Source: a virus | Length of the DNA stretch: 46,578 bases | Virus record (IMG/VR): IMGVR_UViG_3300035698_031051 | Span: 1-46,578 of that record | Direction: 5' to 3' (one strand) | Shown here: positions 1 to 46,578 of the stretch, piece after piece | How positions within the stretch are numbered: position 1 is the stretch's first letter | Layout of the letters: each line of letters begins with the position of its first letter | Translations under genes and position numbers: made by a program | Notes under the pieces: model-generated | Databases searched by the model: none | What the model saw: the letters and a program-made list of their open reading frames with translations, nothing else | Told to the model about the DNA's origin: nothing

Positions 1-81
1 CGGTTCACCCCCGCACGCGCGGGGCACACTCCCATTTCCTGCTTAACCGCCACGGTTCACCCCTGCATTGGCAGGTACAAC
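1..81 (-). CRISPR. Leader-proximal end of a type I-E-like CRISPR array (two repeats, window-truncated)
   Basis: Two 29-nt repeat units occupy 1-29 and 53-81, read on the minus strand, downstream of cas6e. Both end in the same GGGGTGAACCG. Both fold into a hairpin, but with different stem bases: CCCCGC/GCGGGG in unit 1-29 and CCTGC/GCAGG with loop CAAT in unit 53-81, so the stem is preserved by paired changes. The 3' part resembles the E. coli type I-E repeat, which ends ATAAACCG. The sequence between the units is only 23 nt, against the usual 32-33 nt for type I-E. The 81-115 gap to cas6e is too short for cas1 or cas2. The array continues past base 1 and cannot be counted here. Confidence 0.75.
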
Positions 82-114
82 AAGGTTAATTGTCAAAGAG
101 CAAACTTAAAAACT

Positions 115-702
115 TTAAAACCGTAAAGACAACAAGCCACACCCAAAAGCCTTCTCGTCACCCAGACCCCTCGTCACTGTTTGTACAAGGTTCTCAGGAT
201 CAAGGACAGATAGTCTTCCTTCTAGTGTGAAGGTTGGGAATTTGATCTGATAGTCTCTTTTTATTATTTCAACATCCCTACGTTCTTTCAGACCAATATC
301 CAATAGATTTGCTGATGTCTCTATTTTGCGTGCAAAACGATCAAATATATCATCTCGTTGCGTTCTATAGCACTCGCGTCCATAGAATGTTTTCCTGAAA
401 CAGCCCCGCAGCCTAAAGCCCAGATTCAGATCCACTGTGAATTTTGGCTGCCAGCGTTTTACCCGCGTCTCAAAGTCGCGTAGCCGGTTTCCCACACACT
501 TTCCACCCCAAAGAGGTGCCCCAGAACTTTGCACCAGAACAGAAATCAGCTCACCATGTGGCGGCTCTATACGGAATAGGGTCCTCCCTTTTTCGGCTTT
601 AGTCAGGCCATCAAAACCTGCTTCTATAACCTGGTGTAGTCTATAAATATTTTGCAGCAGGGGGTGATCTTTAGGACCTGTTAGATTTGATAGATATAAC
701 AT
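115..702 (-). CDS. cas6e: Cas6e (CasE), type I-E crRNA-processing endoribonuclease
   Basis: Cas6e cuts the CRISPR transcript at the base of each repeat hairpin and stays bound in Cascade. The 195-aa length fits the family (about 200 aa). Near the N terminus the motif IYRLHQ places Tyr20 and His23 three residues apart, as are the catalytic Tyr23 and His26 of the E. coli enzyme. The C terminus GDEKAFGCGLLSLRF is the family's glycine-rich signature. The start ATG follows GGAGGTTTAATT, a Shine-Dalgarno inside the end of cas5e, so the two are translationally linked. It is the last cas gene before the array. An active-looking Cas6e matters for the repeat-like hairpin at 2587-2615. Confidence 0.95.
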   Translation of the reverse strand: MLYLSNLTGPKDHPLLQNIYRLHQVIEAGFDGLTKAEKGRTLFRIEPPHGELISVLVQSSGAPLWGGKCVGNRLRDFETRVKRWQPKFTVDLNLGFRLRGCFRKTFYGRECYRTQRDDIFDRFARKIETSANLLDIGLKERRDVEIIKRDYQIKFPTFTLEGRLSVLDPENLVQTVTRGLGDEKAFGCGLLSLRF

Positions 703-704
703 AA

Positions 705-1346
705 TTAAACCTCCAGTTTATAGTATTGATTTGTGACCCATCTTGGAATAAAAAGCCGCTTTTCAAAAGAGATGGGTACGTCTTGACGTTCTGTGCCCTG
801 TCCTGGGGCAGTTTCCATTATGAATCTGTACTGAGCATCTTCCTCTGCTTCCGTTAAAGGTGGGTGCTGTAGTAGGGCTTGAAGTACCGGCTTTTCAACT
901 ACCTCTATTGCTATCTTGCGTGAATTTACGCAGCAATAGCGGCCAAGTGTTAAGGTTCTATGAGGATGCTCAACAGCTGCAAAGAGCCTGTCTATTAGGG
1001 CAGTATTATCAGATTCTAAGCCTACTAGAAAGACAGCATCACAAAGGTAGTCTCTATAGGAAAGTGTGCATACTTGTTTAGTTGATCTAGATCCATCTGC
1101 TTTGTAGACGTTTCTTGTAGTATGGTAATCGGTGAGGGTAGTCCCCTCCTGGTCCACCCGAACTCCCATTTTCAGCCCTGTGAAAAGGGACTGGTCAACA
1201 TTGCTTTTCTGTCCCAGAGCCAAGGCAAGCATACCGATCACCCCACTCCTGGTAGGCTCGGAGTCAGTTTCTCGGTGGGAAAAACTACTTCGTGACCCCC
1301 AGGACTGGAGAGGTCCTGCAAAACATAGTAATAAAGTGCTGGCCAT
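705..1346 (-). CDS. cas5e: Cas5e (CasD), type I-E Cascade subunit
   Basis: Cas5e caps the 5' handle of the crRNA in Cascade. The 213-aa protein starts with the diagnostic LLLCFAGPLQSWGSRSSF and continues ...PTRSGVIGMLALALG, the N-terminal pattern of the family, and has about the usual length (about 225 aa). A strong AGGAGG lies in the last codons of cas7e, 11 nt before the ATG. The stop of cas5e is 2 nt before the cas6e ATG. It looks complete and intact. Confidence 0.95.
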   Translation of the reverse strand: MASTLLLCFAGPLQSWGSRSSFSHRETDSEPTRSGVIGMLALALGQKSNVDQSLFTGLKMGVRVDQEGTTLTDYHTTRNVYKADGSRSTKQVCTLSYRDYLCDAVFLVGLESDNTALIDRLFAAVEHPHRTLTLGRYCCVNSRKIAIEVVEKPVLQALLQHPPLTEAEEDAQYRFIMETAPGQGTERQDVPISFEKRLFIPRWVTNQYYKLEV

Positions 1347-1352
1347 AATATC

Positions 1353-2564
1353 CTAAACCTCCTGCTTGACAGCAGCTAGTATGTCAGAAATCAGGGTTTC
1401 TAGGGAGATGGTGCTGGGATCATAAATGTTTATTTCTCGCTCCATTACTATGCCTTCTTCACCATAGACACGATTCTGGCTCCCACGAAACTCTTTCAAA
1501 GCGTTTATGGATTTTAATACGATGTTCTCAGGGTTTTTCGGATCCACTGTTATAGGCTTTACGAAAGCTTCTGAAAAATCAACTGGTTTGTCTGATATTT
1601 CTCGCAATATAACAGATACATATGCCGGTCGGGTATATGCTGCAAAAACAGTTTGTTTTGTCTGCAGCTGGATGGAGGAAATAACCCTTATAAAAGCATC
1701 TAACACCATGCTGATAGCATTGAGGTCTTCCTTAAAATTACGGCGTTCGTACATGTTATGGGACAGTGCTGGTATGTCCACAAAGCCATTCATGTAGTAG
1801 CAGCTTGCGTTATATGATTGATTAGCTAGCATTGAAGCACCCCCTTTGGGGTCAAATTCGTCAATAGCTGCAAAGTAATCCTGCTCAGGCTGAACTTCAT
1901 GTGTGCTTAGTGCATTAGCCATACAAAAAGCACGTTCAATGTTATTCTCAGGGGCAGAAGCAATAAACCTGCCAAACATGGCGATTTCAAAGGCAGCGGC
2001 AGGATCCAATATGACACCCAGTTGCTTGGCAAGGTCTTTTTTGTTATCGCCAAGTACACTTTTATATATAGCCGATAGGTGTGCTTTCACCTCTGATTTC
2101 TTCAGGGGCTTCTTAAGTGGTTTTTTGAGTTTAGCGTCTAGGGCAGACGCCATTTCTGAGAAAAGTGGCCACAGCTCTATGATCTTTGCAGCTCCGAGCT
2201 GAAGGGACTCCCGGGCCAGTGACATCTGTGTTTCCGTTCTGCCGGTTTCCGGGTTCAGCCCCACATCAATTGCAGTTAGAGCCAGAGGCACAATCAGTGC
2301 CACTAGATCTGGTTCGCAGCCAAGATCTATCAGGGTTTTAGACAGTATCTCCGGTGCACACCTGGTAGAAATACTTGTGATCTTGGAGGGCAGCAGCAGT
2401 CGCATCATCTTTCTCATGGCAGCCTTCAGACACTGCGAGCTTATACGGCCCCGCAAATACCGCCCCAAATAAGCTGTTTTGGCCTGCTTTAGCTCGTCTG
2501 CATTTAGACAGGCGGGGCCGAAGTTTTGGATGATGTGTACATCAATTCTTAGATTTCGTTCCAT
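1353..2564 (-). CDS. cas7e: Cas7e (CasC/Cse4), Cascade backbone subunit
   Basis: Cas7e polymerises along the crRNA to form the Cascade backbone. I place the start at the ATG giving MERNLRIDVHIIQNFGPACL, behind AAGGAGTGCGTT. The open frame continues upstream to 2645 but would there translate a CRISPR-like repeat, so the longer form is rejected. The N-terminal DVHIIQNFGPACLNAD and the following RGRISSQCLKAAMRK are family hallmarks; later DFDPKGGASMLANQSYNASCYY also fits. Length is 403 aa against about 363 in E. coli. A short tandem repeat KKPLKKPLKKS (about 2095-2130) lengthens a lysine-rich loop. The gene opens a cas7-cas5-cas6 block that may be processed from the operon mRNA. Confidence 0.93.
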   Translation of the reverse strand: MERNLRIDVHIIQNFGPACLNADELKQAKTAYLGRYLRGRISSQCLKAAMRKMMRLLLPSKITSISTRCAPEILSKTLIDLGCEPDLVALIVPLALTAIDVGLNPETGRTETQMSLARESLQLGAAKIIELWPLFSEMASALDAKLKKPLKKPLKKSEVKAHLSAIYKSVLGDNKKDLAKQLGVILDPAAAFEIAMFGRFIASAPENNIERAFCMANALSTHEVQPEQDYFAAIDEFDPKGGASMLANQSYNASCYYMNGFVDIPALSHNMYERRNFKEDLNAISMVLDAFIRVISSIQLQTKQTVFAAYTRPAYVSVILREISDKPVDFSEAFVKPITVDPKNPENIVLKSINALKEFRGSQNRVYGEEGIVMEREINIYDPSTISLETLISDILAAVKQEV

Positions 2565-2586
2565 AACGCACTCCTTTTTTGGTTTA

Positions 2587-2615
2587 CGGCTCGCCCCCGC
2601 ACCTACGGGGGAAAG
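2587..2615 (-). repeat. Solitary CRISPR-repeat-like hairpin between cas8e and cas7e
   Basis: In the 56-bp gap between the cas8e stop (2621) and the cas7e ATG (2564) lies a 29-nt element matching the array repeat unit. Read on the minus strand it ends in GCGGGGGCGAGCCG (array: GCGGGGGTGAACCG), and its stem CCCCCG/CGGGGG is perfect with loop TAGGTG. It is in the same orientation as the operon, so it is transcribed in the cas mRNA and could be cut by Cas6e. Such a cut would leave a downstream mRNA with a crRNA-like 5' handle directly before the cas7e Shine-Dalgarno. No second repeat is visible nearby. Confidence 0.8.
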
Positions 2616-2620
2616 TTCTA

Positions 2621-4711
2621 TCAGCAGTAAAGGCTGATCGCCCATTCCCGCATGACTATTCTATTTTCGTCCCATCGAATTAAATCCCAAAGCAGTTGCC
2701 TAAAATCAATACTGACCCCATGAGCTTCCGCCAAGGACAAACCTCCCAGCAGCTCGGGCTGCAGATTCTCAAAAGTTGTGTCGCTGAGCCTGGCAAACCG
2801 ATACAAAATGTTGTTTGATCCTGTTTTTTCAGCTAGGGCCTTATAAGTAGAGCCCATGTTCCCCTTATGGGGGCTCTCAGGAAACCGTCCAAAAAGACTG
2901 GCAGCTAGGTAGCAGGCAGCGTGTGCCTCAGGCGGAAAGCTCCCTAGTAGGGGCTGGATGAGCGAATCCAAAAGTCTATTGGATCCCATAGAAACCAACA
3001 GCCCAGATCGTAAAGCTACCATTTTTTCTATGCTGTCGTAGCTCTGACTCATCTTTTCCAAGGCCTTGATGAAGTCAATAGTCACATTATTTGGGGTGGA
3101 TTTTTTCAGTCTTCCCGGGTAGGCTGCCCCCGAAGCAGCCCAAACTTTTGAAAGTCCGGATTCAAACATGACACGACAAATTACTGAAGTTTTTATATTT
3201 TCTGCGGTTGCGTCTCCTATAATTTGCTCGTCAACTAGGGCGTAGGCGTCCTCAGCCGCCACCGTGCAAATTGTCAGCCAGCCCCGCACAGTAGGTGCGA
3301 TTTGAGACTGCGTTAATTCCGGCAAAAGAGTAAGCAGGTGCCAAAATTCAGGGGCGATCCTAGACCAGTATGAGTGTCTCTGGCTCCGGCCATTGATTTT
3401 TGTAAGGGCTTTTTCCATAGCACCTTCTATTTTAGAGGCCAGTGTCATACACTGACGCAAGGCCTCCTCAGCAAATTCATTGCTGAGGAGGCCTACGGGT
3501 ACCGGAAACTCATCACGAACCCATGAGATTATTTTATTTTTGCCTGCTGTGGCCACAATCCCAGAAACAGAACAGCGCTCCGGAAGTCTTCCATATTGTT
3601 TTTTCCACACCTTTGTGAGCTGGCTGAATATGCTTGGTCTGCCATCAAACTGAGAATTATAGGCATAAGTCACATCATCATCCGCCCGGATGAGGAGGGC
3701 GTGGCTGTCCCGCCACCGATCACGGCTCGGATTTATCGGGTAGGCACATATAGTGGGTACCTTGATTTTGGTTTTTCGATCCGGTCTCAGCCAAACTGCG
3801 TATGCAGTATAAGGGTTTCTTATGAAACCGTGATCAGCAAAAAGCGGCCCTTGGGCCTTATAAACTCCTGTGATTTCACCGGCTTCCGTATATGTTAGAC
3901 GCATAGCCTTATGCTGCCAGGTCAGCCAATCTAAATAGCCTCGGATCTGTTTTTCGGGGTGCTCTTCTGAGTACCAGTGAGTTTCCTGTTCCCAAGCGGG
4001 GGCGTCCCCTTGTGGGCTTTCTGCCACGGGCCATTGGTCTTTGCACATCAAATTCAAGACCAAGGTTTCATAAAGGTTGCTACCCAGAATCAAAACAAAA
4101 AGACTTCTTGCGGAGGGAGAATCAGTATTATAACTCGCCTTGACCCCTGTTTGCGTCATGGGCCCCTTGCCACCACAAAGACCATATGAGTGCTGTGCCA
4201 GCAGCCCCATGATGGCCTCTGCCCCACCTATAGTCTCACCAGAGTCATCCACTTTATGGCTGAAAAGCGTTGGGTTTGGTCCCGAAGCCTGCTCAAGAAA
4301 AAGATGGTTTGGGCTGCTGGGAGCCTTCTTTTGGACCACTTTTTCTTTTCCCACTTTTCCCACTTTTTCCAGAACGTGAAAACCCGCTGTCTGATAGAAG
4401 GGGTGCTCTGAGTCTAACAGCTCGAAACGATCATACCATTTTTTCAGGTATGTACTCACAGAAGCCATCTCAAAGCCGCCTGCTAGCCACAGCTCCCGCC
4501 AATGAGCCTGATCCCGGGGGCCCTCTGTAATGCAATGAGACACTGCTATCAGGAGCTTGTGTATACAGACCGTAGCAACAGGGTTGCGACCACAAACGCA
4601 GTAGATTTCAGGAGCCCTCTCAAAAACACCCTGTAGACTAAGCACCTCATAGACACCATCTTTGCGAACAACAGGGATCCAAGGATCGGACACTAGATTA
4701 AAACTTGCCAT
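2621..4711 (-). CDS. cas8e: Cas8e-Cas11 fusion (Cse1-Cse2), Cascade large plus small subunit
   Basis: Cas8e recognises the PAM and recruits Cas3; Cas11 (Cse2) forms the belly of Cascade. The 696-aa product is about 190 aa longer than E. coli Cse1 (502 aa). Residues 1 to about 525 are Cas8e-like: it opens FNLVSDPWIPVVRKDGVYEV and has LSLQGVF and TEAGEITGVYKAQGPLFA. Residues about 542-696 (about 155 aa, the length of Cse2) carry Cse2 features in order: VALRSGLL, GNMGSTYKAL, LYRFARLSD, and the diagnostic C-terminal VSIDFRQLLWDLIRWD followed by REWAISLYC. A lysine/serine-rich linker (about 526-541) joins them. No separate cas11 exists in the operon. Frame is continuous. The ATG lies 7 nt after cas3 ends. 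Confidence 0.9.
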   Translation of the reverse strand: MASFNLVSDPWIPVVRKDGVYEVLSLQGVFERAPEIYCVCGRNPVATVCIHKLLIAVSHCITEGPRDQAHWRELWLAGGFEMASVSTYLKKWYDRFELLDSEHPFYQTAGFHVLEKVGKVGKEKVVQKKAPSSPNHLFLEQASGPNPTLFSHKVDDSGETIGGAEAIMGLLAQHSYGLCGGKGPMTQTGVKASYNTDSPSARSLFVLILGSNLYETLVLNLMCKDQWPVAESPQGDAPAWEQETHWYSEEHPEKQIRGYLDWLTWQHKAMRLTYTEAGEITGVYKAQGPLFADHGFIRNPYTAYAVWLRPDRKTKIKVPTICAYPINPSRDRWRDSHALLIRADDDVTYAYNSQFDGRPSIFSQLTKVWKKQYGRLPERCSVSGIVATAGKNKIISWVRDEFPVPVGLLSNEFAEEALRQCMTLASKIEGAMEKALTKINGRSQRHSYWSRIAPEFWHLLTLLPELTQSQIAPTVRGWLTICTVAAEDAYALVDEQIIGDATAENIKTSVICRVMFESGLSKVWAASGAAYPGRLKKSTPNNVTIDFIKALEKMSQSYDSIEKMVALRSGLLVSMGSNRLLDSLIQPLLGSFPPEAHAACYLAASLFGRFPESPHKGNMGSTYKALAEKTGSNNILYRFARLSDTTFENLQPELLGGLSLAEAHGVSIDFRQLLWDLIRWDENRIVMREWAISLYC

Positions 4712-4717
4712 TTTTTT

Positions 4718-7354
4718 TCAATTTCCTTTTTTGGGCCAAAACAGCCCGAGTTCTGGGTCCAGATCTACTACTCCATTTCGGAGGGTACTGTACTGGCCCT
4801 CTGTGAGAGGCAGCAACTTATGTCTTTTCAGGTGCGAGTTTTTCAGCCAGCAATCTGGGGTCTCAAGTGAAGCCTCGAATTCCGTTACGAACCGGGGACT
4901 TCCGACTTTTATCGTAGCTTGCCTAAGCGAAAGCACCTCTTCAGGTGACGGGGGGTAGGGGCCTATGTGTGTCTTTATCGTCAAAAAGCCTTGCTTGTCC
5001 GGCAGCAAAAAACACCCACCACCCAAATCTTCAGCACACACTACAGAAACCGAAGGCAGTGCGTCCCTCGTGCAAACTTGCAAAATATTTTGACCTTCAG
5101 GGTCATCGGCAACTGACCACTGAGGTGGATCTAGTGGATCTAGTGGATCTAGAAGGGTTGCATTATGCGCTTTTTGTCTTTTTTCATAAACTTTGAATTC
5201 TTGTTCCTCAAGGAATAAGTGGTGCCATGCCCTTGCATTAGCGTCGAAGGGCAGTTCTCTCATGTCATACACGGCTTCGATAAGCTCAGGCATATCATTG
5301 GGAATCTCGATTTTTTTCAGGCTTGCCAGTATGCAGGCGGATCTCAATAAAAGCACCGCCGGATAAATAAGCTGGCTGTCTCCGAAGGGTGAATTTTCAT
5401 AGCCCAGCGGATAAACCAGCTGAATTTCTGCCCCCTCCCACCCGTGCCTGTCAGTGCCCGGATGCCTCCAAGATCGTCCTAACCGCTGGAGGAAAAGATC
5501 TATGGGGCAAAGCTCTATAATGGCAAAGTCAAAGTCGATATCTAGCGACTGCTCTATAACCTGTGTCGCTATGAGTATGGACGCCTCTGGCCTGCACTTA
5601 CTGCGTGGTCCATATTTTTGAAGCAGCCGCTTTTCAGTCAGGTGCCTCTGCCCCCCTGGGAACCGGGCGTGGAAGAGGTTTATTTCTATCTTGCTGTTTT
5701 CAAGCTGTAAAGCCTTTAATGCTTTATAAATCTCTTGACCACCACCCACGGTATTGCAGAACCATACAACATTGCCTCTTTTAACCTCAACTTCAGCTAA
5801 TAGCTCAGTACAAGTCTCCAATACGTCTTCCGGTGTTTTATGCAGCTTGACGGGCCTAAGATGGTATTCTTTAGGCAGCTCAACCCTTGGAACCTCTACG
5901 GTTTTAACAGTTTTAGTATCTAAATATCCTAGTGTTATGCCAGGATATACAGTAGGTGCTTTAACAGAGGCTCCCAAATAAGCAGACATAAGCTCAGAAC
6001 GCTTAGCCATAGGTAAGGTTGCTGTTAACATGATAACTTTGCAGCCTAACTCTGCCAGCCACCTTAAAAGACAGCATAGTATAGAATTCATGTACACATC
6101 ACATGCGTGAACCTCATCAAAAATCACCAGTTTGCCTGCCAGTCCGTAATGCCGCACTGAAAAGTGTCTTGAGCAAAGCCCCGCTAAAAGTACTTGATCT
6201 ATTGTGCCTACGCCCACAGGAGCGAGCAGTTTTCGCTTTGGGCCGGTCATCCACTCACTGGCTTCTGCCATGGAAGTGGGATCGCCACTTGCGGTTTCTG
6301 CTCTTAATTTTTTATAAATCTCTTCCAGATCAGCAGAGCTATGCAATAAGTGTGCTTGTGCTGGGCCCCTAGCACTAGAGTTTACGAAGTTCAAGCTCCT
6401 ACAATACATAGAAGTTGAAGTGGCCATAGTAGGCAGTGCTATGTAGAAACCTTCAATAAGGCCTGCCAGCATGTAGTGCAGGGTGACATAAAAAGCCAGC
6501 TCTGTCTTGCCGGAGCCCATTTGTGACTCTGCCAGAATTATATCAGCAGGGGGTCCCGTTTCTAGTATGTCGATCATCGTGTTTTGGAGCGGGTTGGGCT
6601 CAAACCCAAAGATCGTTTTGAATGATTTTTTCATGAATTTCAGGGGCTGCAGCAGTCCTGTCTTGCTGACCACTCGCCGTGCGGTCTCTCGGGACTCTAG
6701 AGCATAAACTTGAGGGGGGATGTTTTCAGCCCCCCTCAAGGGGAAAAACTCGCTATTGGAGGCGACCCAGTCGCAAATAGAAATCAGCCCTGAAAGAGTA
6801 GTCACACACACTGCTGAGGGCACTTCTTTCAATTTTGCAAGATCTGAAAATTTGCCCCCAAAGACCTTCTCAAGGGTTTGGGCATAGTCAGTCCTGAGAG
6901 GATCCCAGTCTCGATGAGCTGTGAGTTTTGATATTTTTGTATGGTAAGAGCCGTGGTGCGAGCTGGTGGTTCTCGCCAGAGCCTTTGCCACATCTTCGCC
7001 GCACCCAAGCATCTCCAACATTTCCGCAAGAAACGCTTGACTAACGTTGGAGTGGTCGGATTCTGCATTGGGATCCCACGAAAAGTTTTTTAGCAGTTGG
7101 GGGTGCACCAACTCAGGGATCTTCCTGGCAAAACCAGGAGATATTTTTCCAATATCATGTGCGGCTGCAAGTAGGACTATTAATTTTGGAGTTAGGCCCC
7201 AGGAGGCCCATAGGGCCAGCAACTGCTTGCCGTGTTCCGACAGATAGGCCAGCATCTCCAGCATGACACTACCCGCATCAATTCCGTGGTGTATGGCTGG
7301 GTGCCATTTGCTGCCTTCTTTTTTTCCCCAGACCAGTTCATATGTTCTTTTCAT
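4718..7354 (-). CDS. cas3: Cas3, HD nuclease-helicase of type I CRISPR
   Basis: Cas3 unwinds and degrades DNA marked by Cascade. The 878-aa protein has an N-terminal HD domain (HPAIHHGIDAG, AAAHDIGKISPGF, TSSHHGSYH) and then a superfamily 2 helicase: Walker A SQMGSGKTE, DEVH box IFDEVHACD, motif III MLTATLP, motif VI QRLGRSWRH. Length matches E. coli Cas3 (888 aa). All catalytic motifs look intact, so the system is probably functional. A 9-bp unit repeated three times near 5130-5157 encodes DPLDPLDPP in the C-terminal region. GGAGG precedes the ATG, and the leader ORF stop overlaps it (TAATG). It is the first cas gene behind the phage-type promoter at 7461-7495. Confidence 0.95.
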   Translation of the reverse strand: MKRTYELVWGKKEGSKWHPAIHHGIDAGSVMLEMLAYLSEHGKQLLALWASWGLTPKLIVLLAAAHDIGKISPGFARKIPELVHPQLLKNFSWDPNAESDHSNVSQAFLAEMLEMLGCGEDVAKALARTTSSHHGSYHTKISKLTAHRDWDPLRTDYAQTLEKVFGGKFSDLAKLKEVPSAVCVTTLSGLISICDWVASNSEFFPLRGAENIPPQVYALESRETARRVVSKTGLLQPLKFMKKSFKTIFGFEPNPLQNTMIDILETGPPADIILAESQMGSGKTELAFYVTLHYMLAGLIEGFYIALPTMATSTSMYCRSLNFVNSSARGPAQAHLLHSSADLEEIYKKLRAETASGDPTSMAEASEWMTGPKRKLLAPVGVGTIDQVLLAGLCSRHFSVRHYGLAGKLVIFDEVHACDVYMNSILCCLLRWLAELGCKVIMLTATLPMAKRSELMSAYLGASVKAPTVYPGITLGYLDTKTVKTVEVPRVELPKEYHLRPVKLHKTPEDVLETCTELLAEVEVKRGNVVWFCNTVGGGQEIYKALKALQLENSKIEINLFHARFPGGQRHLTEKRLLQKYGPRSKCRPEASILIATQVIEQSLDIDFDFAIIELCPIDLFLQRLGRSWRHPGTDRHGWEGAEIQLVYPLGYENSPFGDSQLIYPAVLLLRSACILASLKKIEIPNDMPELIEAVYDMRELPFDANARAWHHLFLEEQEFKVYEKRQKAHNATLLDPLDPLDPPQWSVADDPEGQNILQVCTRDALPSVSVVCAEDLGGGCFLLPDKQGFLTIKTHIGPYPPSPEEVLSLRQATIKVGSPRFVTEFEASLETPDCWLKNSHLKRHKLLPLTEGQYSTLRNGVVDLDPELGLFWPKKGN

Positions 7355-7425
7355 TATTCATCCTCCGAGTTATCATTGTCGCAGCCATCTCCGCTGCAGT
7401 CTGGGCAGGTCTCGCTGTGGCCCAT
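7354..7425 (-). CDS. Possible leader peptide of the cas operon, cysteine-rich
   Basis: A short frame ends in TAATG, overlapping the cas3 start codon, which suggests translational coupling. From the first in-frame ATG it reads MGHSETCPDCSGDGC and then an acidic tail, 23 aa, a half zinc-ribbon-like pattern. The AGGAGG at 7453-7458 sits about 27 nt upstream of this ATG, too far for a normal start. No in-frame ATG, GTG or TTG lies between them; a TTG at 7444 is in another frame. The start, and the reality of the gene, are uncertain. Confidence 0.3.
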   Translation of the reverse strand: MGHSETCPDCSGDGCDNDNSEDE

Positions 7426-7460
7426 GACTATAAAACCGCCCCAATTAGAACACCTCCTGT

Positions 7461-7495
7461 GACAGACACTACTCTGAAATGCAGACCGATGATCC
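7461..7495 (-). promoter_or_regulatory. Phage-type promoter driving the cas operon
   Basis: On the minus strand GGATCATCG (from 7495) is followed 20 nt later by AGAGTAGTGT (from 7475), the same spacing as at eleven other copies of the motif. AGGAGG follows at 7458-7453. This places the CRISPR operon under the phage's own transcription signal. The element overlaps the last codons of the 52-aa ORF, whose stop is the TAG of AGAGTAG. Confidence 0.75.
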
Positions 7496-7627
7496 AGATT
7501 TGTTTTTACGCCCATCTTTTGCCGTGTCCCAAGCAGCAACCACCTCTTGAAGCTGCTTGCTCAGGCGAGCGTTCTTTTTCTCAAGATCACTGATTTGGTC
7601 CGCCACAAAACGGTCATTAACTCTCAT
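7469..7627 (-). CDS. Small coiled-coil protein upstream of cas3 (52 aa)
   Basis: Reads MRVNDRFVADQISDLEKKNA and continues RLSKQLQEVVAAW, a short amphipathic coiled coil, then a basic tail ending SGSSVCISE. AGGTGG lies about 10 nt before the ATG, and a promoter-like AGAGTAGTGT at 7659-7668 lies just upstream. The last nine codons are the DNA of the cas promoter, and the stop is inside the conserved AGAGTAG. It is transcribed toward cas3 and could act with the cas operon, but nothing in it is recognised. The start and coil pattern make it more likely real than chance. Confidence 0.55.
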   Translation of the reverse strand: MRVNDRFVADQISDLEKKNARLSKQLQEVVAAWDTAKDGRKNKSGSSVCISE

Positions 7628-7644
7628 TTCGTCCACCACCTTTT

Positions 7645-7880
7645 TTATGCGTACAAGTACACTACTCTAAAAGGCAAGAAGAATCTACTGAAATGGACTT
7701 TTTTTTTAAAAATTAAATTATCAGGATCCCACGTCCCTATTCTGAGCGCGGCTGCTTTGTCTTTCCTATAGGTTTCCGGCTGGCTGATAAAATCTTGAAT
7801 ATCGGCTAGACATCCTTGACTGATGATTTGGGCCGTTGCTTCAGCATATTAAAGTGGATAAATTTATATTTAGTTTTCAC
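7645..7880 (-). pseudogene. Frameshifted small gene (two overlapping frames)
   Basis: A GTG at 7880 behind AAAGAGGTTGCT starts MKTKYKFIHFNMLKQRP and stops at 7806. A second frame from 7848 to 7645 reads YAEATAQIISQGCLADIQDF then ISQPETYRKDKAAALRIGTW, which looks like real protein but lacks a start codon. Joining the first ten residues of the upstream frame to the second by one base near 7850 gives a sensible protein of about 78 aa. I infer a single-base indel, from decay or assembly error. The family is not recognised. It would be the last gene of the ligA operon. Confidence 0.45.
7655..7690 (-). promoter_or_regulatory. Phage-type promoter core before the 52-aa ORF
   Basis: Minus-strand TTTTAGAGTAGTGTACTTGTAC (ends near 7651) matches the core found at other promoters, including the ACTTGTA tail. 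The upstream GGATCA element is not present at the expected distance, so this may be weak. Confidence 0.5.
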
Positions 7881-7900
7881 AGCAACCTCTTTTTTAAAAG

Positions 7901-8218
7901 TTAAATCCAAAAATCATCTGAGAAATCTTCTAGGTCTGACCGGCCAAAAGCGTACCAGATGCACTGAAAAACCATACAGACAAAGATTGTCCCTATACCG
8001 GCAAGCACCAGCTGTGCTGCTCCCATCGGTTCGCAGGCTGATACCGATTCAAAAACCAGAAGAGATAGAGTTCCCATAACGAGACTTCCAACAAAATAGA
8101 GCACACGGGAAATCAAATAATTTTCATAGGGGTACCGAAATACCTCAACGAAAAAGCCAGCCCAAAGAGCCACAGGCACAGTTAAAGTAAAAGTGAGTAA
8201 AAGCCAACTGGTTATCAT
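7901..8218 (-). CDS. Small membrane protein, about three transmembrane segments
   Basis: 105 aa with hydrophobic stretches at about residues 4-24 (SWLLLTFTLTVPVALWAGFF), 36-57 (ISRVLYFVGSLVMGTLSLLV) and 68-90 (AAQLVLAGIGTIFVCMVFQC), and an acidic C-terminal tail SDLEDFSDDFWI. AGGAGG stands 11 nt before the ATG. It is the fifth intact gene of the ligA transcription unit, after the secreted cysteine-rich protein. Family unknown; an envelope-located accessory or a holin-like protein is possible, though the endolysin lies far away at 25288. Confidence 0.75.
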   Translation of the reverse strand: MITSWLLLTFTLTVPVALWAGFFVEVFRYPYENYLISRVLYFVGSLVMGTLSLLVFESVSACEPMGAAQLVLAGIGTIFVCMVFQCIWYAFGRSDLEDFSDDFWI

Positions 8219-8236
8219 AGGATCAAACCTCCTGGT

Positions 8237-8497
8237 TCATGGACCGCATGTAATAGTGTTACCGATCCTCAATATTTTTCTAGAGCTACACTTAAACGGT
8301 CCGCAAATAACATTTTTCATTCCTTCCCGCATCATACAGAGGGAGCATTCCGAAATACAGCAGCCTGTAGTCTTTTTTGCACCACACGGATAGCAGCCCC
8401 CTACATAGCAACAGGACCACTGAGTGTCAGATCTCTCAGTGCAGGCTATCTTGGGGCCATCAAAACTGAGTAGAGTAAATAAGAGTAAAAAAAGCAT
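8237..8497 (-). CDS. Secreted cysteine-rich small protein
   Basis: About 86 aa from the ATG at 8497 (MLFLLLFTLLSFDGPKIACT), a clear signal sequence, or 93 aa from a GTG at 8518 that lacks a Shine-Dalgarno. The mature part has about eleven cysteines in CC and CxxC groups (SCCYVGGCYPCG, GCCISECSLC), suggesting a disulfide-rich knot acting outside the cytoplasm. The ATG overlaps the end of the preceding gene. No family recognised. Disulfide-rich phage-secreted proteins are uncommon. Confidence 0.65.
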   Translation of the reverse strand: MLFLLLFTLLSFDGPKIACTERSDTQWSCCYVGGCYPCGAKKTTGCCISECSLCMMREGMKNVICGPFKCSSRKILRIGNTITCGP

Positions 8498-8498
8498 T

Positions 8499-8945
8499 CT
8501 ATATATCCAAAAAGCCACAAGGCGAAATTAGGGAGATATAGTTGAGTTCATCATCGGACAGGCCACTGTCTTTTTTCAGTAGGGCCCAAAGCTTCTCTTG
8601 GGCATCCTGCTCAGCCATGCCGTCAAAAGTTTTTGAGAAAACCTTGACATGAATAAAATCCCCATAGCCCCGGCTTACAAGCACGCACTCCGGGTTATAG
8701 TGCAGGCCAAGCAAAGAAATCAAAACCCTGATGATTTTCTCAGTGCCTCTGGCATCCTTTTGAGCTTCAATGCTTGGGGCCCTTAGAAGAACCGGTGCAT
8801 GCTTAGCAATCCTTTTTTTAAGCTCACTTTTAAGCTCACTTTTAAGCTCACGGAGATCAAACCACATCACGTAGATCAGTACCCAATGGACAGTGATAGA
8901 ACCAAACAAAACGGCACTAACTGTTTCAAAAATAATTTCTCTCAT
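8499..8945 (-). CDS. Membrane-anchored protein with KSEL repeats
   Basis: 148 aa from the ATG preceded by AAAGGAGACCTGG. The frame is open further upstream but there overlaps ligA and the 49-aa gene, so the longer form is rejected. Residues about 6-27 (FETVSAVLFGSITVHWVLIY) form one transmembrane helix, then a charged stretch ELKSELKSELKKR encoded by a 12-bp unit repeated three times (about 8817-8852). The C-terminal part is a soluble alpha/beta-like domain without recognised motifs. ATGA overlap with the upstream gene indicates coupling. Confidence 0.75.
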   Translation of the reverse strand: MREIIFETVSAVLFGSITVHWVLIYVMWFDLRELKSELKSELKKRIAKHAPVLLRAPSIEAQKDARGTEKIIRVLISLLGLHYNPECVLVSRGYGDFIHVKVFSKTFDGMAEQDAQEKLWALLKKDSGLSDDELNYISLISPCGFLDI

Positions 8946-9091
8946 CTCCAGGTCTCCTTTGTGCTTTCCTGTAAGCTTTCCTGCTTTTGATCTTGCTTCT
9001 CTAAGTACTGCCGCACCGTCCAAATAATCCAAGTGCGTTCCGCTATAATAAACAGAAGTAATATAGCTATTATAAAAAGTCCGAGTATCAT
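8942..9091 (-). CDS. 49-aa single-span membrane protein, coupled to ligA
   Basis: Begins MILGLFIIAILLLFIIAERT, one transmembrane helix, then a polar glutamine/glutamate-rich tail (YLEKQDQKQESLQES). Both ends overlap neighbours as ATGA: its start overlaps the ligA stop and its stop overlaps the start of the 148-aa gene. Such double coupling is strong evidence for a real gene. Function unknown. Together with the next gene it recalls paired small membrane proteins such as spanins, but no lipobox is visible. Confidence 0.7.
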   Translation of the reverse strand: MILGLFIIAILLLFIIAERTWIIWTVRQYLEKQDQKQESLQESTKETWR

Positions 9092-11013
9092 TTGTCAAGC
9101 TCCTTAAATAAGTGCCAAGCTTCATCGATCCCAATAACTTTAGTACCGAGCGAGCGGGCTTTTGCAAGCTTCCCTGAGTTACTGTTAGGGTCTTGTGCTA
9201 TCAAATAAACAAGACCCTTGGAAACCCCAGACTTCATAGTACCACCGGCCTTCTCAATAGCATCAGCCAGTGAAGGATCCCTAAAACCAGTCATGCAAAA
9301 GGTAGTCCCTACCAGGGGGCCGCTTACCTGTTGTACCTGAATCCCGACTGAGAGCAGCTTGGATATCAGGGGCATCTTTGTTTCAAAACCCTCAACAAAG
9401 GCCAAAGCCTTTGTACCACCCATACCTGGAATAGCTGCTATTTCAGAGAACTGTGCTCTGTACATTTTTTGCAGGGAATCAAAACCGGCATCTACAATTG
9501 TCCTTGCCATGTCCCGCCCTATAAGAGGTATGCCCAAAGAGCCTACAATAACATGTAGGGGTAGCGTCATTTTTGCCCGCAGGTTGTTAATGGCTTTATC
9601 TGCGGTGGCTCCTACTCGCCGTCCAGACATTTCAAGATCCGCTACTGCATCCACATCAAGAGTATAAAGGTCAGCAGCATCCACAATCAATTTTGCTTCT
9701 ACAAGAGCTTCAATAAGGGTGCCTCCAAAATGCAGAACACTGATTTTAGAGACCCAGCGTTTTACAGCACCTGTAGCCTGTGCCTCACAATCAAGGTTCC
9801 TGCATACAAGATACTCTCCGTCCCTTTCAAGCAGTCCTTTGCAAGAGGGGCAGTTTGTAGGTGTTTCAAATACAACGCCCCCGCCTCCTATAACAGAAGC
9901 AACTGCCGGGATTACGTCACCTTGCCTAGAAACAGTAATCCTGTCCCCACACCTCAGTAGTGTATCTCCCGGGCGAACTTCACTAACCAAAGTAGCTATG
10001 TTGGAAATGTTATGTAGCGTTGCCTGCTTTACCTGGGCACCTACAAGGATCACAACGTCAAACTCTGCAACTGGAGTAACTCGTCCTGAGCTTCCAAGCT
10101 GCCATCTGATGTTACGCAGCACAGAGGGCTGAATCTCTCGTGGGAACTTCAAAGCCCTGCTACCTTTTGGTTTGTTATTCAACAAACCAAGGGCCAGTCT
10201 GTATTCAGTGTTATTGATGTCAATTACCAGCCCGTCAATCTCATAGTCAAGAGCAACACGGGCAGAAGCTATATACTCATTGTACAGGGCTTCAACTTCC
10301 GTAATTGTGTTGGCCTTACTATGGCTTGGAGTTTGAAAACCCAAGTATTCTAATGTCTCAAACTCTGCTTGTTTGGTTTTCCAAGTCCGTTCCGGGGAAA
10401 GGATCTGGTAGACCAAAACAGTAAGGTGGGCTGCCTTTTCATAGTTTGTTTGCCGTTTAGCTGTTCCAGAGGATGTACTTCTGGGGGTGCTTTCCCCTGG
10501 GAAGTAAGTCTTGAAATCAGACTTGAAGCATATCATCTCGCCCCTTATGTATAAGGTATGGGGCGTAGGGGTTCCATCCGCAAGAGTTTTTGGCAACTGT
10601 TTGATAGCACCCTTCATAAGCAGAACGTTTCTGGTGATGTCCTCTCCCGTAGTACCGTCCCCTCTGGTCAGTGCTTGTACTAGGCGACCATTCTTATAGG
10701 CCAGATTGACTGAGAGGCCATCGCACTTCATGGATATGTAGTAGGGCCCCTTACAAGAGGCTGTCCAATCCTGAAGTTCCGGGATAGTCTGGGATTTGTT
10801 TAAGCTAGACATTGGGATACTGTGAATAACCTTTGGCCAAGCACCGTTCACAGGAACAGCGGCCCCTATCTTAGAAAGGAAGGGGTGGTTAGGCTCAAGC
10901 TCCCTCAGGGTGTCTTCAAGGATATCATAAGCAGCATCACTTATGAGGGCTTTGCCATTATAGTAGGCATCCTTGGCTTGTTCGAGTTTTTTTACTAGTG
11001 TACTGATATCCAT
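9088..11013 (-). CDS. ligA: NAD-dependent DNA ligase
   Basis: Seals nicks in DNA using NAD+. 641 aa from the ATG behind AGGAGGAATCCAAA, the usual length for bacterial LigA. Order of domains: N-terminal Ia region, adenylation domain with the lysine motif SMKCDGLSVNL and RGDGTTGEDIT, OB fold, four-cysteine zinc finger (CPSCKGLL...CRNLDCEAQ), helix-hairpin-helix repeats (LGIPLIGRDMA, AIPGMGGTKALAF) and a C-terminal BRCT domain (GTTFCMTGFRD to IDEAWHLFKEL). The catalytic lysine motif has Cys where Ile is common. Starts a six-gene transcription unit from the promoter at 11034-11072. It competes for the same NAD+ pool as the PARP-like enzyme. Confidence 0.96.
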   Translation of the reverse strand: MDISTLVKKLEQAKDAYYNGKALISDAAYDILEDTLRELEPNHPFLSKIGAAVPVNGAWPKVIHSIPMSSLNKSQTIPELQDWTASCKGPYYISMKCDGLSVNLAYKNGRLVQALTRGDGTTGEDITRNVLLMKGAIKQLPKTLADGTPTPHTLYIRGEMICFKSDFKTYFPGESTPRSTSSGTAKRQTNYEKAAHLTVLVYQILSPERTWKTKQAEFETLEYLGFQTPSHSKANTITEVEALYNEYIASARVALDYEIDGLVIDINNTEYRLALGLLNNKPKGSRALKFPREIQPSVLRNIRWQLGSSGRVTPVAEFDVVILVGAQVKQATLHNISNIATLVSEVRPGDTLLRCGDRITVSRQGDVIPAVASVIGGGGVVFETPTNCPSCKGLLERDGEYLVCRNLDCEAQATGAVKRWVSKISVLHFGGTLIEALVEAKLIVDAADLYTLDVDAVADLEMSGRRVGATADKAINNLRAKMTLPLHVIVGSLGIPLIGRDMARTIVDAGFDSLQKMYRAQFSEIAAIPGMGGTKALAFVEGFETKMPLISKLLSVGIQVQQVSGPLVGTTFCMTGFRDPSLADAIEKAGGTMKSGVSKGLVYLIAQDPNSNSGKLAKARSLGTKVIGIDEAWHLFKELDK

Positions 11014-11033
11014 TTTGGATTCCTCCTGTGATT

Positions 11034-11072
11034 CAAACACACTACTCTAAACGGCTTGGGGGTGATCCAAAT
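11034..11072 (-). promoter_or_regulatory. Phage-type promoter for ligA
   Basis: Minus-strand TTGGATCACCCCCAAG then TTTAGAGTAGTGTGTTTG, with the standard 20-nt offset between GGATCA and AGAGTAG. It is divergent from the promoter at 11077-11112, with the two upstream elements about 10 bp apart. Confidence 0.75.
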
Positions 11073-11076
11073 AATC

Positions 11077-11112
11077 TTGGATCATTGAAAAGCAGTTTAG
11101 AGTAGTGTGCCA
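11077..11112 (+). promoter_or_regulatory. Phage-type promoter for the 91-aa ORF
   Basis: GGATCATTGAAAAGCAG at 11079 and TTTAGAGTAGTGTG ending at 11109. Thirty-one consecutive bases are identical to the copy at 11406-11442, so one probably arose by duplication. Confidence 0.75.
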
Positions 11113-11141
11113 TAGAAAACTACAATGGAGCTATTACTGAA

Positions 11142-11417
11142 ATGCTGATGCTTGAAACAGGAAAAGTTTTGAAGAGTCTATCTGGCAGGTGTCTGTCGCC
11201 CTGCCCCAGGATAGACACAACTACAAACCGGAAAACACTACTCACTCTTAAACGTGTCCGCAAATGGATGCTTGAAGAATGCAAAAAGGAAGTGATCGAG
11301 CCTTTCCACAAGACTATCTTGAGGGCTATTAATTTGAATAACCTCAGCCCTTCAGACATAGACACCATAAATTTGTTGCTGTTCGGGGAGACCCACCCCC
11401 GAAGTCAGGATCATTGA
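11142..11417 (+). CDS. Hypothetical protein, 91 aa, basic and helical
   Basis: Starts at ATG 11142 or 11148, about 11 nt after GGAG, and directly follows a phage-type promoter. Contains KTLLTLKRVRKWMLEECKKE and continues EVIEPFHKTILRAINL, a basic amphipathic helical region, then LSPSDIDTINLLLFG. Its last codons run into the next promoter and the stop is the TGA of GGATCATTGA. No family recognised. An opposite-strand frame over the same bases has no promoter or ribosome site and is rejected. Confidence 0.5.
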   Translation: MLMLETGKVLKSLSGRCLSPCPRIDTTTNRKTLLTLKRVRKWMLEECKKEVIEPFHKTILRAINLNNLSPSDIDTINLLLFGETHPRSQDH

Positions 11418-11442
11418 AAAGCAGTTTAGAGTAGTGTGTTTC
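11406..11442 (+). promoter_or_regulatory. Phage-type promoter for the SPFH unit
   Basis: GGATCATT at 11408 and AGAGTAGTGT at 11428, 20-nt offset, followed by an 83-nt leader. The leader has an inverted repeat TTTTCAAAA (11491-11499) / TTTTGAAAA (11505-11513), whose right arm touches the AAAAGGAG ribosome site of the next ORF and could hide it. Confidence 0.75.
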
Positions 11443-11524
11443 TCTAAGGCCCGTTTTTAAGCGGGGGGGTTTGAAAGATCCAAGGTGAGTTTTTCAAAAA
11501 AACATTTTGAAAAGGAGTTTTATC

Positions 11525-11587
11525 ATGTGGTTTCTACAAGTTCTTACTTTCGCTTTGTTTGCGGGGTTCGCCATGCTGGGGGTTTGA
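11525..11587 (+). CDS. 20-aa hydrophobic leader peptide before the SPFH gene
   Basis: ATG at 11525 behind AAAAGGAGTTTTATC encodes MWFLQVLTFALFAGFAMLGV and stops one base before the SPFH start codon. The strong ribosome site belongs to this peptide, while the SPFH ATG has only a weak GGGGG. Translation of the peptide probably feeds the SPFH gene. It could also be a real single-helix microprotein. Confidence 0.5.
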   Translation: MWFLQVLTFALFAGFAMLGV

Positions 11588-11588
11588 C

Positions 11589-13394
11589 ATGGTAGCCATG
11601 AGGCTTTTTTACAGACTCGCCTTTTCAACTAAGGTATCTGCTGCAAGCCGCTATTACCGAGATTCCCAAAGCATAACCTGTGATGCTGCTTTAAAAGCAG
11701 CCACGGAGTATGTCACATCAAAGGCACCTAAAAAGCGGGTCCTTTTAACGGCAATTTGCTTGGTTTTGGCCTTTGGTTTTCTAGGGCTGTTTACGGCTAT
11801 GGTAGACAATGGGGCCACAGGTTATGCTGAAGTAGTACGGAACTTTGGCGGTGGTTCTATGCCACCCGGCCAGATCGTAGCCTTTGAGGGTGAGAATGGG
11901 CCGCAAGCTAAAATGCTGGATGCCTCTTTTCAGCTTGTACCTCCTGTGATGTATTCGGTAGACAAACGGGAGCCCCTTATAATCCCTTCTGGCAATATAG
12001 GTATTGTTACTGCTAAGGCGGGGCTGTCAATGCCAACAGGGATGATCTATGCACCTGAATGGTCAGACACAGACAAGTTTCTAGACGCCGAACAGTTTCT
12101 CAAAAGTCCAAATGGTTATAAAGGTGCTCAGATCACAGTGCTTAAACCAGGGGCTTGGAAACTTCATACTGGAGTGTTTATTGTTAAAGTGAAAGCAATG
12201 ACTAGTGTGCCGGTTGGCCATGTTTTTGTTGTCAAGACAAACTATGGGGCCGTTTCAAATGAACGGAAAATGGTCCTCAAAACTGATATGGTAGACGTTG
12301 AAGTCCCTCTTACAGAGGACGAGCTACTGGTTGCATATAAAGAAGCAGCACTGACTGAAAGACGTAGACAGATGGCTGCAGGGGTTCCCGAAGAAAAGGT
12401 AGCCATTTCCAAGGACTCTCTAAAAGTCAGGAAAACCAAAGTAACACTAAAAGAGGTGACTAAAGAAATTCCTGACCTGCTCGTGGATATCGGACAGCAG
12501 GGCATACAGAGGACACCATTGCTTCCGGGCCAGTATCCGCTACATCCCTATGCAGTAGAGACTACGGATATCACAACTCAAAAAGTCCGTATCTCTTACA
12601 CCCCCAGTGGAGAAGAGGGCAAAGAAGATGACAGGATTATAGTACGCTCAAAGGACGGCTATGAGTTCCCTGTTGATATCAGAATAGTTTACCATGTAGA
12701 GCAAAACGATGCACCTTGGGTTGTGGCTGCAGTTGGTGATGATGAACTTATTGAAGATCGTGTTGTATCCCCTGCAACAATGTCTATCGCAAGGGTGCTA
12801 GCAGGGCGTTCAAATGTACTTGACTTTTTTGCAGAACTGGAACTTCGACAAAAGGAGATGAAAGAGCTTATTGCAAAGAAGTGTCTGGTTTACGGCGTGA
12901 CTATTGATGAAGTTCTTATAGGCCGAGTTGGTGATGAAGCCTCTTTGGGTACGCTTATGAAAACCCAGCGGGATAGAGAAATCGCACTTCAGCAGCAAGT
13001 TACCTTTGCAGTACAGCAAAAGGCAGCGGAACAGCAGAAGAACTTGAATAAGACACAGCAGGAAGCTGAAGAGGAAAAGAAGTTAGCACAAGCAGACTAT
13101 GAGGCTAGGATAGCCTTGAAGATAAAGGAACGCACTATTACAAACGCTGAAGCGGCTGCACAGCAGATTACTATTGCAGCTACCGCAGAAGCTAACAGGA
13201 TTCTTTTGATCAAGAAAGCAGAAGCAGAAGGCTATAGAATGAAGGCTGATGCTCTTGGCAGAGAAGCCGTAGCTGGACTTGAAACCTTCCAACTGATTTC
13301 AGAAGGGAAAATTAAGATTACTCCAGAAGTATACGTAGGTGCGGGCGGTGGTCTTGTAGACGCCCTGGTATCAAAGATGCTGCTCAAACAGTAG
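11589..13394 (+). CDS. SPFH/band 7 (prohibitin/flotillin-like) membrane protein
   Basis: About 601 aa. A cytoplasmic N-terminal segment (residues 1-48) is followed by one transmembrane helix (LLTAICLVLAFGFLGLFTAM) and an SPFH-type domain with PPGQIVAFEGENGP, SGNIGIVTAKAG, GYEFPVDIRIVYHV and later RSNVLDFFAEL. The C-terminal third is a long alanine/glutamate/lysine-rich coiled coil (QQKAAEQQKNLNKTQQEAEE), ending in an AGAEAEG-like segment KKAEAEGYRMKADALGREAV typical of band 7 proteins. SPFH proteins oligomerise into membrane rings or scaffolds and regulate membrane proteases. In a phage it may organise membrane assembly or block host protease control. The exact subfamily is unclear. Confidence 0.85.
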   Translation: MVAMRLFYRLAFSTKVSAASRYYRDSQSITCDAALKAATEYVTSKAPKKRVLLTAICLVLAFGFLGLFTAMVDNGATGYAEVVRNFGGGSMPPGQIVAFEGENGPQAKMLDASFQLVPPVMYSVDKREPLIIPSGNIGIVTAKAGLSMPTGMIYAPEWSDTDKFLDAEQFLKSPNGYKGAQITVLKPGAWKLHTGVFIVKVKAMTSVPVGHVFVVKTNYGAVSNERKMVLKTDMVDVEVPLTEDELLVAYKEAALTERRRQMAAGVPEEKVAISKDSLKVRKTKVTLKEVTKEIPDLLVDIGQQGIQRTPLLPGQYPLHPYAVETTDITTQKVRISYTPSGEEGKEDDRIIVRSKDGYEFPVDIRIVYHVEQNDAPWVVAAVGDDELIEDRVVSPATMSIARVLAGRSNVLDFFAELELRQKEMKELIAKKCLVYGVTIDEVLIGRVGDEASLGTLMKTQRDREIALQQQVTFAVQQKAAEQQKNLNKTQQEAEEEKKLAQADYEARIALKIKERTITNAEAAAQQITIAATAEANRILLIKKAEAEGYRMKADALGREAVAGLETFQLISEGKIKITPEVYVGAGGGLVDALVSKMLLKQ

Positions 13395-13419
13395 AAACCA
13401 TCTAAAGGGTGGTGCAACC

Positions 13420-13780
13420 CTACTTAAGTGCCCAGCCTTGCTGACGCCTAACTAAATTGTCCACCTCATTATACACTTCTTGACAATTGGTCCAAAGCCA
13501 GTCATATCCGTCGATAGGGACTTCTTTCTGTTTCCTGCCATTGCCAGCCCAAAGAGATCCAAGGTACCATTGACCAGGAGTTCCATCTATCTTGAGGATC
13601 ACACCATAGCGTTCTACTTCATTACCCTCAATTAAATAAACGGTCTTAAAATCGGTTTTTGAGGACCCCCCCTCCGGTCCATACGGTTTCAGCACCTATT
13701 CGTAACTTTACCGTTCTTCCTGCAGTGCGGTGTTGATTGCCTGCTTCCACTAAGGTTCTCAATTTATTTAGACTGTCCAT
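13420..13780 (-). pseudogene. Small gene split by a frameshift at a seven-C homopolymer
   Basis: ATG at 13780 behind GGAAAGGAGCTTAA encodes MDSLNKLRTLVEAGNQHRTA through VWTGGGVLKNRF, stopping at 13646 (44 aa). A second frame ending at 13420 continues FKTVYLIEGNEVERYGVILK and QWYLGSLWAGNGRKQKEV (85-91 aa), with no good ribosome site of its own. The frames overlap at the C7 tract 13666-13672 (G7 in the mRNA); a one-base change there joins them into one protein of about 127 aa. This may be a homopolymer sequencing error, a slippage switch or a true mutation. Function unknown; the domain looks like a small beta-sheet fold. Confidence 0.6.
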
Positions 13781-13910
13781 TTAAGCTCCTTTCCTACTAA
13801 GCCAAAGTCATACATAAACAATAGTCTATAGAGAAGCTATTTAGAAGACTCTTACGACAAAGAAACTGCTTTTGAAAGGTTTGTAAGGATGGTGTGCTTG
13901 CTTGTTGGTT

Positions 13911-14093
13911 TTATTTAAGCCAAATCATTCTGAGAAAATAGAGCCACAAACCACCATACAGAACTATGATATAAGTGGATGTGTTTTCAGGGAATACATC
14001 CCGTAAGCATTCAAAAAACAGGCATATAAGAGCGAGGGCAAAGGTGGTTGCAATAGATTGTACTACCTTCTCAGTTTTAATTTTTGGCTGCAT
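13911..14093 (-). CDS. 60-aa two-helix membrane protein
   Basis: Two hydrophobic stretches, IATTFALALICLFFECL and TYIIVLYGGLWLYFLRMIWL, separated by a short charged loop. Its ATG lies 17 nt inside the preceding gene, with GGGGGG as ribosome site, so it is coupled to it. Family unknown. Between this gene and 13781 there is only about 130 bp with no recognisable element. Confidence 0.65.
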   Translation of the reverse strand: MQPKIKTEKVVQSIATTFALALICLFFECLRDVFPENTSTYIIVLYGGLWLYFLRMIWLK

Positions 14094-14499
14094 CAGACCC
14101 CCCTAAAGACAGAATCATATCAAGGGCTCCCCCCTCTGCTTGGGCAATGTCCTGCTCTGTCATTTTATATCCCCCCTGAGACATAACTTCTGCTTCAATT
14201 CTCTTGATGAAGTCTTCTGACACGCCTCTCCGTCTCAGGTTGTCCTTCATTAGAGAAATAGGCATACCTTTCATGGTGTGCATGCCCCGCATGTTTGCTG
14301 CAAAAGAAATTATCTGTAGGTACTCTTCTGCACTTTTCATTGATGCAGCGTCCTGTGATGCCTTGGCTGCATCCTGAGCGGCTTTCTGTACTTCAGGATG
14401 CGTCCGGCAAGACCGCCCCTTCAAAGCCTCTACATAGACTGTAGACCGTTTGGTGACCTCCTGTTCGCACACTACACATTTACAAGTTGCAACTAGCAT
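14077..14499 (-). CDS. Hypothetical protein with N-terminal cysteine cluster, 140 aa
   Basis: ATG behind TGGAGGAAGTC. The N terminus has CKCVVCEQEV and SCRTHPEVQ, a CxC-x2-C...C-x2-H arrangement that could bind zinc. The middle is alanine-rich (KAAQDAAKASQDAASMKS), and the rest is helical with NLRRRGVSEDFIKRIEAEVM. First gene of a two-gene unit from the promoter at 14530-14562. No family recognised. Confidence 0.7.
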   Translation of the reverse strand: MLVATCKCVVCEQEVTKRSTVYVEALKGRSCRTHPEVQKAAQDAAKASQDAASMKSAEEYLQIISFAANMRGMHTMKGMPISLMKDNLRRRGVSEDFIKRIEAEVMSQGGYKMTEQDIAQAEGGALDMILSLGGSDAAKN

Positions 14500-14529
14500 G
14501 ACTTCCTCCAGTCAAAATTGATTGTCAAA

Positions 14530-14562
14530 ACACACTACTCTAAACTAAGGATCATTGATCTA
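14530..14562 (-). promoter_or_regulatory. Phage-type promoter, minus-strand half of a divergent pair
   Basis: Reads GATCAATGATCC then TTTAGAGTAGTGTGTTTTG on the minus strand. The central near-palindrome (14549-14560, GGATCATTGATC) also serves the plus-strand promoter next to it. Confidence 0.7.
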
Positions 14563-14584
14563 ACTTTTTGAGTAGAGTGTCTGA
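14549..14584 (+). promoter_or_regulatory. Phage-type promoter for the RNA ligase, plus-strand half of a divergent pair
   Basis: GGATCATT at 14549 and TGAGTAGAGTGT aligned 20 nt downstream (14569). AAAAGGAGG follows at 14584-14592, before the RNA ligase ATG at 14600. It shares the palindromic centre with the minus-strand promoter. Confidence 0.7.
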
Positions 14585-14599
14585 AAAGGAGGTTTGCCT

Positions 14600-15793
14600 A
14601 TGTCTGAATTGCTTAAACATCTGAATAGCGAATACCCTGAAGGAACTGTGGATGCAGAAGCCTTCTATAAAAGCTTTGGGGTCCGGGTCAGGCCTGAAGG
14701 TCCTTATACACTATTCAAGTATGATGTCACAGTTCAGTGGGAAGTCCCCTTGACCCATGAATGTAGGGGCCAGATTGTAGCACACATACCTGACAGAGGC
14801 TGGTTCTTTGTATCCAGGCCCTTTGATAAGTTCTTCAATCAGGGGGAAGCCTTCTGTGCCCTACAAGATTCAGACTATGCAGATGGTAGCCTACAACTTC
14901 AGCAGAAAGCTGATGGTACCTGCATACAAGTTTGGAGGGACTTAGAAGGTAAAACCAGGGTGTCTACACTTGGCAAAATAAATACTACTCAGATAGGTGA
15001 GTATGACTTTACTTTTGAGGTCTTGTTTTTACGGGTGCTCAAGCAGACTTATGGGATCTCAGACCTGAAAGTGCCAGAAGGAAAAACCTGGTTGTTTGAG
15101 CTTTGCACCCCTGAAACACACATCCTTACTATTTATGAACGGAATTGTATTTTTACTTTAGGTGTACGTGATTTGAAAACTGGGGTTTGGGAAGAACTGG
15201 GTGATGGGCTCCCGGTTGACAAGCCTATTAAACAGAGCTTTCAAGAACTGAGCTTAGGATCATTATCCGAAGTGCGAGAGTACGTAGACACAGCCCTGCC
15301 TGATTCTGAATATGGACGGTTCCCAGAGGGCTTTGTTGTTTATAACTGTCGGGGCCCAGTAGCAAAACTGAAAAGAGCAAAGTACTTGGAAATGCACCAT
15401 AAGATCCGCCCAGGGTCTTCCACGGGTTGTATGAAGAAAGCTCTGGTCCATACTTTTTTGAGAGAACAGCTAGACGATATCGCCCCTGTGCTTTTTGGCT
15501 GGACCATAGAGTTTGTAACAGCACTTAAAAACAGGGTTCATGAAGACTATAGAACATTGCAGTCCGTAGCCGCCGCTTTTCAAGGTTGCGTGTTGACCCC
15601 TGCTGATTATGGTAAGCAGGTGCAGAAGCTGACACCCTCAATATACAGAAGCTTCTTCTTTTCACAGAAACAGGAAGTAGACGGAGGCTTTATACTCAAA
15701 GACTTTTCAGAGGCAGACCTTTGGCAGCATCTCACAGATAAGGTTGCTTTTGGGAAGGGTAAGGCTTTCTTAGATTACTTTCAGGATGTTTAG
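14600..15793 (+). CDS. RNA ligase, T4 Rnl1-like
   Basis: ATP-dependent RNA ligases join 3'-OH and 5'-phosphate RNA ends; T4 Rnl1 repairs tRNA cut by host anticodon nucleases. 397 aa, close to Rnl1 (374 aa). Nucleotidyltransferase motifs are in order: motif I QQKADGTCIQVW (lysine acceptor), the upstream ECRGQIV, motif IIIa WLFELCTPETHILTIY, motif IV PEGFVVYN, and motif V KLKRAKYLEMHHK. The C-terminal 120 residues would be the specificity domain. Start chosen at the ATG with AAAAGGAGG; a TTG six bases upstream is less likely. With RtcB at 27509 the phage carries two mechanistically different RNA-sealing enzymes. Confidence 0.85.
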   Translation: MSELLKHLNSEYPEGTVDAEAFYKSFGVRVRPEGPYTLFKYDVTVQWEVPLTHECRGQIVAHIPDRGWFFVSRPFDKFFNQGEAFCALQDSDYADGSLQLQQKADGTCIQVWRDLEGKTRVSTLGKINTTQIGEYDFTFEVLFLRVLKQTYGISDLKVPEGKTWLFELCTPETHILTIYERNCIFTLGVRDLKTGVWEELGDGLPVDKPIKQSFQELSLGSLSEVREYVDTALPDSEYGRFPEGFVVYNCRGPVAKLKRAKYLEMHHKIRPGSSTGCMKKALVHTFLREQLDDIAPVLFGWTIEFVTALKNRVHEDYRTLQSVAAAFQGCVLTPADYGKQVQKLTPSIYRSFFFSQKQEVDGGFILKDFSEADLWQHLTDKVAFGKGKAFLDYFQDV

Positions 15794-15829
15794 TTCAACT
15801 GTGCAGTAGAATTCAACTGTGCAGTAGAA
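15794..15829. repeat. Perfect tandem duplication, 18 bp x 2
   Basis: TTCAACTGTGCAGTAGAA occurs twice head to tail directly after the RNA ligase stop codon, in the 60-bp gap between convergent genes. No hairpin is obvious. Probably a replication-slippage duplication. Confidence 0.9.
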
Positions 15830-15853
15830 TCTAGTTCTAGCATGCTTTCAATT

Positions 15854-16081
15854 CTAGCGCAATAAATCCAAGGCTCCACCCACCCCTTCCTCAATCTCTG
15901 CTACACAAGGTTCAAATAAAGAACAGGCGGATCTATTGCTTCGAACTTCAGGTCCACAATCAAAGGCCCCAGGTACTTGTGCTATTTGAGGTGGTAGCAC
16001 ATGACATTCCCCTGCAGAAGTAGAATAAACCTGCCCAAAGCCAGCAAAAAACCACTTACACCCGCCACAATAATTATACAT
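15854..16081 (-). CDS. Small cysteine-rich protein, 75 aa
   Basis: Starts at the ATG behind ACGGAGGATCT and reads MYNYCGGCKWFFAGFGQVYS; the longer frame from 16105 overlaps the promoter and is rejected. Six cysteines (YCGGC, GECH, FDCG, SACSLFEPC) suggest zinc binding or disulfides. No signal sequence is obvious. Family unknown; it has its own phage-type promoter. Confidence 0.65.
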   Translation of the reverse strand: MYNYCGGCKWFFAGFGQVYSTSAGECHVLPPQIAQVPGAFDCGPEVRSNRSACSLFEPCVAEIEEGVGGALDLLR

Positions 16082-16099
16082 ACAGATCCTCCGTAAAAA

Positions 16100-16120
16100 A
16101 GACACTCTACTCTTTTATTT
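16100..16120 (-). promoter_or_regulatory. Phage-type promoter core for the 75-aa gene
   Basis: Minus-strand AAAAGAGTAGAGTGTC. It is the AGAGTGT variant of the core; no clear GGATCA upstream, because that region is the end of the lipoprotein gene. Confidence 0.5.
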
Positions 16121-16122
16121 GA

Positions 16123-18156
16123 TTACTTAGTAGAAGAAAACTTGGCGTCTATACCTTTGATGACAGGGGAGTCGGTCTTGTTTGCCGAATAGAGCCACAC
16201 CCTCACCTCTAGATATTTCTTATCCATTCCCGGTATCTTCGAAAGCTGAAGTGGGAAATTTTCTGGCGGGTAAGGACCAAAAGGACCACTCCACTTGGCC
16301 TGAGCCAGCTCGTCTTCGGTGGCACCGGTTCTTACTTCAACTTCTATGGAAGAACCATTAGGAATATCTGCATCAATAAACAGGTCTGTCCATTTAACCC
16401 TGATCTCGTTAAAACCACCAATTACAGTGTTGTAGTGACCTCTGGGAGCAGTGAAGTTATGCAGGGCATAGCCCGTCATATCTGAGTAGGTATAAGGCCC
16501 CTTGCCCACAGGATAAGGCCCGAAAACCTGTTTGGTAACAGGGTCTATTTTTGAAGCATTTGAAGAACCCTGGTTGATTGCCCATACATAGCCTTCGCTG
16601 TCGAGAGCCACACCCACAGCTCCACTGCCCTTGGTACTAATGGTTTCTTTGGCCATGGTGTCAGCATTCACCTTGGTAAGAGTGCCGCCCGTAACACCAT
16701 AAACAAAGCCGTCAACAGACCCCGCTACACCTCTTGCATAGTTATTTGCATTGGTCCAGGTGTTGGTTTTGGGATCGTAGCGGGACATGCCACCCCCGGT
16801 CCAGGGACGCCCCTTGTAGTCTAGGGATATACCATAATTACTGGTGGGGCCTGTAAGGGAGGTTACCTTAGCACCTGCCTGCCCCGGTGTTGGATCAACA
16901 CGTAACATAGTCCTGCTCAGAGTGGCACACCATATTATGCCATCACCATCAATTACCAGCCCATAAGGATGTGTGGGAAGTTGTATAGTCTGCACCACAT
17001 GACCATCGTCGGGATGAAGACGATGAAGCTGCCTTGAGCCCCACATACCGATCCAGGCGTAGTTATCCTTGTCAACCCCTGCCGCCCTGGCAATGCTGCC
17101 GCCTGGATGCACGATAAAAAGCACACATTCATCCTTACCCTTAGGCAGCATTTCGTTGCTTTGAATACGGCAGTCCCCATTGAGATCATGGCTGGTTTCG
17201 ATGACTCCATTGTTGTTACGATCAATACACACGGCCTCGTCTATACCAATTTTGGCAACCTTGCCATCAGCACGACATCCAACCCACACATCGCCAATAA
17301 GATCAACAGCCGTACGGGATGGATTGCCACAAGTATGGTAACGGCCAAGTTCGCAGCCTGTTTTAGTGTCCAGTTTTGAAACTGTGCCTTCACTGGAATT
17401 GGCTACCCATATGAAAGCAAGATTAACCTTGGTGGCATCAAGCACGATATGCCCATTGATGTTGAGACCAACGCCACCGCTATCATTTGCATCGGGGTCA
17501 AAGGGATTGATGGTTCCCGGACCGGCAGAAAGTGTATCGCAAAGAGGGTCACAATTGCCGCAGGGTGAAAGAACTCCCTCATCGGAAAGGCCGTCGCAGT
17601 CGTTATCTTTTCCGTCACAGGCTTCCAACTTAGACAGAACCTGTCCCTTGCAGTCGGACCAGTAGCCGACCTCGCAGCGACGCTCACCCATACGGCATTC
17701 GCCTATTCCTACGTGGGCAGGATCTCCTTCGTAGCAAAACTCAACAAGCCCGTTCTGACTGCACTTGCAGCCCTGAAGATTCTGAAATTCACAAGGAGGA
17801 CAATAAAGCGCAAAGTTGGGATTACCATCGTCACAATCCGTTCCAAGAAAACAGTTCTTTCCATAGCCATCGTTGTCAGCGTCAACACACTCCGGCTTGG
17901 ATGTGCTGTCTGCTACTGAGTCAAGGTTACTTGCGTCAAAGATGCTGCCATCCAAAACAAGATCAGGGAGTGTTTCCAAATCAGAAGCGGTGTAAAGGTC
18001 CAAACCCACATCATTCTCAAATGGATTCTCTGTCAGATCGCCCCAGCTAATCGTTTTTATATCTTTTAGGGGCTCTGTTTTAGTAGTAGCATGCTTGTCA
18101 GAGCAAGCAAACAACAGCAAAATCATTGAAAACACAAGACTAAATTTATGAAACAT
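16123..18156 (-). CDS. Large secreted lipoprotein with MopE-like metal-binding motifs and a repeat propeller
   Basis: Start chosen at MFHKFSLVFSMILLLFACSD behind AAGGAGGTTGCT; LFAC is a lipobox, so the protein should be lipid-anchored in the envelope. About residues 90-115 contain CVDADNDGYGKNC and TDCDDGNPN, and later ACDGKDNDCDGLSDEG, the MopE/thrombospondin-3-like calcium motifs common in Myxococcota proteins. The central 350 residues contain repeated units such as AFIWVANSSEGTVSKLDTKT, GDVWVGCRADGKVAKI, and GYVWAINQGSSNASKIDP, which look like blades of an NHL/Vgb-type beta-propeller. The C terminus is a beta-sandwich-like region. 677 aa. Phages rarely carry such host-type surface proteins; superinfection exclusion or envelope remodelling is possible. 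Confidence 0.8.
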   Translation of the reverse strand: MFHKFSLVFSMILLLFACSDKHATTKTEPLKDIKTISWGDLTENPFENDVGLDLYTASDLETLPDLVLDGSIFDASNLDSVADSTSKPECVDADNDGYGKNCFLGTDCDDGNPNFALYCPPCEFQNLQGCKCSQNGLVEFCYEGDPAHVGIGECRMGERRCEVGYWSDCKGQVLSKLEACDGKDNDCDGLSDEGVLSPCGNCDPLCDTLSAGPGTINPFDPDANDSGGVGLNINGHIVLDATKVNLAFIWVANSSEGTVSKLDTKTGCELGRYHTCGNPSRTAVDLIGDVWVGCRADGKVAKIGIDEAVCIDRNNNGVIETSHDLNGDCRIQSNEMLPKGKDECVLFIVHPGGSIARAAGVDKDNYAWIGMWGSRQLHRLHPDDGHVVQTIQLPTHPYGLVIDGDGIIWCATLSRTMLRVDPTPGQAGAKVTSLTGPTSNYGISLDYKGRPWTGGGMSRYDPKTNTWTNANNYARGVAGSVDGFVYGVTGGTLTKVNADTMAKETISTKGSGAVGVALDSEGYVWAINQGSSNASKIDPVTKQVFGPYPVGKGPYTYSDMTGYALHNFTAPRGHYNTVIGGFNEIRVKWTDLFIDADIPNGSSIEVEVRTGATEDELAQAKWSGPFGPYPPENFPLQLSKIPGMDKKYLEVRVWLYSANKTDSPVIKGIDAKFSSTK

Positions 18157-18182
18157 AGCAACCTCCTTAAAGATATTGAAAC

Positions 18183-18202
18183 TCAAACTACTCTACTCTA
18201 TT
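18183..18202 (-). promoter_or_regulatory. Phage-type promoter core for the MopE-like lipoprotein
   Basis: Minus-strand AATAGAGTAGAGTAGTTTGAG, with AGAGTAG duplicated in tandem by 5 bp. No GGATCA element seen upstream. The divergent promoter at 18243-18279 lies 40 bp away. Confidence 0.5.
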
Positions 18203-18242
18203 CGTATTTTATAGCCATATTCTTATAAAGGGAAAAGAGGTT

Positions 18243-18279
18243 TTTGGACCTGCAGCGTTTTAGAGTAGTGTGTTTGAAC
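18243..18279 (+). promoter_or_regulatory. Phage-type promoter for the 114-aa gene
   Basis: TTTTTGGACCTGCAGCG then TTTTAGAGTAGTGTGTTTGAAC. The upstream element is degenerate (TTGGACC instead of TTGGATCA), but the core is perfect. Confidence 0.65.
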
Positions 18280-18292
18280 AGTGGAGGTTCTT

Positions 18293-18637
18293 ATGTATTC
18301 AGATCTGGAAGCCCGCAGGAACAGTCTCCGGTGGCATAGAATGAAAGCAGAAGTTGTGCAAGTATCGGGACAACCTCTCTTGATAGCCGTAGTTGCCCCT
18401 CAGGGCTTTGCACCGTGTTATTCTATAGAAGCTATAGACAAGCTGGTAAACATCCTGTGGTGGAAGAAGGAACTTCCAGAAGCTGCCCCCAAATGGTTGA
18501 AGAAGTGGTCCAGGGAAAACGATCCTGTTGTAGTGCTGACTTTAGCGGACATGCAAAAGTACACAGTAAATGAAGAGCCTGTCCTGTTAGTGACCCCAAC
18601 TGAAAATCTTGGATCATCCAAAACCACTTCAGAGTAG
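18293..18637 (+). CDS. Hypothetical protein, 114 aa
   Basis: ATG behind GTGGAGGTTCTT gives MYSDLEARRNSLRWHRMKAE. A compact alpha/beta-like protein with PLLIAVVAPQGFAPCYSIEA and WWKKELPEAAPKWLKKW; no family recognised. The final codons read GSSKTTSE and coincide with the DNA of the promoter for the PARP-like gene; the stop is the TAG of AGAGTAG. Confidence 0.65.
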   Translation: MYSDLEARRNSLRWHRMKAEVVQVSGQPLLIAVVAPQGFAPCYSIEAIDKLVNILWWKKELPEAAPKWLKKWSRENDPVVVLTLADMQKYTVNEEPVLLVTPTENLGSSKTTSE

Positions 18638-18646
18638 TGTACTTGT
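18609..18646 (+). promoter_or_regulatory. Phage-type promoter for the PARP-like gene unit
   Basis: TTGGATCATCCAAAACCACT at 18609 and AGAGTAGTGTACTTGTG from 18631; standard 20-nt offset. It lies inside the coding end of the upstream gene. Confidence 0.75.
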
Positions 18647-18665
18647 GATAAACAGGGAGAAAAAA

Positions 18666-20309
18666 ATGAATAAGCTAGGCAGAAAAGCAATGGTAGCAGG
18701 GCACTCCCCTGAAGACTTTGAAATTGTAGGCAGGGCCGCAAAAACCCAAGGGGACTTTGATTCTGAAGTGGGTGTTGTAGACTGTGCTTGCGTCAATCAG
18801 TTTGGGGAATCAAACAGTGCAAAATATTACCATGCGGCTGTTGTCAAGTCCAAGAAAACAAACGGTTGGTTTGTCTATCTGGAATGGGGTCGGATTTTTA
18901 GTGGTAAGTCCTATGACTGCGACGGGTTCCGGGGGCAAGACTTCCAGTTTGTAGAATGCTGTGACGAAGCTGAAGCCCATGAGTTTTTTGCCAAGCAAAT
19001 GCACTCCAAAAACTCCAAGCGTCTGGTACAGACTATGATAGCCGGAGTCACAGTATGGGCAGGCAAGCCCGGAAAAGATGGCTACCTTGTACAATCACTG
19101 GCTACCCGTGAAAAAGGATTGCCTGATGCCTATAAGATCAAAGACAGCACAGGTGTTACAGTTGCACCTAAAAAGGCTGCTGCAGTATCCAAGGTTAAAG
19201 CCCCTACAAGGAACTTCCAGCCCCAAGTTATCAATTTGGCAACGGACCTAGTAGGTGGCGTGCAAACTTACACTAAGGCATTGTCAGCGGCCTCTGGGGT
19301 CACTCCCACACTTGATGCTATTAATCAGGTGCGGGATGGGCTTATCCCAGCTGCCCTTCAGTGTTTGAAACAAGCTGGCCCCGAGATAGAAGCTCAGATT
19401 GAGAACAGTGACCTTAAAGACATTTCTAAGATGGTGTCTGCTCTGGTACCAAGACCTATCCCACGCACAGGCTTGACAGCAGCGGAAGCTATCCTGAATT
19501 CAGATAACATAGGCAGGCTGCAACAGGATCTGGATGCCTTTGAGTCTGCCCTTAGCAATGAAGACTTTGAAATGGTTCTACCCAGCCAAACTCTTGACCC
19601 TGACGCTATGCTTAATGCACAGGTTCGGTGGTTGGATCTGAATACAGTAGAAGGTAGGTGGGTACAGAAAACCTTTATGGGGATGTCCCGTAACCGCCAT
19701 GCTAATGCACAAGGGCTTAGAGTGCTGAATATCTTTGCAGTAACTAGGCCAGATAGAGACGCTAAGTTTGTAGCTGCTGTAAAGGAACTGGCTGCCAACC
19801 GTAAAGGACGGTCTCTAGGCTCTGTAAAAGCAGAGCTGCAGCCTGCAAACCGTCCAGACTTGAAGGATATTGAAGACTATGCAATTGATGCCAATGTTTT
19901 CTTGGGTATCCACGGCACCCGTAGCGTGAATGTGTCCCCGATTATGGCTTCACACTTTAGAATGCCAAAGTCTCTTTCAGGGGTACATATCACAGGTGCA
20001 GCCTTCGGGGATGGTCTGTATTTTGCCGATGACGCAAAAAAAAGTTTTCAGTATTTAGGAAATTCTCAATCTGTATATGGGTCAGGCGGAGGTATCAGGG
20101 GCCGGGGCGGTTTCATGTTCCTTTGCGATGTTGCAGGTGGGAAGTTCCACTATCCTACTCAGGCTTGGAACATAGGAGACAGGTGCCCCGGCGGCTGTGA
20201 TACCGTGTACGCTCACCCGAAATATGTAAGGTCTCTACAGAATAATGAGTATGTTTCTTTCCGGCCTGAAAGGGCTCGTATCCGCTACTTGGTTGAAGTA
20301 AGCCTCTGA
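18666..20309 (+). CDS. WGR-domain PARP-like ADP-ribosyltransferase
   Basis: PARPs transfer ADP-ribose from NAD+ to proteins or nucleic acids. 547 aa from the ATG behind CAGGGAGAAAAAA. Residues about 35-120 form a WGR domain (KYYHAAVVKSKKTNGWFVYL, EWGRIFSGKSYDCDGF), which in PARPs binds DNA ends. A helical region resembling the PARP regulatory domain follows. The catalytic domain occupies about the last 200 residues: FLGIHGTRSVN (NAD-binding His), FGDGLYFADDAKKSFQYLG (Tyr) and NNEYVSFRPERARIRYLVE (catalytic Glu), i.e. an intact H-Y-E triad. First gene of a four-gene unit. Eraser-type enzymes lie at 39795 and 41144. Target unknown; host polymerase modification or neutralising NAD-based defence are options. 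Confidence 0.88.
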   Translation: MNKLGRKAMVAGHSPEDFEIVGRAAKTQGDFDSEVGVVDCACVNQFGESNSAKYYHAAVVKSKKTNGWFVYLEWGRIFSGKSYDCDGFRGQDFQFVECCDEAEAHEFFAKQMHSKNSKRLVQTMIAGVTVWAGKPGKDGYLVQSLATREKGLPDAYKIKDSTGVTVAPKKAAAVSKVKAPTRNFQPQVINLATDLVGGVQTYTKALSAASGVTPTLDAINQVRDGLIPAALQCLKQAGPEIEAQIENSDLKDISKMVSALVPRPIPRTGLTAAEAILNSDNIGRLQQDLDAFESALSNEDFEMVLPSQTLDPDAMLNAQVRWLDLNTVEGRWVQKTFMGMSRNRHANAQGLRVLNIFAVTRPDRDAKFVAAVKELAANRKGRSLGSVKAELQPANRPDLKDIEDYAIDANVFLGIHGTRSVNVSPIMASHFRMPKSLSGVHITGAAFGDGLYFADDAKKSFQYLGNSQSVYGSGGGIRGRGGFMFLCDVAGGKFHYPTQAWNIGDRCPGGCDTVYAHPKYVRSLQNNEYVSFRPERARIRYLVEVSL

Positions 20310-20345
20310 TAAGTGGATCACCCAAAACCAAAAGGAGATGTAGTT

Positions 20346-20642
20346 ATGAAAAAGCTACTCGGTTTGTTTGTTACATTTGTGTTAATATTATGGGTCTACA
20401 TTTTTTTTACTTTGGGGGCTACCATAGCATCTGTCAGGATTTATAAGATGGAGATAAGGAACCTTGAAATCCGAGTAGCCACCTTGGATTTCAGATCGGG
20501 CAGTCAATCAGTTGTACTCCAGGGTTACTGTTATGAGGATTGTGTCAAAGATACTTCTAACAATGCTGCTGATTGCAAAGAGTGTTGCACTCAGTTGTAT
20601 AGAGAGAATAGCCGTTTCAAGACCTGTACTAACGGTCTATAG
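20346..20642 (+). CDS. Membrane-anchored or secreted cysteine-containing protein, 98 aa
   Basis: ATG behind AAAAGGAGATGTAGTT. N-terminal hydrophobic segment KLLGLFVTFVLILWVYIFFT, then a periplasm-type domain with cysteines GYCYEDCVKDT and DCKECCTQLY. Second gene behind the PARP-like enzyme (36-bp gap containing a GGATCACCC remnant without a core). Family unknown. Confidence 0.7.
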   Translation: MKKLLGLFVTFVLILWVYIFFTLGATIASVRIYKMEIRNLEIRVATLDFRSGSQSVVLQGYCYEDCVKDTSNNAADCKECCTQLYRENSRFKTCTNGL

Positions 20643-20653
20643 GAGATGACAGC

Positions 20654-20884
20654 ATGAAAATCAGATTCACAAGACAAGCACCGCATTATGAAAACTGGTG
20701 GATGGTAGTCCCGGCGGACTTCACTCCCGAACAGATTGTCAAACGAGTTTGCAGGGAAGTTCCTACTAAGTGGCAACCTGTTTATGTCAGTTATGATGGT
20801 AGAATACAAACACTATTTACTATCAAGGTCTGGGATGGCCGTGGGCTAGCCACTTTATTTATTGAGCCGTACTTTGGAGTTTAG
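20654..20884 (+). CDS. Hypothetical protein, 76 aa
   Basis: ATG behind ATAGGAGATGACAGC. Reads MKIRFTRQAPHYENWWMVVP and ends LATLFIEPYFGV, a small soluble beta-rich protein. Third gene of the PARP unit, 11 bp after the previous gene. No family recognised. Confidence 0.7.
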   Translation: MKIRFTRQAPHYENWWMVVPADFTPEQIVKRVCREVPTKWQPVYVSYDGRIQTLFTIKVWDGRGLATLFIEPYFGV

Positions 20885-20899
20885 TGGGAGGGCCCAAAA

Positions 20900-21022
20900 A
20901 TGATTTCAAGAGCAGCAAGATATTTATTGATGTGCCGTTCAAGACGGCGGCGGGCGTTAGCTGCTATAATGGTCCTGTTTGATGATGTCTCCCAGTGTGT
21001 GGATGCTAAACTGGATCATTAA
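20900..21022 (+). CDS. 40-aa arginine-rich peptide
   Basis: ATG behind GTGGGAGGGCCCAAAA. Contains MCRSRRRRALAAIMVLFDDV, a strongly basic patch followed by a hydrophobic helix. The stop TAA lies inside GGATCATTAA of the next promoter, as for other last genes of units here. Could be a nucleic-acid-binding microprotein; unproven. Confidence 0.5.
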   Translation: MISRAARYLLMCRSRRRRALAAIMVLFDDVSQCVDAKLDH

Positions 21023-21050
21023 AAGCCACATCAGAGTAGTGTACTTGTAA
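21011..21050 (+). promoter_or_regulatory. Phage-type promoter for the 134-aa gene
   Basis: CTGGATCATTAAAAGCC at 21011 and AGAGTAGTGTACTTGTAAC from 21033; 20-nt offset. Confidence 0.75.
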
Positions 21051-21086
21051 CAACGGTAATAAAGCCGTTTTACAAGGAGGCACCCA

Positions 21087-21491
21087 ATGAGAAATTTCAA
21101 AAACCTTACAGAGTTTTCAGAATACAGAAATCAAGTAGCATCTAATCTGAAATGGCCCCTGGACAAGCTGCAGTCTCCCATGGTTACTACAGGAGATGGC
21201 CTGGTTCGCCTTTCTTGCCAGCAGAGCTTTGACCATAACAGTGGTACCAACAGCTTTGAAGTGCTCCCAGAAGATTCATGGGGCTTTGCATTTATTTGCC
21301 CAGAGGCAGTTCTGTATAGGGAACTCTTTTTTGATGGTGATGATTCAGTGAGTACCTTCGGGAATCTTTTCAACTATGTGCCGATAGCACTTTTGGATAG
21401 TTTCTTTAAAAAACATGGAGGTCTGGTTCTACCCAAAAATTTCAAACTGTACAACACACAGACTTGGAAGTCTGTAAAACTGGAGGGCTGA
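21087..21491 (+). CDS. Hypothetical protein, 134 aa
   Basis: ATG behind ACAAGGAGGCACCCA. Starts MRNFKNLTEFSEYRNQVASN; contains WGFAFICPEAVLYRELFFDG and ends in a lysine-rich segment. No family recognised. Its last 118 bp overlap, tail to tail, the HD-domain gene on the other strand. Confidence 0.7.
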   Translation: MRNFKNLTEFSEYRNQVASNLKWPLDKLQSPMVTTGDGLVRLSCQQSFDHNSGTNSFEVLPEDSWGFAFICPEAVLYRELFFDGDDSVSTFGNLFNYVPIALLDSFFKKHGGLVLPKNFKLYNTQTWKSVKLEG

Positions 21492-21880
21492 GTTAGGGGA
21501 TTCAGCATAGTTTTTATGTGTGATGGTATGGTCTCAGATCGGAACGCCCTGTGGTGGTTTGAGATTAAATAGCTGCATACATATTTAAGAGTAGACTTTA
21601 CCTGAGGATTGGCTTCAAGAAACACCTTGGCACTGTGTATTTCATGTGGTACCCACTTGCGAGTATCAGGGTTTCTATCTGTTAGATATGAAAGGACTTG
21701 CTCACAGGCTTTTCCGGCATCATGCCAAAGGGAGCCTGTCAAGGCTAGCCAAAGCAAAGCAGGATCTTTAAGGTCTTTTTCTCTGATAATTTTCAGAGCC
21801 TCAAGATACACGCCTGTTGAATGGTCCCTCAAGGTTTGATGTGGAATATTGTTTTTACTGCTATGGCCAAGATAAAGCAT
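21374..21880 (-). CDS. HD-domain protein (predicted metal-dependent phosphohydrolase)
   Basis: 168 aa. The metal-binding H...HD...H pattern is visible: LRDHSTGVYLEALK, GSLWHDAGKACEQV and HEIHSAKVF, followed by YLISNHHRAF. HD proteins hydrolyse nucleotides or nucleic acids. The order resembles standalone HD nucleases related to the Cas3 HD domain, but also generic HD phosphohydrolases; I cannot choose. AAGGGAG precedes the ATG, and a promoter lies at 21901-21937. The last third overlaps the convergent gene. Confidence 0.75.
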   Translation of the reverse strand: MLYLGHSSKNNIPHQTLRDHSTGVYLEALKIIREKDLKDPALLWLALTGSLWHDAGKACEQVLSYLTDRNPDTRKWVPHEIHSAKVFLEANPQVKSTLKYVCSYLISNHHRAFRSETIPSHIKTMLNPLTQPSSFTDFQVCVLYSLKFLGRTRPPCFLKKLSKSAIGT

Positions 21881-21900
21881 CTAATATTACTCCCTTGTTA

Positions 21901-21937
21901 CAGGAACACTACTCTAATCTTCAAAGGGGTGACCCAA
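21901..21937 (-). promoter_or_regulatory. Phage-type promoter for the HD-domain gene
   Basis: Minus-strand TTGGGTCACCCCTTTG then ATTAGAGTAGTGTTCCTG. The upstream element is a GGGTCACC variant. Confidence 0.65.
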
Positions 21938-21964
21938 ACGGTGTTAACAGTACGGCTGCTAGAG

Positions 21965-22540
21965 CTACTCGCTTTTATCGCACGAACATTCAAAAATAGA
22001 GGCTAGTAGTGAAGGGTCCTTGAAGATTCTTCGACTTTGAGGCTGACGCCATGCAGCAAAAGACCCAAAGCGCACACCATAACTATAAGAAATCTGTTTA
22101 GAGCCTTTTATTTTGGGGGAACCCACATCATTCCACTTTTCTACAAGTTCAGAAAATTGTTGATTCGCCAAACCGCCCTGTGGTTCGTCCTGGGTTAGAT
22201 AAGCAGGGAGTTCTGTTGAAGTCAGTAAATGCTGCATGACGTGCAACAACCCAAGTGTAGTCAAGCCCAGTCTACGGGGTATTCCTGTACAAAGATAGTC
22301 TGTGCTGCACTGTTCTGCTGCCTGGTACATTTGTTTTTTAGCAAACTCCCAAGGATCTTCTAAACCACAAGCTTTAGCTAAAAAGCGTATCTGTTCAGTT
22401 TTTGAAACCTCACCGGGAAAGCTAAGTGGTTCTTCTTTGAGAGGAGCCTTTTCTGAAGGCCCCTCTTTATAGACAAAGCAGCTATCAGGAATTGTGACAA
22501 GGACATTGTATAGGTTTGTTTTGTTTTTTGAGGGCTTTGT
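21965..22540 (-). pseudogene. Open frame without start codon, probable continuation of the ankyrin gene
   Basis: A 191-codon open frame reads NLYNVLVTIPDSCFVYKEGP, then KTEQIRFLAKACGLEDPWEF and RRLGLTTLGLLHVMQHLLTS, clearly protein-like, yet the only ATG (22330) is deep inside it and has no ribosome site. Its upstream end overlaps the 3' end of the ankyrin gene at 22485-22540. A single-base change at the T6 tract 22524-22529 would fuse the two into one protein of about 375 aa. Family unknown. Confidence 0.55.
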
Positions 22541-23099
22541 TTATAACCGACCCTGCCTCAATGAGAAGTTTCACCACTTCAGTATGACCATGTGCAATGG
22601 CCACACACAAGGCAGCTTCATTATAAGCGTGAGGGTCAGCACCAAGGTCCAAAAGTATCTTGACGGTGCAGAGATGGCCCCGGCATGCGGCCCGCCTCAA
22701 TGCCGCATCCTTATTAGACTGTTCTGCAGGATCCTTTTGTACAGCATCCTCTTCAGCTGCCTCAACATCCAGAGGACTGTTCCAACCTGTGCAGCGCAAA
22801 TTCAGTCTGTCTCCTTTAGGGCTGTTATTAGGCTCGGGTTGAGTGTTTTCAAAGGCTTCAATAAAGGCTAGACGTGAATCTTTTCCCTTTTCAAATTGCT
22901 CTATAAACTCGCCAAAATCAACCCAGTTTTTTCCGTCGGGCGAAACCATCAGCTCTTTGTAAGTGCGGGGCTTCTTTTTCCAGTTGAGTAGTGTTTCTGG
23001 ATCAGAGAAGCGAAAGGTAATGCCGGAACTTGTTTTGAGACACCACTCCGTAGGCTCACTTAGGGAATCAGCCGGTTCCACGTCTTTGTAAAACTTCAT
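22485..23099 (-). CDS. Ankyrin-repeat protein with N-terminal GYF-like domain, possibly truncated by frameshift
   Basis: 204 aa. N-terminal residues about 18-70 (LKTSSGITFRFSDPETLLNW, TYKELMVSPDGKNWVDFGEF) resemble the short dG-x-W modules seen in Myxococcus-type regulatory proteins. Residues about 128-190 carry two ankyrin repeats (DAALRRAACRGHLCTVKILL and ALCVAIAHGHTEVVKLLIEA). The end KKQNKPIQCPCHNS departs from the ankyrin pattern right at a run of six As, suggesting that a frameshift cuts it off from the frame at 21965-22540. The repeat sequence resembles the single ankyrin unit appended to the macrodomain protein at 39795. Confidence 0.7.
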   Translation of the reverse strand: MKFYKDVEPADSLSEPTEWCLKTSSGITFRFSDPETLLNWKKKPRTYKELMVSPDGKNWVDFGEFIEQFEKGKDSRLAFIEAFENTQPEPNNSPKGDRLNLRCTGWNSPLDVEAAEEDAVQKDPAEQSNKDAALRRAACRGHLCTVKILLDLGADPHAYNEAALCVAIAHGHTEVVKLLIEAGSVINKALKKQNKPIQCPCHNS

Positions 23100-23159
23100 C
23101 TGTCAATCTCCTTTGTTAATTTGCATTGCAACGATTTAGCACACCATGTACTCTTGCAA

Positions 23160-23180
23160 CCTCACTCTACTCTTTTTTTG
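23160..23180 (-). promoter_or_regulatory. Phage-type promoter core for the ankyrin gene
   Basis: Minus-strand AAAGAGTAGAGTGAGG, with a possible GACGACCC upstream element (about 23192-23199) shared with the divergent plus-strand promoter. Confidence 0.5.
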
Positions 23181-23189
23181 CAAAGCAGC

Positions 23190-23226
23190 TGGGTCGTCTT
23201 TTGGCACTTTGAAGTAGTGTACTTAG
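23190..23226 (+). promoter_or_regulatory. Phage-type promoter for the 17-aa ORF
   Basis: GGGTCGTCTTTTGGCACT at 23191 and GAAGTAGTGTACTTAGTAC at 23211; the offset is 20 nt, with a variant upstream element. Confidence 0.6.
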
Positions 23227-23254
23227 TACGGGATTTTAAAAAGGAGATTCACCC

Positions 23255-23308
23255 ATGGCAACAGCAAAAATATCACCCCGAAAGTTTTCTCACGGAACTA
23301 AGCTCTGA
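23255..23308 (+). CDS. 17-aa ORF with strong ribosome site; open frame resumes after UGA
   Basis: ATG behind AAAAAGGAGATTCACCC encodes MATAKISPRKFSHGTKL, then UGA. The same frame continues VNKCARKLRVGSKPSSLE to the TAG of the next promoter's AGAGTAG (23363). It is either a real microprotein or a 36-aa gene broken by a nonsense codon. UGA is a normal stop elsewhere here. Confidence 0.4.
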   Translation: MATAKISPRKFSHGTKL

Positions 23309-23336
23309 GTTAACAAGTGTGCCCGCAAGTTGCGAG

Positions 23337-23377
23337 TTGGATCAAAACCTAGCAGTTTAGAGTAGAGTGTTTTGAAC
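23337..23377 (+). promoter_or_regulatory. Phage-type promoter for the 268-aa gene
   Basis: TTGGATCAAAACCTAGCAG at 23337 and TTTAGAGTAGAGTGTTTTG; GGATCA to AGAGTAG offset 20 nt (23339, 23359). A 72-nt leader follows with no hairpin noted. Confidence 0.7.
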
Positions 23378-23448
23378 AGAGTTTTCTGGGCCTGTCCAGA
23401 TGAGTCAGGCACTAAGAAAGCTCAAAGCTCCCATAAAGGAGATACCTC

Positions 23449-24255
23449 ATGGAACTGACAGACAACAGAATCAAAGAGACCCTCAAACCCCACACCACTT
23501 GGCAGGATGCAGTTATTGCAGTCTTGGACTTGTGGTCCATTGAAAAACGCTGCTTCAGCTCAGGAGAAGTGGCAGCAGCCATCCGTTTTAATAAACCGGA
23601 AATCAGGTTTGCAGTGACAACCCTGGGATCTTTTCTGAAAGACCTTTTCTGGTCTGATGAAATGCCTCCCTACCTTACAGGAGCGGTAGCACAGATAAGC
23701 CGCTTTACTACAGGGCGCTTTCCTAACCGCACCCCTGTAGACACTGAGGTTTTTGTGTACGGACCTGACACGGATACCTGCAACAGCCATGAGTTTGAGA
23801 TCTTTGTCCCCAAGCCCGGTGAGACCATGGCAGACGCCCCCGCCCCCGCAGTGAAAACAACTGTAAAGCAGACAGGCCCTTCTACAAAGCATCACCGTAA
23901 TGCTTTGACAATCTACGGTTCCAAGGTTGGGGTTTCTGAAATAAGAGCCTCTGTATGGAATCATGACTGCCGCCTGACCATACCAAGGACAGCCTTTGAG
24001 GCCCTGTGCCACCTCAGTGATGCCACAGTCAAAGCAGGGGACCCTGTTTATGTCTTGGTAGACCTGGATAACCAGAAGGTTAAAATCACCCTGGAAGATT
24101 GCAACGATGGTTCCAAGGCTTACTCACTGGTCAAAGAAAAAGGCCGTGTGTCCTTCTCTTCCGGTGATAAGGATCGCCCATTTCCAGCAGGTGCCAACTA
24201 CAAGATCTGCGTTTCTATGAATGAAATCACCATAGACATCTCTAAGGTCCTCTAA
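23449..24255 (+). CDS. Hypothetical protein, 268 aa, two-domain
   Basis: ATG behind AAAGGAGATACCTC. Residues 1-95 look like a helical, winged-helix-like domain (TWQDAVIAVLDLWSIEKRCF, SSGEVAAAIRFNKPEIRFAV). A flexible alanine/proline linker (MADAPAPAVKTTVKQTGPST) leads to a beta-rich C-terminal domain (LTIYGSKVGVSEIRASVW ... EITIDISKVL). This layout could suit a DNA-binding regulator, but no family is recognised. A strong hairpin follows the stop. Confidence 0.7.
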   Translation: MELTDNRIKETLKPHTTWQDAVIAVLDLWSIEKRCFSSGEVAAAIRFNKPEIRFAVTTLGSFLKDLFWSDEMPPYLTGAVAQISRFTTGRFPNRTPVDTEVFVYGPDTDTCNSHEFEIFVPKPGETMADAPAPAVKTTVKQTGPSTKHHRNALTIYGSKVGVSEIRASVWNHDCRLTIPRTAFEALCHLSDATVKAGDPVYVLVDLDNQKVKITLEDCNDGSKAYSLVKEKGRVSFSSGDKDRPFPAGANYKICVSMNEITIDISKVL

Positions 24256-24269
24256 GGAGAATGGTGGGA

Positions 24270-24289
24270 GGGGGCCTGCAGAGGCCCCC
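24270..24289 (+). terminator. GC-rich hairpin after the 268-aa gene
   Basis: GGGGGCCT, loop GCAG, AGGCCCCC: a perfect 8-bp stem 15 bp after the stop codon. Followed by TTAACA rather than a T-run, so intrinsic termination is plausible but not certain. Confidence 0.55.
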
Positions 24290-24338
24290 TTAACACAGGT
24301 TGGGTAGTAAAGGCAGGTTTGAGAGCGGAGTTTGCGAG

Positions 24339-24357
24339 GTTGTGGATGGTCCACAAC
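24339..24357 (+). promoter_or_regulatory. Perfect hairpin upstream of the 159-aa gene
   Basis: GTTGTGGA, TGG, TCCACAAC (8-bp stem, 3-nt loop), 46 bp before the ATG at 24404. The gene has no AGAGTAGTGT promoter, so this could be an operator, a second terminator or an mRNA control element. AATTs and TTATTATACAC between hairpin and gene could hold a host-type -10 box. Confidence 0.4.
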
Positions 24358-24403
24358 CAGACATTGTTATTATACACTTATTACAAGGAGCTAAGCAGAA
24401 CAA

Positions 24404-24883
24404 ATGAACGAAAAAACAAAAAAAGTTGATCAGGACAACACTGAGGCAACGCCCGAAGAAGTGACTGATGTGGTGGTAAAGGATGCAGTAGCACCTGAGC
24501 CCATCCCTAATGTTGAACTTGATAGGGACACAGCAGAGTTTGCACAGGCAGAAGAAACCTTCTTAACCCTCTTCAACCATCTCCCGGATTGGTGGAATAA
24601 CTTCCGCAAGATCCCAATGATAGAAGCCATTGCCCTTGAGCAGGGGAAAAACTATGCTGTCCGGTGTACGGCTGAAGTCAAGAAGCCTAAGAGGCACATG
24701 GTGACTAGGATCTTTATAATCCCACAAGAACTTATGGGGTTGGATTGGCCCGAACTCAAAAAGCAGATAGAGAAATACGAAGAAGTTGAGCGGGCAAAGA
24801 GAGATATCGCTAATGGAAAAAAGATGGCGAAAATTATGACGCCTCTTATGGCCTTAGCAGAAAATGCAGGTGTTGAACTCTAG
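24404..24883 (+). CDS. Hypothetical acidic-tailed protein, 159 aa
   Basis: ATG preceded by AAGGAG at 14-nt distance. The first 50 residues are acidic and probably disordered (DNTEATPEEVTDVVVKDAVA); the rest folds with TFLTLFNHLPDWWNNFRKIP and LMGLDWPELKKQIEKYEEVE. No recognised family. Ends 4 bp over the convergent gene. Confidence 0.65.
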   Translation: MNEKTKKVDQDNTEATPEEVTDVVVKDAVAPEPIPNVELDRDTAEFAQAEETFLTLFNHLPDWWNNFRKIPMIEAIALEQGKNYAVRCTAEVKKPKRHMVTRIFIIPQELMGLDWPELKKQIEKYEEVERAKRDIANGKKMAKIMTPLMALAENAGVEL

Positions 24884-25173
24884 ATATCTTCTTCAAGTCC
24901 AAACTTACCAATAGATATAGTCAGAACTTTGTCGTCATAAGAGACGTTCAGCTTTCGCTGGGTGTAAGCAATCGCAAACTTACGCCATAGAGCTGCAGCG
25001 GAACTCCCATTACGCAAAGATACCTTAAGGCTGATATTGCCTTCAGGACTCTGTGTGATCTCTCCCCACTGTTTCCACAGTTTGCCAGCAGCCTCTTTCT
25101 TCAAGAGCGGGAGCAGGTGAGCACGAAGCTCAGGGTTTTCAGCAGCCAATTTCTTAATTTCTTCTCGTAGCAT
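24880..25173 (-). CDS. Hypothetical protein, 97 aa
   Basis: ATG behind CAAGGAGGCTATA. Reads MLREEIKKLAAENPELRAHL, LPLLKKEAAGKLWKQWGEIT and a beta-strand C terminus. The N-terminal helix pattern ENPELRAHLLPLLKKEAA recurs, from general memory, in proteins of large phages, with unknown role. Last gene of the tmk-endolysin unit. Confidence 0.7.
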   Translation of the reverse strand: MLREEIKKLAAENPELRAHLLPLLKKEAAGKLWKQWGEITQSPEGNISLKVSLRNGSSAAALWRKFAIAYTQRKLNVSYDDKVLTISIGKFGLEEDI

Positions 25174-25287
25174 TATAGCCTCCTTGCAACAATCTTGCAG
25201 TCCATTCTAGAGTGCAAGCAGAAAAGGAATGGTTTCACTCCTTTTACTAAATACGAATATATAAACCCATTATTGAAGGGGCTTCTT

Positions 25288-26235
25288 TTACGAAAGCTCC
25301 TCTATCAGATATCTGCCATCAGCATGTCTGGCAAAGTCCGTATGTGCTACAATACCTGCTTCAGGCCGAGCCTTTGGTGAAGCATTCCAATTTTCTATCT
25401 TCCGGTTCTTAGAGTTTAGCCCCTTAGTGGGATACTCGTTAGGACAGTCTGGCAGCACAGAACAAAGCCAGGGCAGTAACAGACTCAGGGTAGCCATCTG
25501 ACTATCTGTTGGGAGTGCATAAACCTTAGGGGAGCCTTTAGGAACCCAGGTCCACCAAGTAGCCGGGATTGTTTTTGTGAAGGGTGCCTTCAAGTTGGTC
25601 CCTACATAAGGGTTGACCACTTCAACCCCTACACTACAGCTATTACACTGATTAGCATGAATTGGCTGGTCTACTATGAGATCATTGTGACAAGAAATGT
25701 GTCCGTCTGGTGCAACCATAATATGCACACCATATCCTTTTCTATTGAGTATTCGAACCGTAGTAGGCACATCACGGGTTACTGATTCATGGATGACAAG
25801 ATTTGAAACTTTCTTTGAGCGTTTACGGGCCTTGAAGTGTACTTCTCCGTCTTCCAAGTAGTTTGTACAAGTGAGTCCTGCATCAATTAGGTTCTGGGGA
25901 AGTGCTACACGCTTGCTGCTTACAATGATGTTGTTAGAGCAGCCTATACGGCCTGCAGGCTTGTTAGAAACAGTTGGAGTCTCAGGTACTATGTTATCAT
26001 CTGTAGCCGCCTGACCGGCCTTCTGGCACTCTCTAATTGCAGATAGTGTTGCAGGACCAAGCTGCCCATCTGCTTTTAGCCCGTGACACTGTTGGAACAT
26101 CTCTATTAGTGAGACGAACGGGATGCTGCCTACAGCAGTTGTGCTTAGTGGTGCAGATAGCTCTGCATGTTTCCACAAACGGTTTTCTGCTTTAAGGTTG
26201 TAATGAATTGCTGTACTGATTGTTCTCTGATCCAT
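25288..26235 (-). CDS. Endolysin: N-acetylmuramoyl-L-alanine amidase with peptidoglycan-binding domain
   Basis: Cuts the bond between muramic acid and the peptide stem at lysis. 315 aa. An N-terminal peptidoglycan-binding domain (residues about 30-75: IPFVSLIEMFQQCHGLKADG, LGPATLSAIRECQ) precedes an Amidase_2/PGRP domain with SNLVIHESVTRD (zinc His), GYGVHIMVAPDGHIS, SVGVEVVNP and the second metal site GIVAHTDFARHADGR. AGGAGG precedes the ATG. No signal sequence, so a holin is expected; none is certain nearby. An imperfect hairpin (about 25276-25305) lies at and after the stop. Confidence 0.88.
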   Translation of the reverse strand: MDQRTISTAIHYNLKAENRLWKHAELSAPLSTTAVGSIPFVSLIEMFQQCHGLKADGQLGPATLSAIRECQKAGQAATDDNIVPETPTVSNKPAGRIGCSNNIIVSSKRVALPQNLIDAGLTCTNYLEDGEVHFKARKRSKKVSNLVIHESVTRDVPTTVRILNRKGYGVHIMVAPDGHISCHNDLIVDQPIHANQCNSCSVGVEVVNPYVGTNLKAPFTKTIPATWWTWVPKGSPKVYALPTDSQMATLSLLLPWLCSVLPDCPNEYPTKGLNSKNRKIENWNASPKARPEAGIVAHTDFARHADGRYLIEELS

Positions 26236-26296
26236 AGTTTTGCCTCCTGGACGTAAGTCCGGTTATGTTTACACAGAAGGGCTTTTTATAGATAGA

Positions 26297-26794
26297 CTAA
26301 TGTTTTTGAAGTTTCTCTTTGATAAAGGAAAAGACTTCCCAGACTGTAGAGTTTTTAGGTTCGCGGATAAAACTCTCAATATCATCTCGGTCAGGATAGG
26401 TGCTTTGAGCCCTACGCAGTACTTCCCTGTAGTAAATCTGGACCAACTTTGGATCGCTCACTGTCCAAGCCAAAGCAGCTTTGGCTTCAACTGGCCATTC
26501 TTTAAGTCCGGCATACTTTTCCATAACCGTTTTTGAAATGTTGTCAGCGGTTAGTGTTTTGCCTTCATAAACACTTTCAAAAAGCGGCGACCAAATGCCA
26601 TTATCAAAATCTGAGAGGATATAATTGACCCCGTGAGCGAGCCAAAACAAGTAATCACCCTTGATAAGTGGCTTCATCAGCATGGAATGAGGCTTGATTT
26701 GTTGCTTTTTGGCTACAACCTTGGCTCTCTCTTTCTTTTTCATGCCGTCCCTCTGTTTCCGTTTAGCTCTTGCCACATCAATGTTTTTCTTCAT
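26297..26794 (-). CDS. Hypothetical protein, 165 aa, basic N terminus
   Basis: ATGA overlap with tmk. First 35 residues very basic (ARAKRKQRDGMKKKERAKVV), probably nucleic-acid-binding or disordered. The remainder is helical with YLFWLAHGVNYILSDFDNGI and VEAKAALAWTVSDPKLVQIY. No family recognised. Confidence 0.7.
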   Translation of the reverse strand: MKKNIDVARAKRKQRDGMKKKERAKVVAKKQQIKPHSMLMKPLIKGDYLFWLAHGVNYILSDFDNGIWSPLFESVYEGKTLTADNISKTVMEKYAGLKEWPVEAKAALAWTVSDPKLVQIYYREVLRRAQSTYPDRDDIESFIREPKNSTVWEVFSFIKEKLQKH

Positions 26795-27408
26795 AGGAGC
26801 CCCTTTATAGTTTGACGGACCTCTTCTACTGTACCGATGCCAGATAAGATTGTAACATGACCGCCGGGAGCTAAAAAGTTTGCTTTAGGGGCCGTTAGGT
26901 CTGTTACCAGCTCTAAGTAGCGTTGTCTATTCCGTTTTTGGATTTCTAAACTATCATAGTATTCCTGTGTGGAGCCTCTGGCTGAAGCCCTGTTAACAGC
27001 CTCTTCTGCTGGGATGTCTATCAGGATTATAAGGTTAGGCTTTACAGGCAAGCACCTGTGTAAGTCTAACAGCCATGCTTTTGGCCAATGCTCTTGCTGA
27101 TAAACAACCGTAGACAAGAAAGACCTGTCACTGATTACTATGCTGCCCGCTTTTTGAGCGGGTGCCACCCTGTGTGTTTGGATAAGAATCCGGTCTGCCA
27201 AAAACAAGGCGGGGTGGGCCTCTGGGTACTGCTTACTGGATAACAACTCTCTAATGAGCTTGCCTGTAGGCAGATCCTGTTCCGGTTCCCGCACTTGACA
27301 TACTTGCTGCCCAAGACTTTTGATGTGACCGGCTAGTAGTTTGGCTTGGGATGTTTTACCACAGCCGTCTATCCCCTCTAATATAATGTATGCGTTTTCA
27401 GGTAGCAC
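26791..27408 (-). CDS. tmk: Thymidylate kinase
   Basis: Phosphorylates dTMP to dTDP. 205 aa, the usual length. P-loop EGIDGCGKTSQAKLL, DRx motif SDRSFLSTVVYQQ and a LID-like region are present; REPEQDLPTGKLIRELL matches the family's REPGGT-type segment with loss of the canonical glycines. GTG start behind GAGGAGGGTTTAAC. First gene of a four-gene unit with the endolysin. With thymidine kinase (45929) it forms a salvage route to dTDP. Confidence 0.92.
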   Translation of the reverse strand: MLPENAYIILEGIDGCGKTSQAKLLAGHIKSLGQQVCQVREPEQDLPTGKLIRELLSSKQYPEAHPALFLADRILIQTHRVAPAQKAGSIVISDRSFLSTVVYQQEHWPKAWLLDLHRCLPVKPNLIILIDIPAEEAVNRASARGSTQEYYDSLEIQKRNRQRYLELVTDLTAPKANFLAPGGHVTILSGIGTVEEVRQTIKGLL

Positions 27409-27431
27409 GTTAAACCCTCCTCAGTTGCTAA

Positions 27432-27463
27432 CCCACTCTACTCCAAATATCGGTGGATCATCC
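27432..27463 (-). promoter_or_regulatory. Phage-type promoter for tmk, minus half of a divergent pair
   Basis: Minus-strand GGATGATCCACCGATATT then TGGAGTAGAGTGGG. The GGATGATCC is the complement of the plus-strand promoter's GGATCATCC, so one 9-bp site serves both directions. Confidence 0.65.
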
Positions 27464-27492
27464 AAAGCAGCTTTAGAGTAGTGTACTTGTAA
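27453..27492 (+). promoter_or_regulatory. Phage-type promoter for rtcB, plus half of a divergent pair
   Basis: GGTGGATCATCCAAAGCAG at 27453 and TTTAGAGTAGTGTACTTGTA; 20-nt offset (27455, 27475). Consensus copy. Confidence 0.78.
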
Positions 27493-27508
27493 CTGATGGA
27501 GGTAAACC

Positions 27509-28711
27509 ATGTTAGAGTTCAAAGGTTCCGCCACTAACTGTAAAGTTTATGTCAATGAGCTGGAAGAGACTGCTGCTGAGCAGATCCAAAACTTTTTAAA
27601 CTGCCCTGCTTTTAAAGGCTGTAAGATCCGTATAATGAGTGATTGCCATGCCGGGGCAGGGGCTGTGATAGGTTTCACGTCTAGTTTGTCTAAGAAAGTA
27701 ATTCCCAATGTAGTTGGGGTAGATTTGGGATGCGGAGTTCGTGCCGTTGAATTGGATCTTCCTTTTTCTGTTTTGGACTCCTTGTGGTTTGAGCAGTTTG
27801 ACAAGATGCTTCGTGATCGGGTACCCTCTGGTTATCACAACAGGGATAAGGCTTATCCTGAGATCATAAGTGTTTTCAGAGAGACTTGTAAGTGTATTCC
27901 CGGGGTGGGCAGTGAGTGGCATGACTTTCAGAAAGCTGTAACTGAGCTGGCAGAAAAGATTGGGGAGGGCCCCCAAAAGGTCTGGTGTTCTATAGGAACC
28001 CTCGGATCTGGCAACCACTATTTGGAATTGGGCATACCTTCACAGGGCGATCACCCCTACTTAATGGTACACTCAGGTTCCCGTAACTTTGGCTTGAAGG
28101 TGGCAGTCTACCACCAAAAGAAAGCCTTGGCTAAGATGGGCAACTGCGGTGGCTTGGAATGGCTTGAAGGTGAAGATGCTCAGGAGTACCTTGCTGATGT
28201 GCATATTGTCCAAGCCTTTGCACAGCTTAACCGTGCTGTTATGCTGGATGCCTTAGTAAAAGGGCTGGGCTGCAATGTCTTATCCTCTATTGAGAGTGTC
28301 CATAACTATATAGGGACTGATGGTATTATCCGAAAGGGTGCCATTTCTGCTAACCAGGGTGAGACTGTTATTATCCCTTGGAATATGCGAGATGGTTGTA
28401 TTATCGGAGTTGGTAAAGGAAACTCCGATTGGAACAACTCAGCACCTCACGGGGCAGGCCGTAAAATGGCACGCGGGGCTGCCAAAAGAAACCTGTCTCT
28501 TGAGGAGTTCAAAGACACCATGAAGGGTGTGTGGTCCTCTTGTATATCAGAAAACACCTTGGATGAAGCCCCTGCTGCTTACAAGGATACTGGTGAAATC
28601 ATATCTCTTATTGGGGACACCATTGAGATCGTGAAAAAGATAATTCCTGTCTATAACTTCAAGGCAGAGTCTGAACTAAGACGCAAAAAAAAGAAAAACA
28701 TCAAGGTGTGA
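27509..28711 (+). CDS. rtcB: RtcB-type RNA ligase (3'-phosphate RNA ligase)
   Basis: RtcB joins 2',3'-cyclic phosphate or 3'-phosphate ends to 5'-OH ends using GTP and Mn2+. 400 aa, like bacterial RtcB (408 in E. coli). Family motifs: SDCHAGAGAVIGFT, GVDLGCGVRAVEL (metal Cys), GTLGSGNHYLELG, HSGSRNFG, ISANQGETVIIPWNMRDG and the GMP-accepting histidine in SAPHGAGRKM. The very C-terminal KAESELRRKKKKNIKV is a basic extension. Own consensus promoter. Likely repairs tRNAs cut by host ribonucleases, complementing the Rnl1-like ligase. Confidence 0.95.
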   Translation: MLEFKGSATNCKVYVNELEETAAEQIQNFLNCPAFKGCKIRIMSDCHAGAGAVIGFTSSLSKKVIPNVVGVDLGCGVRAVELDLPFSVLDSLWFEQFDKMLRDRVPSGYHNRDKAYPEIISVFRETCKCIPGVGSEWHDFQKAVTELAEKIGEGPQKVWCSIGTLGSGNHYLELGIPSQGDHPYLMVHSGSRNFGLKVAVYHQKKALAKMGNCGGLEWLEGEDAQEYLADVHIVQAFAQLNRAVMLDALVKGLGCNVLSSIESVHNYIGTDGIIRKGAISANQGETVIIPWNMRDGCIIGVGKGNSDWNNSAPHGAGRKMARGAAKRNLSLEEFKDTMKGVWSSCISENTLDEAPAAYKDTGEIISLIGDTIEIVKKIIPVYNFKAESELRRKKKKNIKV

Positions 28712-28864
28712 AAGACATAATATCCAAAACAGTCATGTTAACCATCGTGCCATCATAAGCCCCGGCATTGTCTGTTAATGTGGGATAGGCATCCCCATCG
28801 CCCATCCGCAACCAAACCTGCAAAAGGCACGGTAAAATTCAAATATTGAAACGGAGAACACAAA

Positions 28865-29317
28865 ATGAACTGGAAAGAGAAAATGGAGGATGCCCTTTAT
28901 GTGTTTGACGCTAGCAAAGCACACACGAGTGGTACAGGAGGGTCCACAAATGCAACTAAATCAGTCTATAACTGAGATCATAAATGCTCGTAAAAAAAGT
29001 GCTTATGATCTTGGTATGGACTTACAGGACCTTTCGAGAAAGCCTATTTCTCATACGGAGGTAATATCTACCCAGCTTTTGCAGTAGTAGACCAGATTGA
29101 GCAAAGTCCTATATCTGCGCATACACATGTAGAAGGGGGTGCTGCTTCCGCCGCGACTCTGATTTCTATGGCAGGGAAGCACAGAACTATAGGTAAGCAC
29201 GGCTTTGGAACGGTTATTTCCAATTTGAAGGATCATGATACAACACCAAATCTATCAAATAAGGTGTTGTGCGATAGAATTGCCGAAGGTCTTCTGGTGA
29301 TGCAGGCACCCACTTAG
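28865..29317 (+). pseudogene. Decayed ClpP/crotonase-fold protease-like gene in three overlapping frames
   Basis: Three frames overlap in series: 28865-28975 (MNWKEKMEDALYVFDASKAH, ribosome site CGGAGAACACAAA), 28950-29087 (MQLNQSITEIINARKKSAYD, ribosome site AGGAGGG) and 29009-29317 without a start codon. The third reads AYFSYGGNIYPAFAVVDQIE then VEGGAASAATLISMAGKHRT. That matches the ClpP/SppA pattern of an oxyanion GG loop, a DQI helix and the GxAASA catalytic serine segment. I infer an ancestral protease gene with at least one frameshift and loss of its N-terminal part, or assembly errors. Its 3' end overlaps the convergent gene at 29214. Confidence 0.5.
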
Positions 29318-29612
29318 GAATACGTTTTGGGTGGTTTTGACGTGGAGTTGTTACATTAATAGAATAGGCTTTCTTTTCCCACTTTTGCAGTTCTTTCTGT
29401 AAGACCCTTCCTGCTTTTCCCCCCAAATAGGGATCAACATACACATAAAGGGATCCTCGAACAACTGGCCCCTCTGCCCAAACATCCCCGTGTGCAATTG
29501 CCTTTACTTGGGGATGGCGATCTATTGCTTTTGCTAAGTCATAATAGACTTGTGTCTCTTTGGAGTGTGACAGCATATATCTCTGTGCTATTTTTTGTGC
29601 CTGTGTTGTCAT
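29214..29612 (-). CDS. Hypothetical protein, 132 aa
   Basis: ATG behind AGGGAGATCCTTAA. Reads MTTQAQKIAQRYMLSHSKET, then a beta-rich core (VVRGSLYVYVDPYLGGKAGR) and ends LVLYHDPSNWK. No family recognised and no phage-type promoter seen upstream on this strand. The last 104 bp overlap the decayed protease frame. Confidence 0.6.
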   Translation of the reverse strand: MTTQAQKIAQRYMLSHSKETQVYYDLAKAIDRHPQVKAIAHGDVWAEGPVVRGSLYVYVDPYLGGKAGRVLQKELQKWEKKAYSINVTTPRQNHPKRIPKWVPASPEDLRQFYRTTPYLIDLVLYHDPSNWK

Positions 29613-29689
29613 TTAAGGATCTCCCTAAATAATTTGAGCTTTCTGTGCCAGTTAAGGCACAGCCACCCCTACCTTTCTGGTTTGACCTG

Positions 29690-29722
29690 TGTTTGTAATC
29701 CCAGTTTTGGAGTAGAGTGAGA
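29690..29722 (+). promoter_or_regulatory. Phage-type promoter core for the sliding-clamp-like gene
   Basis: CAGTTTTGGAGTAGAGTGAG ending about 29720; GGATCA is absent at the expected position. AAGGAGAT follows 24 nt before the ATG region. Confidence 0.5.
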
Positions 29723-29745
29723 TTATAACAGAAGGAGATTACTCT

Positions 29746-30807
29746 ATGGATGCTTTTGATTTTCTAAACACCCAAACAACTCACACTTGGAAACTCTCTG
29801 AAATTTTCCAAGCCCTTAACAAAGGTTTGTACCCGGACAGGAAAAACGACATACTTTCCAACGTCCAGTGTTACGGCAACACAATCACGGCCACAGGTGG
29901 CGGTGATACTGTCAAAGTGTTTATCAAGTGCCCGGAAGATTTTGGTGGTGGCGGCACTGTACCGATTATGACAGTCCCCAAACAGTTTAACACCCTCTCC
30001 TGGGATGATGGTTATCTCATAGCAGATAATATCAAGATGGAGACCGTACCCCTTGATAAAGTACTCAGGGTAGGACAAGAGCCCATAACTGATTGTCAAG
30101 ACGTAATCACTATTACACCTGAGGTTATTAAAGCTTTTGTCCCGTTTGCCGTGCATGACGCGGCTAGACCTTGGGCAAGCTGCTATTGTATAGATGACGG
30201 CTTTCTAGTAGCCACAGAGGGCCACAACCTGCTCAGGCACGACAATCCAACAGCTAAGGGCCCTCTACAAACAGTCCCGGTATATTACGCTAAGGATGCT
30301 ACTGCAGAAGTAAGAGTTGCTGTCTCTAAGCTGTTTTTCCGTATAGCAGCAATGCTTTCTGTTGACCAGCCCATCAAGGTAAAGTTTACCGGCAGCCAAA
30401 TGATTGCCACATCAATTGACTGCCATCCTTATGAAGTCACCATATTGAGCTACCCTGTGGGGGACTATCCTGACACCACTAAGATTACGGCCCCCGGCAA
30501 CCCTTACAATCAAGTAGCTATCGGTGCGGAGCTTTTGAAGCAGATCAAAAAGATGCCTAAAGATAAGTACGAACCTGCAATACAGTTAATAGAAGGCTGT
30601 GTGAGATATCAAACAAATACTATTGAGTGGGAGATTCCAGTCCCGGGCTTGGCTCTTGAACCTGGTGTTGCATACAAAGCCAACAGTAAGTTCTTGTTGA
30701 ATCTGCCAAAGGTTTCTGGGGATTGGATTTTAGATCTATACAGTTCAGACGGGATGATGTTTGTAAGGTCTGGACCCTGGACAGGCATTTCAATGGCTAT
30801 CTATTAA
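29746..30807 (+). CDS. Sliding-clamp-like protein (DnaN-like)
   Basis: Sliding clamps tether the replicative polymerase to DNA. 353 aa, close to DnaN (366). The segment DDGFLVATEGHNLLRHDNP matches the ATDGxRL signature, VITITPEVIKAFVPFAVHD matches the start of the second domain, and the C terminus DGMMFVRSGPWTGISMAIY resembles the conserved end of DnaN. Repeated beta-alpha-beta rhythm supports three domains. Identity to cellular DnaN is low by eye; a structure search would decide. ATG behind AAGGAGATTACTCT. Confidence 0.6.
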   Translation: MDAFDFLNTQTTHTWKLSEIFQALNKGLYPDRKNDILSNVQCYGNTITATGGGDTVKVFIKCPEDFGGGGTVPIMTVPKQFNTLSWDDGYLIADNIKMETVPLDKVLRVGQEPITDCQDVITITPEVIKAFVPFAVHDAARPWASCYCIDDGFLVATEGHNLLRHDNPTAKGPLQTVPVYYAKDATAEVRVAVSKLFFRIAAMLSVDQPIKVKFTGSQMIATSIDCHPYEVTILSYPVGDYPDTTKITAPGNPYNQVAIGAELLKQIKKMPKDKYEPAIQLIEGCVRYQTNTIEWEIPVPGLALEPGVAYKANSKFLLNLPKVSGDWILDLYSSDGMMFVRSGPWTGISMAIY

Positions 30808-30810
30808 TTC

Positions 30811-30847
30811 TTGGATCATCCTCCGACACTTTCAAGTAGTGTGTATA
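30811..30847 (+). promoter_or_regulatory. Phage-type promoter for the 30861-31457 unit
   Basis: TTGGATCATCCTCCGACAC at 30811 and TCAAGTAGTGTGTATAGG; GGATCA to CAAGTAG offset 20 nt. Confidence 0.72.
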
Positions 30848-30860
30848 GGAGGAACAAAAC

Positions 30861-31037
30861 ATGAAACTTTTTACCCAAATTCTTATTGTAGCCGTTCTTG
30901 TTAGCAGCCTTCTTGTTATCTCTGTTCTTGTCACATCACCTCTTTTTCTAGCTTGTGCTTTAATGGTATGGTTTTTTTGTTGTAAACCCGTTGTGTTTAC
31001 TGACAATAGTGTTTTAACTGATAGGAGAGACAAATGA
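30861..31037 (+). CDS. 58-aa membrane protein
   Basis: ATG behind AGGAGGAACAAAAC. Almost entirely hydrophobic in residues 5-40 (QILIVAVLVSSLLVISVLVT, LFLACALMVWFFCC), then a short charged tail. Stop overlaps the next start as ATGA. Two membrane helices; size and position would suit a holin-like protein, but this is a guess. Confidence 0.65.
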   Translation: MKLFTQILIVAVLVSSLLVISVLVTSPLFLACALMVWFFCCKPVVFTDNSVLTDRRDK

Positions 31038-31204
31038 AAAAGGTTATCACTTGGAAAGCCCCAAACGGCGAGACCAAAGACATCTGTTCCAAATGTGAGA
31101 AGAGACTGGCCAAACAAGGAGATTGGCCCCGTAACTTCAGGGGCGAAGAGTTCTGCTCTGTATCCCATGGGAAGCACTCAGGGGACTGTAACTTCTGTGA
31201 ATAG
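31034..31204 (+). CDS. 56-aa zinc-finger-like protein
   Basis: MKKVITWKAPNGETKDICSK; cysteines and histidines lie as CSKC...FCSVSHGKH...CNFC, a treble-clef or zinc-ribbon-like pattern. Ribosome site TAGGAGAGACAA. Coupled to the membrane gene before it. Nucleic-acid binding is plausible; family unknown. Confidence 0.65.
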   Translation: MKKVITWKAPNGETKDICSKCEKRLAKQGDWPRNFRGEEFCSVSHGKHSGDCNFCE

Positions 31205-31457
31205 TCTAGCAGTAGCACCCAAAGTACGGGTCCTTACAGACCCGGAAGCCAAGTCTAGGATTTTGGCACACCCTGATTATCTGAGAAATCGGCAAAAGGG
31301 TTCCGGGTCTGTATGGGGGCCGCTTAAAGATCAGCCCGGGGCTTGGTGGGTAAAACATGGGGACTTTACTATAGCCCCGTATTGGTTTTACGAATTGACT
31401 CTAAACACAGAGCCGGAACCTGAGCCGGAGAGACTAAGCTTTCTGCACGAAACTTAA
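31197..31457 (+). CDS. Hypothetical protein, about 86 aa
   Basis: The frame starts upstream inside the zinc-finger gene; the GTG at 31197, behind AGGGGAC and overlapping that gene's stop, is the neatest start, with ATG 31167 as an alternative. Contains VRVLTDPEAKSRILAHPDYL and GSVWGPLKDQPGAWWVKHGD, and ends in a glutamate/proline tract TEPEPEPERL. No family recognised. Confidence 0.55.
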   Translation: MNSLAVAPKVRVLTDPEAKSRILAHPDYLRNRQKGSGSVWGPLKDQPGAWWVKHGDFTIAPYWFYELTLNTEPEPEPERLSFLHET

Positions 31458-31477
31458 AAAAAGTTGAAGGTTGGTGT

Positions 31478-31918
31478 TTACAGGCAGGCTACTTTGGGAG
31501 GCAGTTTACAGATATCCATCCAATAGTGTCGGATATCCGACAAGAGGTCTTTGGGTGCCCCAGCCACTCCAGGTGCCTTTACAATATAGCTGTTTGCCCC
31601 TGTGGTATAAGACTTTAAAATGTCTGATTCTGCTTCAGAAGTTGTCAGGATGATAACAGGAAGCGTTTGTAGTCTTGCGTCTTGTCTTATATCCCCCAAA
31701 GCTTCAAGGCCATCCTTACGGGGCATTTTGAGGTCTAGTAAAAGGATGTCAGGAAGCTCTTTGGAGAGATCCTGTAAGCGTTCCATTAAATAGACCCCAT
31801 CAGTAACCCTTTCCAAAAATAGGGATTCATTTAGGGGGCTGTCTTCTAGCATATCCTGCAATAAAAACCAGTCGTCGTTGTCATCGTCAGCAAATAGAAT
31901 GTGAAGTTGATCGTTCAT
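31478..31918 (-). CDS. Single-domain response regulator (receiver)
   Basis: 146 aa CheY-like receiver: acidic pocket FADDDNDD, phospho-Asp in ILLLDLKMPRKDG, Thr in VIILTTSEAE, Lys in SYIVKAPG. No output domain. The 31-nt overlap with the histidine kinase gene shows coupling. It resembles Rcp1-type receivers that pair with phytochrome-like kinases (LFADDDNDDWFLLQDML...DG). Probably the phospho-acceptor of the adjacent kinase. Confidence 0.9.
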   Translation of the reverse strand: MNDQLHILFADDDNDDWFLLQDMLEDSPLNESLFLERVTDGVYLMERLQDLSKELPDILLLDLKMPRKDGLEALGDIRQDARLQTLPVIILTTSEAESDILKSYTTGANSYIVKAPGVAGAPKDLLSDIRHYWMDICKLPPKVACL

Positions 31919-33695
31919 CAGAGTGTCCTTGTGTGATTGGGAGCTTGATTGTTACAGTCGTGCCGTGTTCAGGAGTACTATCTGCTTCAATGGAGCCGTT
32001 ATGTAGTGCTGCGATACGCCTACACATAGCTAACCCGAGACCTGTACCGGGATACTCAAAGCGAGTGTGTAGCCTGGTAAATGTCTGGAAAATCTTTTGT
32101 CTATACTGAGGGTCAAAACCAATCCCATTATCTGTTACATTGATAACCACAAAGTCATCCTCTACAGAACTAGAGATTACGATAAGAGGGCTTGTATCTG
32201 GTTTGTGAAACTTAATTGCATTTGAAAGTATGTTTTGGAACATCTGGCGAAGCCGCCGGGGGTGTCCTATGACAGAAGGTATTGCACCTATTTGTATCTC
32301 AGCCTGGGCGTTAAGAATCTGTACTTCTAGGTCTGCTGCAGCCTCTTGCATTATCTGCGTGGGGTCCGCACATACAGGGGGTGAATCAGACTGTCCAATT
32401 TTAGCGTAGCTTAGAATATCATCAATTAACAAACGCATCCTGGAAGCAGCAACCTGCATGACATCCAGATAGTGTTTCCCTTTATCATCAAGCTGTGGTT
32501 CATACTTTTCAGTTAGCCGTGTCCCAAAGGAGATGATTTTGTTTAGAGGTTCCCTGAGATCGTGAGAGGCCGCATAAGCAAAGGATTCTAACGCTTGATT
32601 AGATTCTTGTAGTTCTTTAGTTCTTTGCTGTACCAGAAACTCCAAATCCTCTTGGGTTTGTTTTAGGGCTGTGATGTCCCTAATCTGAGCAATGAAGTAT
32701 TGGGGTGTGTTTTCAGAGTCCCGAATTAACACAATAGAAATCTCACCATAAACCACATGTCCGTCTTTGTGGACGTATCTTTTCACTAGACGTTGTACGG
32801 ATGGTGTGGGGAGTTCCAGCATTGCTGTGATCCAATTACTACTAGTATCTATATCTTCAGAGTAGGTTACGTCTGACATGTTCATCTTAAGTAGTTCATG
32901 CCGAGTATAGCCGAACATTTTACAAATAGCACTATTCACACGTAAAAAGCAGCCCTCTGTACTGGCCAGTGCTTTAGGATTGGGAGCAGCATCAAAAGCC
33001 AGTCTAAACCTATCTTCAGAAATCAGCAGACGTTGCTCAAGCTCTTTTTTGTCAGTAATATCACGTATGATAGCCAGGACTTCAGAGCTGTTGTCCGTTT
33101 GCGTCATGTGTATCCGTAGTAACCGAGCTTCAAAGTATTGTTTGGAATTATCAGGCAACTGGTAGTCCCATTCTTGAGGTTTGCCTGTTTTATTTACTAA
33201 TGAGATCCGTAGCATTATTTCATCTGCAAAAGACTTAGGAAACACTTCATAAACAGTTTTCCCTAAAAAAGCAGCTATAGGTAGAAAAGGATCTATCTGT
33301 CCCGGGTGTGAGTCTAGGAAACATCCGTCAGCACTCAAAATATGAAGCATATCAGGGATAGCATACACTAAGGAGCGGTATCTGTCAGTTAAGGTGTTGT
33401 GTGCTTCAATAACATGGGTGTGATCACAGAAAGTAACCATTGTTTGATCTTCTGGGATTGGTGTTGTATGAACCTCCCCCCAAAGAGTCTTTCCCGCTAG
33501 AGTTTTGACTTTGTACTCGGAAATTGTTTGTTTTGAGGTTTGCAGGCTGCCTAGCTCAGGAAAGACTTGGTTAAGAGGTTTTCCTACGATGTCAGTGCCA
33601 AAAAACCCAAAAGCTTTATTATTTGCTTGAATTATACTGTCTTCAGAGACAATGATGGCTACACAGTTCAGATATTCTAGAATCGTAGTATCCAT
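31887..33695 (-). CDS. PAS-domain sensor histidine kinase
   Basis: 602 aa from ATG 33695 (MDTTILEYLNCVAIIVSEDS) behind AAGGGGTGAT; the longer frame overlaps the upstream gene. Three PAS domains: residues about 5-110, 120-245 and 250-385 (CKMFGYTRHELLKMNMSDVT, QYFIAQIRDITALKQTQEDL). Then a HisKA dimerisation domain with phospho-histidine FAYAASHDLREPLNKI and a HATPase domain (N box NILSNAIKFH, VTDNGIGFDP, PGTGLGLAMCRRI). No membrane helix, so a cytosolic sensor. Kinase motifs are intact. A full histidine kinase is very unusual on a phage. Confidence 0.92.
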   Translation of the reverse strand: MDTTILEYLNCVAIIVSEDSIIQANNKAFGFFGTDIVGKPLNQVFPELGSLQTSKQTISEYKVKTLAGKTLWGEVHTTPIPEDQTMVTFCDHTHVIEAHNTLTDRYRSLVYAIPDMLHILSADGCFLDSHPGQIDPFLPIAAFLGKTVYEVFPKSFADEIMLRISLVNKTGKPQEWDYQLPDNSKQYFEARLLRIHMTQTDNSSEVLAIIRDITDKKELEQRLLISEDRFRLAFDAAPNPKALASTEGCFLRVNSAICKMFGYTRHELLKMNMSDVTYSEDIDTSSNWITAMLELPTPSVQRLVKRYVHKDGHVVYGEISIVLIRDSENTPQYFIAQIRDITALKQTQEDLEFLVQQRTKELQESNQALESFAYAASHDLREPLNKIISFGTRLTEKYEPQLDDKGKHYLDVMQVAASRMRLLIDDILSYAKIGQSDSPPVCADPTQIMQEAAADLEVQILNAQAEIQIGAIPSVIGHPRRLRQMFQNILSNAIKFHKPDTSPLIVISSSVEDDFVVINVTDNGIGFDPQYRQKIFQTFTRLHTRFEYPGTGLGLAMCRRIAALHNGSIEADSTPEHGTTVTIKLPITQGHSDERSTSHSIC

Positions 33696-33696
33696 A

Positions 33697-34413
33697 TCAC
33701 CCCTTAAACAGGATCGTCCAGATTTGTTGTAGTTTTTCTGTTTCCAGTGTTCCAACAACAAATACAGACAGAAGCCCGCAAATAAAGATGATAATTGCAG
33801 CCAGGGGGTGGCCAAGCGTCCAACTTAATATCCATTGTAATTTATTGGGTTTTTTCTGCTTGAGAAACTCTTGCAGGTTTTGTATTGCGATTTGTACGCC
33901 TACAAGTCCTGTCTGTAACTGCTGCATGCAATTATTAACTTCCGTTTGAGCTGTGACAGCAGTACGAGTCACAGCGAGAATCTGGTCTACTAATACTTCA
34001 GACCCAGCACCACCTAACTTCAAAGTATCGAGGTCTACAGCATAACGACAAGTTAGCTCTAACATTTCAGTAGTAAAGCTGCCTTTTTCTAAAACACGGA
34101 CTGCTCCGGCTTCTTCCGCCCTGAGTTGTAGGTCTTTATCTCTGTAATTGGTAATTAGAACTACAGGAATCTGAAAATTGGATTCTCTAAGGTCTGCAAG
34201 AAAACTCAGGCCATCAGTGTCAGGAAGCCGGTAGTCCAATAAAACCACATCAAAGTTTTGTTTTTCTATAAAAGCAAGTCCGTCTTTAGCATTGTAAGCA
34301 ACCTCAACAAGAAAATCATCCCGCTCAGATTCCCCAAGCTTGTCCATGATCATCCCTGCATCATCAGGGTCATCTTCGACAATAAGAACTTTAATGGCTT
34401 CACCTGCTGTCAT
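33697..34413 (-). CDS. Membrane-anchored receiver-domain protein
   Basis: 238 aa from ATG 34413, whose A is the last base of the upstream stop (TAATG). Receiver domain residues 6-125: VLIVEDDPDDAGMI, phospho-Asp in VVLLDYRLPDTDG, VVLITNYRD, VLEKGSF. A helical linker (QTEVNNCMQQLQTGLVGVQI) follows, then a C-terminal transmembrane helix (HPLAAIIIFICGLLSVFVVG). A receiver tied to the membrane without output domain suggests a localised phosphate sink or a docking site. Confidence 0.85.
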   Translation of the reverse strand: MTAGEAIKVLIVEDDPDDAGMIMDKLGESERDDFLVEVAYNAKDGLAFIEKQNFDVVLLDYRLPDTDGLSFLADLRESNFQIPVVLITNYRDKDLQLRAEEAGAVRVLEKGSFTTEMLELTCRYAVDLDTLKLGGAGSEVLVDQILAVTRTAVTAQTEVNNCMQQLQTGLVGVQIAIQNLQEFLKQKKPNKLQWILSWTLGHPLAAIIIFICGLLSVFVVGTLETEKLQQIWTILFKG

Positions 34414-35465
34414 TAACCAACCTCTCTGCACAGGGATAGTTGCTTTACTATATAACGAATAATAGTCTGCAGTTCTAATGAAAGCTTCCTACCATCGGCA
34501 TCAGGCAAAAACCTTGGGGATTCGTTAACCCTACGGAAGGGTTTGCCCATAGCCCGCATTAGCTTCTGTCCCATGGTGCTGTCTGCGTGTGCTACGTTCC
34601 TGATTAGGTTCTGTGCTTCCAGAAGGTGCTCTTTAACAGCTTCAGATCTGCCTGTATCAGCAATCTCTTCACGGGCTTCTTGTAGTGCTACTTCTAATTG
34701 TCGCAGCCCTGGGATACAAAATGTTACAGATTGTGTGCCCCATCCAAAGCCAACTTCTCGGGTCAAGCCCACTGGGTACTGGCCCATAGGAAGGGCTTTT
34801 CCATCTGGAGTCCTGTGCTTATTGTCAAAAGCACTTACATAGCCGTGGTTCAACCTGTTCCTCAAATGTTTGTTAAGTTCTTTTGAGGCAGAGTAGGCGT
34901 CTTCAAAAACAAAACGGGGGTCCTGGTCAAACTTACCACCGTCAACACGGCCTGTCTCACCTGAATCTGTAAGTGCACCCCAGCGACGAATAACTCTGTA
35001 GCCGCCTTCATCATCAACTATAAGACCCTCATAGAACTTAGAGTTATGTGAATTGGGATCTACTTTATAGACCATAAAAGCATGGCCATTTCTAACAGTG
35101 CCTTTATCAAGCCCACGGGCTTTTAGAAGTGGCTGATGTGCAATCTTAAGTGCTACTGCATACTTCTCCATACAAGTCAGGGAAGCCCACTGAGCATGTG
35201 TGGTTTGTGGGAAGGTTGCAGCCGCTAGTTTAAAGGTGTCCAGTTCGTCTCTGAGATTCTGGGTAGAAGCTTCTATCAAGCCCATAGCTACCCGGGAGCC
35301 TTTTTTCTGTAGTGCTGCTGCCAAAAACACTTCTTCTCCTAGCTTGCCTTCTTGATAGAGCTTGGATAGCTCTGAAAACTCAACCTGATTAAAGGTTTTC
35401 AAGTAAGGACTATAGGAGTCCATCTGCAAAGGTGATGTGGGGCGACCGATTATTTTAGGATCCAT
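34413..35465 (-). CDS. WGR-domain protein
   Basis: 350 aa from ATG 35465 behind CAGGAGGTTTAC. Residues about 145-225 form a WGR domain: SKFYEGLIVDDEGGYRVIRR, WGALTDSGETGRVDGGKF, and the tail ASKELNKHLRNRLNHGYVSA. WGR domains bind DNA 5' ends and occur in PARPs; this is the second WGR protein of the window. No catalytic PARP motifs are present. The N- and C-terminal regions are helical and unrecognised. It heads the kinase-receiver operon, coupled by TAATG, so it may be the output or regulator of that relay. Confidence 0.75.
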   Translation of the reverse strand: MDPKIIGRPTSPLQMDSYSPYLKTFNQVEFSELSKLYQEGKLGEEVFLAAALQKKGSRVAMGLIEASTQNLRDELDTFKLAAATFPQTTHAQWASLTCMEKYAVALKIAHQPLLKARGLDKGTVRNGHAFMVYKVDPNSHNSKFYEGLIVDDEGGYRVIRRWGALTDSGETGRVDGGKFDQDPRFVFEDAYSASKELNKHLRNRLNHGYVSAFDNKHRTPDGKALPMGQYPVGLTREVGFGWGTQSVTFCIPGLRQLEVALQEAREEIADTGRSEAVKEHLLEAQNLIRNVAHADSTMGQKLMRAMGKPFRRVNESPRFLPDADGRKLSLELQTIIRYIVKQLSLCREVG

Positions 35466-35555
35466 GTAAACCTCCTGAGGAGCCATTTATTAAGATGGCA
35501 GTTCTATAACAAGTGGTTTATTGAAAGGCTAACGAAAGTGTTGGGGTTTGTTTTG

Positions 35556-36029
35556 CTATTTTGATGGTGGTTCTTGAACTAGAACCGGTGTGTCAATGCC
35601 TTCAATATAAAGCTTTCCATTGCGGATATAGCTTACAACCAAGGGGTCATGGTTTCTGTTTTTACACAACCAATAGTGGAACTCTATCAAGCGGCCCCCA
35701 TCAGACCATGCTGTAGCCCCCAGAGTTTCATCCGTTGGGTACCAATTGGTTACAAACCAGTCTGTGTCCGATATCTGGTTTTCAGAGTCGAGCAGCCCGG
35801 AAGCCAGAACCAATTCAGCATTAAGATGCCAGTCTTCAAATATTAAGGCTCCCTTTCTGGTTTTCAGGCTTAGGCCGTGCAACCCATCTAAGAGGGCTTC
35901 AGCGTCCTCTTCATCTCCAACAAACCACTGTTCGGAATCAGGATCTTGATAGACAAACTCACGGCGGTTTTCTGCACACCTTAGATTTCGGTCCTGAAGG
36001 TCCCCCGCAAGATCTCTTAAATCGTTCAT
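35556..36029 (-). CDS. Hypothetical protein, 157 aa
   Basis: ATG behind AAGAAGGGGACTGA. Acidic and aromatic: VYQDPDSEQWFVGDEEDAEA, LIFEDWHLNAELVLASGLLD and WYPTDETLGATAWSDGGRLI. No family recognised. First gene behind the promoter at 36101-36134 and likely co-transcribed with the WGR-kinase operon 90 bp downstream, since no other promoter motif is seen there. Confidence 0.65.
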   Translation of the reverse strand: MNDLRDLAGDLQDRNLRCAENRREFVYQDPDSEQWFVGDEEDAEALLDGLHGLSLKTRKGALIFEDWHLNAELVLASGLLDSENQISDTDWFVTNWYPTDETLGATAWSDGGRLIEFHYWLCKNRNHDPLVVSYIRNGKLYIEGIDTPVLVQEPPSK

Positions 36030-36072
36030 TTCAGTCCCCTTCTTAAAGAAAAAACAAACAACAGTTTCTTAT

Positions 36073-36091
36073 ATGGCTTTTATTGAGCCAT
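36073..36091 (-). promoter_or_regulatory. Hairpin in the 5' leader of the 157-aa gene
   Basis: ATGGCT, 7-nt loop, AGCCAT between the promoter at 36101-36134 and the gene. A 6-bp stem in the untranslated leader; a regulatory role is possible but unproven. Confidence 0.35.
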
Positions 36092-36100
36092 CAGTTACGA

Positions 36101-36134
36101 ACACACTACTCAAGATTGGTTTTGGATGATCCAG
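36101..36134 (-). promoter_or_regulatory. Phage-type promoter for the 157-aa, WGR and kinase operon
   Basis: Minus-strand CTGGATCATCCAAAACC then TTGAGTAGTGTGTTCG; consensus spacing. It is the only motif found upstream of the kinase operon. Confidence 0.72.
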
Positions 36135-36144
36135 CTGTTGGTTT

Positions 36145-37395
36145 TTATTCAGAAAACTCTTTGGATAAAGCCCATAGGGGGGGGTCTGTCTCAGCGGCGG
36201 TAACCTCTTTAACAGCCGCCTGAATGCGGAGCCTTGCAACAGTAGCATAGTCTGGGTCTAACTCAGCCCCTATAAACTTGAAGCCTTCTAGGATTGCACC
36301 ACGCCCCGTAGAACCGGAACCTGTAAAGGGATCTAATATGGTGCCGCCCGGAGGTGTTACTAAACGGCAGAGGTACCTCATAAGTTCTGTAGGTTTGACA
36401 GTGGGGTGGTTGTTTGGCTCTGTAAGCCCCTCAGTGCGTTCTTTTTTACACACCTTAGCGCAATAGAAAAAGCGGGCTGCAGATCCTGAGTCACCCTTTC
36501 TAAACATGGACGTTGTTTGTTTTCTTGCAAAAGCCAGTTTCTCAAAACCATCATGTACCTGAGTTGTGTTACCTGTCAGATCTCCTGATTTTGTTCCAGG
36601 GAACAAACACAACACTTCTTCGCTGCCATCATGTATAAAGTTTGCTGGAAAGCGGCCTGTGCTATTATATCTAATATTGTCTTTAGCATCCCCGTTGCCC
36701 CCATACGCTGAGCCCTGTCCTTTAGCCGCCCCATTATGGCCGGGGCCGGGGGTAGAAGCCCACTCACCATCCCCCGCACCAGTGAAGCCCACCCTACAGC
36801 CATCAATGTTTACAGCACCTGTTCCATATTTTAATACATTAGCAGTTACTGTTCCACTGAATGGTTTTCTTGCTACTGTAATGGGCTCAAAAGCGGGTTT
36901 GAGAGAAGTGTTCCATCCATCCCATTGGATTGCTTCTTCTGTGGCTGGGACGGTTAAACTTGCCTCGTTGGTAAGATTACCCATGCTCTGACCATTTGTA
37001 TATTTAGCATCCCTCCAGTTTGGGTGCTTCCCAAGGTCTTCCCTCTCCGCCCCTGCAGCCTTATCTATTGCCTTGCTGATATCCACTCCTTTGGGGAATC
37101 CGCTCCCATAAACCCAAGCGATCATATCACGGATCTCAAAACCCGCATCCTCAATCCTACAGGCCATCCGGTGCTGTGTTCGTGTCCCCGCAAAAGCTAA
37201 CAAGTACCCCCCCGGTTTTAAGACCCTTAGACATTCTTGCCAGATCTCAACTGAAGGCACATCATAATCCCATTTCTTGCCCATAAAGGCTAGGCCGTAA
37301 GGCGGATCTGTCACTATTGAATCAATGCTGTTGTCCGGCATTCCCTTTAACAGGTCCAGACAGTTACAGCAACGTACTTCCCACTGGTCAATCAT
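36145..37395 (-). CDS. DNA methyltransferase (beta-class, N6-adenine or N4-cytosine)
   Basis: 416 aa. DPPYG catalytic motif (VTDPPYGLAFMGKKWD) near residue 33 and the SAM-binding motif DPFTGSGSTGRGAILEG near residue 365 give the beta-class order. A long internal region includes ARKPFSGTVTANVLKYGTGA, NIDGCRVGF and NNHPTVKPTELMRYL, typical of phage/prophage YhdJ-like enzymes. ATG behind GGGGGGTGTTA. No restriction partner nearby, so it probably protects phage DNA. Upstream a GGATGATCC (shared with the plus promoter at 37433) and a degenerate TTCAGAGCTTAG are seen. Confidence 0.9.
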   Translation of the reverse strand: MIDQWEVRCCNCLDLLKGMPDNSIDSIVTDPPYGLAFMGKKWDYDVPSVEIWQECLRVLKPGGYLLAFAGTRTQHRMACRIEDAGFEIRDMIAWVYGSGFPKGVDISKAIDKAAGAEREDLGKHPNWRDAKYTNGQSMGNLTNEASLTVPATEEAIQWDGWNTSLKPAFEPITVARKPFSGTVTANVLKYGTGAVNIDGCRVGFTGAGDGEWASTPGPGHNGAAKGQGSAYGGNGDAKDNIRYNSTGRFPANFIHDGSEEVLCLFPGTKSGDLTGNTTQVHDGFEKLAFARKQTTSMFRKGDSGSAARFFYCAKVCKKERTEGLTEPNNHPTVKPTELMRYLCRLVTPPGGTILDPFTGSGSTGRGAILEGFKFIGAELDPDYATVARLRIQAAVKEVTAAETDPPLWALSKEFSE

Positions 37396-37432
37396 TAACA
37401 CCCCCCAATCTAAGCTCTGAAATTAATATACC

Positions 37433-37472
37433 TTGGATCATCCAAAGTGGATTCAGAGTAGTGTGTCTGTGA
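37433..37472 (+). promoter_or_regulatory. Phage-type promoter for the 220-aa gene
   Basis: TTGGATCATCCAAAGTGG at 37433 and TTCAGAGTAGTGTGTCTGTG; 20-nt offset (37435, 37455). Confidence 0.75.
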
Positions 37473-37508
37473 GAGGGATTTATAACATTATAGAGAAAGG
37501 AGCTTGAC

Positions 37509-38171
37509 ATGAAACTTTGTGAATGCGGCCAGCTTTTAGCGGAAGACTGCCAGTATGAACTGGAAGACGACAACAACAAAGTCATGTTTGTCCCTGACTA
37601 TTTGCAGGAGACAGCTGAGATTGCCCGTGACAGAACCGGCTTTTGGACTACAATGACTGTTTGTGACTACTGCTTGGATGTGATTCAGCGGGCTTACGCA
37701 GATGAGATCCGGGATGGCTGGGTAAAAGTCCCTGATTGGTCTGAAGTGCCTATGGAATGGGTAGGGACAGCCACCTTTGGGGATCTGTACAAGCATATAT
37801 TGAGCGAGGAAAAATGGCTTGATATTTCTCAGGGTGATGCTGATGTCTGTGATAAAGACACCGTCATTGATGCGCTGCTTAGGGACCTTATTGACGAAGG
37901 TGCCCCGGACAGTCACTATTCAGGTCTCTATATAGAGGATGATGGCAGCATTCTGGATTATGACAAAGAGCCCCTTTACCAAGTGGCTGAAAAGAAGCTG
38001 TTCTGTGTAGACGGCTCCTGGGACCAATGTGGCATGGAGCCTTACAATTCGGTAGATGACTTCATTACCATGTGTCACGAAGTTCATGAAGATCAGCCGG
38101 ATCTTGATGAATGGGAGGATGGTACTTGGCGGCACGGTGACACCATTATTCTAGAGACCCGATATGCCTAA
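37509..38171 (+). CDS. Hypothetical acidic protein with N-terminal cysteine pairs, 220 aa
   Basis: ATG behind AAAGGAGCTTGAC. Two cysteine pairs (LCECGQLL and VCDYCLDVI, about 43 residues apart) could bind one zinc. The rest is rich in Asp and Glu (KWLDISQGDADVCDKDTVID, EDQPDLDEWEDGTWRHGDTI). Strong negative charge may mimic DNA, a common theme in phage inhibitors, but no family is recognised. Confidence 0.68.
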   Translation: MKLCECGQLLAEDCQYELEDDNNKVMFVPDYLQETAEIARDRTGFWTTMTVCDYCLDVIQRAYADEIRDGWVKVPDWSEVPMEWVGTATFGDLYKHILSEEKWLDISQGDADVCDKDTVIDALLRDLIDEGAPDSHYSGLYIEDDGSILDYDKEPLYQVAEKKLFCVDGSWDQCGMEPYNSVDDFITMCHEVHEDQPDLDEWEDGTWRHGDTIILETRYA

Positions 38172-38297
38172 AGGTAAATGCCTGCCTTTCTAGCTTCTTT
38201 GAGAAGCTCATCAATGGCTTTTTTCCACTTCTTAGGAGCCCTAATACCGGTCTACTATATTTGTAATGGAAACTCTGTCTGCATCTTTTTGAAACAT
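38168..38297 (-). pseudogene. Frameshifted small gene, about 40 aa
   Basis: ATG at 38297 behind CGAGGATTCAGA encodes MFQKDADRVSITNIVDRY and stops at 38241. The neighbouring frame to 38168 reads GIRAPKKWKKAIDELLKEAR then KAGIYL, with no start. A one-base shift near 38245 joins them into a plausible helical protein. The 3' end overlaps the convergent 220-aa gene by 4 bp. Family unknown. Confidence 0.4.
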
Positions 38298-38374
38298 TCT
38301 GAATCCTCGTAAAAGAGTCTGCAATAAAACTCAGTCTATAGGGAAAACAACGGCATTTTCAGGATTCAAACTTT

Positions 38375-38416
38375 CTTGGATCATCCATCAGCACTTTGAA
38401 GTAGTGTATATGTAAC
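38375..38416 (+). promoter_or_regulatory. Phage-type promoter for the 243-aa gene
   Basis: CTTGGATCATCCATCAGC and TTTGAAGTAGTGTATATGTAAC; 20-nt offset (38378, 38398). GAAGTAG variant of the core. Confidence 0.72.
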
Positions 38417-38450
38417 AAGGGCAGATGACCCTTTAACAAGGAGAGAAAAA

Positions 38451-39182
38451 ATGGAAACCAACTCAAACAGCAAACTGGTAGCAGCACTTCTTCAGAAATC
38501 CGGCGGAGCCACCTTCACCGGCCTTTTTACCACTAAGCAGGGTGTTGTAAGGGGCGGCCAGAGATACGGCGATGATACCATACACACAGTTGTAGTCACG
38601 GGGTTCTCTTATGAGAACCTTGTAAAGAAGTCACTGGCCAAGTTACCCTCCGTAACTACAGCCTCTGTGATTGCCAGTGCAGCCTCAAAAGGCCTTACAA
38701 TTACAGAAGAGGACGTGAAAGTAGCAAGGGGCGAACTGGAAGCCAGTTTTCAGTCAAGTCTGGACGGCACAAATGAAGCCACTACAGACCATGTATATGA
38801 TTCACTGGTAGTAGACGGCTCCTCTGTTAGAGGCAGCAGGGTTTATAAATGTACAGGCCAGCCTAAATGCAAATGCAGGGCTTGTACACAGGATCCCAAG
38901 GCACCTCTTGACGGCACCATTTACCTGCAGGGTTTGAGAATCTGGTCTGAAGTGCTGACACCGGCTGCCAATGGCTCCGCCCCGGCACCCAAGTCAAAAT
39001 CAAAGACCATTGCCAAAAACGCACTGAGAGAAACCCTGCCCGTTAGCAGGTATGTATCTTACCGCCTTGAACCAGGACAGAATTGGATTCTGAGAGCTGG
39101 CGGCACCGCAGAAGTAGAAGCCACTAAGAAAGGCTTCCTGGTAACTGACGCGATTGTAAACACCCTGAGTCAGGCTGTTTAA
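38451..39182 (+). CDS. Hypothetical protein, 243 aa, with a cysteine cluster
   Basis: ATG behind AAGGAGAGAAAAA. N-terminal half: SGGATFTGLFTTKQGVVRGG and VVTGFSYENLVKKSLAKLPS. The middle has YKCTGQPKCKCRACTQDPKA, a four-cysteine knuckle likely to bind zinc, followed by IYLQGLRIWSEVL. C-terminal lysine/serine linker and a beta-rich end. No recognised family; its charge and cysteine cluster suggest nucleic-acid binding. Coupled to the next gene by TAATG. Confidence 0.7.
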   Translation: METNSNSKLVAALLQKSGGATFTGLFTTKQGVVRGGQRYGDDTIHTVVVTGFSYENLVKKSLAKLPSVTTASVIASAASKGLTITEEDVKVARGELEASFQSSLDGTNEATTDHVYDSLVVDGSSVRGSRVYKCTGQPKCKCRACTQDPKAPLDGTIYLQGLRIWSEVLTPAANGSAPAPKSKSKTIAKNALRETLPVSRYVSYRLEPGQNWILRAGGTAEVEATKKGFLVTDAIVNTLSQAV

Positions 39183-39733
39183 TGAGATACCTTACTGCTT
39201 ACATAATAACCGGCATTCTTTTCACATGCTTTCTTATCCTAACGGAAGCCCTGACAGCCATGCTTCGGGGCTTCCCTTGGGCTGAGTCTAAAGAGAAGCC
39301 CCCAAAGAAAACACCCAAACAGGCAGTTATTGCTTATGGTGTCTGGATACTGACATGGCCACTAGCACTATTCACTTGGTTTAGGGCTATGTTCTTGGGC
39401 ATCTCTTTTCTTGAATACCTTGAACAGGCAAGGACACGCACCATAAAAAAACTTGCTTGGACCTCTGTGAACGGTGTTGTTTGTTTATGCTGTTCTACAG
39501 ACAAACAAATTGCAATCACACACTTCATAACCCGGGGTGATGCACCTGGCTGTTGGACTGCGTACCGTTTACAAGCTGAAAAAGATCAATCCATAGTTTT
39601 TGCAACATCCACTAGCAAGGTACCCTTCAAGATTATGGGAGCCTGTACTAAAGATAATGTTTGGATAGATCTGCGGCTAGAGGCGTCCCTGAAAGAGCAG
39701 CTAGACTTTTTGGATAAAGAATCAAAAAAATAG
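39182..39733 (+). CDS. Membrane protein, 183 aa
   Basis: Two transmembrane regions, TAYIITGILFTCFLILTEAL and AYGVWILTWPLALFTWFRAM, separated by a basic loop (KEKPPKKTPKQ), then a soluble domain of about 100 residues (SVNGVVCLCCSTDKQIAITH). Start overlaps the previous stop by one base. The stop TAG directly abuts GGATCATCC of the next promoter. Family unknown. Confidence 0.68.
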   Translation: MRYLTAYIITGILFTCFLILTEALTAMLRGFPWAESKEKPPKKTPKQAVIAYGVWILTWPLALFTWFRAMFLGISFLEYLEQARTRTIKKLAWTSVNGVVCLCCSTDKQIAITHFITRGDAPGCWTAYRLQAEKDQSIVFATSTSKVPFKIMGACTKDNVWIDLRLEASLKEQLDFLDKESKK

Positions 39734-39770
39734 GATCATCCGTTTGGACTTTGAAGTAGTGTATGTGAAA
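39731..39770 (+). promoter_or_regulatory. Phage-type promoter for the macrodomain gene
   Basis: TAGGATCATCCGTTTGG at 39731 and TTTGAAGTAGTGTATGTG; 20-nt offset (39733, 39753). Confidence 0.72.
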
Positions 39771-39794
39771 GGTTGTTAAATAAAGGAGATAACC

Positions 39795-40436
39795 ATGAAA
39801 GTAGAATTCGTACAGGGGGATATAACAAAAACCGCAATGGAGGGGCTTGTCAATGCAGCTAACCCATCCCTATTGGGCGGCGGCGGCGTTGACGGGTGTA
39901 TCCACAGGGCTGCAGGTATTGAACTTTTGCAGGCTTGTGAAGAAAAGCCGGTAATGGCCTCTGGGGGGCGTTGCTGTATTGGGGGAGTCGTAGTAACCCC
40001 CGCATTCAACATCCCCGTCAAATACATCCTGCACACAGTAGGGCCTATCTTTCCTGCCGGTAGAGAGGTTTTGTTTGTAGGAGAGTTAAAGGGTACTGAA
40101 TCAATGGCAAGAAGTATGCTGAAAAGCTGTCTGCAAAACTGCCTGCGTGAAGCCCAAGACTTAGGCTTGCGTAGCCTTGCAATGCCAGCCATTTCATGTG
40201 GTATTTATGGCTGCCCAATGGCTGCCTTTGCAAAGGTGCTCAAAGAGGTAGTTAAAGAAGACTTTGATCTGGATACACTTCAGATCACGCTCTTTTTGGA
40301 TTCAGAGTTTGCGGATTTTGTTAGCGCTTGGGAGGAGGATGCTCTTAGAGAGGCTACTCGTGAAGGGCGTCTTGAAGTAGTCCAATATCTAGTGGGGAAG
40401 GGTGCTGATATTCACGCTTGGGGCCAGGAGCAGTAA
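39795..40436 (+). CDS. Macrodomain protein with C-terminal ankyrin repeat
   Basis: Macrodomains bind ADP-ribose and many hydrolyse ADP-ribosyl esters or O-acetyl-ADP-ribose. 213 aa. Residues 1-170 match the MacroD class: VEFVQGDITKTAMEGLVNAA, NPSLLGGGGVDGCIHRAAG (binding/catalytic loop) and LAMPAISCGIYGCP. The last 35 residues (EDALREATREGRLEVVQYLV, GKGADIHAW) form one ankyrin unit resembling that of the ankyrin protein at 22485. Own promoter, ATG behind AAAGGAGATAACC. It is the natural partner of the PARP-like enzyme at 18666 and the glycohydrolase at 41144. Confidence 0.9.
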   Translation: MKVEFVQGDITKTAMEGLVNAANPSLLGGGGVDGCIHRAAGIELLQACEEKPVMASGGRCCIGGVVVTPAFNIPVKYILHTVGPIFPAGREVLFVGELKGTESMARSMLKSCLQNCLREAQDLGLRSLAMPAISCGIYGCPMAAFAKVLKEVVKEDFDLDTLQITLFLDSEFADFVSAWEEDALREATREGRLEVVQYLVGKGADIHAWGQEQ

Positions 40437-40581
40437 CACCTTGTGTTGCAGCTCCTACACACTCATAAGCAGTTGTAGAATAGATTTTTGCTCCCAAGAT
40501 CATTATGAAAAAGAGTGCCACTAAAACCGCAAAGAGACTTCCCACCCAGGGCTGCCGAATCAAGTTTTGAACTGTTCTCAT
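40354..40581 (-). CDS. 75-aa single-span membrane protein
   Basis: MRTVQNLIRQPWVGSLFAVL, then a transmembrane helix (AVLVALFFIMILGAKIYSTT) and a polar tail. ATG overlaps the stop of the Dps-like gene (ATGA), indicating a real coupled gene. Its 3' end overlaps the macrodomain gene on the other strand by 83 bp. Function unknown. Confidence 0.6.
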   Translation of the reverse strand: MRTVQNLIRQPWVGSLFAVLVALFFIMILGAKIYSTTAYECVGAATQGVTAPGPKREYQHPSPLDIGLLQDALHE

Positions 40582-41069
40582 TTTGAAACCAAGAATCTAG
40601 AAGCAACACGAATAGAAGCTGTTTTGCTTGGAGTTAGCCTTTGCTTTAACAGATAGATTACTCTATCATGATCATCAGACACGCCTTGAAGAAAGTTTGC
40701 AAGTCCTGTAGGCAGTTCACCAGAAGCCTCTAGTATATTTATGGTAGAATCTAAGGCTTTAAGAAACTCCGTCTCAGCAAGAAAGCTTTTCTGCAATAGG
40801 CTCACAGCAGGTTTGTCCCATCGTTTGAGTAGATCTGCAATCTGTTTGGCATATGTTCCTGCTTGCAAAATATCTGGTCCAGACTTGCTTATGATTTTCT
40901 CAATCAAGAGGTCTTCATTGTACTCGTCTGTCAATCTATTAAATAACTGATGATCAGCATAAAAGGTTTCCCCGGTAGTACGCCAATGGCCCATCTTATG
41001 CAGTAACTGTAAAGCGTGCAGGCTAGCTGCAAGACTGATAAGTTTTTCTTGAGAAGCTGTTTTGAGCAT
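40578..41069 (-). CDS. Ferritin/Dps-like four-helix protein
   Basis: 163 aa from the ATG behind AAGGAGGGTTCTACA. The region LLHKMGHWRTTGETFYADHQ then LFNRLTDEYNEDLLIEKIIS resembles the Dps ferroxidase segment (HWNVxGxxFxxLHxxFxxLYxxL..D). Later helices include FLQGVSDDHDRVIYLLKQRL. It may bind iron and shield DNA from oxidation, or be a phage structural protein of the same fold. The C terminus TASIRVASRFLVSK is basic. Follows the ADP-ribosylglycohydrolase by 75 bp. Confidence 0.55.
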   Translation of the reverse strand: MLKTASQEKLISLAASLHALQLLHKMGHWRTTGETFYADHQLFNRLTDEYNEDLLIEKIISKSGPDILQAGTYAKQIADLLKRWDKPAVSLLQKSFLAETEFLKALDSTINILEASGELPTGLANFLQGVSDDHDRVIYLLKQRLTPSKTASIRVASRFLVSK

Positions 41070-41143
41070 TGTAGAACCCTCCTTATAAATGGAGTGGTTT
41101 GGAAACCCACCTATCAAAGTCGGGACTATAGACTAGAAAACGA

Positions 41144-41995
41144 TTAGACTGGGAATGCCTTTTCAAGATCTCTATCCAGTTTCTTCAAGTAAGCACTGCC
41201 AAAAGCACCGTCTTCTATCCCGTCTACCAAGACTTCCGGGATGTCCTGTTGGATGCTATGGCAGAAGGATGCTACTGCCATAGCTATTGCTGCCACAGTA
41301 TCCACGTCCCCTGTAAAGGCCACACTGTTTTTCAGTACCTCCTCCATGGAGGCTGAATCACTAAGTACCTGCAGCACAGCCAAAACCACCTGCACCCCAT
41401 CGTTGGGAATTGTAGTTTGAACCGGGGCCTTCCAATCTACTTGTGGCAAATGCTTCTGTAGGAATGTAGGTAGCTTTGCTAAATTGGGTTTCTTTGTATT
41501 CCTGCAATACCAAACCAAAGCTGCTACGGCGGCTGCAGAAGCCATGCCACTTTGAGTAGCATGAGTGAGGCTTGCTTGGAACATGGCTAAGTTGATAGCC
41601 TCTTCAAGCGTTTTGCACAAGCCACAGGGGGTTGCTCTCATAGCACCGCCGGAACGTTTGCTCCCTGGTACAATTTGTTGTAACATCTGGGTTCCATTCT
41701 CTACTTTACAAAGCAGGTCATAGAAAAAAGCAGCATAGCCTTCCCGAGGATCTCTCTTAAAGGCACTTACAAAGCTGCGAGCTAGTTGCACCGAAGTCTT
41801 TAGTTCCTTTGACAGCAGCCATTCTGCTAAGCCTAAAGACATTTGAGTGTCGTCCGTGTAAGCACCAGGTTTAATGTTGTGTGTAGGATGCTTGACATAA
41901 CCCAGCTCAGGATTGTTGTATGTGACAACAAACTCAGCAGGGGCCATTTCAAAACCCGCACCGTAAGCGTCTCCGATTGCAAATTCATAAAGCAT
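41144..41995 (-). CDS. ADP-ribosylglycohydrolase (DraG/ARH family)
   Basis: Removes ADP-ribose from modified proteins or nucleic acids with two Mg2+ ions. 283 aa. Family motifs in order: IGDAYGAGFEMAPAEF, AYTDDTQMSLGLAEWL (metal-binding TDD), KRSGGAMRATPCGL and the C-terminal metal site FTGDVDTVAAIAMAVASF. Full length and intact. ATG behind CAGGAGGATTTTTT; promoter at 42010-42040. Completes a write-erase set with the PARP-like enzyme and the macrodomain. Alternative targets are ADP-ribosylated DNA or host dinitrogenase-type substrates. Confidence 0.93.
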   Translation of the reverse strand: MLYEFAIGDAYGAGFEMAPAEFVVTYNNPELGYVKHPTHNIKPGAYTDDTQMSLGLAEWLLSKELKTSVQLARSFVSAFKRDPREGYAAFFYDLLCKVENGTQMLQQIVPGSKRSGGAMRATPCGLCKTLEEAINLAMFQASLTHATQSGMASAAAVAALVWYCRNTKKPNLAKLPTFLQKHLPQVDWKAPVQTTIPNDGVQVVLAVLQVLSDSASMEEVLKNSVAFTGDVDTVAAIAMAVASFCHSIQQDIPEVLVDGIEDGAFGSAYLKKLDRDLEKAFPV

Positions 41996-42009
41996 AAAAA
42001 ATCCTCCTG

Positions 42010-42040
42010 GGCCACTCTACTCTAAAAAGTAGCCCAGAAG
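42010..42040 (-). promoter_or_regulatory. Phage-type promoter core for the ADP-ribosylglycohydrolase unit
   Basis: Minus-strand TTTTTAGAGTAGAGTGGCC with CTTCTGGGCTAC upstream; GGATCA is not recognisable. Confidence 0.55.
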
Positions 42041-42072
42041 AAGCTTTTAATTGTGGGTGGGATTAAATAGTT

Positions 42073-43689
42073 CTAGCGGCCAGTAACAAGACTTGGGTAG
42101 GGGGCAGTACGAAGGAACGCATCACCCAGTATAGCTTTTTCTCCTTTGATCTTTACCCATACCAATTTTGGGATGTAGCTGTCTTTTATAATTATACGAC
42201 TACATTCTGCTTTGGTGGGTATAGAGGCCAGAAGCATAGATTTGAGGCTTAGTAGCTCACCAACTTCGGTTTTCCCGTTGCTGTTTGCATCCTTCCAAAT
42301 CTGAAGGGCTGCAAAACCGGGGTCTTTTGCATCAATCAAGCTGTCCTTATTAGCGTCAAGGGAAGCCAACTGAGCAAAGCCATCTTCAAAGTTATCATTG
42401 ATATTTCCAAACATTTCAGTACCGCTTGTAATGAGACCATCATTATTTAGGTCACGTACAAGGAAACCATCATTAGGGCCGACCCATGATACAGCCTGGG
42501 TTTTACCTGTACCCCAGAGATCAAAGTTCACTCCTTTATAAATAGGGAAAAGCTCAATGCCATTTCCATCCAGATCAAGCACGAGGGGATCCCCCACATT
42601 GCATGGGATCACTTTGAAGACCTTGACTGCAGCTTTAGAGAACTCGCCTGTTACACCAGCCCCTACACCCTTCTTATAATCAGCTTTGGCCTGAGCAAAC
42701 TTAAGGTTGTCTTCGCCGTTGCTGGGCTCGTATCCGGGGCAGAGAGGTCTAGTCTGGGTAATAGAGGCTATTGCCTTGAGTGCTGCTTTGTGTGCAGGTT
42801 CAAGCATAGTCTGGTCAGCATTGCAAACCTGAATTGGTTTGGACATTTTAGGGTAGTCTGCTATATGACCATTTGCCTTCAGCCATTTGTTAAAATGTTC
42901 TGCAAAGAGCTGCCGTCCAACCAGAACGCCTGTCTCCTTTGAGCTTTCAATGGGAGTAGGCTTCTTAGAACAGATCCCACGCTTCTTCATATCAGCTCTT
43001 ACCTTCACACGGTTTTCTTCGATGCCGCTGATTGCACCCTGCTCAAGCCAGAAACGAGCCTCTTCGTGAGTAACAACGCCCGATTTATCAATGGCAGGAT
43101 TCAGTTCCTCATTGTCAAGGACCTGAGTGATCTCAGAATAAACTTCCGCAATAGCATTATCTACCAAATATTCACAAGCAGCACCAGTAGGAACAAAACC
43201 ATTATCATAATATCTTACAAAGGGGCACTCATCGGGTTCTTCTGCAAAATTATCTAAAAACCCTTCACCTTCTACAACAGCTTCATAATCATCAACTAGG
43301 CCCTGATTCTGGAGAGCTAGAGATACTGCTTCCAGATAACGGGTCCCGCCTACTCCAAGACCTTGAAAAATTGTGTCCCTGAGCAGATCCACTCTCACTT
43401 TTTCTTCATCACTCAACTGGTCTTCTGTAACAATTTGAGAATCATCCCAGAGGCCAATGGCGTGAGGCATCATGAGATCGATTTCAGCCAGCTTATCCAA
43501 TTTGGCTGTTTTCTCATCCACAGGTTTCTTTTCGTCTATCTTTTCGTCTATCTTGTCATCCCCAAAATCGATCTGATTCTGGTTGTTTTCAATAGCTTCA
43601 GGATTGTCTCCCTTAGTATTGGTTGAGCCAAAGTCACAGCCTGTAAGGCTGAAACAGACCAGCAAAAATGCCATAATCCAGAGTCTCAT
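42073..43689 (-). CDS. Lipoprotein with calcium-binding repeats
   Basis: 538 aa; ATG behind GGAGGTTTC. N terminus MRLWIMAFLLVCFSLTGCDF has the lipobox LTGC. An acidic, lysine-rich linker follows, with a short repeat DDKIDEKIDEKKPVDEK encoded by duplicated bases near 43530-43560. The last 200 residues carry EF-hand-like calcium motifs: LVLDLDGNGIELF, VRDLNNDGLITSGTEMFG, LASLDANKDSLIDAKDPGF and IWKDANSNGKTEVGEL. This resembles surface and RTX-associated proteins of Deltaproteobacteria-like hosts. Probably acts at the cell surface; superinfection exclusion is one possibility. The promoter at 43897 lies about 210 bp upstream. Confidence 0.82.
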   Translation of the reverse strand: MRLWIMAFLLVCFSLTGCDFGSTNTKGDNPEAIENNQNQIDFGDDKIDEKIDEKKPVDEKTAKLDKLAEIDLMMPHAIGLWDDSQIVTEDQLSDEEKVRVDLLRDTIFQGLGVGGTRYLEAVSLALQNQGLVDDYEAVVEGEGFLDNFAEEPDECPFVRYYDNGFVPTGAACEYLVDNAIAEVYSEITQVLDNEELNPAIDKSGVVTHEEARFWLEQGAISGIEENRVKVRADMKKRGICSKKPTPIESSKETGVLVGRQLFAEHFNKWLKANGHIADYPKMSKPIQVCNADQTMLEPAHKAALKAIASITQTRPLCPGYEPSNGEDNLKFAQAKADYKKGVGAGVTGEFSKAAVKVFKVIPCNVGDPLVLDLDGNGIELFPIYKGVNFDLWGTGKTQAVSWVGPNDGFLVRDLNNDGLITSGTEMFGNINDNFEDGFAQLASLDANKDSLIDAKDPGFAALQIWKDANSNGKTEVGELLSLKSMLLASIPTKAECSRIIIKDSYIPKLVWVKIKGEKAILGDAFLRTAPYPSLVTGR

Positions 43690-43896
43690 GAAACCTCCAT
43701 TCCCCGATAAGGGGGTAAATTAAATACCCATTTTTCAATGATCCTGCCCTTTTACAAAAACAAAGGACACACAATCAAAACGTTCTATAAACGCTTTATC
43801 AAAACCACTCTACCGGACTAAGATCCAGAAAAAATATTTTGTACACCTCCTTTTTTATTTATTCTGTTTAATCTCTAAGCCTTTCAAGTGTCTCTC
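43690..43896. other. 207-bp leader region without a gene
   Basis: Untranslated region between the minus-strand promoter at 43897 and the lipoprotein. It contains an unused ribosome-site-like AAAAAAGGAGGTGTAC (minus, about 43845-43860) with no ATG behind it, and two extra GGATC-type elements (about 43735-43747 and 43825-43832) without a full core. I see no convincing ORF. Confidence 0.5.
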
Positions 43897-43934
43897 TAAA
43901 ACACACTACTCTAAAACCGTCATCAATGATCCTT
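43897..43934 (-). promoter_or_regulatory. Phage-type promoter for the calcium-binding lipoprotein
   Basis: Minus-strand AAGGATCATTGATGACGG then TTTTAGAGTAGTGTGTTTTAG; consensus. Confidence 0.72.
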
Positions 43935-43940
43935 TTTCTG

Positions 43941-43976
43941 TTTATTCCAAAGCCTTCCTTAGAGTAGTTAGGGTTT
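43941..43976 (+). promoter_or_regulatory. Degenerate phage-type promoter toward the deoxynucleoside kinase
   Basis: TTATTCCAAAGCCTTCC then TTAGAGTAGTTAGGG. The core ends TAGTTA instead of TAGTGT and the upstream box is poor, so activity is doubtful. Confidence 0.35.
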
Positions 43977-44002
43977 TTTTAGGTCCGACTCCGAAAATAT
44001 TG

Positions 44003-44081
44003 GGTAACATTGTGTTGGAGGAAATAAACTTGCATTCCATTACCGAAGGCAAGTTTATTGTAATCAATCAATGGTAACATT
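44003..44081. repeat. Direct repeats flanking an 11-bp inverted repeat
   Basis: GGTAACATT occurs at 44003-44011 and 44073-44081. Between them AATAAACTTGC (44023-44033) and GCAAGTTTATT (44049-44059) form a perfect inverted repeat with a 15-nt loop. It lies in the noncoding DNA 70 bp before the deoxynucleoside kinase. Could be an operator, an mRNA stem, a small inserted element or part of an origin. Confidence 0.75.
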
Positions 44082-44151
44082 ATCCAGATGGGTTGTACCA
44101 AGCATTTTGGCACACCTTTAGTTGGGCTTTTTTGACTTATTGGAGGAACGT

Positions 44152-44850
44152 ATGAAGAAAGTTGTGGTCGTTGAAGGGTTGATTTCTGGCGGGAAAACTA
44201 CATTGGCCCGTGAATTAGGACATGCTCTAGGAGAGACAACCCTGATACTCACTGAACCGGACGAAAAGGATAATGCCAATCCCTATCTAGCTGATTTCTA
44301 TGCTGATATGCCCCGGTATGCTTTTACAATGCAATGCCACTTGCTGTCCCTTCGCTATAGAATGCACCTCAATGCTCAGTGGTATGCTATGCAAGGTCAA
44401 GGACACGCTGTTATGGACCGTAGCTATTTTGGAGATACAGCCTTTGCTCGCCTCCAACTGAAAACAGGCACTATGACCCAGCGGGAGTTTGATACCTATG
44501 TCACTCTCTATAAAAATATGACTGCAAGTGTTCTCCACCCTACTGTTTGTGTTCGCGTTCAGGTCACACCTGAAGTAGCACAGAAGAGAATTCAGCGACG
44601 TATAGGACGTGAACCAGGACGTGCTTGTGAGAGTGTGGTAGCCCTGGACTACTTGCGGACCCTGGACCGTGAGATAGACTATATGGTAGACACCCTGAGA
44701 CAGCAAGGTGTTATAATTCTTGACCTTCCCTGGAACGATGATAGAGATACTAAGGCTTCCAGATCATCGGTTATAGGAGACCTTGCCCGCCGCATTGAAG
44801 AAGTCACCCCTGTAGACATCTTCCTGAATGACCATCGCCGCACTATATAA
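44152..44850 (+). CDS. Deoxynucleoside kinase
   Basis: Phosphorylates deoxynucleosides to monophosphates. 232 aa from ATG 44152 behind TTGGAGGAACGT. P-loop VEGLISGGKTTLARELG, the catalytic/ERS-type motif VMDRSYFGDTAFARLQL and the arginine-rich LID segment AQKRIQRRIGREPGRACES place it in the dCK/dGK/Drosophila dNK family. C terminus includes ILDLPWNDDRDTK. Complements thymidine kinase and thymidylate kinase in supplying dNTPs. Confidence 0.85.
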   Translation: MKKVVVVEGLISGGKTTLARELGHALGETTLILTEPDEKDNANPYLADFYADMPRYAFTMQCHLLSLRYRMHLNAQWYAMQGQGHAVMDRSYFGDTAFARLQLKTGTMTQREFDTYVTLYKNMTASVLHPTVCVRVQVTPEVAQKRIQRRIGREPGRACESVVALDYLRTLDREIDYMVDTLRQQGVIILDLPWNDDRDTKASRSSVIGDLARRIEEVTPVDIFLNDHRRTI

Positions 44851-45184
44851 AACAACCGTCCCTTTAAGACCCGTTTGAAATCCCCTTATGCCATTAAGGA
44901 TTTGGATTCTCGGGTGCACCCCAAGAAACATATCTTTTTTACATCCAGAGAGTCTGCTTAAGCCTGTCAGAATGGACATTGTGTCTGATTAAGTCCTTCC
45001 TATGGCTGAAACGCCTTAAAACTCAACGGGGGGGGTTGTTCTGGGTTGCTCAGGGCTGGGTTAACAGATTGAGCATGTCTCCACTTACAGCTTTGCAGCA
45101 ACCTGCCTATTTTACTACGGATTCGGATTCCTGTGGCAGCCTTTTTCAGCTTTTGATGTGCTTTTAAAACGGGGGGGATATCCT
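44851..45184. other. 334-bp region without a convincing gene
   Basis: No ORF here has both a start codon and a ribosome site. A minus-strand frame of about 55 codons (reads LKAHQKLKKAATGIRIRSKI) lacks a start. Two guanine tracts stand out: G8 at 45028-45035 and G7 at 45171-45177. It lies between convergent genes, so it may contain terminators, but I see no clear hairpin with T-run. Confidence 0.5.
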
Positions 45185-45898
45185 CTAGAGCGTTAAACAG
45201 AGGTCCTCTATATAGTCTACTTCTTCTCTGGGGTAGCCTAACGGGTTGCAGATAACACGGGTATCACCTAGCATATAATCACTAGGACTGTGCATATGCC
45301 CATGAATCCAGAAAGCAGGTTTCTTCCTCTCAATCATTTTCTCCAGGTCCACCATAAAGAAGTGATTAAAAGCAGACCCCCTATAAGGTTCTGAAATACT
45401 GTTAAAGCTGGGGGCGTGGTGAGTCACCACAATAGTCTTATCTTGGATAGAACTTTCTAGGAAGGCTATTGTTTTTGCGTGCTGCTCATACACCCACGGA
45501 GTAAACCCTTTAATCATGCGAAAGTCATTTAGCAATTTGAGGATTAGATCATTCTGTGGAAACCAAAGGGTGGCTCCGATGATCTGAACACCTTCCCATT
45601 CTACTTTTTCATTTTCTAAGCAGTGCACCTTGGGGAACTTTTGTTTTAAGAAGTCCCGGGCATTTTCAATCTGGTCCACTGAGCAATGGTAGTATTCGTG
45701 ATTACCAAGCACATAGAAAATCTTTTGATAACGACTGGACAAGATGCTTAGTGTCTTAAGCAGCAAGTCCCAACTGCTCCAAGGAATCAAGTCACCCGCA
45801 ATAATCAAGGCGTCTGCTTCAGGCAGTGTCTTAAGCCAAGACTTCCCCTCATCAGCATGAAACTCAATGTGGGTATCTGAACATACAGCAATCTTCAT
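45185..45898 (-). CDS. Calcineurin-like metallophosphoesterase
   Basis: 237 aa with the complete two-metal motif set: CSDTHIEFH (DxH), IIAGDLIPW (GD), VLGNHEYYH (GNHE), VVTHHAPSF (H) and WIHGHMHSP (GHxH). Such enzymes cut phosphoesters in nucleotides, nucleic acids or proteins; the phage role is open, and removal of cyclic phosphates or second messengers is possible. Follows thymidine kinase by 30 bp in the same unit. Confidence 0.88.
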   Translation of the reverse strand: MKIAVCSDTHIEFHADEGKSWLKTLPEADALIIAGDLIPWSSWDLLLKTLSILSSRYQKIFYVLGNHEYYHCSVDQIENARDFLKQKFPKVHCLENEKVEWEGVQIIGATLWFPQNDLILKLLNDFRMIKGFTPWVYEQHAKTIAFLESSIQDKTIVVTHHAPSFNSISEPYRGSAFNHFFMVDLEKMIERKKPAFWIHGHMHSPSDYMLGDTRVICNPLGYPREEVDYIEDLCLTL

Positions 45899-45928
45899 GA
45901 AAAAATCCTTTCAAAGAGGACGGGCCCC

Positions 45929-46495
45929 TCAATTTTCTGGTTGAATATAGTGAGCGTGGCAACGAGCTTCATACTGGACTGAAGCCCCCAACTCCACTAC
46001 TGCTTCTGTATCTGTAAGCCTCTGGCTCCTGGTAGCAGGGTTGCCACAAACTGAGCAAACACTATTGAGCTTGTCTACGCTATCTCCTAATGCAAGCAGC
46101 GTACACATAGACCCAAAAGGCTGAGCCTTAAAGTCTAGGTCTAATCCTGAAACAATAACACGAACCCCACGTTTTACTAGAACCCTACAAACATCCACGA
46201 TCTCTGGCCCAAAGAATTGGACTTCATCAATGCCGATCACTTCAGCAGTTGGCCCCACCTTATCTAAAATATCCTGAGCGTTCTGTACAGGTATAGCAGG
46301 CACTTCATTTTTTGAATGCGAGACTACCATCTCCCCTGCGAAACGGATGTCCATAGCTGGTTTGAACACTAATAGCTTACGCTTAGCGATCTTGGCACGC
46401 CGCATACGCCTAATCATCTCCTCAGTTTTACCTGAGAACATTGGGCCTGCGATCACTTCAAGCCATCCTGTTTTTAGGATTCCAGTATCCACCAT
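45929..46495 (-). CDS. tdk: Thymidine kinase
   Basis: Phosphorylates thymidine to dTMP. 188 aa, the normal size for type II TK. P-loop EVIAGPMFSGKTEEMIRR, Walker B IGIDEVQFFG, the lasso loop with zinc cysteines CSVCGNPATRSQRL and a C-terminal CHAHY that supplies further zinc ligands. ATG behind AAGAGAGGTGCTTTT. First gene of its unit with a promoter core at 46560-46578. Confidence 0.95.
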   Translation of the reverse strand: MVDTGILKTGWLEVIAGPMFSGKTEEMIRRMRRAKIAKRKLLVFKPAMDIRFAGEMVVSHSKNEVPAIPVQNAQDILDKVGPTAEVIGIDEVQFFGPEIVDVCRVLVKRGVRVIVSGLDLDFKAQPFGSMCTLLALGDSVDKLNSVCSVCGNPATRSQRLTDTEAVVELGASVQYEARCHAHYIQPEN

Positions 46496-46559
46496 AAAAG
46501 CACCTCTCTTTTTTTGGGCATACCTCTAGCGTTCAATAGCCACGGATTTCTGCCCGTTG

Positions 46560-46578
46560 GACAACTCTACTCTAAATA
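46560..46578 (-). promoter_or_regulatory. Phage-type promoter core for thymidine kinase (cut by window edge)
   Basis: Minus-strand TATTTAGAGTAGAGTTGTCC; the upstream element lies beyond the window. Confidence 0.55.

Follow-up and report, generated by a model that had tools for sequence, protein, structure and literature searches.

A solitary, degenerate type I-E CRISPR repeat upstream of cas7e in a phage cas operon: a possible recognition site for Cas6e

A lone hairpin with the sequence character of a type I-E CRISPR repeat lies directly before cas7e in a phage-borne cas operon, in sense orientation to the genes, and the Cas6e encoded downstream retains its active-site histidine. The interpretation that we tentatively prefer, whilst rating it somewhat short of even, is that Cas6e recognises this element as a hairpin within the cas7e 5′ UTR, and that the hairpin acts post-transcriptionally, being bound and perhaps slowly cut. 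Two other explanations, a decaying relic of a former array and a plain mRNA hairpin, stand close behind.

The phage record and its cas operon

The DNA analysed herein, referred to as the window, is a linear IMG/VR entry of 46,578 bases (IMGVR_UViG_3300035698_031051). It encodes many nucleic-acid enzymes, including an NAD-dependent DNA ligase, an RNA ligase, RtcB, and thymidine and thymidylate kinases, and this richness is consistent with the record being a piece of a large phage. A type I-E operon occupies the first 7.4 kb on the minus strand, running from cas3 through cas8e-cas11, cas7e, cas5e and cas6e to an array. No cas1 was found in the window; in huge phages, CRISPR systems almost always lack the genes for spacer acquisition (PMC7162821). 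The features of the locus are as follows.

7466–7479, minus strand: promoter-like phage motif TTTCAGAGTAGTGT, upstream of cas3 (recurrent intergenic motif; putative promoter)
4718–7354, minus strand: cas3 (HD + helicase), 878 aa (Pfam Cas3_HD and Cas3-like_C_2; NCBIfam cas3_core)
2621–4711, minus strand: cas8e-cas11 fusion, 696 aa, stop codon 2623–2621 (Pfam CRISPR_Cse1, residues 5–478, and CRISPR_Cse2, residues 567–692, in a single ORF)
2571–2576, minus strand: Shine–Dalgarno sequence AAGGAG of cas7e (read from sequence)
1353–2564, minus strand: cas7e, 403 aa (Pfam Cas_CT1975, 6e-60; N-terminus aligns with homologues)
705–1346, minus strand: cas5e, 213 aa (NCBIfam casD_Cas5e)
115–702, minus strand: cas6e, 195 aa, catalytic His23 kept (Pfam CRISPR_assoc, NCBIfam casE_Cse3, alignment with 2y8w/3qrp and A3)
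53–81, minus strand: first array repeat, degenerate hairpin, perfect handle, GTTGTACCTGCCAATGCAGGGGTGAACCG (read from sequence and repeat matrix)
30–52, minus strand: spacer 1, only 23 nt (read from sequence)
1–29, minus strand: array repeat 2, GTGTGCCCCGCGCGTGCGGGGGTGAACCG; the record stops here, inside the array (read from sequence)

The initial annotation placed cas8e before the gap of interest; the position stands, and the identity is corrected to a fusion of cas8e and cas11 (Cse1 + Cse2). With regard to a separate Cas11, no convincing internal start with a Shine–Dalgarno sequence was seen inside the 696-aa ORF. The gap between this gene and cas7e measures 56 bp (2620–2565), and the remaining gaps in the operon are 6, 6 and 2 bp. 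The frame of cas7e is open upstream through the hairpin to an ATG at 2645; a Cas7e lengthened at its N-terminus across the hairpin was rejected, since homologues and a strong Shine–Dalgarno sequence place the true start at 2564 (ATG 2564–2562).

The array starts 33 bp past cas6e. Its first unit (81–30) holds a 23-nt spacer where about 32 nt is usual, and for this spacer the window yielded no seed better than chance, and IMG/VR no exact match. The recurrent intergenic motif TTTAGAGTAGTGT occurs at 7671–7659 and 7479–7466 (minus strand, that at 7479 being a variant), at 11096, 11425, 18259 and 27472 (plus strand), and at 43915, 14544 and 11051 (minus strand). It is probably a phage-specific promoter, with two copies upstream of cas3; no copy was found anywhere from cas3 through to the array. 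Given the 33-bp spacing and the lack of a promoter-like motif near the array, the cas genes, stray repeat and array probably form a single transcript, judging from this anatomy. On such a shared transcript, crRNA production would probably require Cas6e to cut the cas mRNA at the array anyway.

The stray element is a relative of the array repeat

The element itself comprises the following features.

2587–2615, minus strand: stray I-E-type repeat hairpin CTTTCCCCCGTAGGTGCGGGGGCGAGCCG, stem C5–U11/G16–G22, loop AGGU (21/29 to array repeat; 18.7 bits; fold)
2587–2594, minus strand: degenerate 8-nt handle GCGAGCCG, the array counterpart being GTGAACCG (3.2 bits vs 13.1 for the array)
2594–2595, minus strand: predicted Cas6e scissile bond, repeat positions 21/22 (placed from the known I-E cleavage position)

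Beginning 5 nt past the cas8e-cas11 stop, the stray copy has the 29-nt length, 6-bp CCCC-type stem and 4-nt loop of an array repeat. Alignment to its own array repeat reveals identity at 21 of 29 positions, a level of match for which 0.01 occurrences are expected on both strands of the window. Within the stem, 11 of 12 bases are retained and the sole change keeps pairing (U–G). A weight matrix was built from the arrays of 71 other I-E loci, with the window left out, and on this independent matrix the element scores 18.7 bits; the best scores of 200 Markov-shuffled windows have a mean of 1.2 and a maximum of 16.4. The sense-oriented I-E repeat that the initial annotation had reported in the gap before cas7e is thereby confirmed as a real relative of the repeat, far above chance on these sequence scores.

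How much of this likeness extends past the stem bears upon the possibility that the element is an ordinary intercistronic hairpin, which would shield the 3′ end of the cas8e-cas11 mRNA or insulate cas7e translation with no involvement of Cas6e, its resemblance to a repeat residing mostly in a GC-rich stem. In keeping with this, the stem provides 18.5 of the 18.7 bits, the 5′ flank and loop fall below zero, and the handle contributes +3.2. Against it, 10 of the 17 non-stem bases match the phage's own array repeat (p 0.003–0.013), though homology beyond the stem is only moderately supported. Furthermore, GC-rich 6-bp/4-nt hairpin matches number five in the 46.6 kb and, the array aside, the stray repeat alone has a repeat-like context. 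We regard a plain hairpin as unlikely, and yet as a serious competitor.

The predicted fold of the stray hairpin is more stable than that of the array repeat (−15.4 vs −13.2 kcal/mol) and leaves the cas7e Shine–Dalgarno sequence largely unpaired. An intrinsic terminator was rejected, as the hairpin is followed by TAAACCAAAAAAGG, with no T run, and is absent from the terminator scan. Rfam assigned the hairpin to no family at E-values up to 5, returning one weak unrelated match, and blast analysis of the 41-nt element produced chance-level matches only. The stray and array repeats share no exact run longer than about 9 nt, which makes a de Bruijn assembly mis-join here unlikely.

Recognition and cutting by Cas6e

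Under the preferred reading, the solitary degenerate repeat folds stably as a hairpin within the cas7e 5′ UTR, on a transcript that it would share with cas3, cas8e-cas11, cas5e, cas6e and the array. The phage's own Cas6e could bind this hairpin as a cis-acting recognition site and perhaps cut it slowly. Either event would then set how much is made from the cas7-cas5-cas6-array segment, or how stable it is, in relation to the cas3-cas8/11 segment, and the level of Cas6e would thereby feed back on its own operon. The shared transcript, the binding of Cas6e, the cutting and the effect on expression are all things that we infer from sequence. The bolder claim that the polycistronic cas mRNA is cut, or else clamped, at the lone repeat by the very Cas6e it encodes, uncoupling Cas7, Cas5, Cas6 and crRNA from Cas3, Cas8 and Cas11, we hold to be doubtful.

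Supporting context comes from the position of the stray repeat, which occupies the sole long gap of an operon otherwise gapped by 2–6 bp. The catalytic histidine of Cas6e is conserved, with H23 aligning to H26 of the Thermus thermophilus enzyme and being invariant in A3 (alignment with 2y8w/3qrp). In addition, the stray copy and the first array repeat show a reciprocal pattern: the stray copy has kept the hairpin and lost the handle, and the first array repeat has kept the handle whilst its hairpin is weakened. Conservation of the hairpin rather than the handle is the pattern expected of Cas6e recognition, and not of a guide RNA; likewise, the reciprocal retention is as expected of a stray copy that works for Cas6e and an array copy that works for a crRNA.

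The stem nevertheless has a feature that argues against efficient cutting. A Cas6e substrate would be expected to have a weak 5–22 pair or none, whereas the stray repeat has a C5–G22 pair adjoining the predicted scissile bond, an arrangement that a set of 1,856 array repeats contains just once. This pair could act as a block on cutting, and, taken together with the more stable fold, makes slow cutting, or binding without cutting, just as likely as efficient cutting.

The initial annotation had proposed that Cas6e cuts the cas mRNA at this site, and the proposal survives in part. The sense orientation, the conserved H23 and the probable one-transcript anatomy speak for it, and what has been weakened are efficient cutting, a role for the handle and conservation. 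It was further suggested that Cascade might stay on the 3′ product through a handle resembling that of a crRNA; however, GCGAGCCG departs from the conserved TGAACCG-like form, having lost the U at position 23 that is found in 97% of repeats, which tells against this. After cutting, Cas6e would remain on the 5′ (upstream) product, and so its lingering on the cas7e leader beside the ribosome site, also envisaged in that annotation, is a weak idea.

Three observations count against the preferred reading: the C5–G22 pair, the lack of conservation, and the occurrence of similar hairpins in four phage contigs in which Cas6e and Cas7e were not detected. The latter two are set out below.

Comparison with other I-E loci

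The region before cas7e was compared across 80 genome loci, 7 viral contigs and 7 annotated records, and the cas11-cas7e distance could be measured in 87 operons. Of the roughly 86 I-E operons other than the one studied here, all of them without close kinship to it, 0 have a lone repeat at this position, and conservation of the hairpin is thus not seen in this set. A search of IMG/VR based on an alignment of the window's Cas7e with seven others found only seven I-E loci, and these similarly have no lone repeat in the cas11-cas7e gap. Searches with Cas7e, Cas5e, DNA ligase or the repeat found no close relatives of the phage, although near-identical records may be missed by them and metagenome contigs fell outside their reach. 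The stray repeat before cas7e is thus a singleton, a single sequence with no close relative found. Its absence from the surveyed operons is not an outright refutation, given that close relatives are missing among them.

Small sense arrays do occur within other cas operons, namely at cas11-cas7e in two loci of Bifidobacterium type (L010:6603-8219 and L016:7948-8222) and at cas3-cas8e in a 225-kb viral contig (L018:6516-6915). In all three, crRNAs could mature only if the cas mRNA were cut, and Cas6e-cut cas mRNAs are therefore plausible elsewhere. Lone degenerate repeats were also detected, at cas3-cas8e or upstream of cas3 in L008, L039, L055, L081, L085, L088, L098, L015 and L046; at other positions they are rare (L026, L020). 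The example from Calidithermus roseus (L026:11513-11541) is a repeat copy at the cas6e-cas1e junction, with the cas1e frame open through the repeat.

The embedded arrays of L010 and L016 lend weight to a second alternative, in which a small array or mini-array once lay between cas11 and cas7e and the stray copy is what is left of it, decaying and functionless. Its eight changes in 29 positions, conserved handle positions among them, are in keeping with such decay. The intact stem pairing is not, however, and nor is the tight packing of the rest of the operon. Moreover, a second repeat would be expected at about 60 nt, and no other match of at least 10 bits lies 50–75 nt from the stray repeat, nor is there a spacer remnant within 75 nt. 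A relic seems improbable, to the same degree as a plain hairpin, and like it remains a serious competitor.

Repeat-like hairpins in other phages and genomes

A pattern of repeat, Shine–Dalgarno sequence and ATG was found in 41 IMG/VR contigs, and in none of them was a solitary repeat shown to precede a cas gene. Four large phage contigs found with this pattern (147–236 kb) possess a lone repeat-like hairpin followed by the same GAGCCG as at the stray repeat and a AAAAAGGAGTG leader before a gene of 72–73 aa. In these (L105:5691-5751, L116:3396-3456, L129:45-105 and L139:2150-2210), the hairpin sits 22 nt before the GGAG of the small gene (MKKAC...), and neither Cas6e nor Cas7e was detected in the four contigs. 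Such phage-leader hairpins can therefore exist without an I-E system of their own, which favours the plain-hairpin explanation of the stray repeat. The hairpin in these contigs is possibly a solitary repeat unit against host systems, or possibly a plain conserved leader hairpin.

Near-perfect I-E repeats occur in a further three viral contigs, L115 and L131 (GCGTTCCCCGCACACGCGGGGATGAACCG) and L128 (GTGTTCCCCACGCCCGTGGGGATGAACCG), where they precede long ORFs and lie some 20 nt from the GGAG. No cas homologues were found in the fetched stretch of these contigs, and their repeats are candidate solitary repeat units. Amongst about 1,200 bacterial genomes from three phyla, the pattern returned array members plus a few isolated matches, around which the sequence retrieved held no cas homologue.

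A guide RNA is not supported

Standalone-repeat mini-arrays (CreR/CreA) in cas loci have been reviewed (PMC12737573), and standalone repeats with a guide role are described there in type I cas loci. By analogy, and as the initial annotation had allowed, the stray repeat might give a crRNA-like RNA with a pseudo-spacer (TAAACCAAAAAAGGAGTGCG...) that directs Cascade to the cas promoter. Each lone repeat was assigned the 32 nt after it as its guide; the best seed match made by this guide to the cas region close by was then set against those of shuffled guides, the PAM not being used in choosing. Seeds of 9–12 nt (p 0.001–0.008) were obtained at 6 of 17 lone-repeat sites, all six with the PAM AAN. 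The clearest CreR-like guides in these I-E loci lie near cas3/cas8e (L008:6518-6578, L088:6274-6334, L098:2956-3016 and L015:2347-2407, the last on a viral contig), and weaker candidates with poor handles are L020:10350 and L055:6147.

The same test that detects these positive controls gives the stray repeat a seed of only 4 nt, both in the cas promoter region (p 0.999) and in the gap (p 0.951), and across the whole window its best seed merely equals those of shuffled guides. With p values of 0.95–1.0, a guide to the phage's own cas promoter is unsupported within the window and was rejected there; the degraded handle and missing second repeat also stand against it, and we consider it very unlikely. 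Least likely of all is an RNA anti-CRISPR (Racr) or solitary repeat unit titrating the Cas6e/Cas7 of a host I-E system: viral solitary repeats inhibiting I-E systems are known, but are described as having no cas association (PMC10651486), whereas this one lies inside the phage's own cas operon.

Significance and comparison with known systems

Cascade contains six Cas7 per Cas8, and how its unequal subunit numbers are set, in cells as well as in phages, has been little studied. Known autoregulation by stray repeats operates via guide RNAs acting at promoters. If recognition of the leader hairpin by Cas6e holds true, then a repeat that lies in an mRNA leader and has no guide match would extend this to control of the message itself without a guide, bringing guide-free, post-transcriptional autoregulation of Cascade composition to a phage and a natural counterpart to engineered Cas6-split operons. 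This leader-hairpin mechanism is testable with one enzyme and one RNA.

Related work on CreR and CreA, as standalone-repeat mini-arrays in cas loci, is reportedly that of Shmakov et al. 2023 (gkad495). The stray repeat resembles these elements in being a degenerate repeat that lies outside the array, within the cas locus and in sense orientation. It differs from them in location, theirs being before cas8 or cas3 and this one before cas7e; theirs also have a spacer with partial complementarity to the promoter of a cas or toxin gene, whereas none was found for the stray repeat. With Racr and viral solitary repeat units it shares the presence of a single repeat in a viral genome, in principle able to bind Cas6, and is set apart by its residence within the virus's own cas operon (PMC10651486). 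The operon-embedded I-E arrays of L010, L016 and L018 similarly place sense repeats in a cas operon, at cas11-cas7e in the first two; these are true multi-repeat arrays with a period of about 61 nt, whilst the stray repeat is alone. Lastly, in engineered operons, sites for Csy4 (a Cas6-type enzyme) placed between genes split the mRNA. Such operons are artificial, and cutting of the stray repeat is only predicted; in this natural, degenerate example, a Cas6-type hairpin likewise lies between cistrons of what is probably one mRNA, where the same effect on relative expression would be expected.
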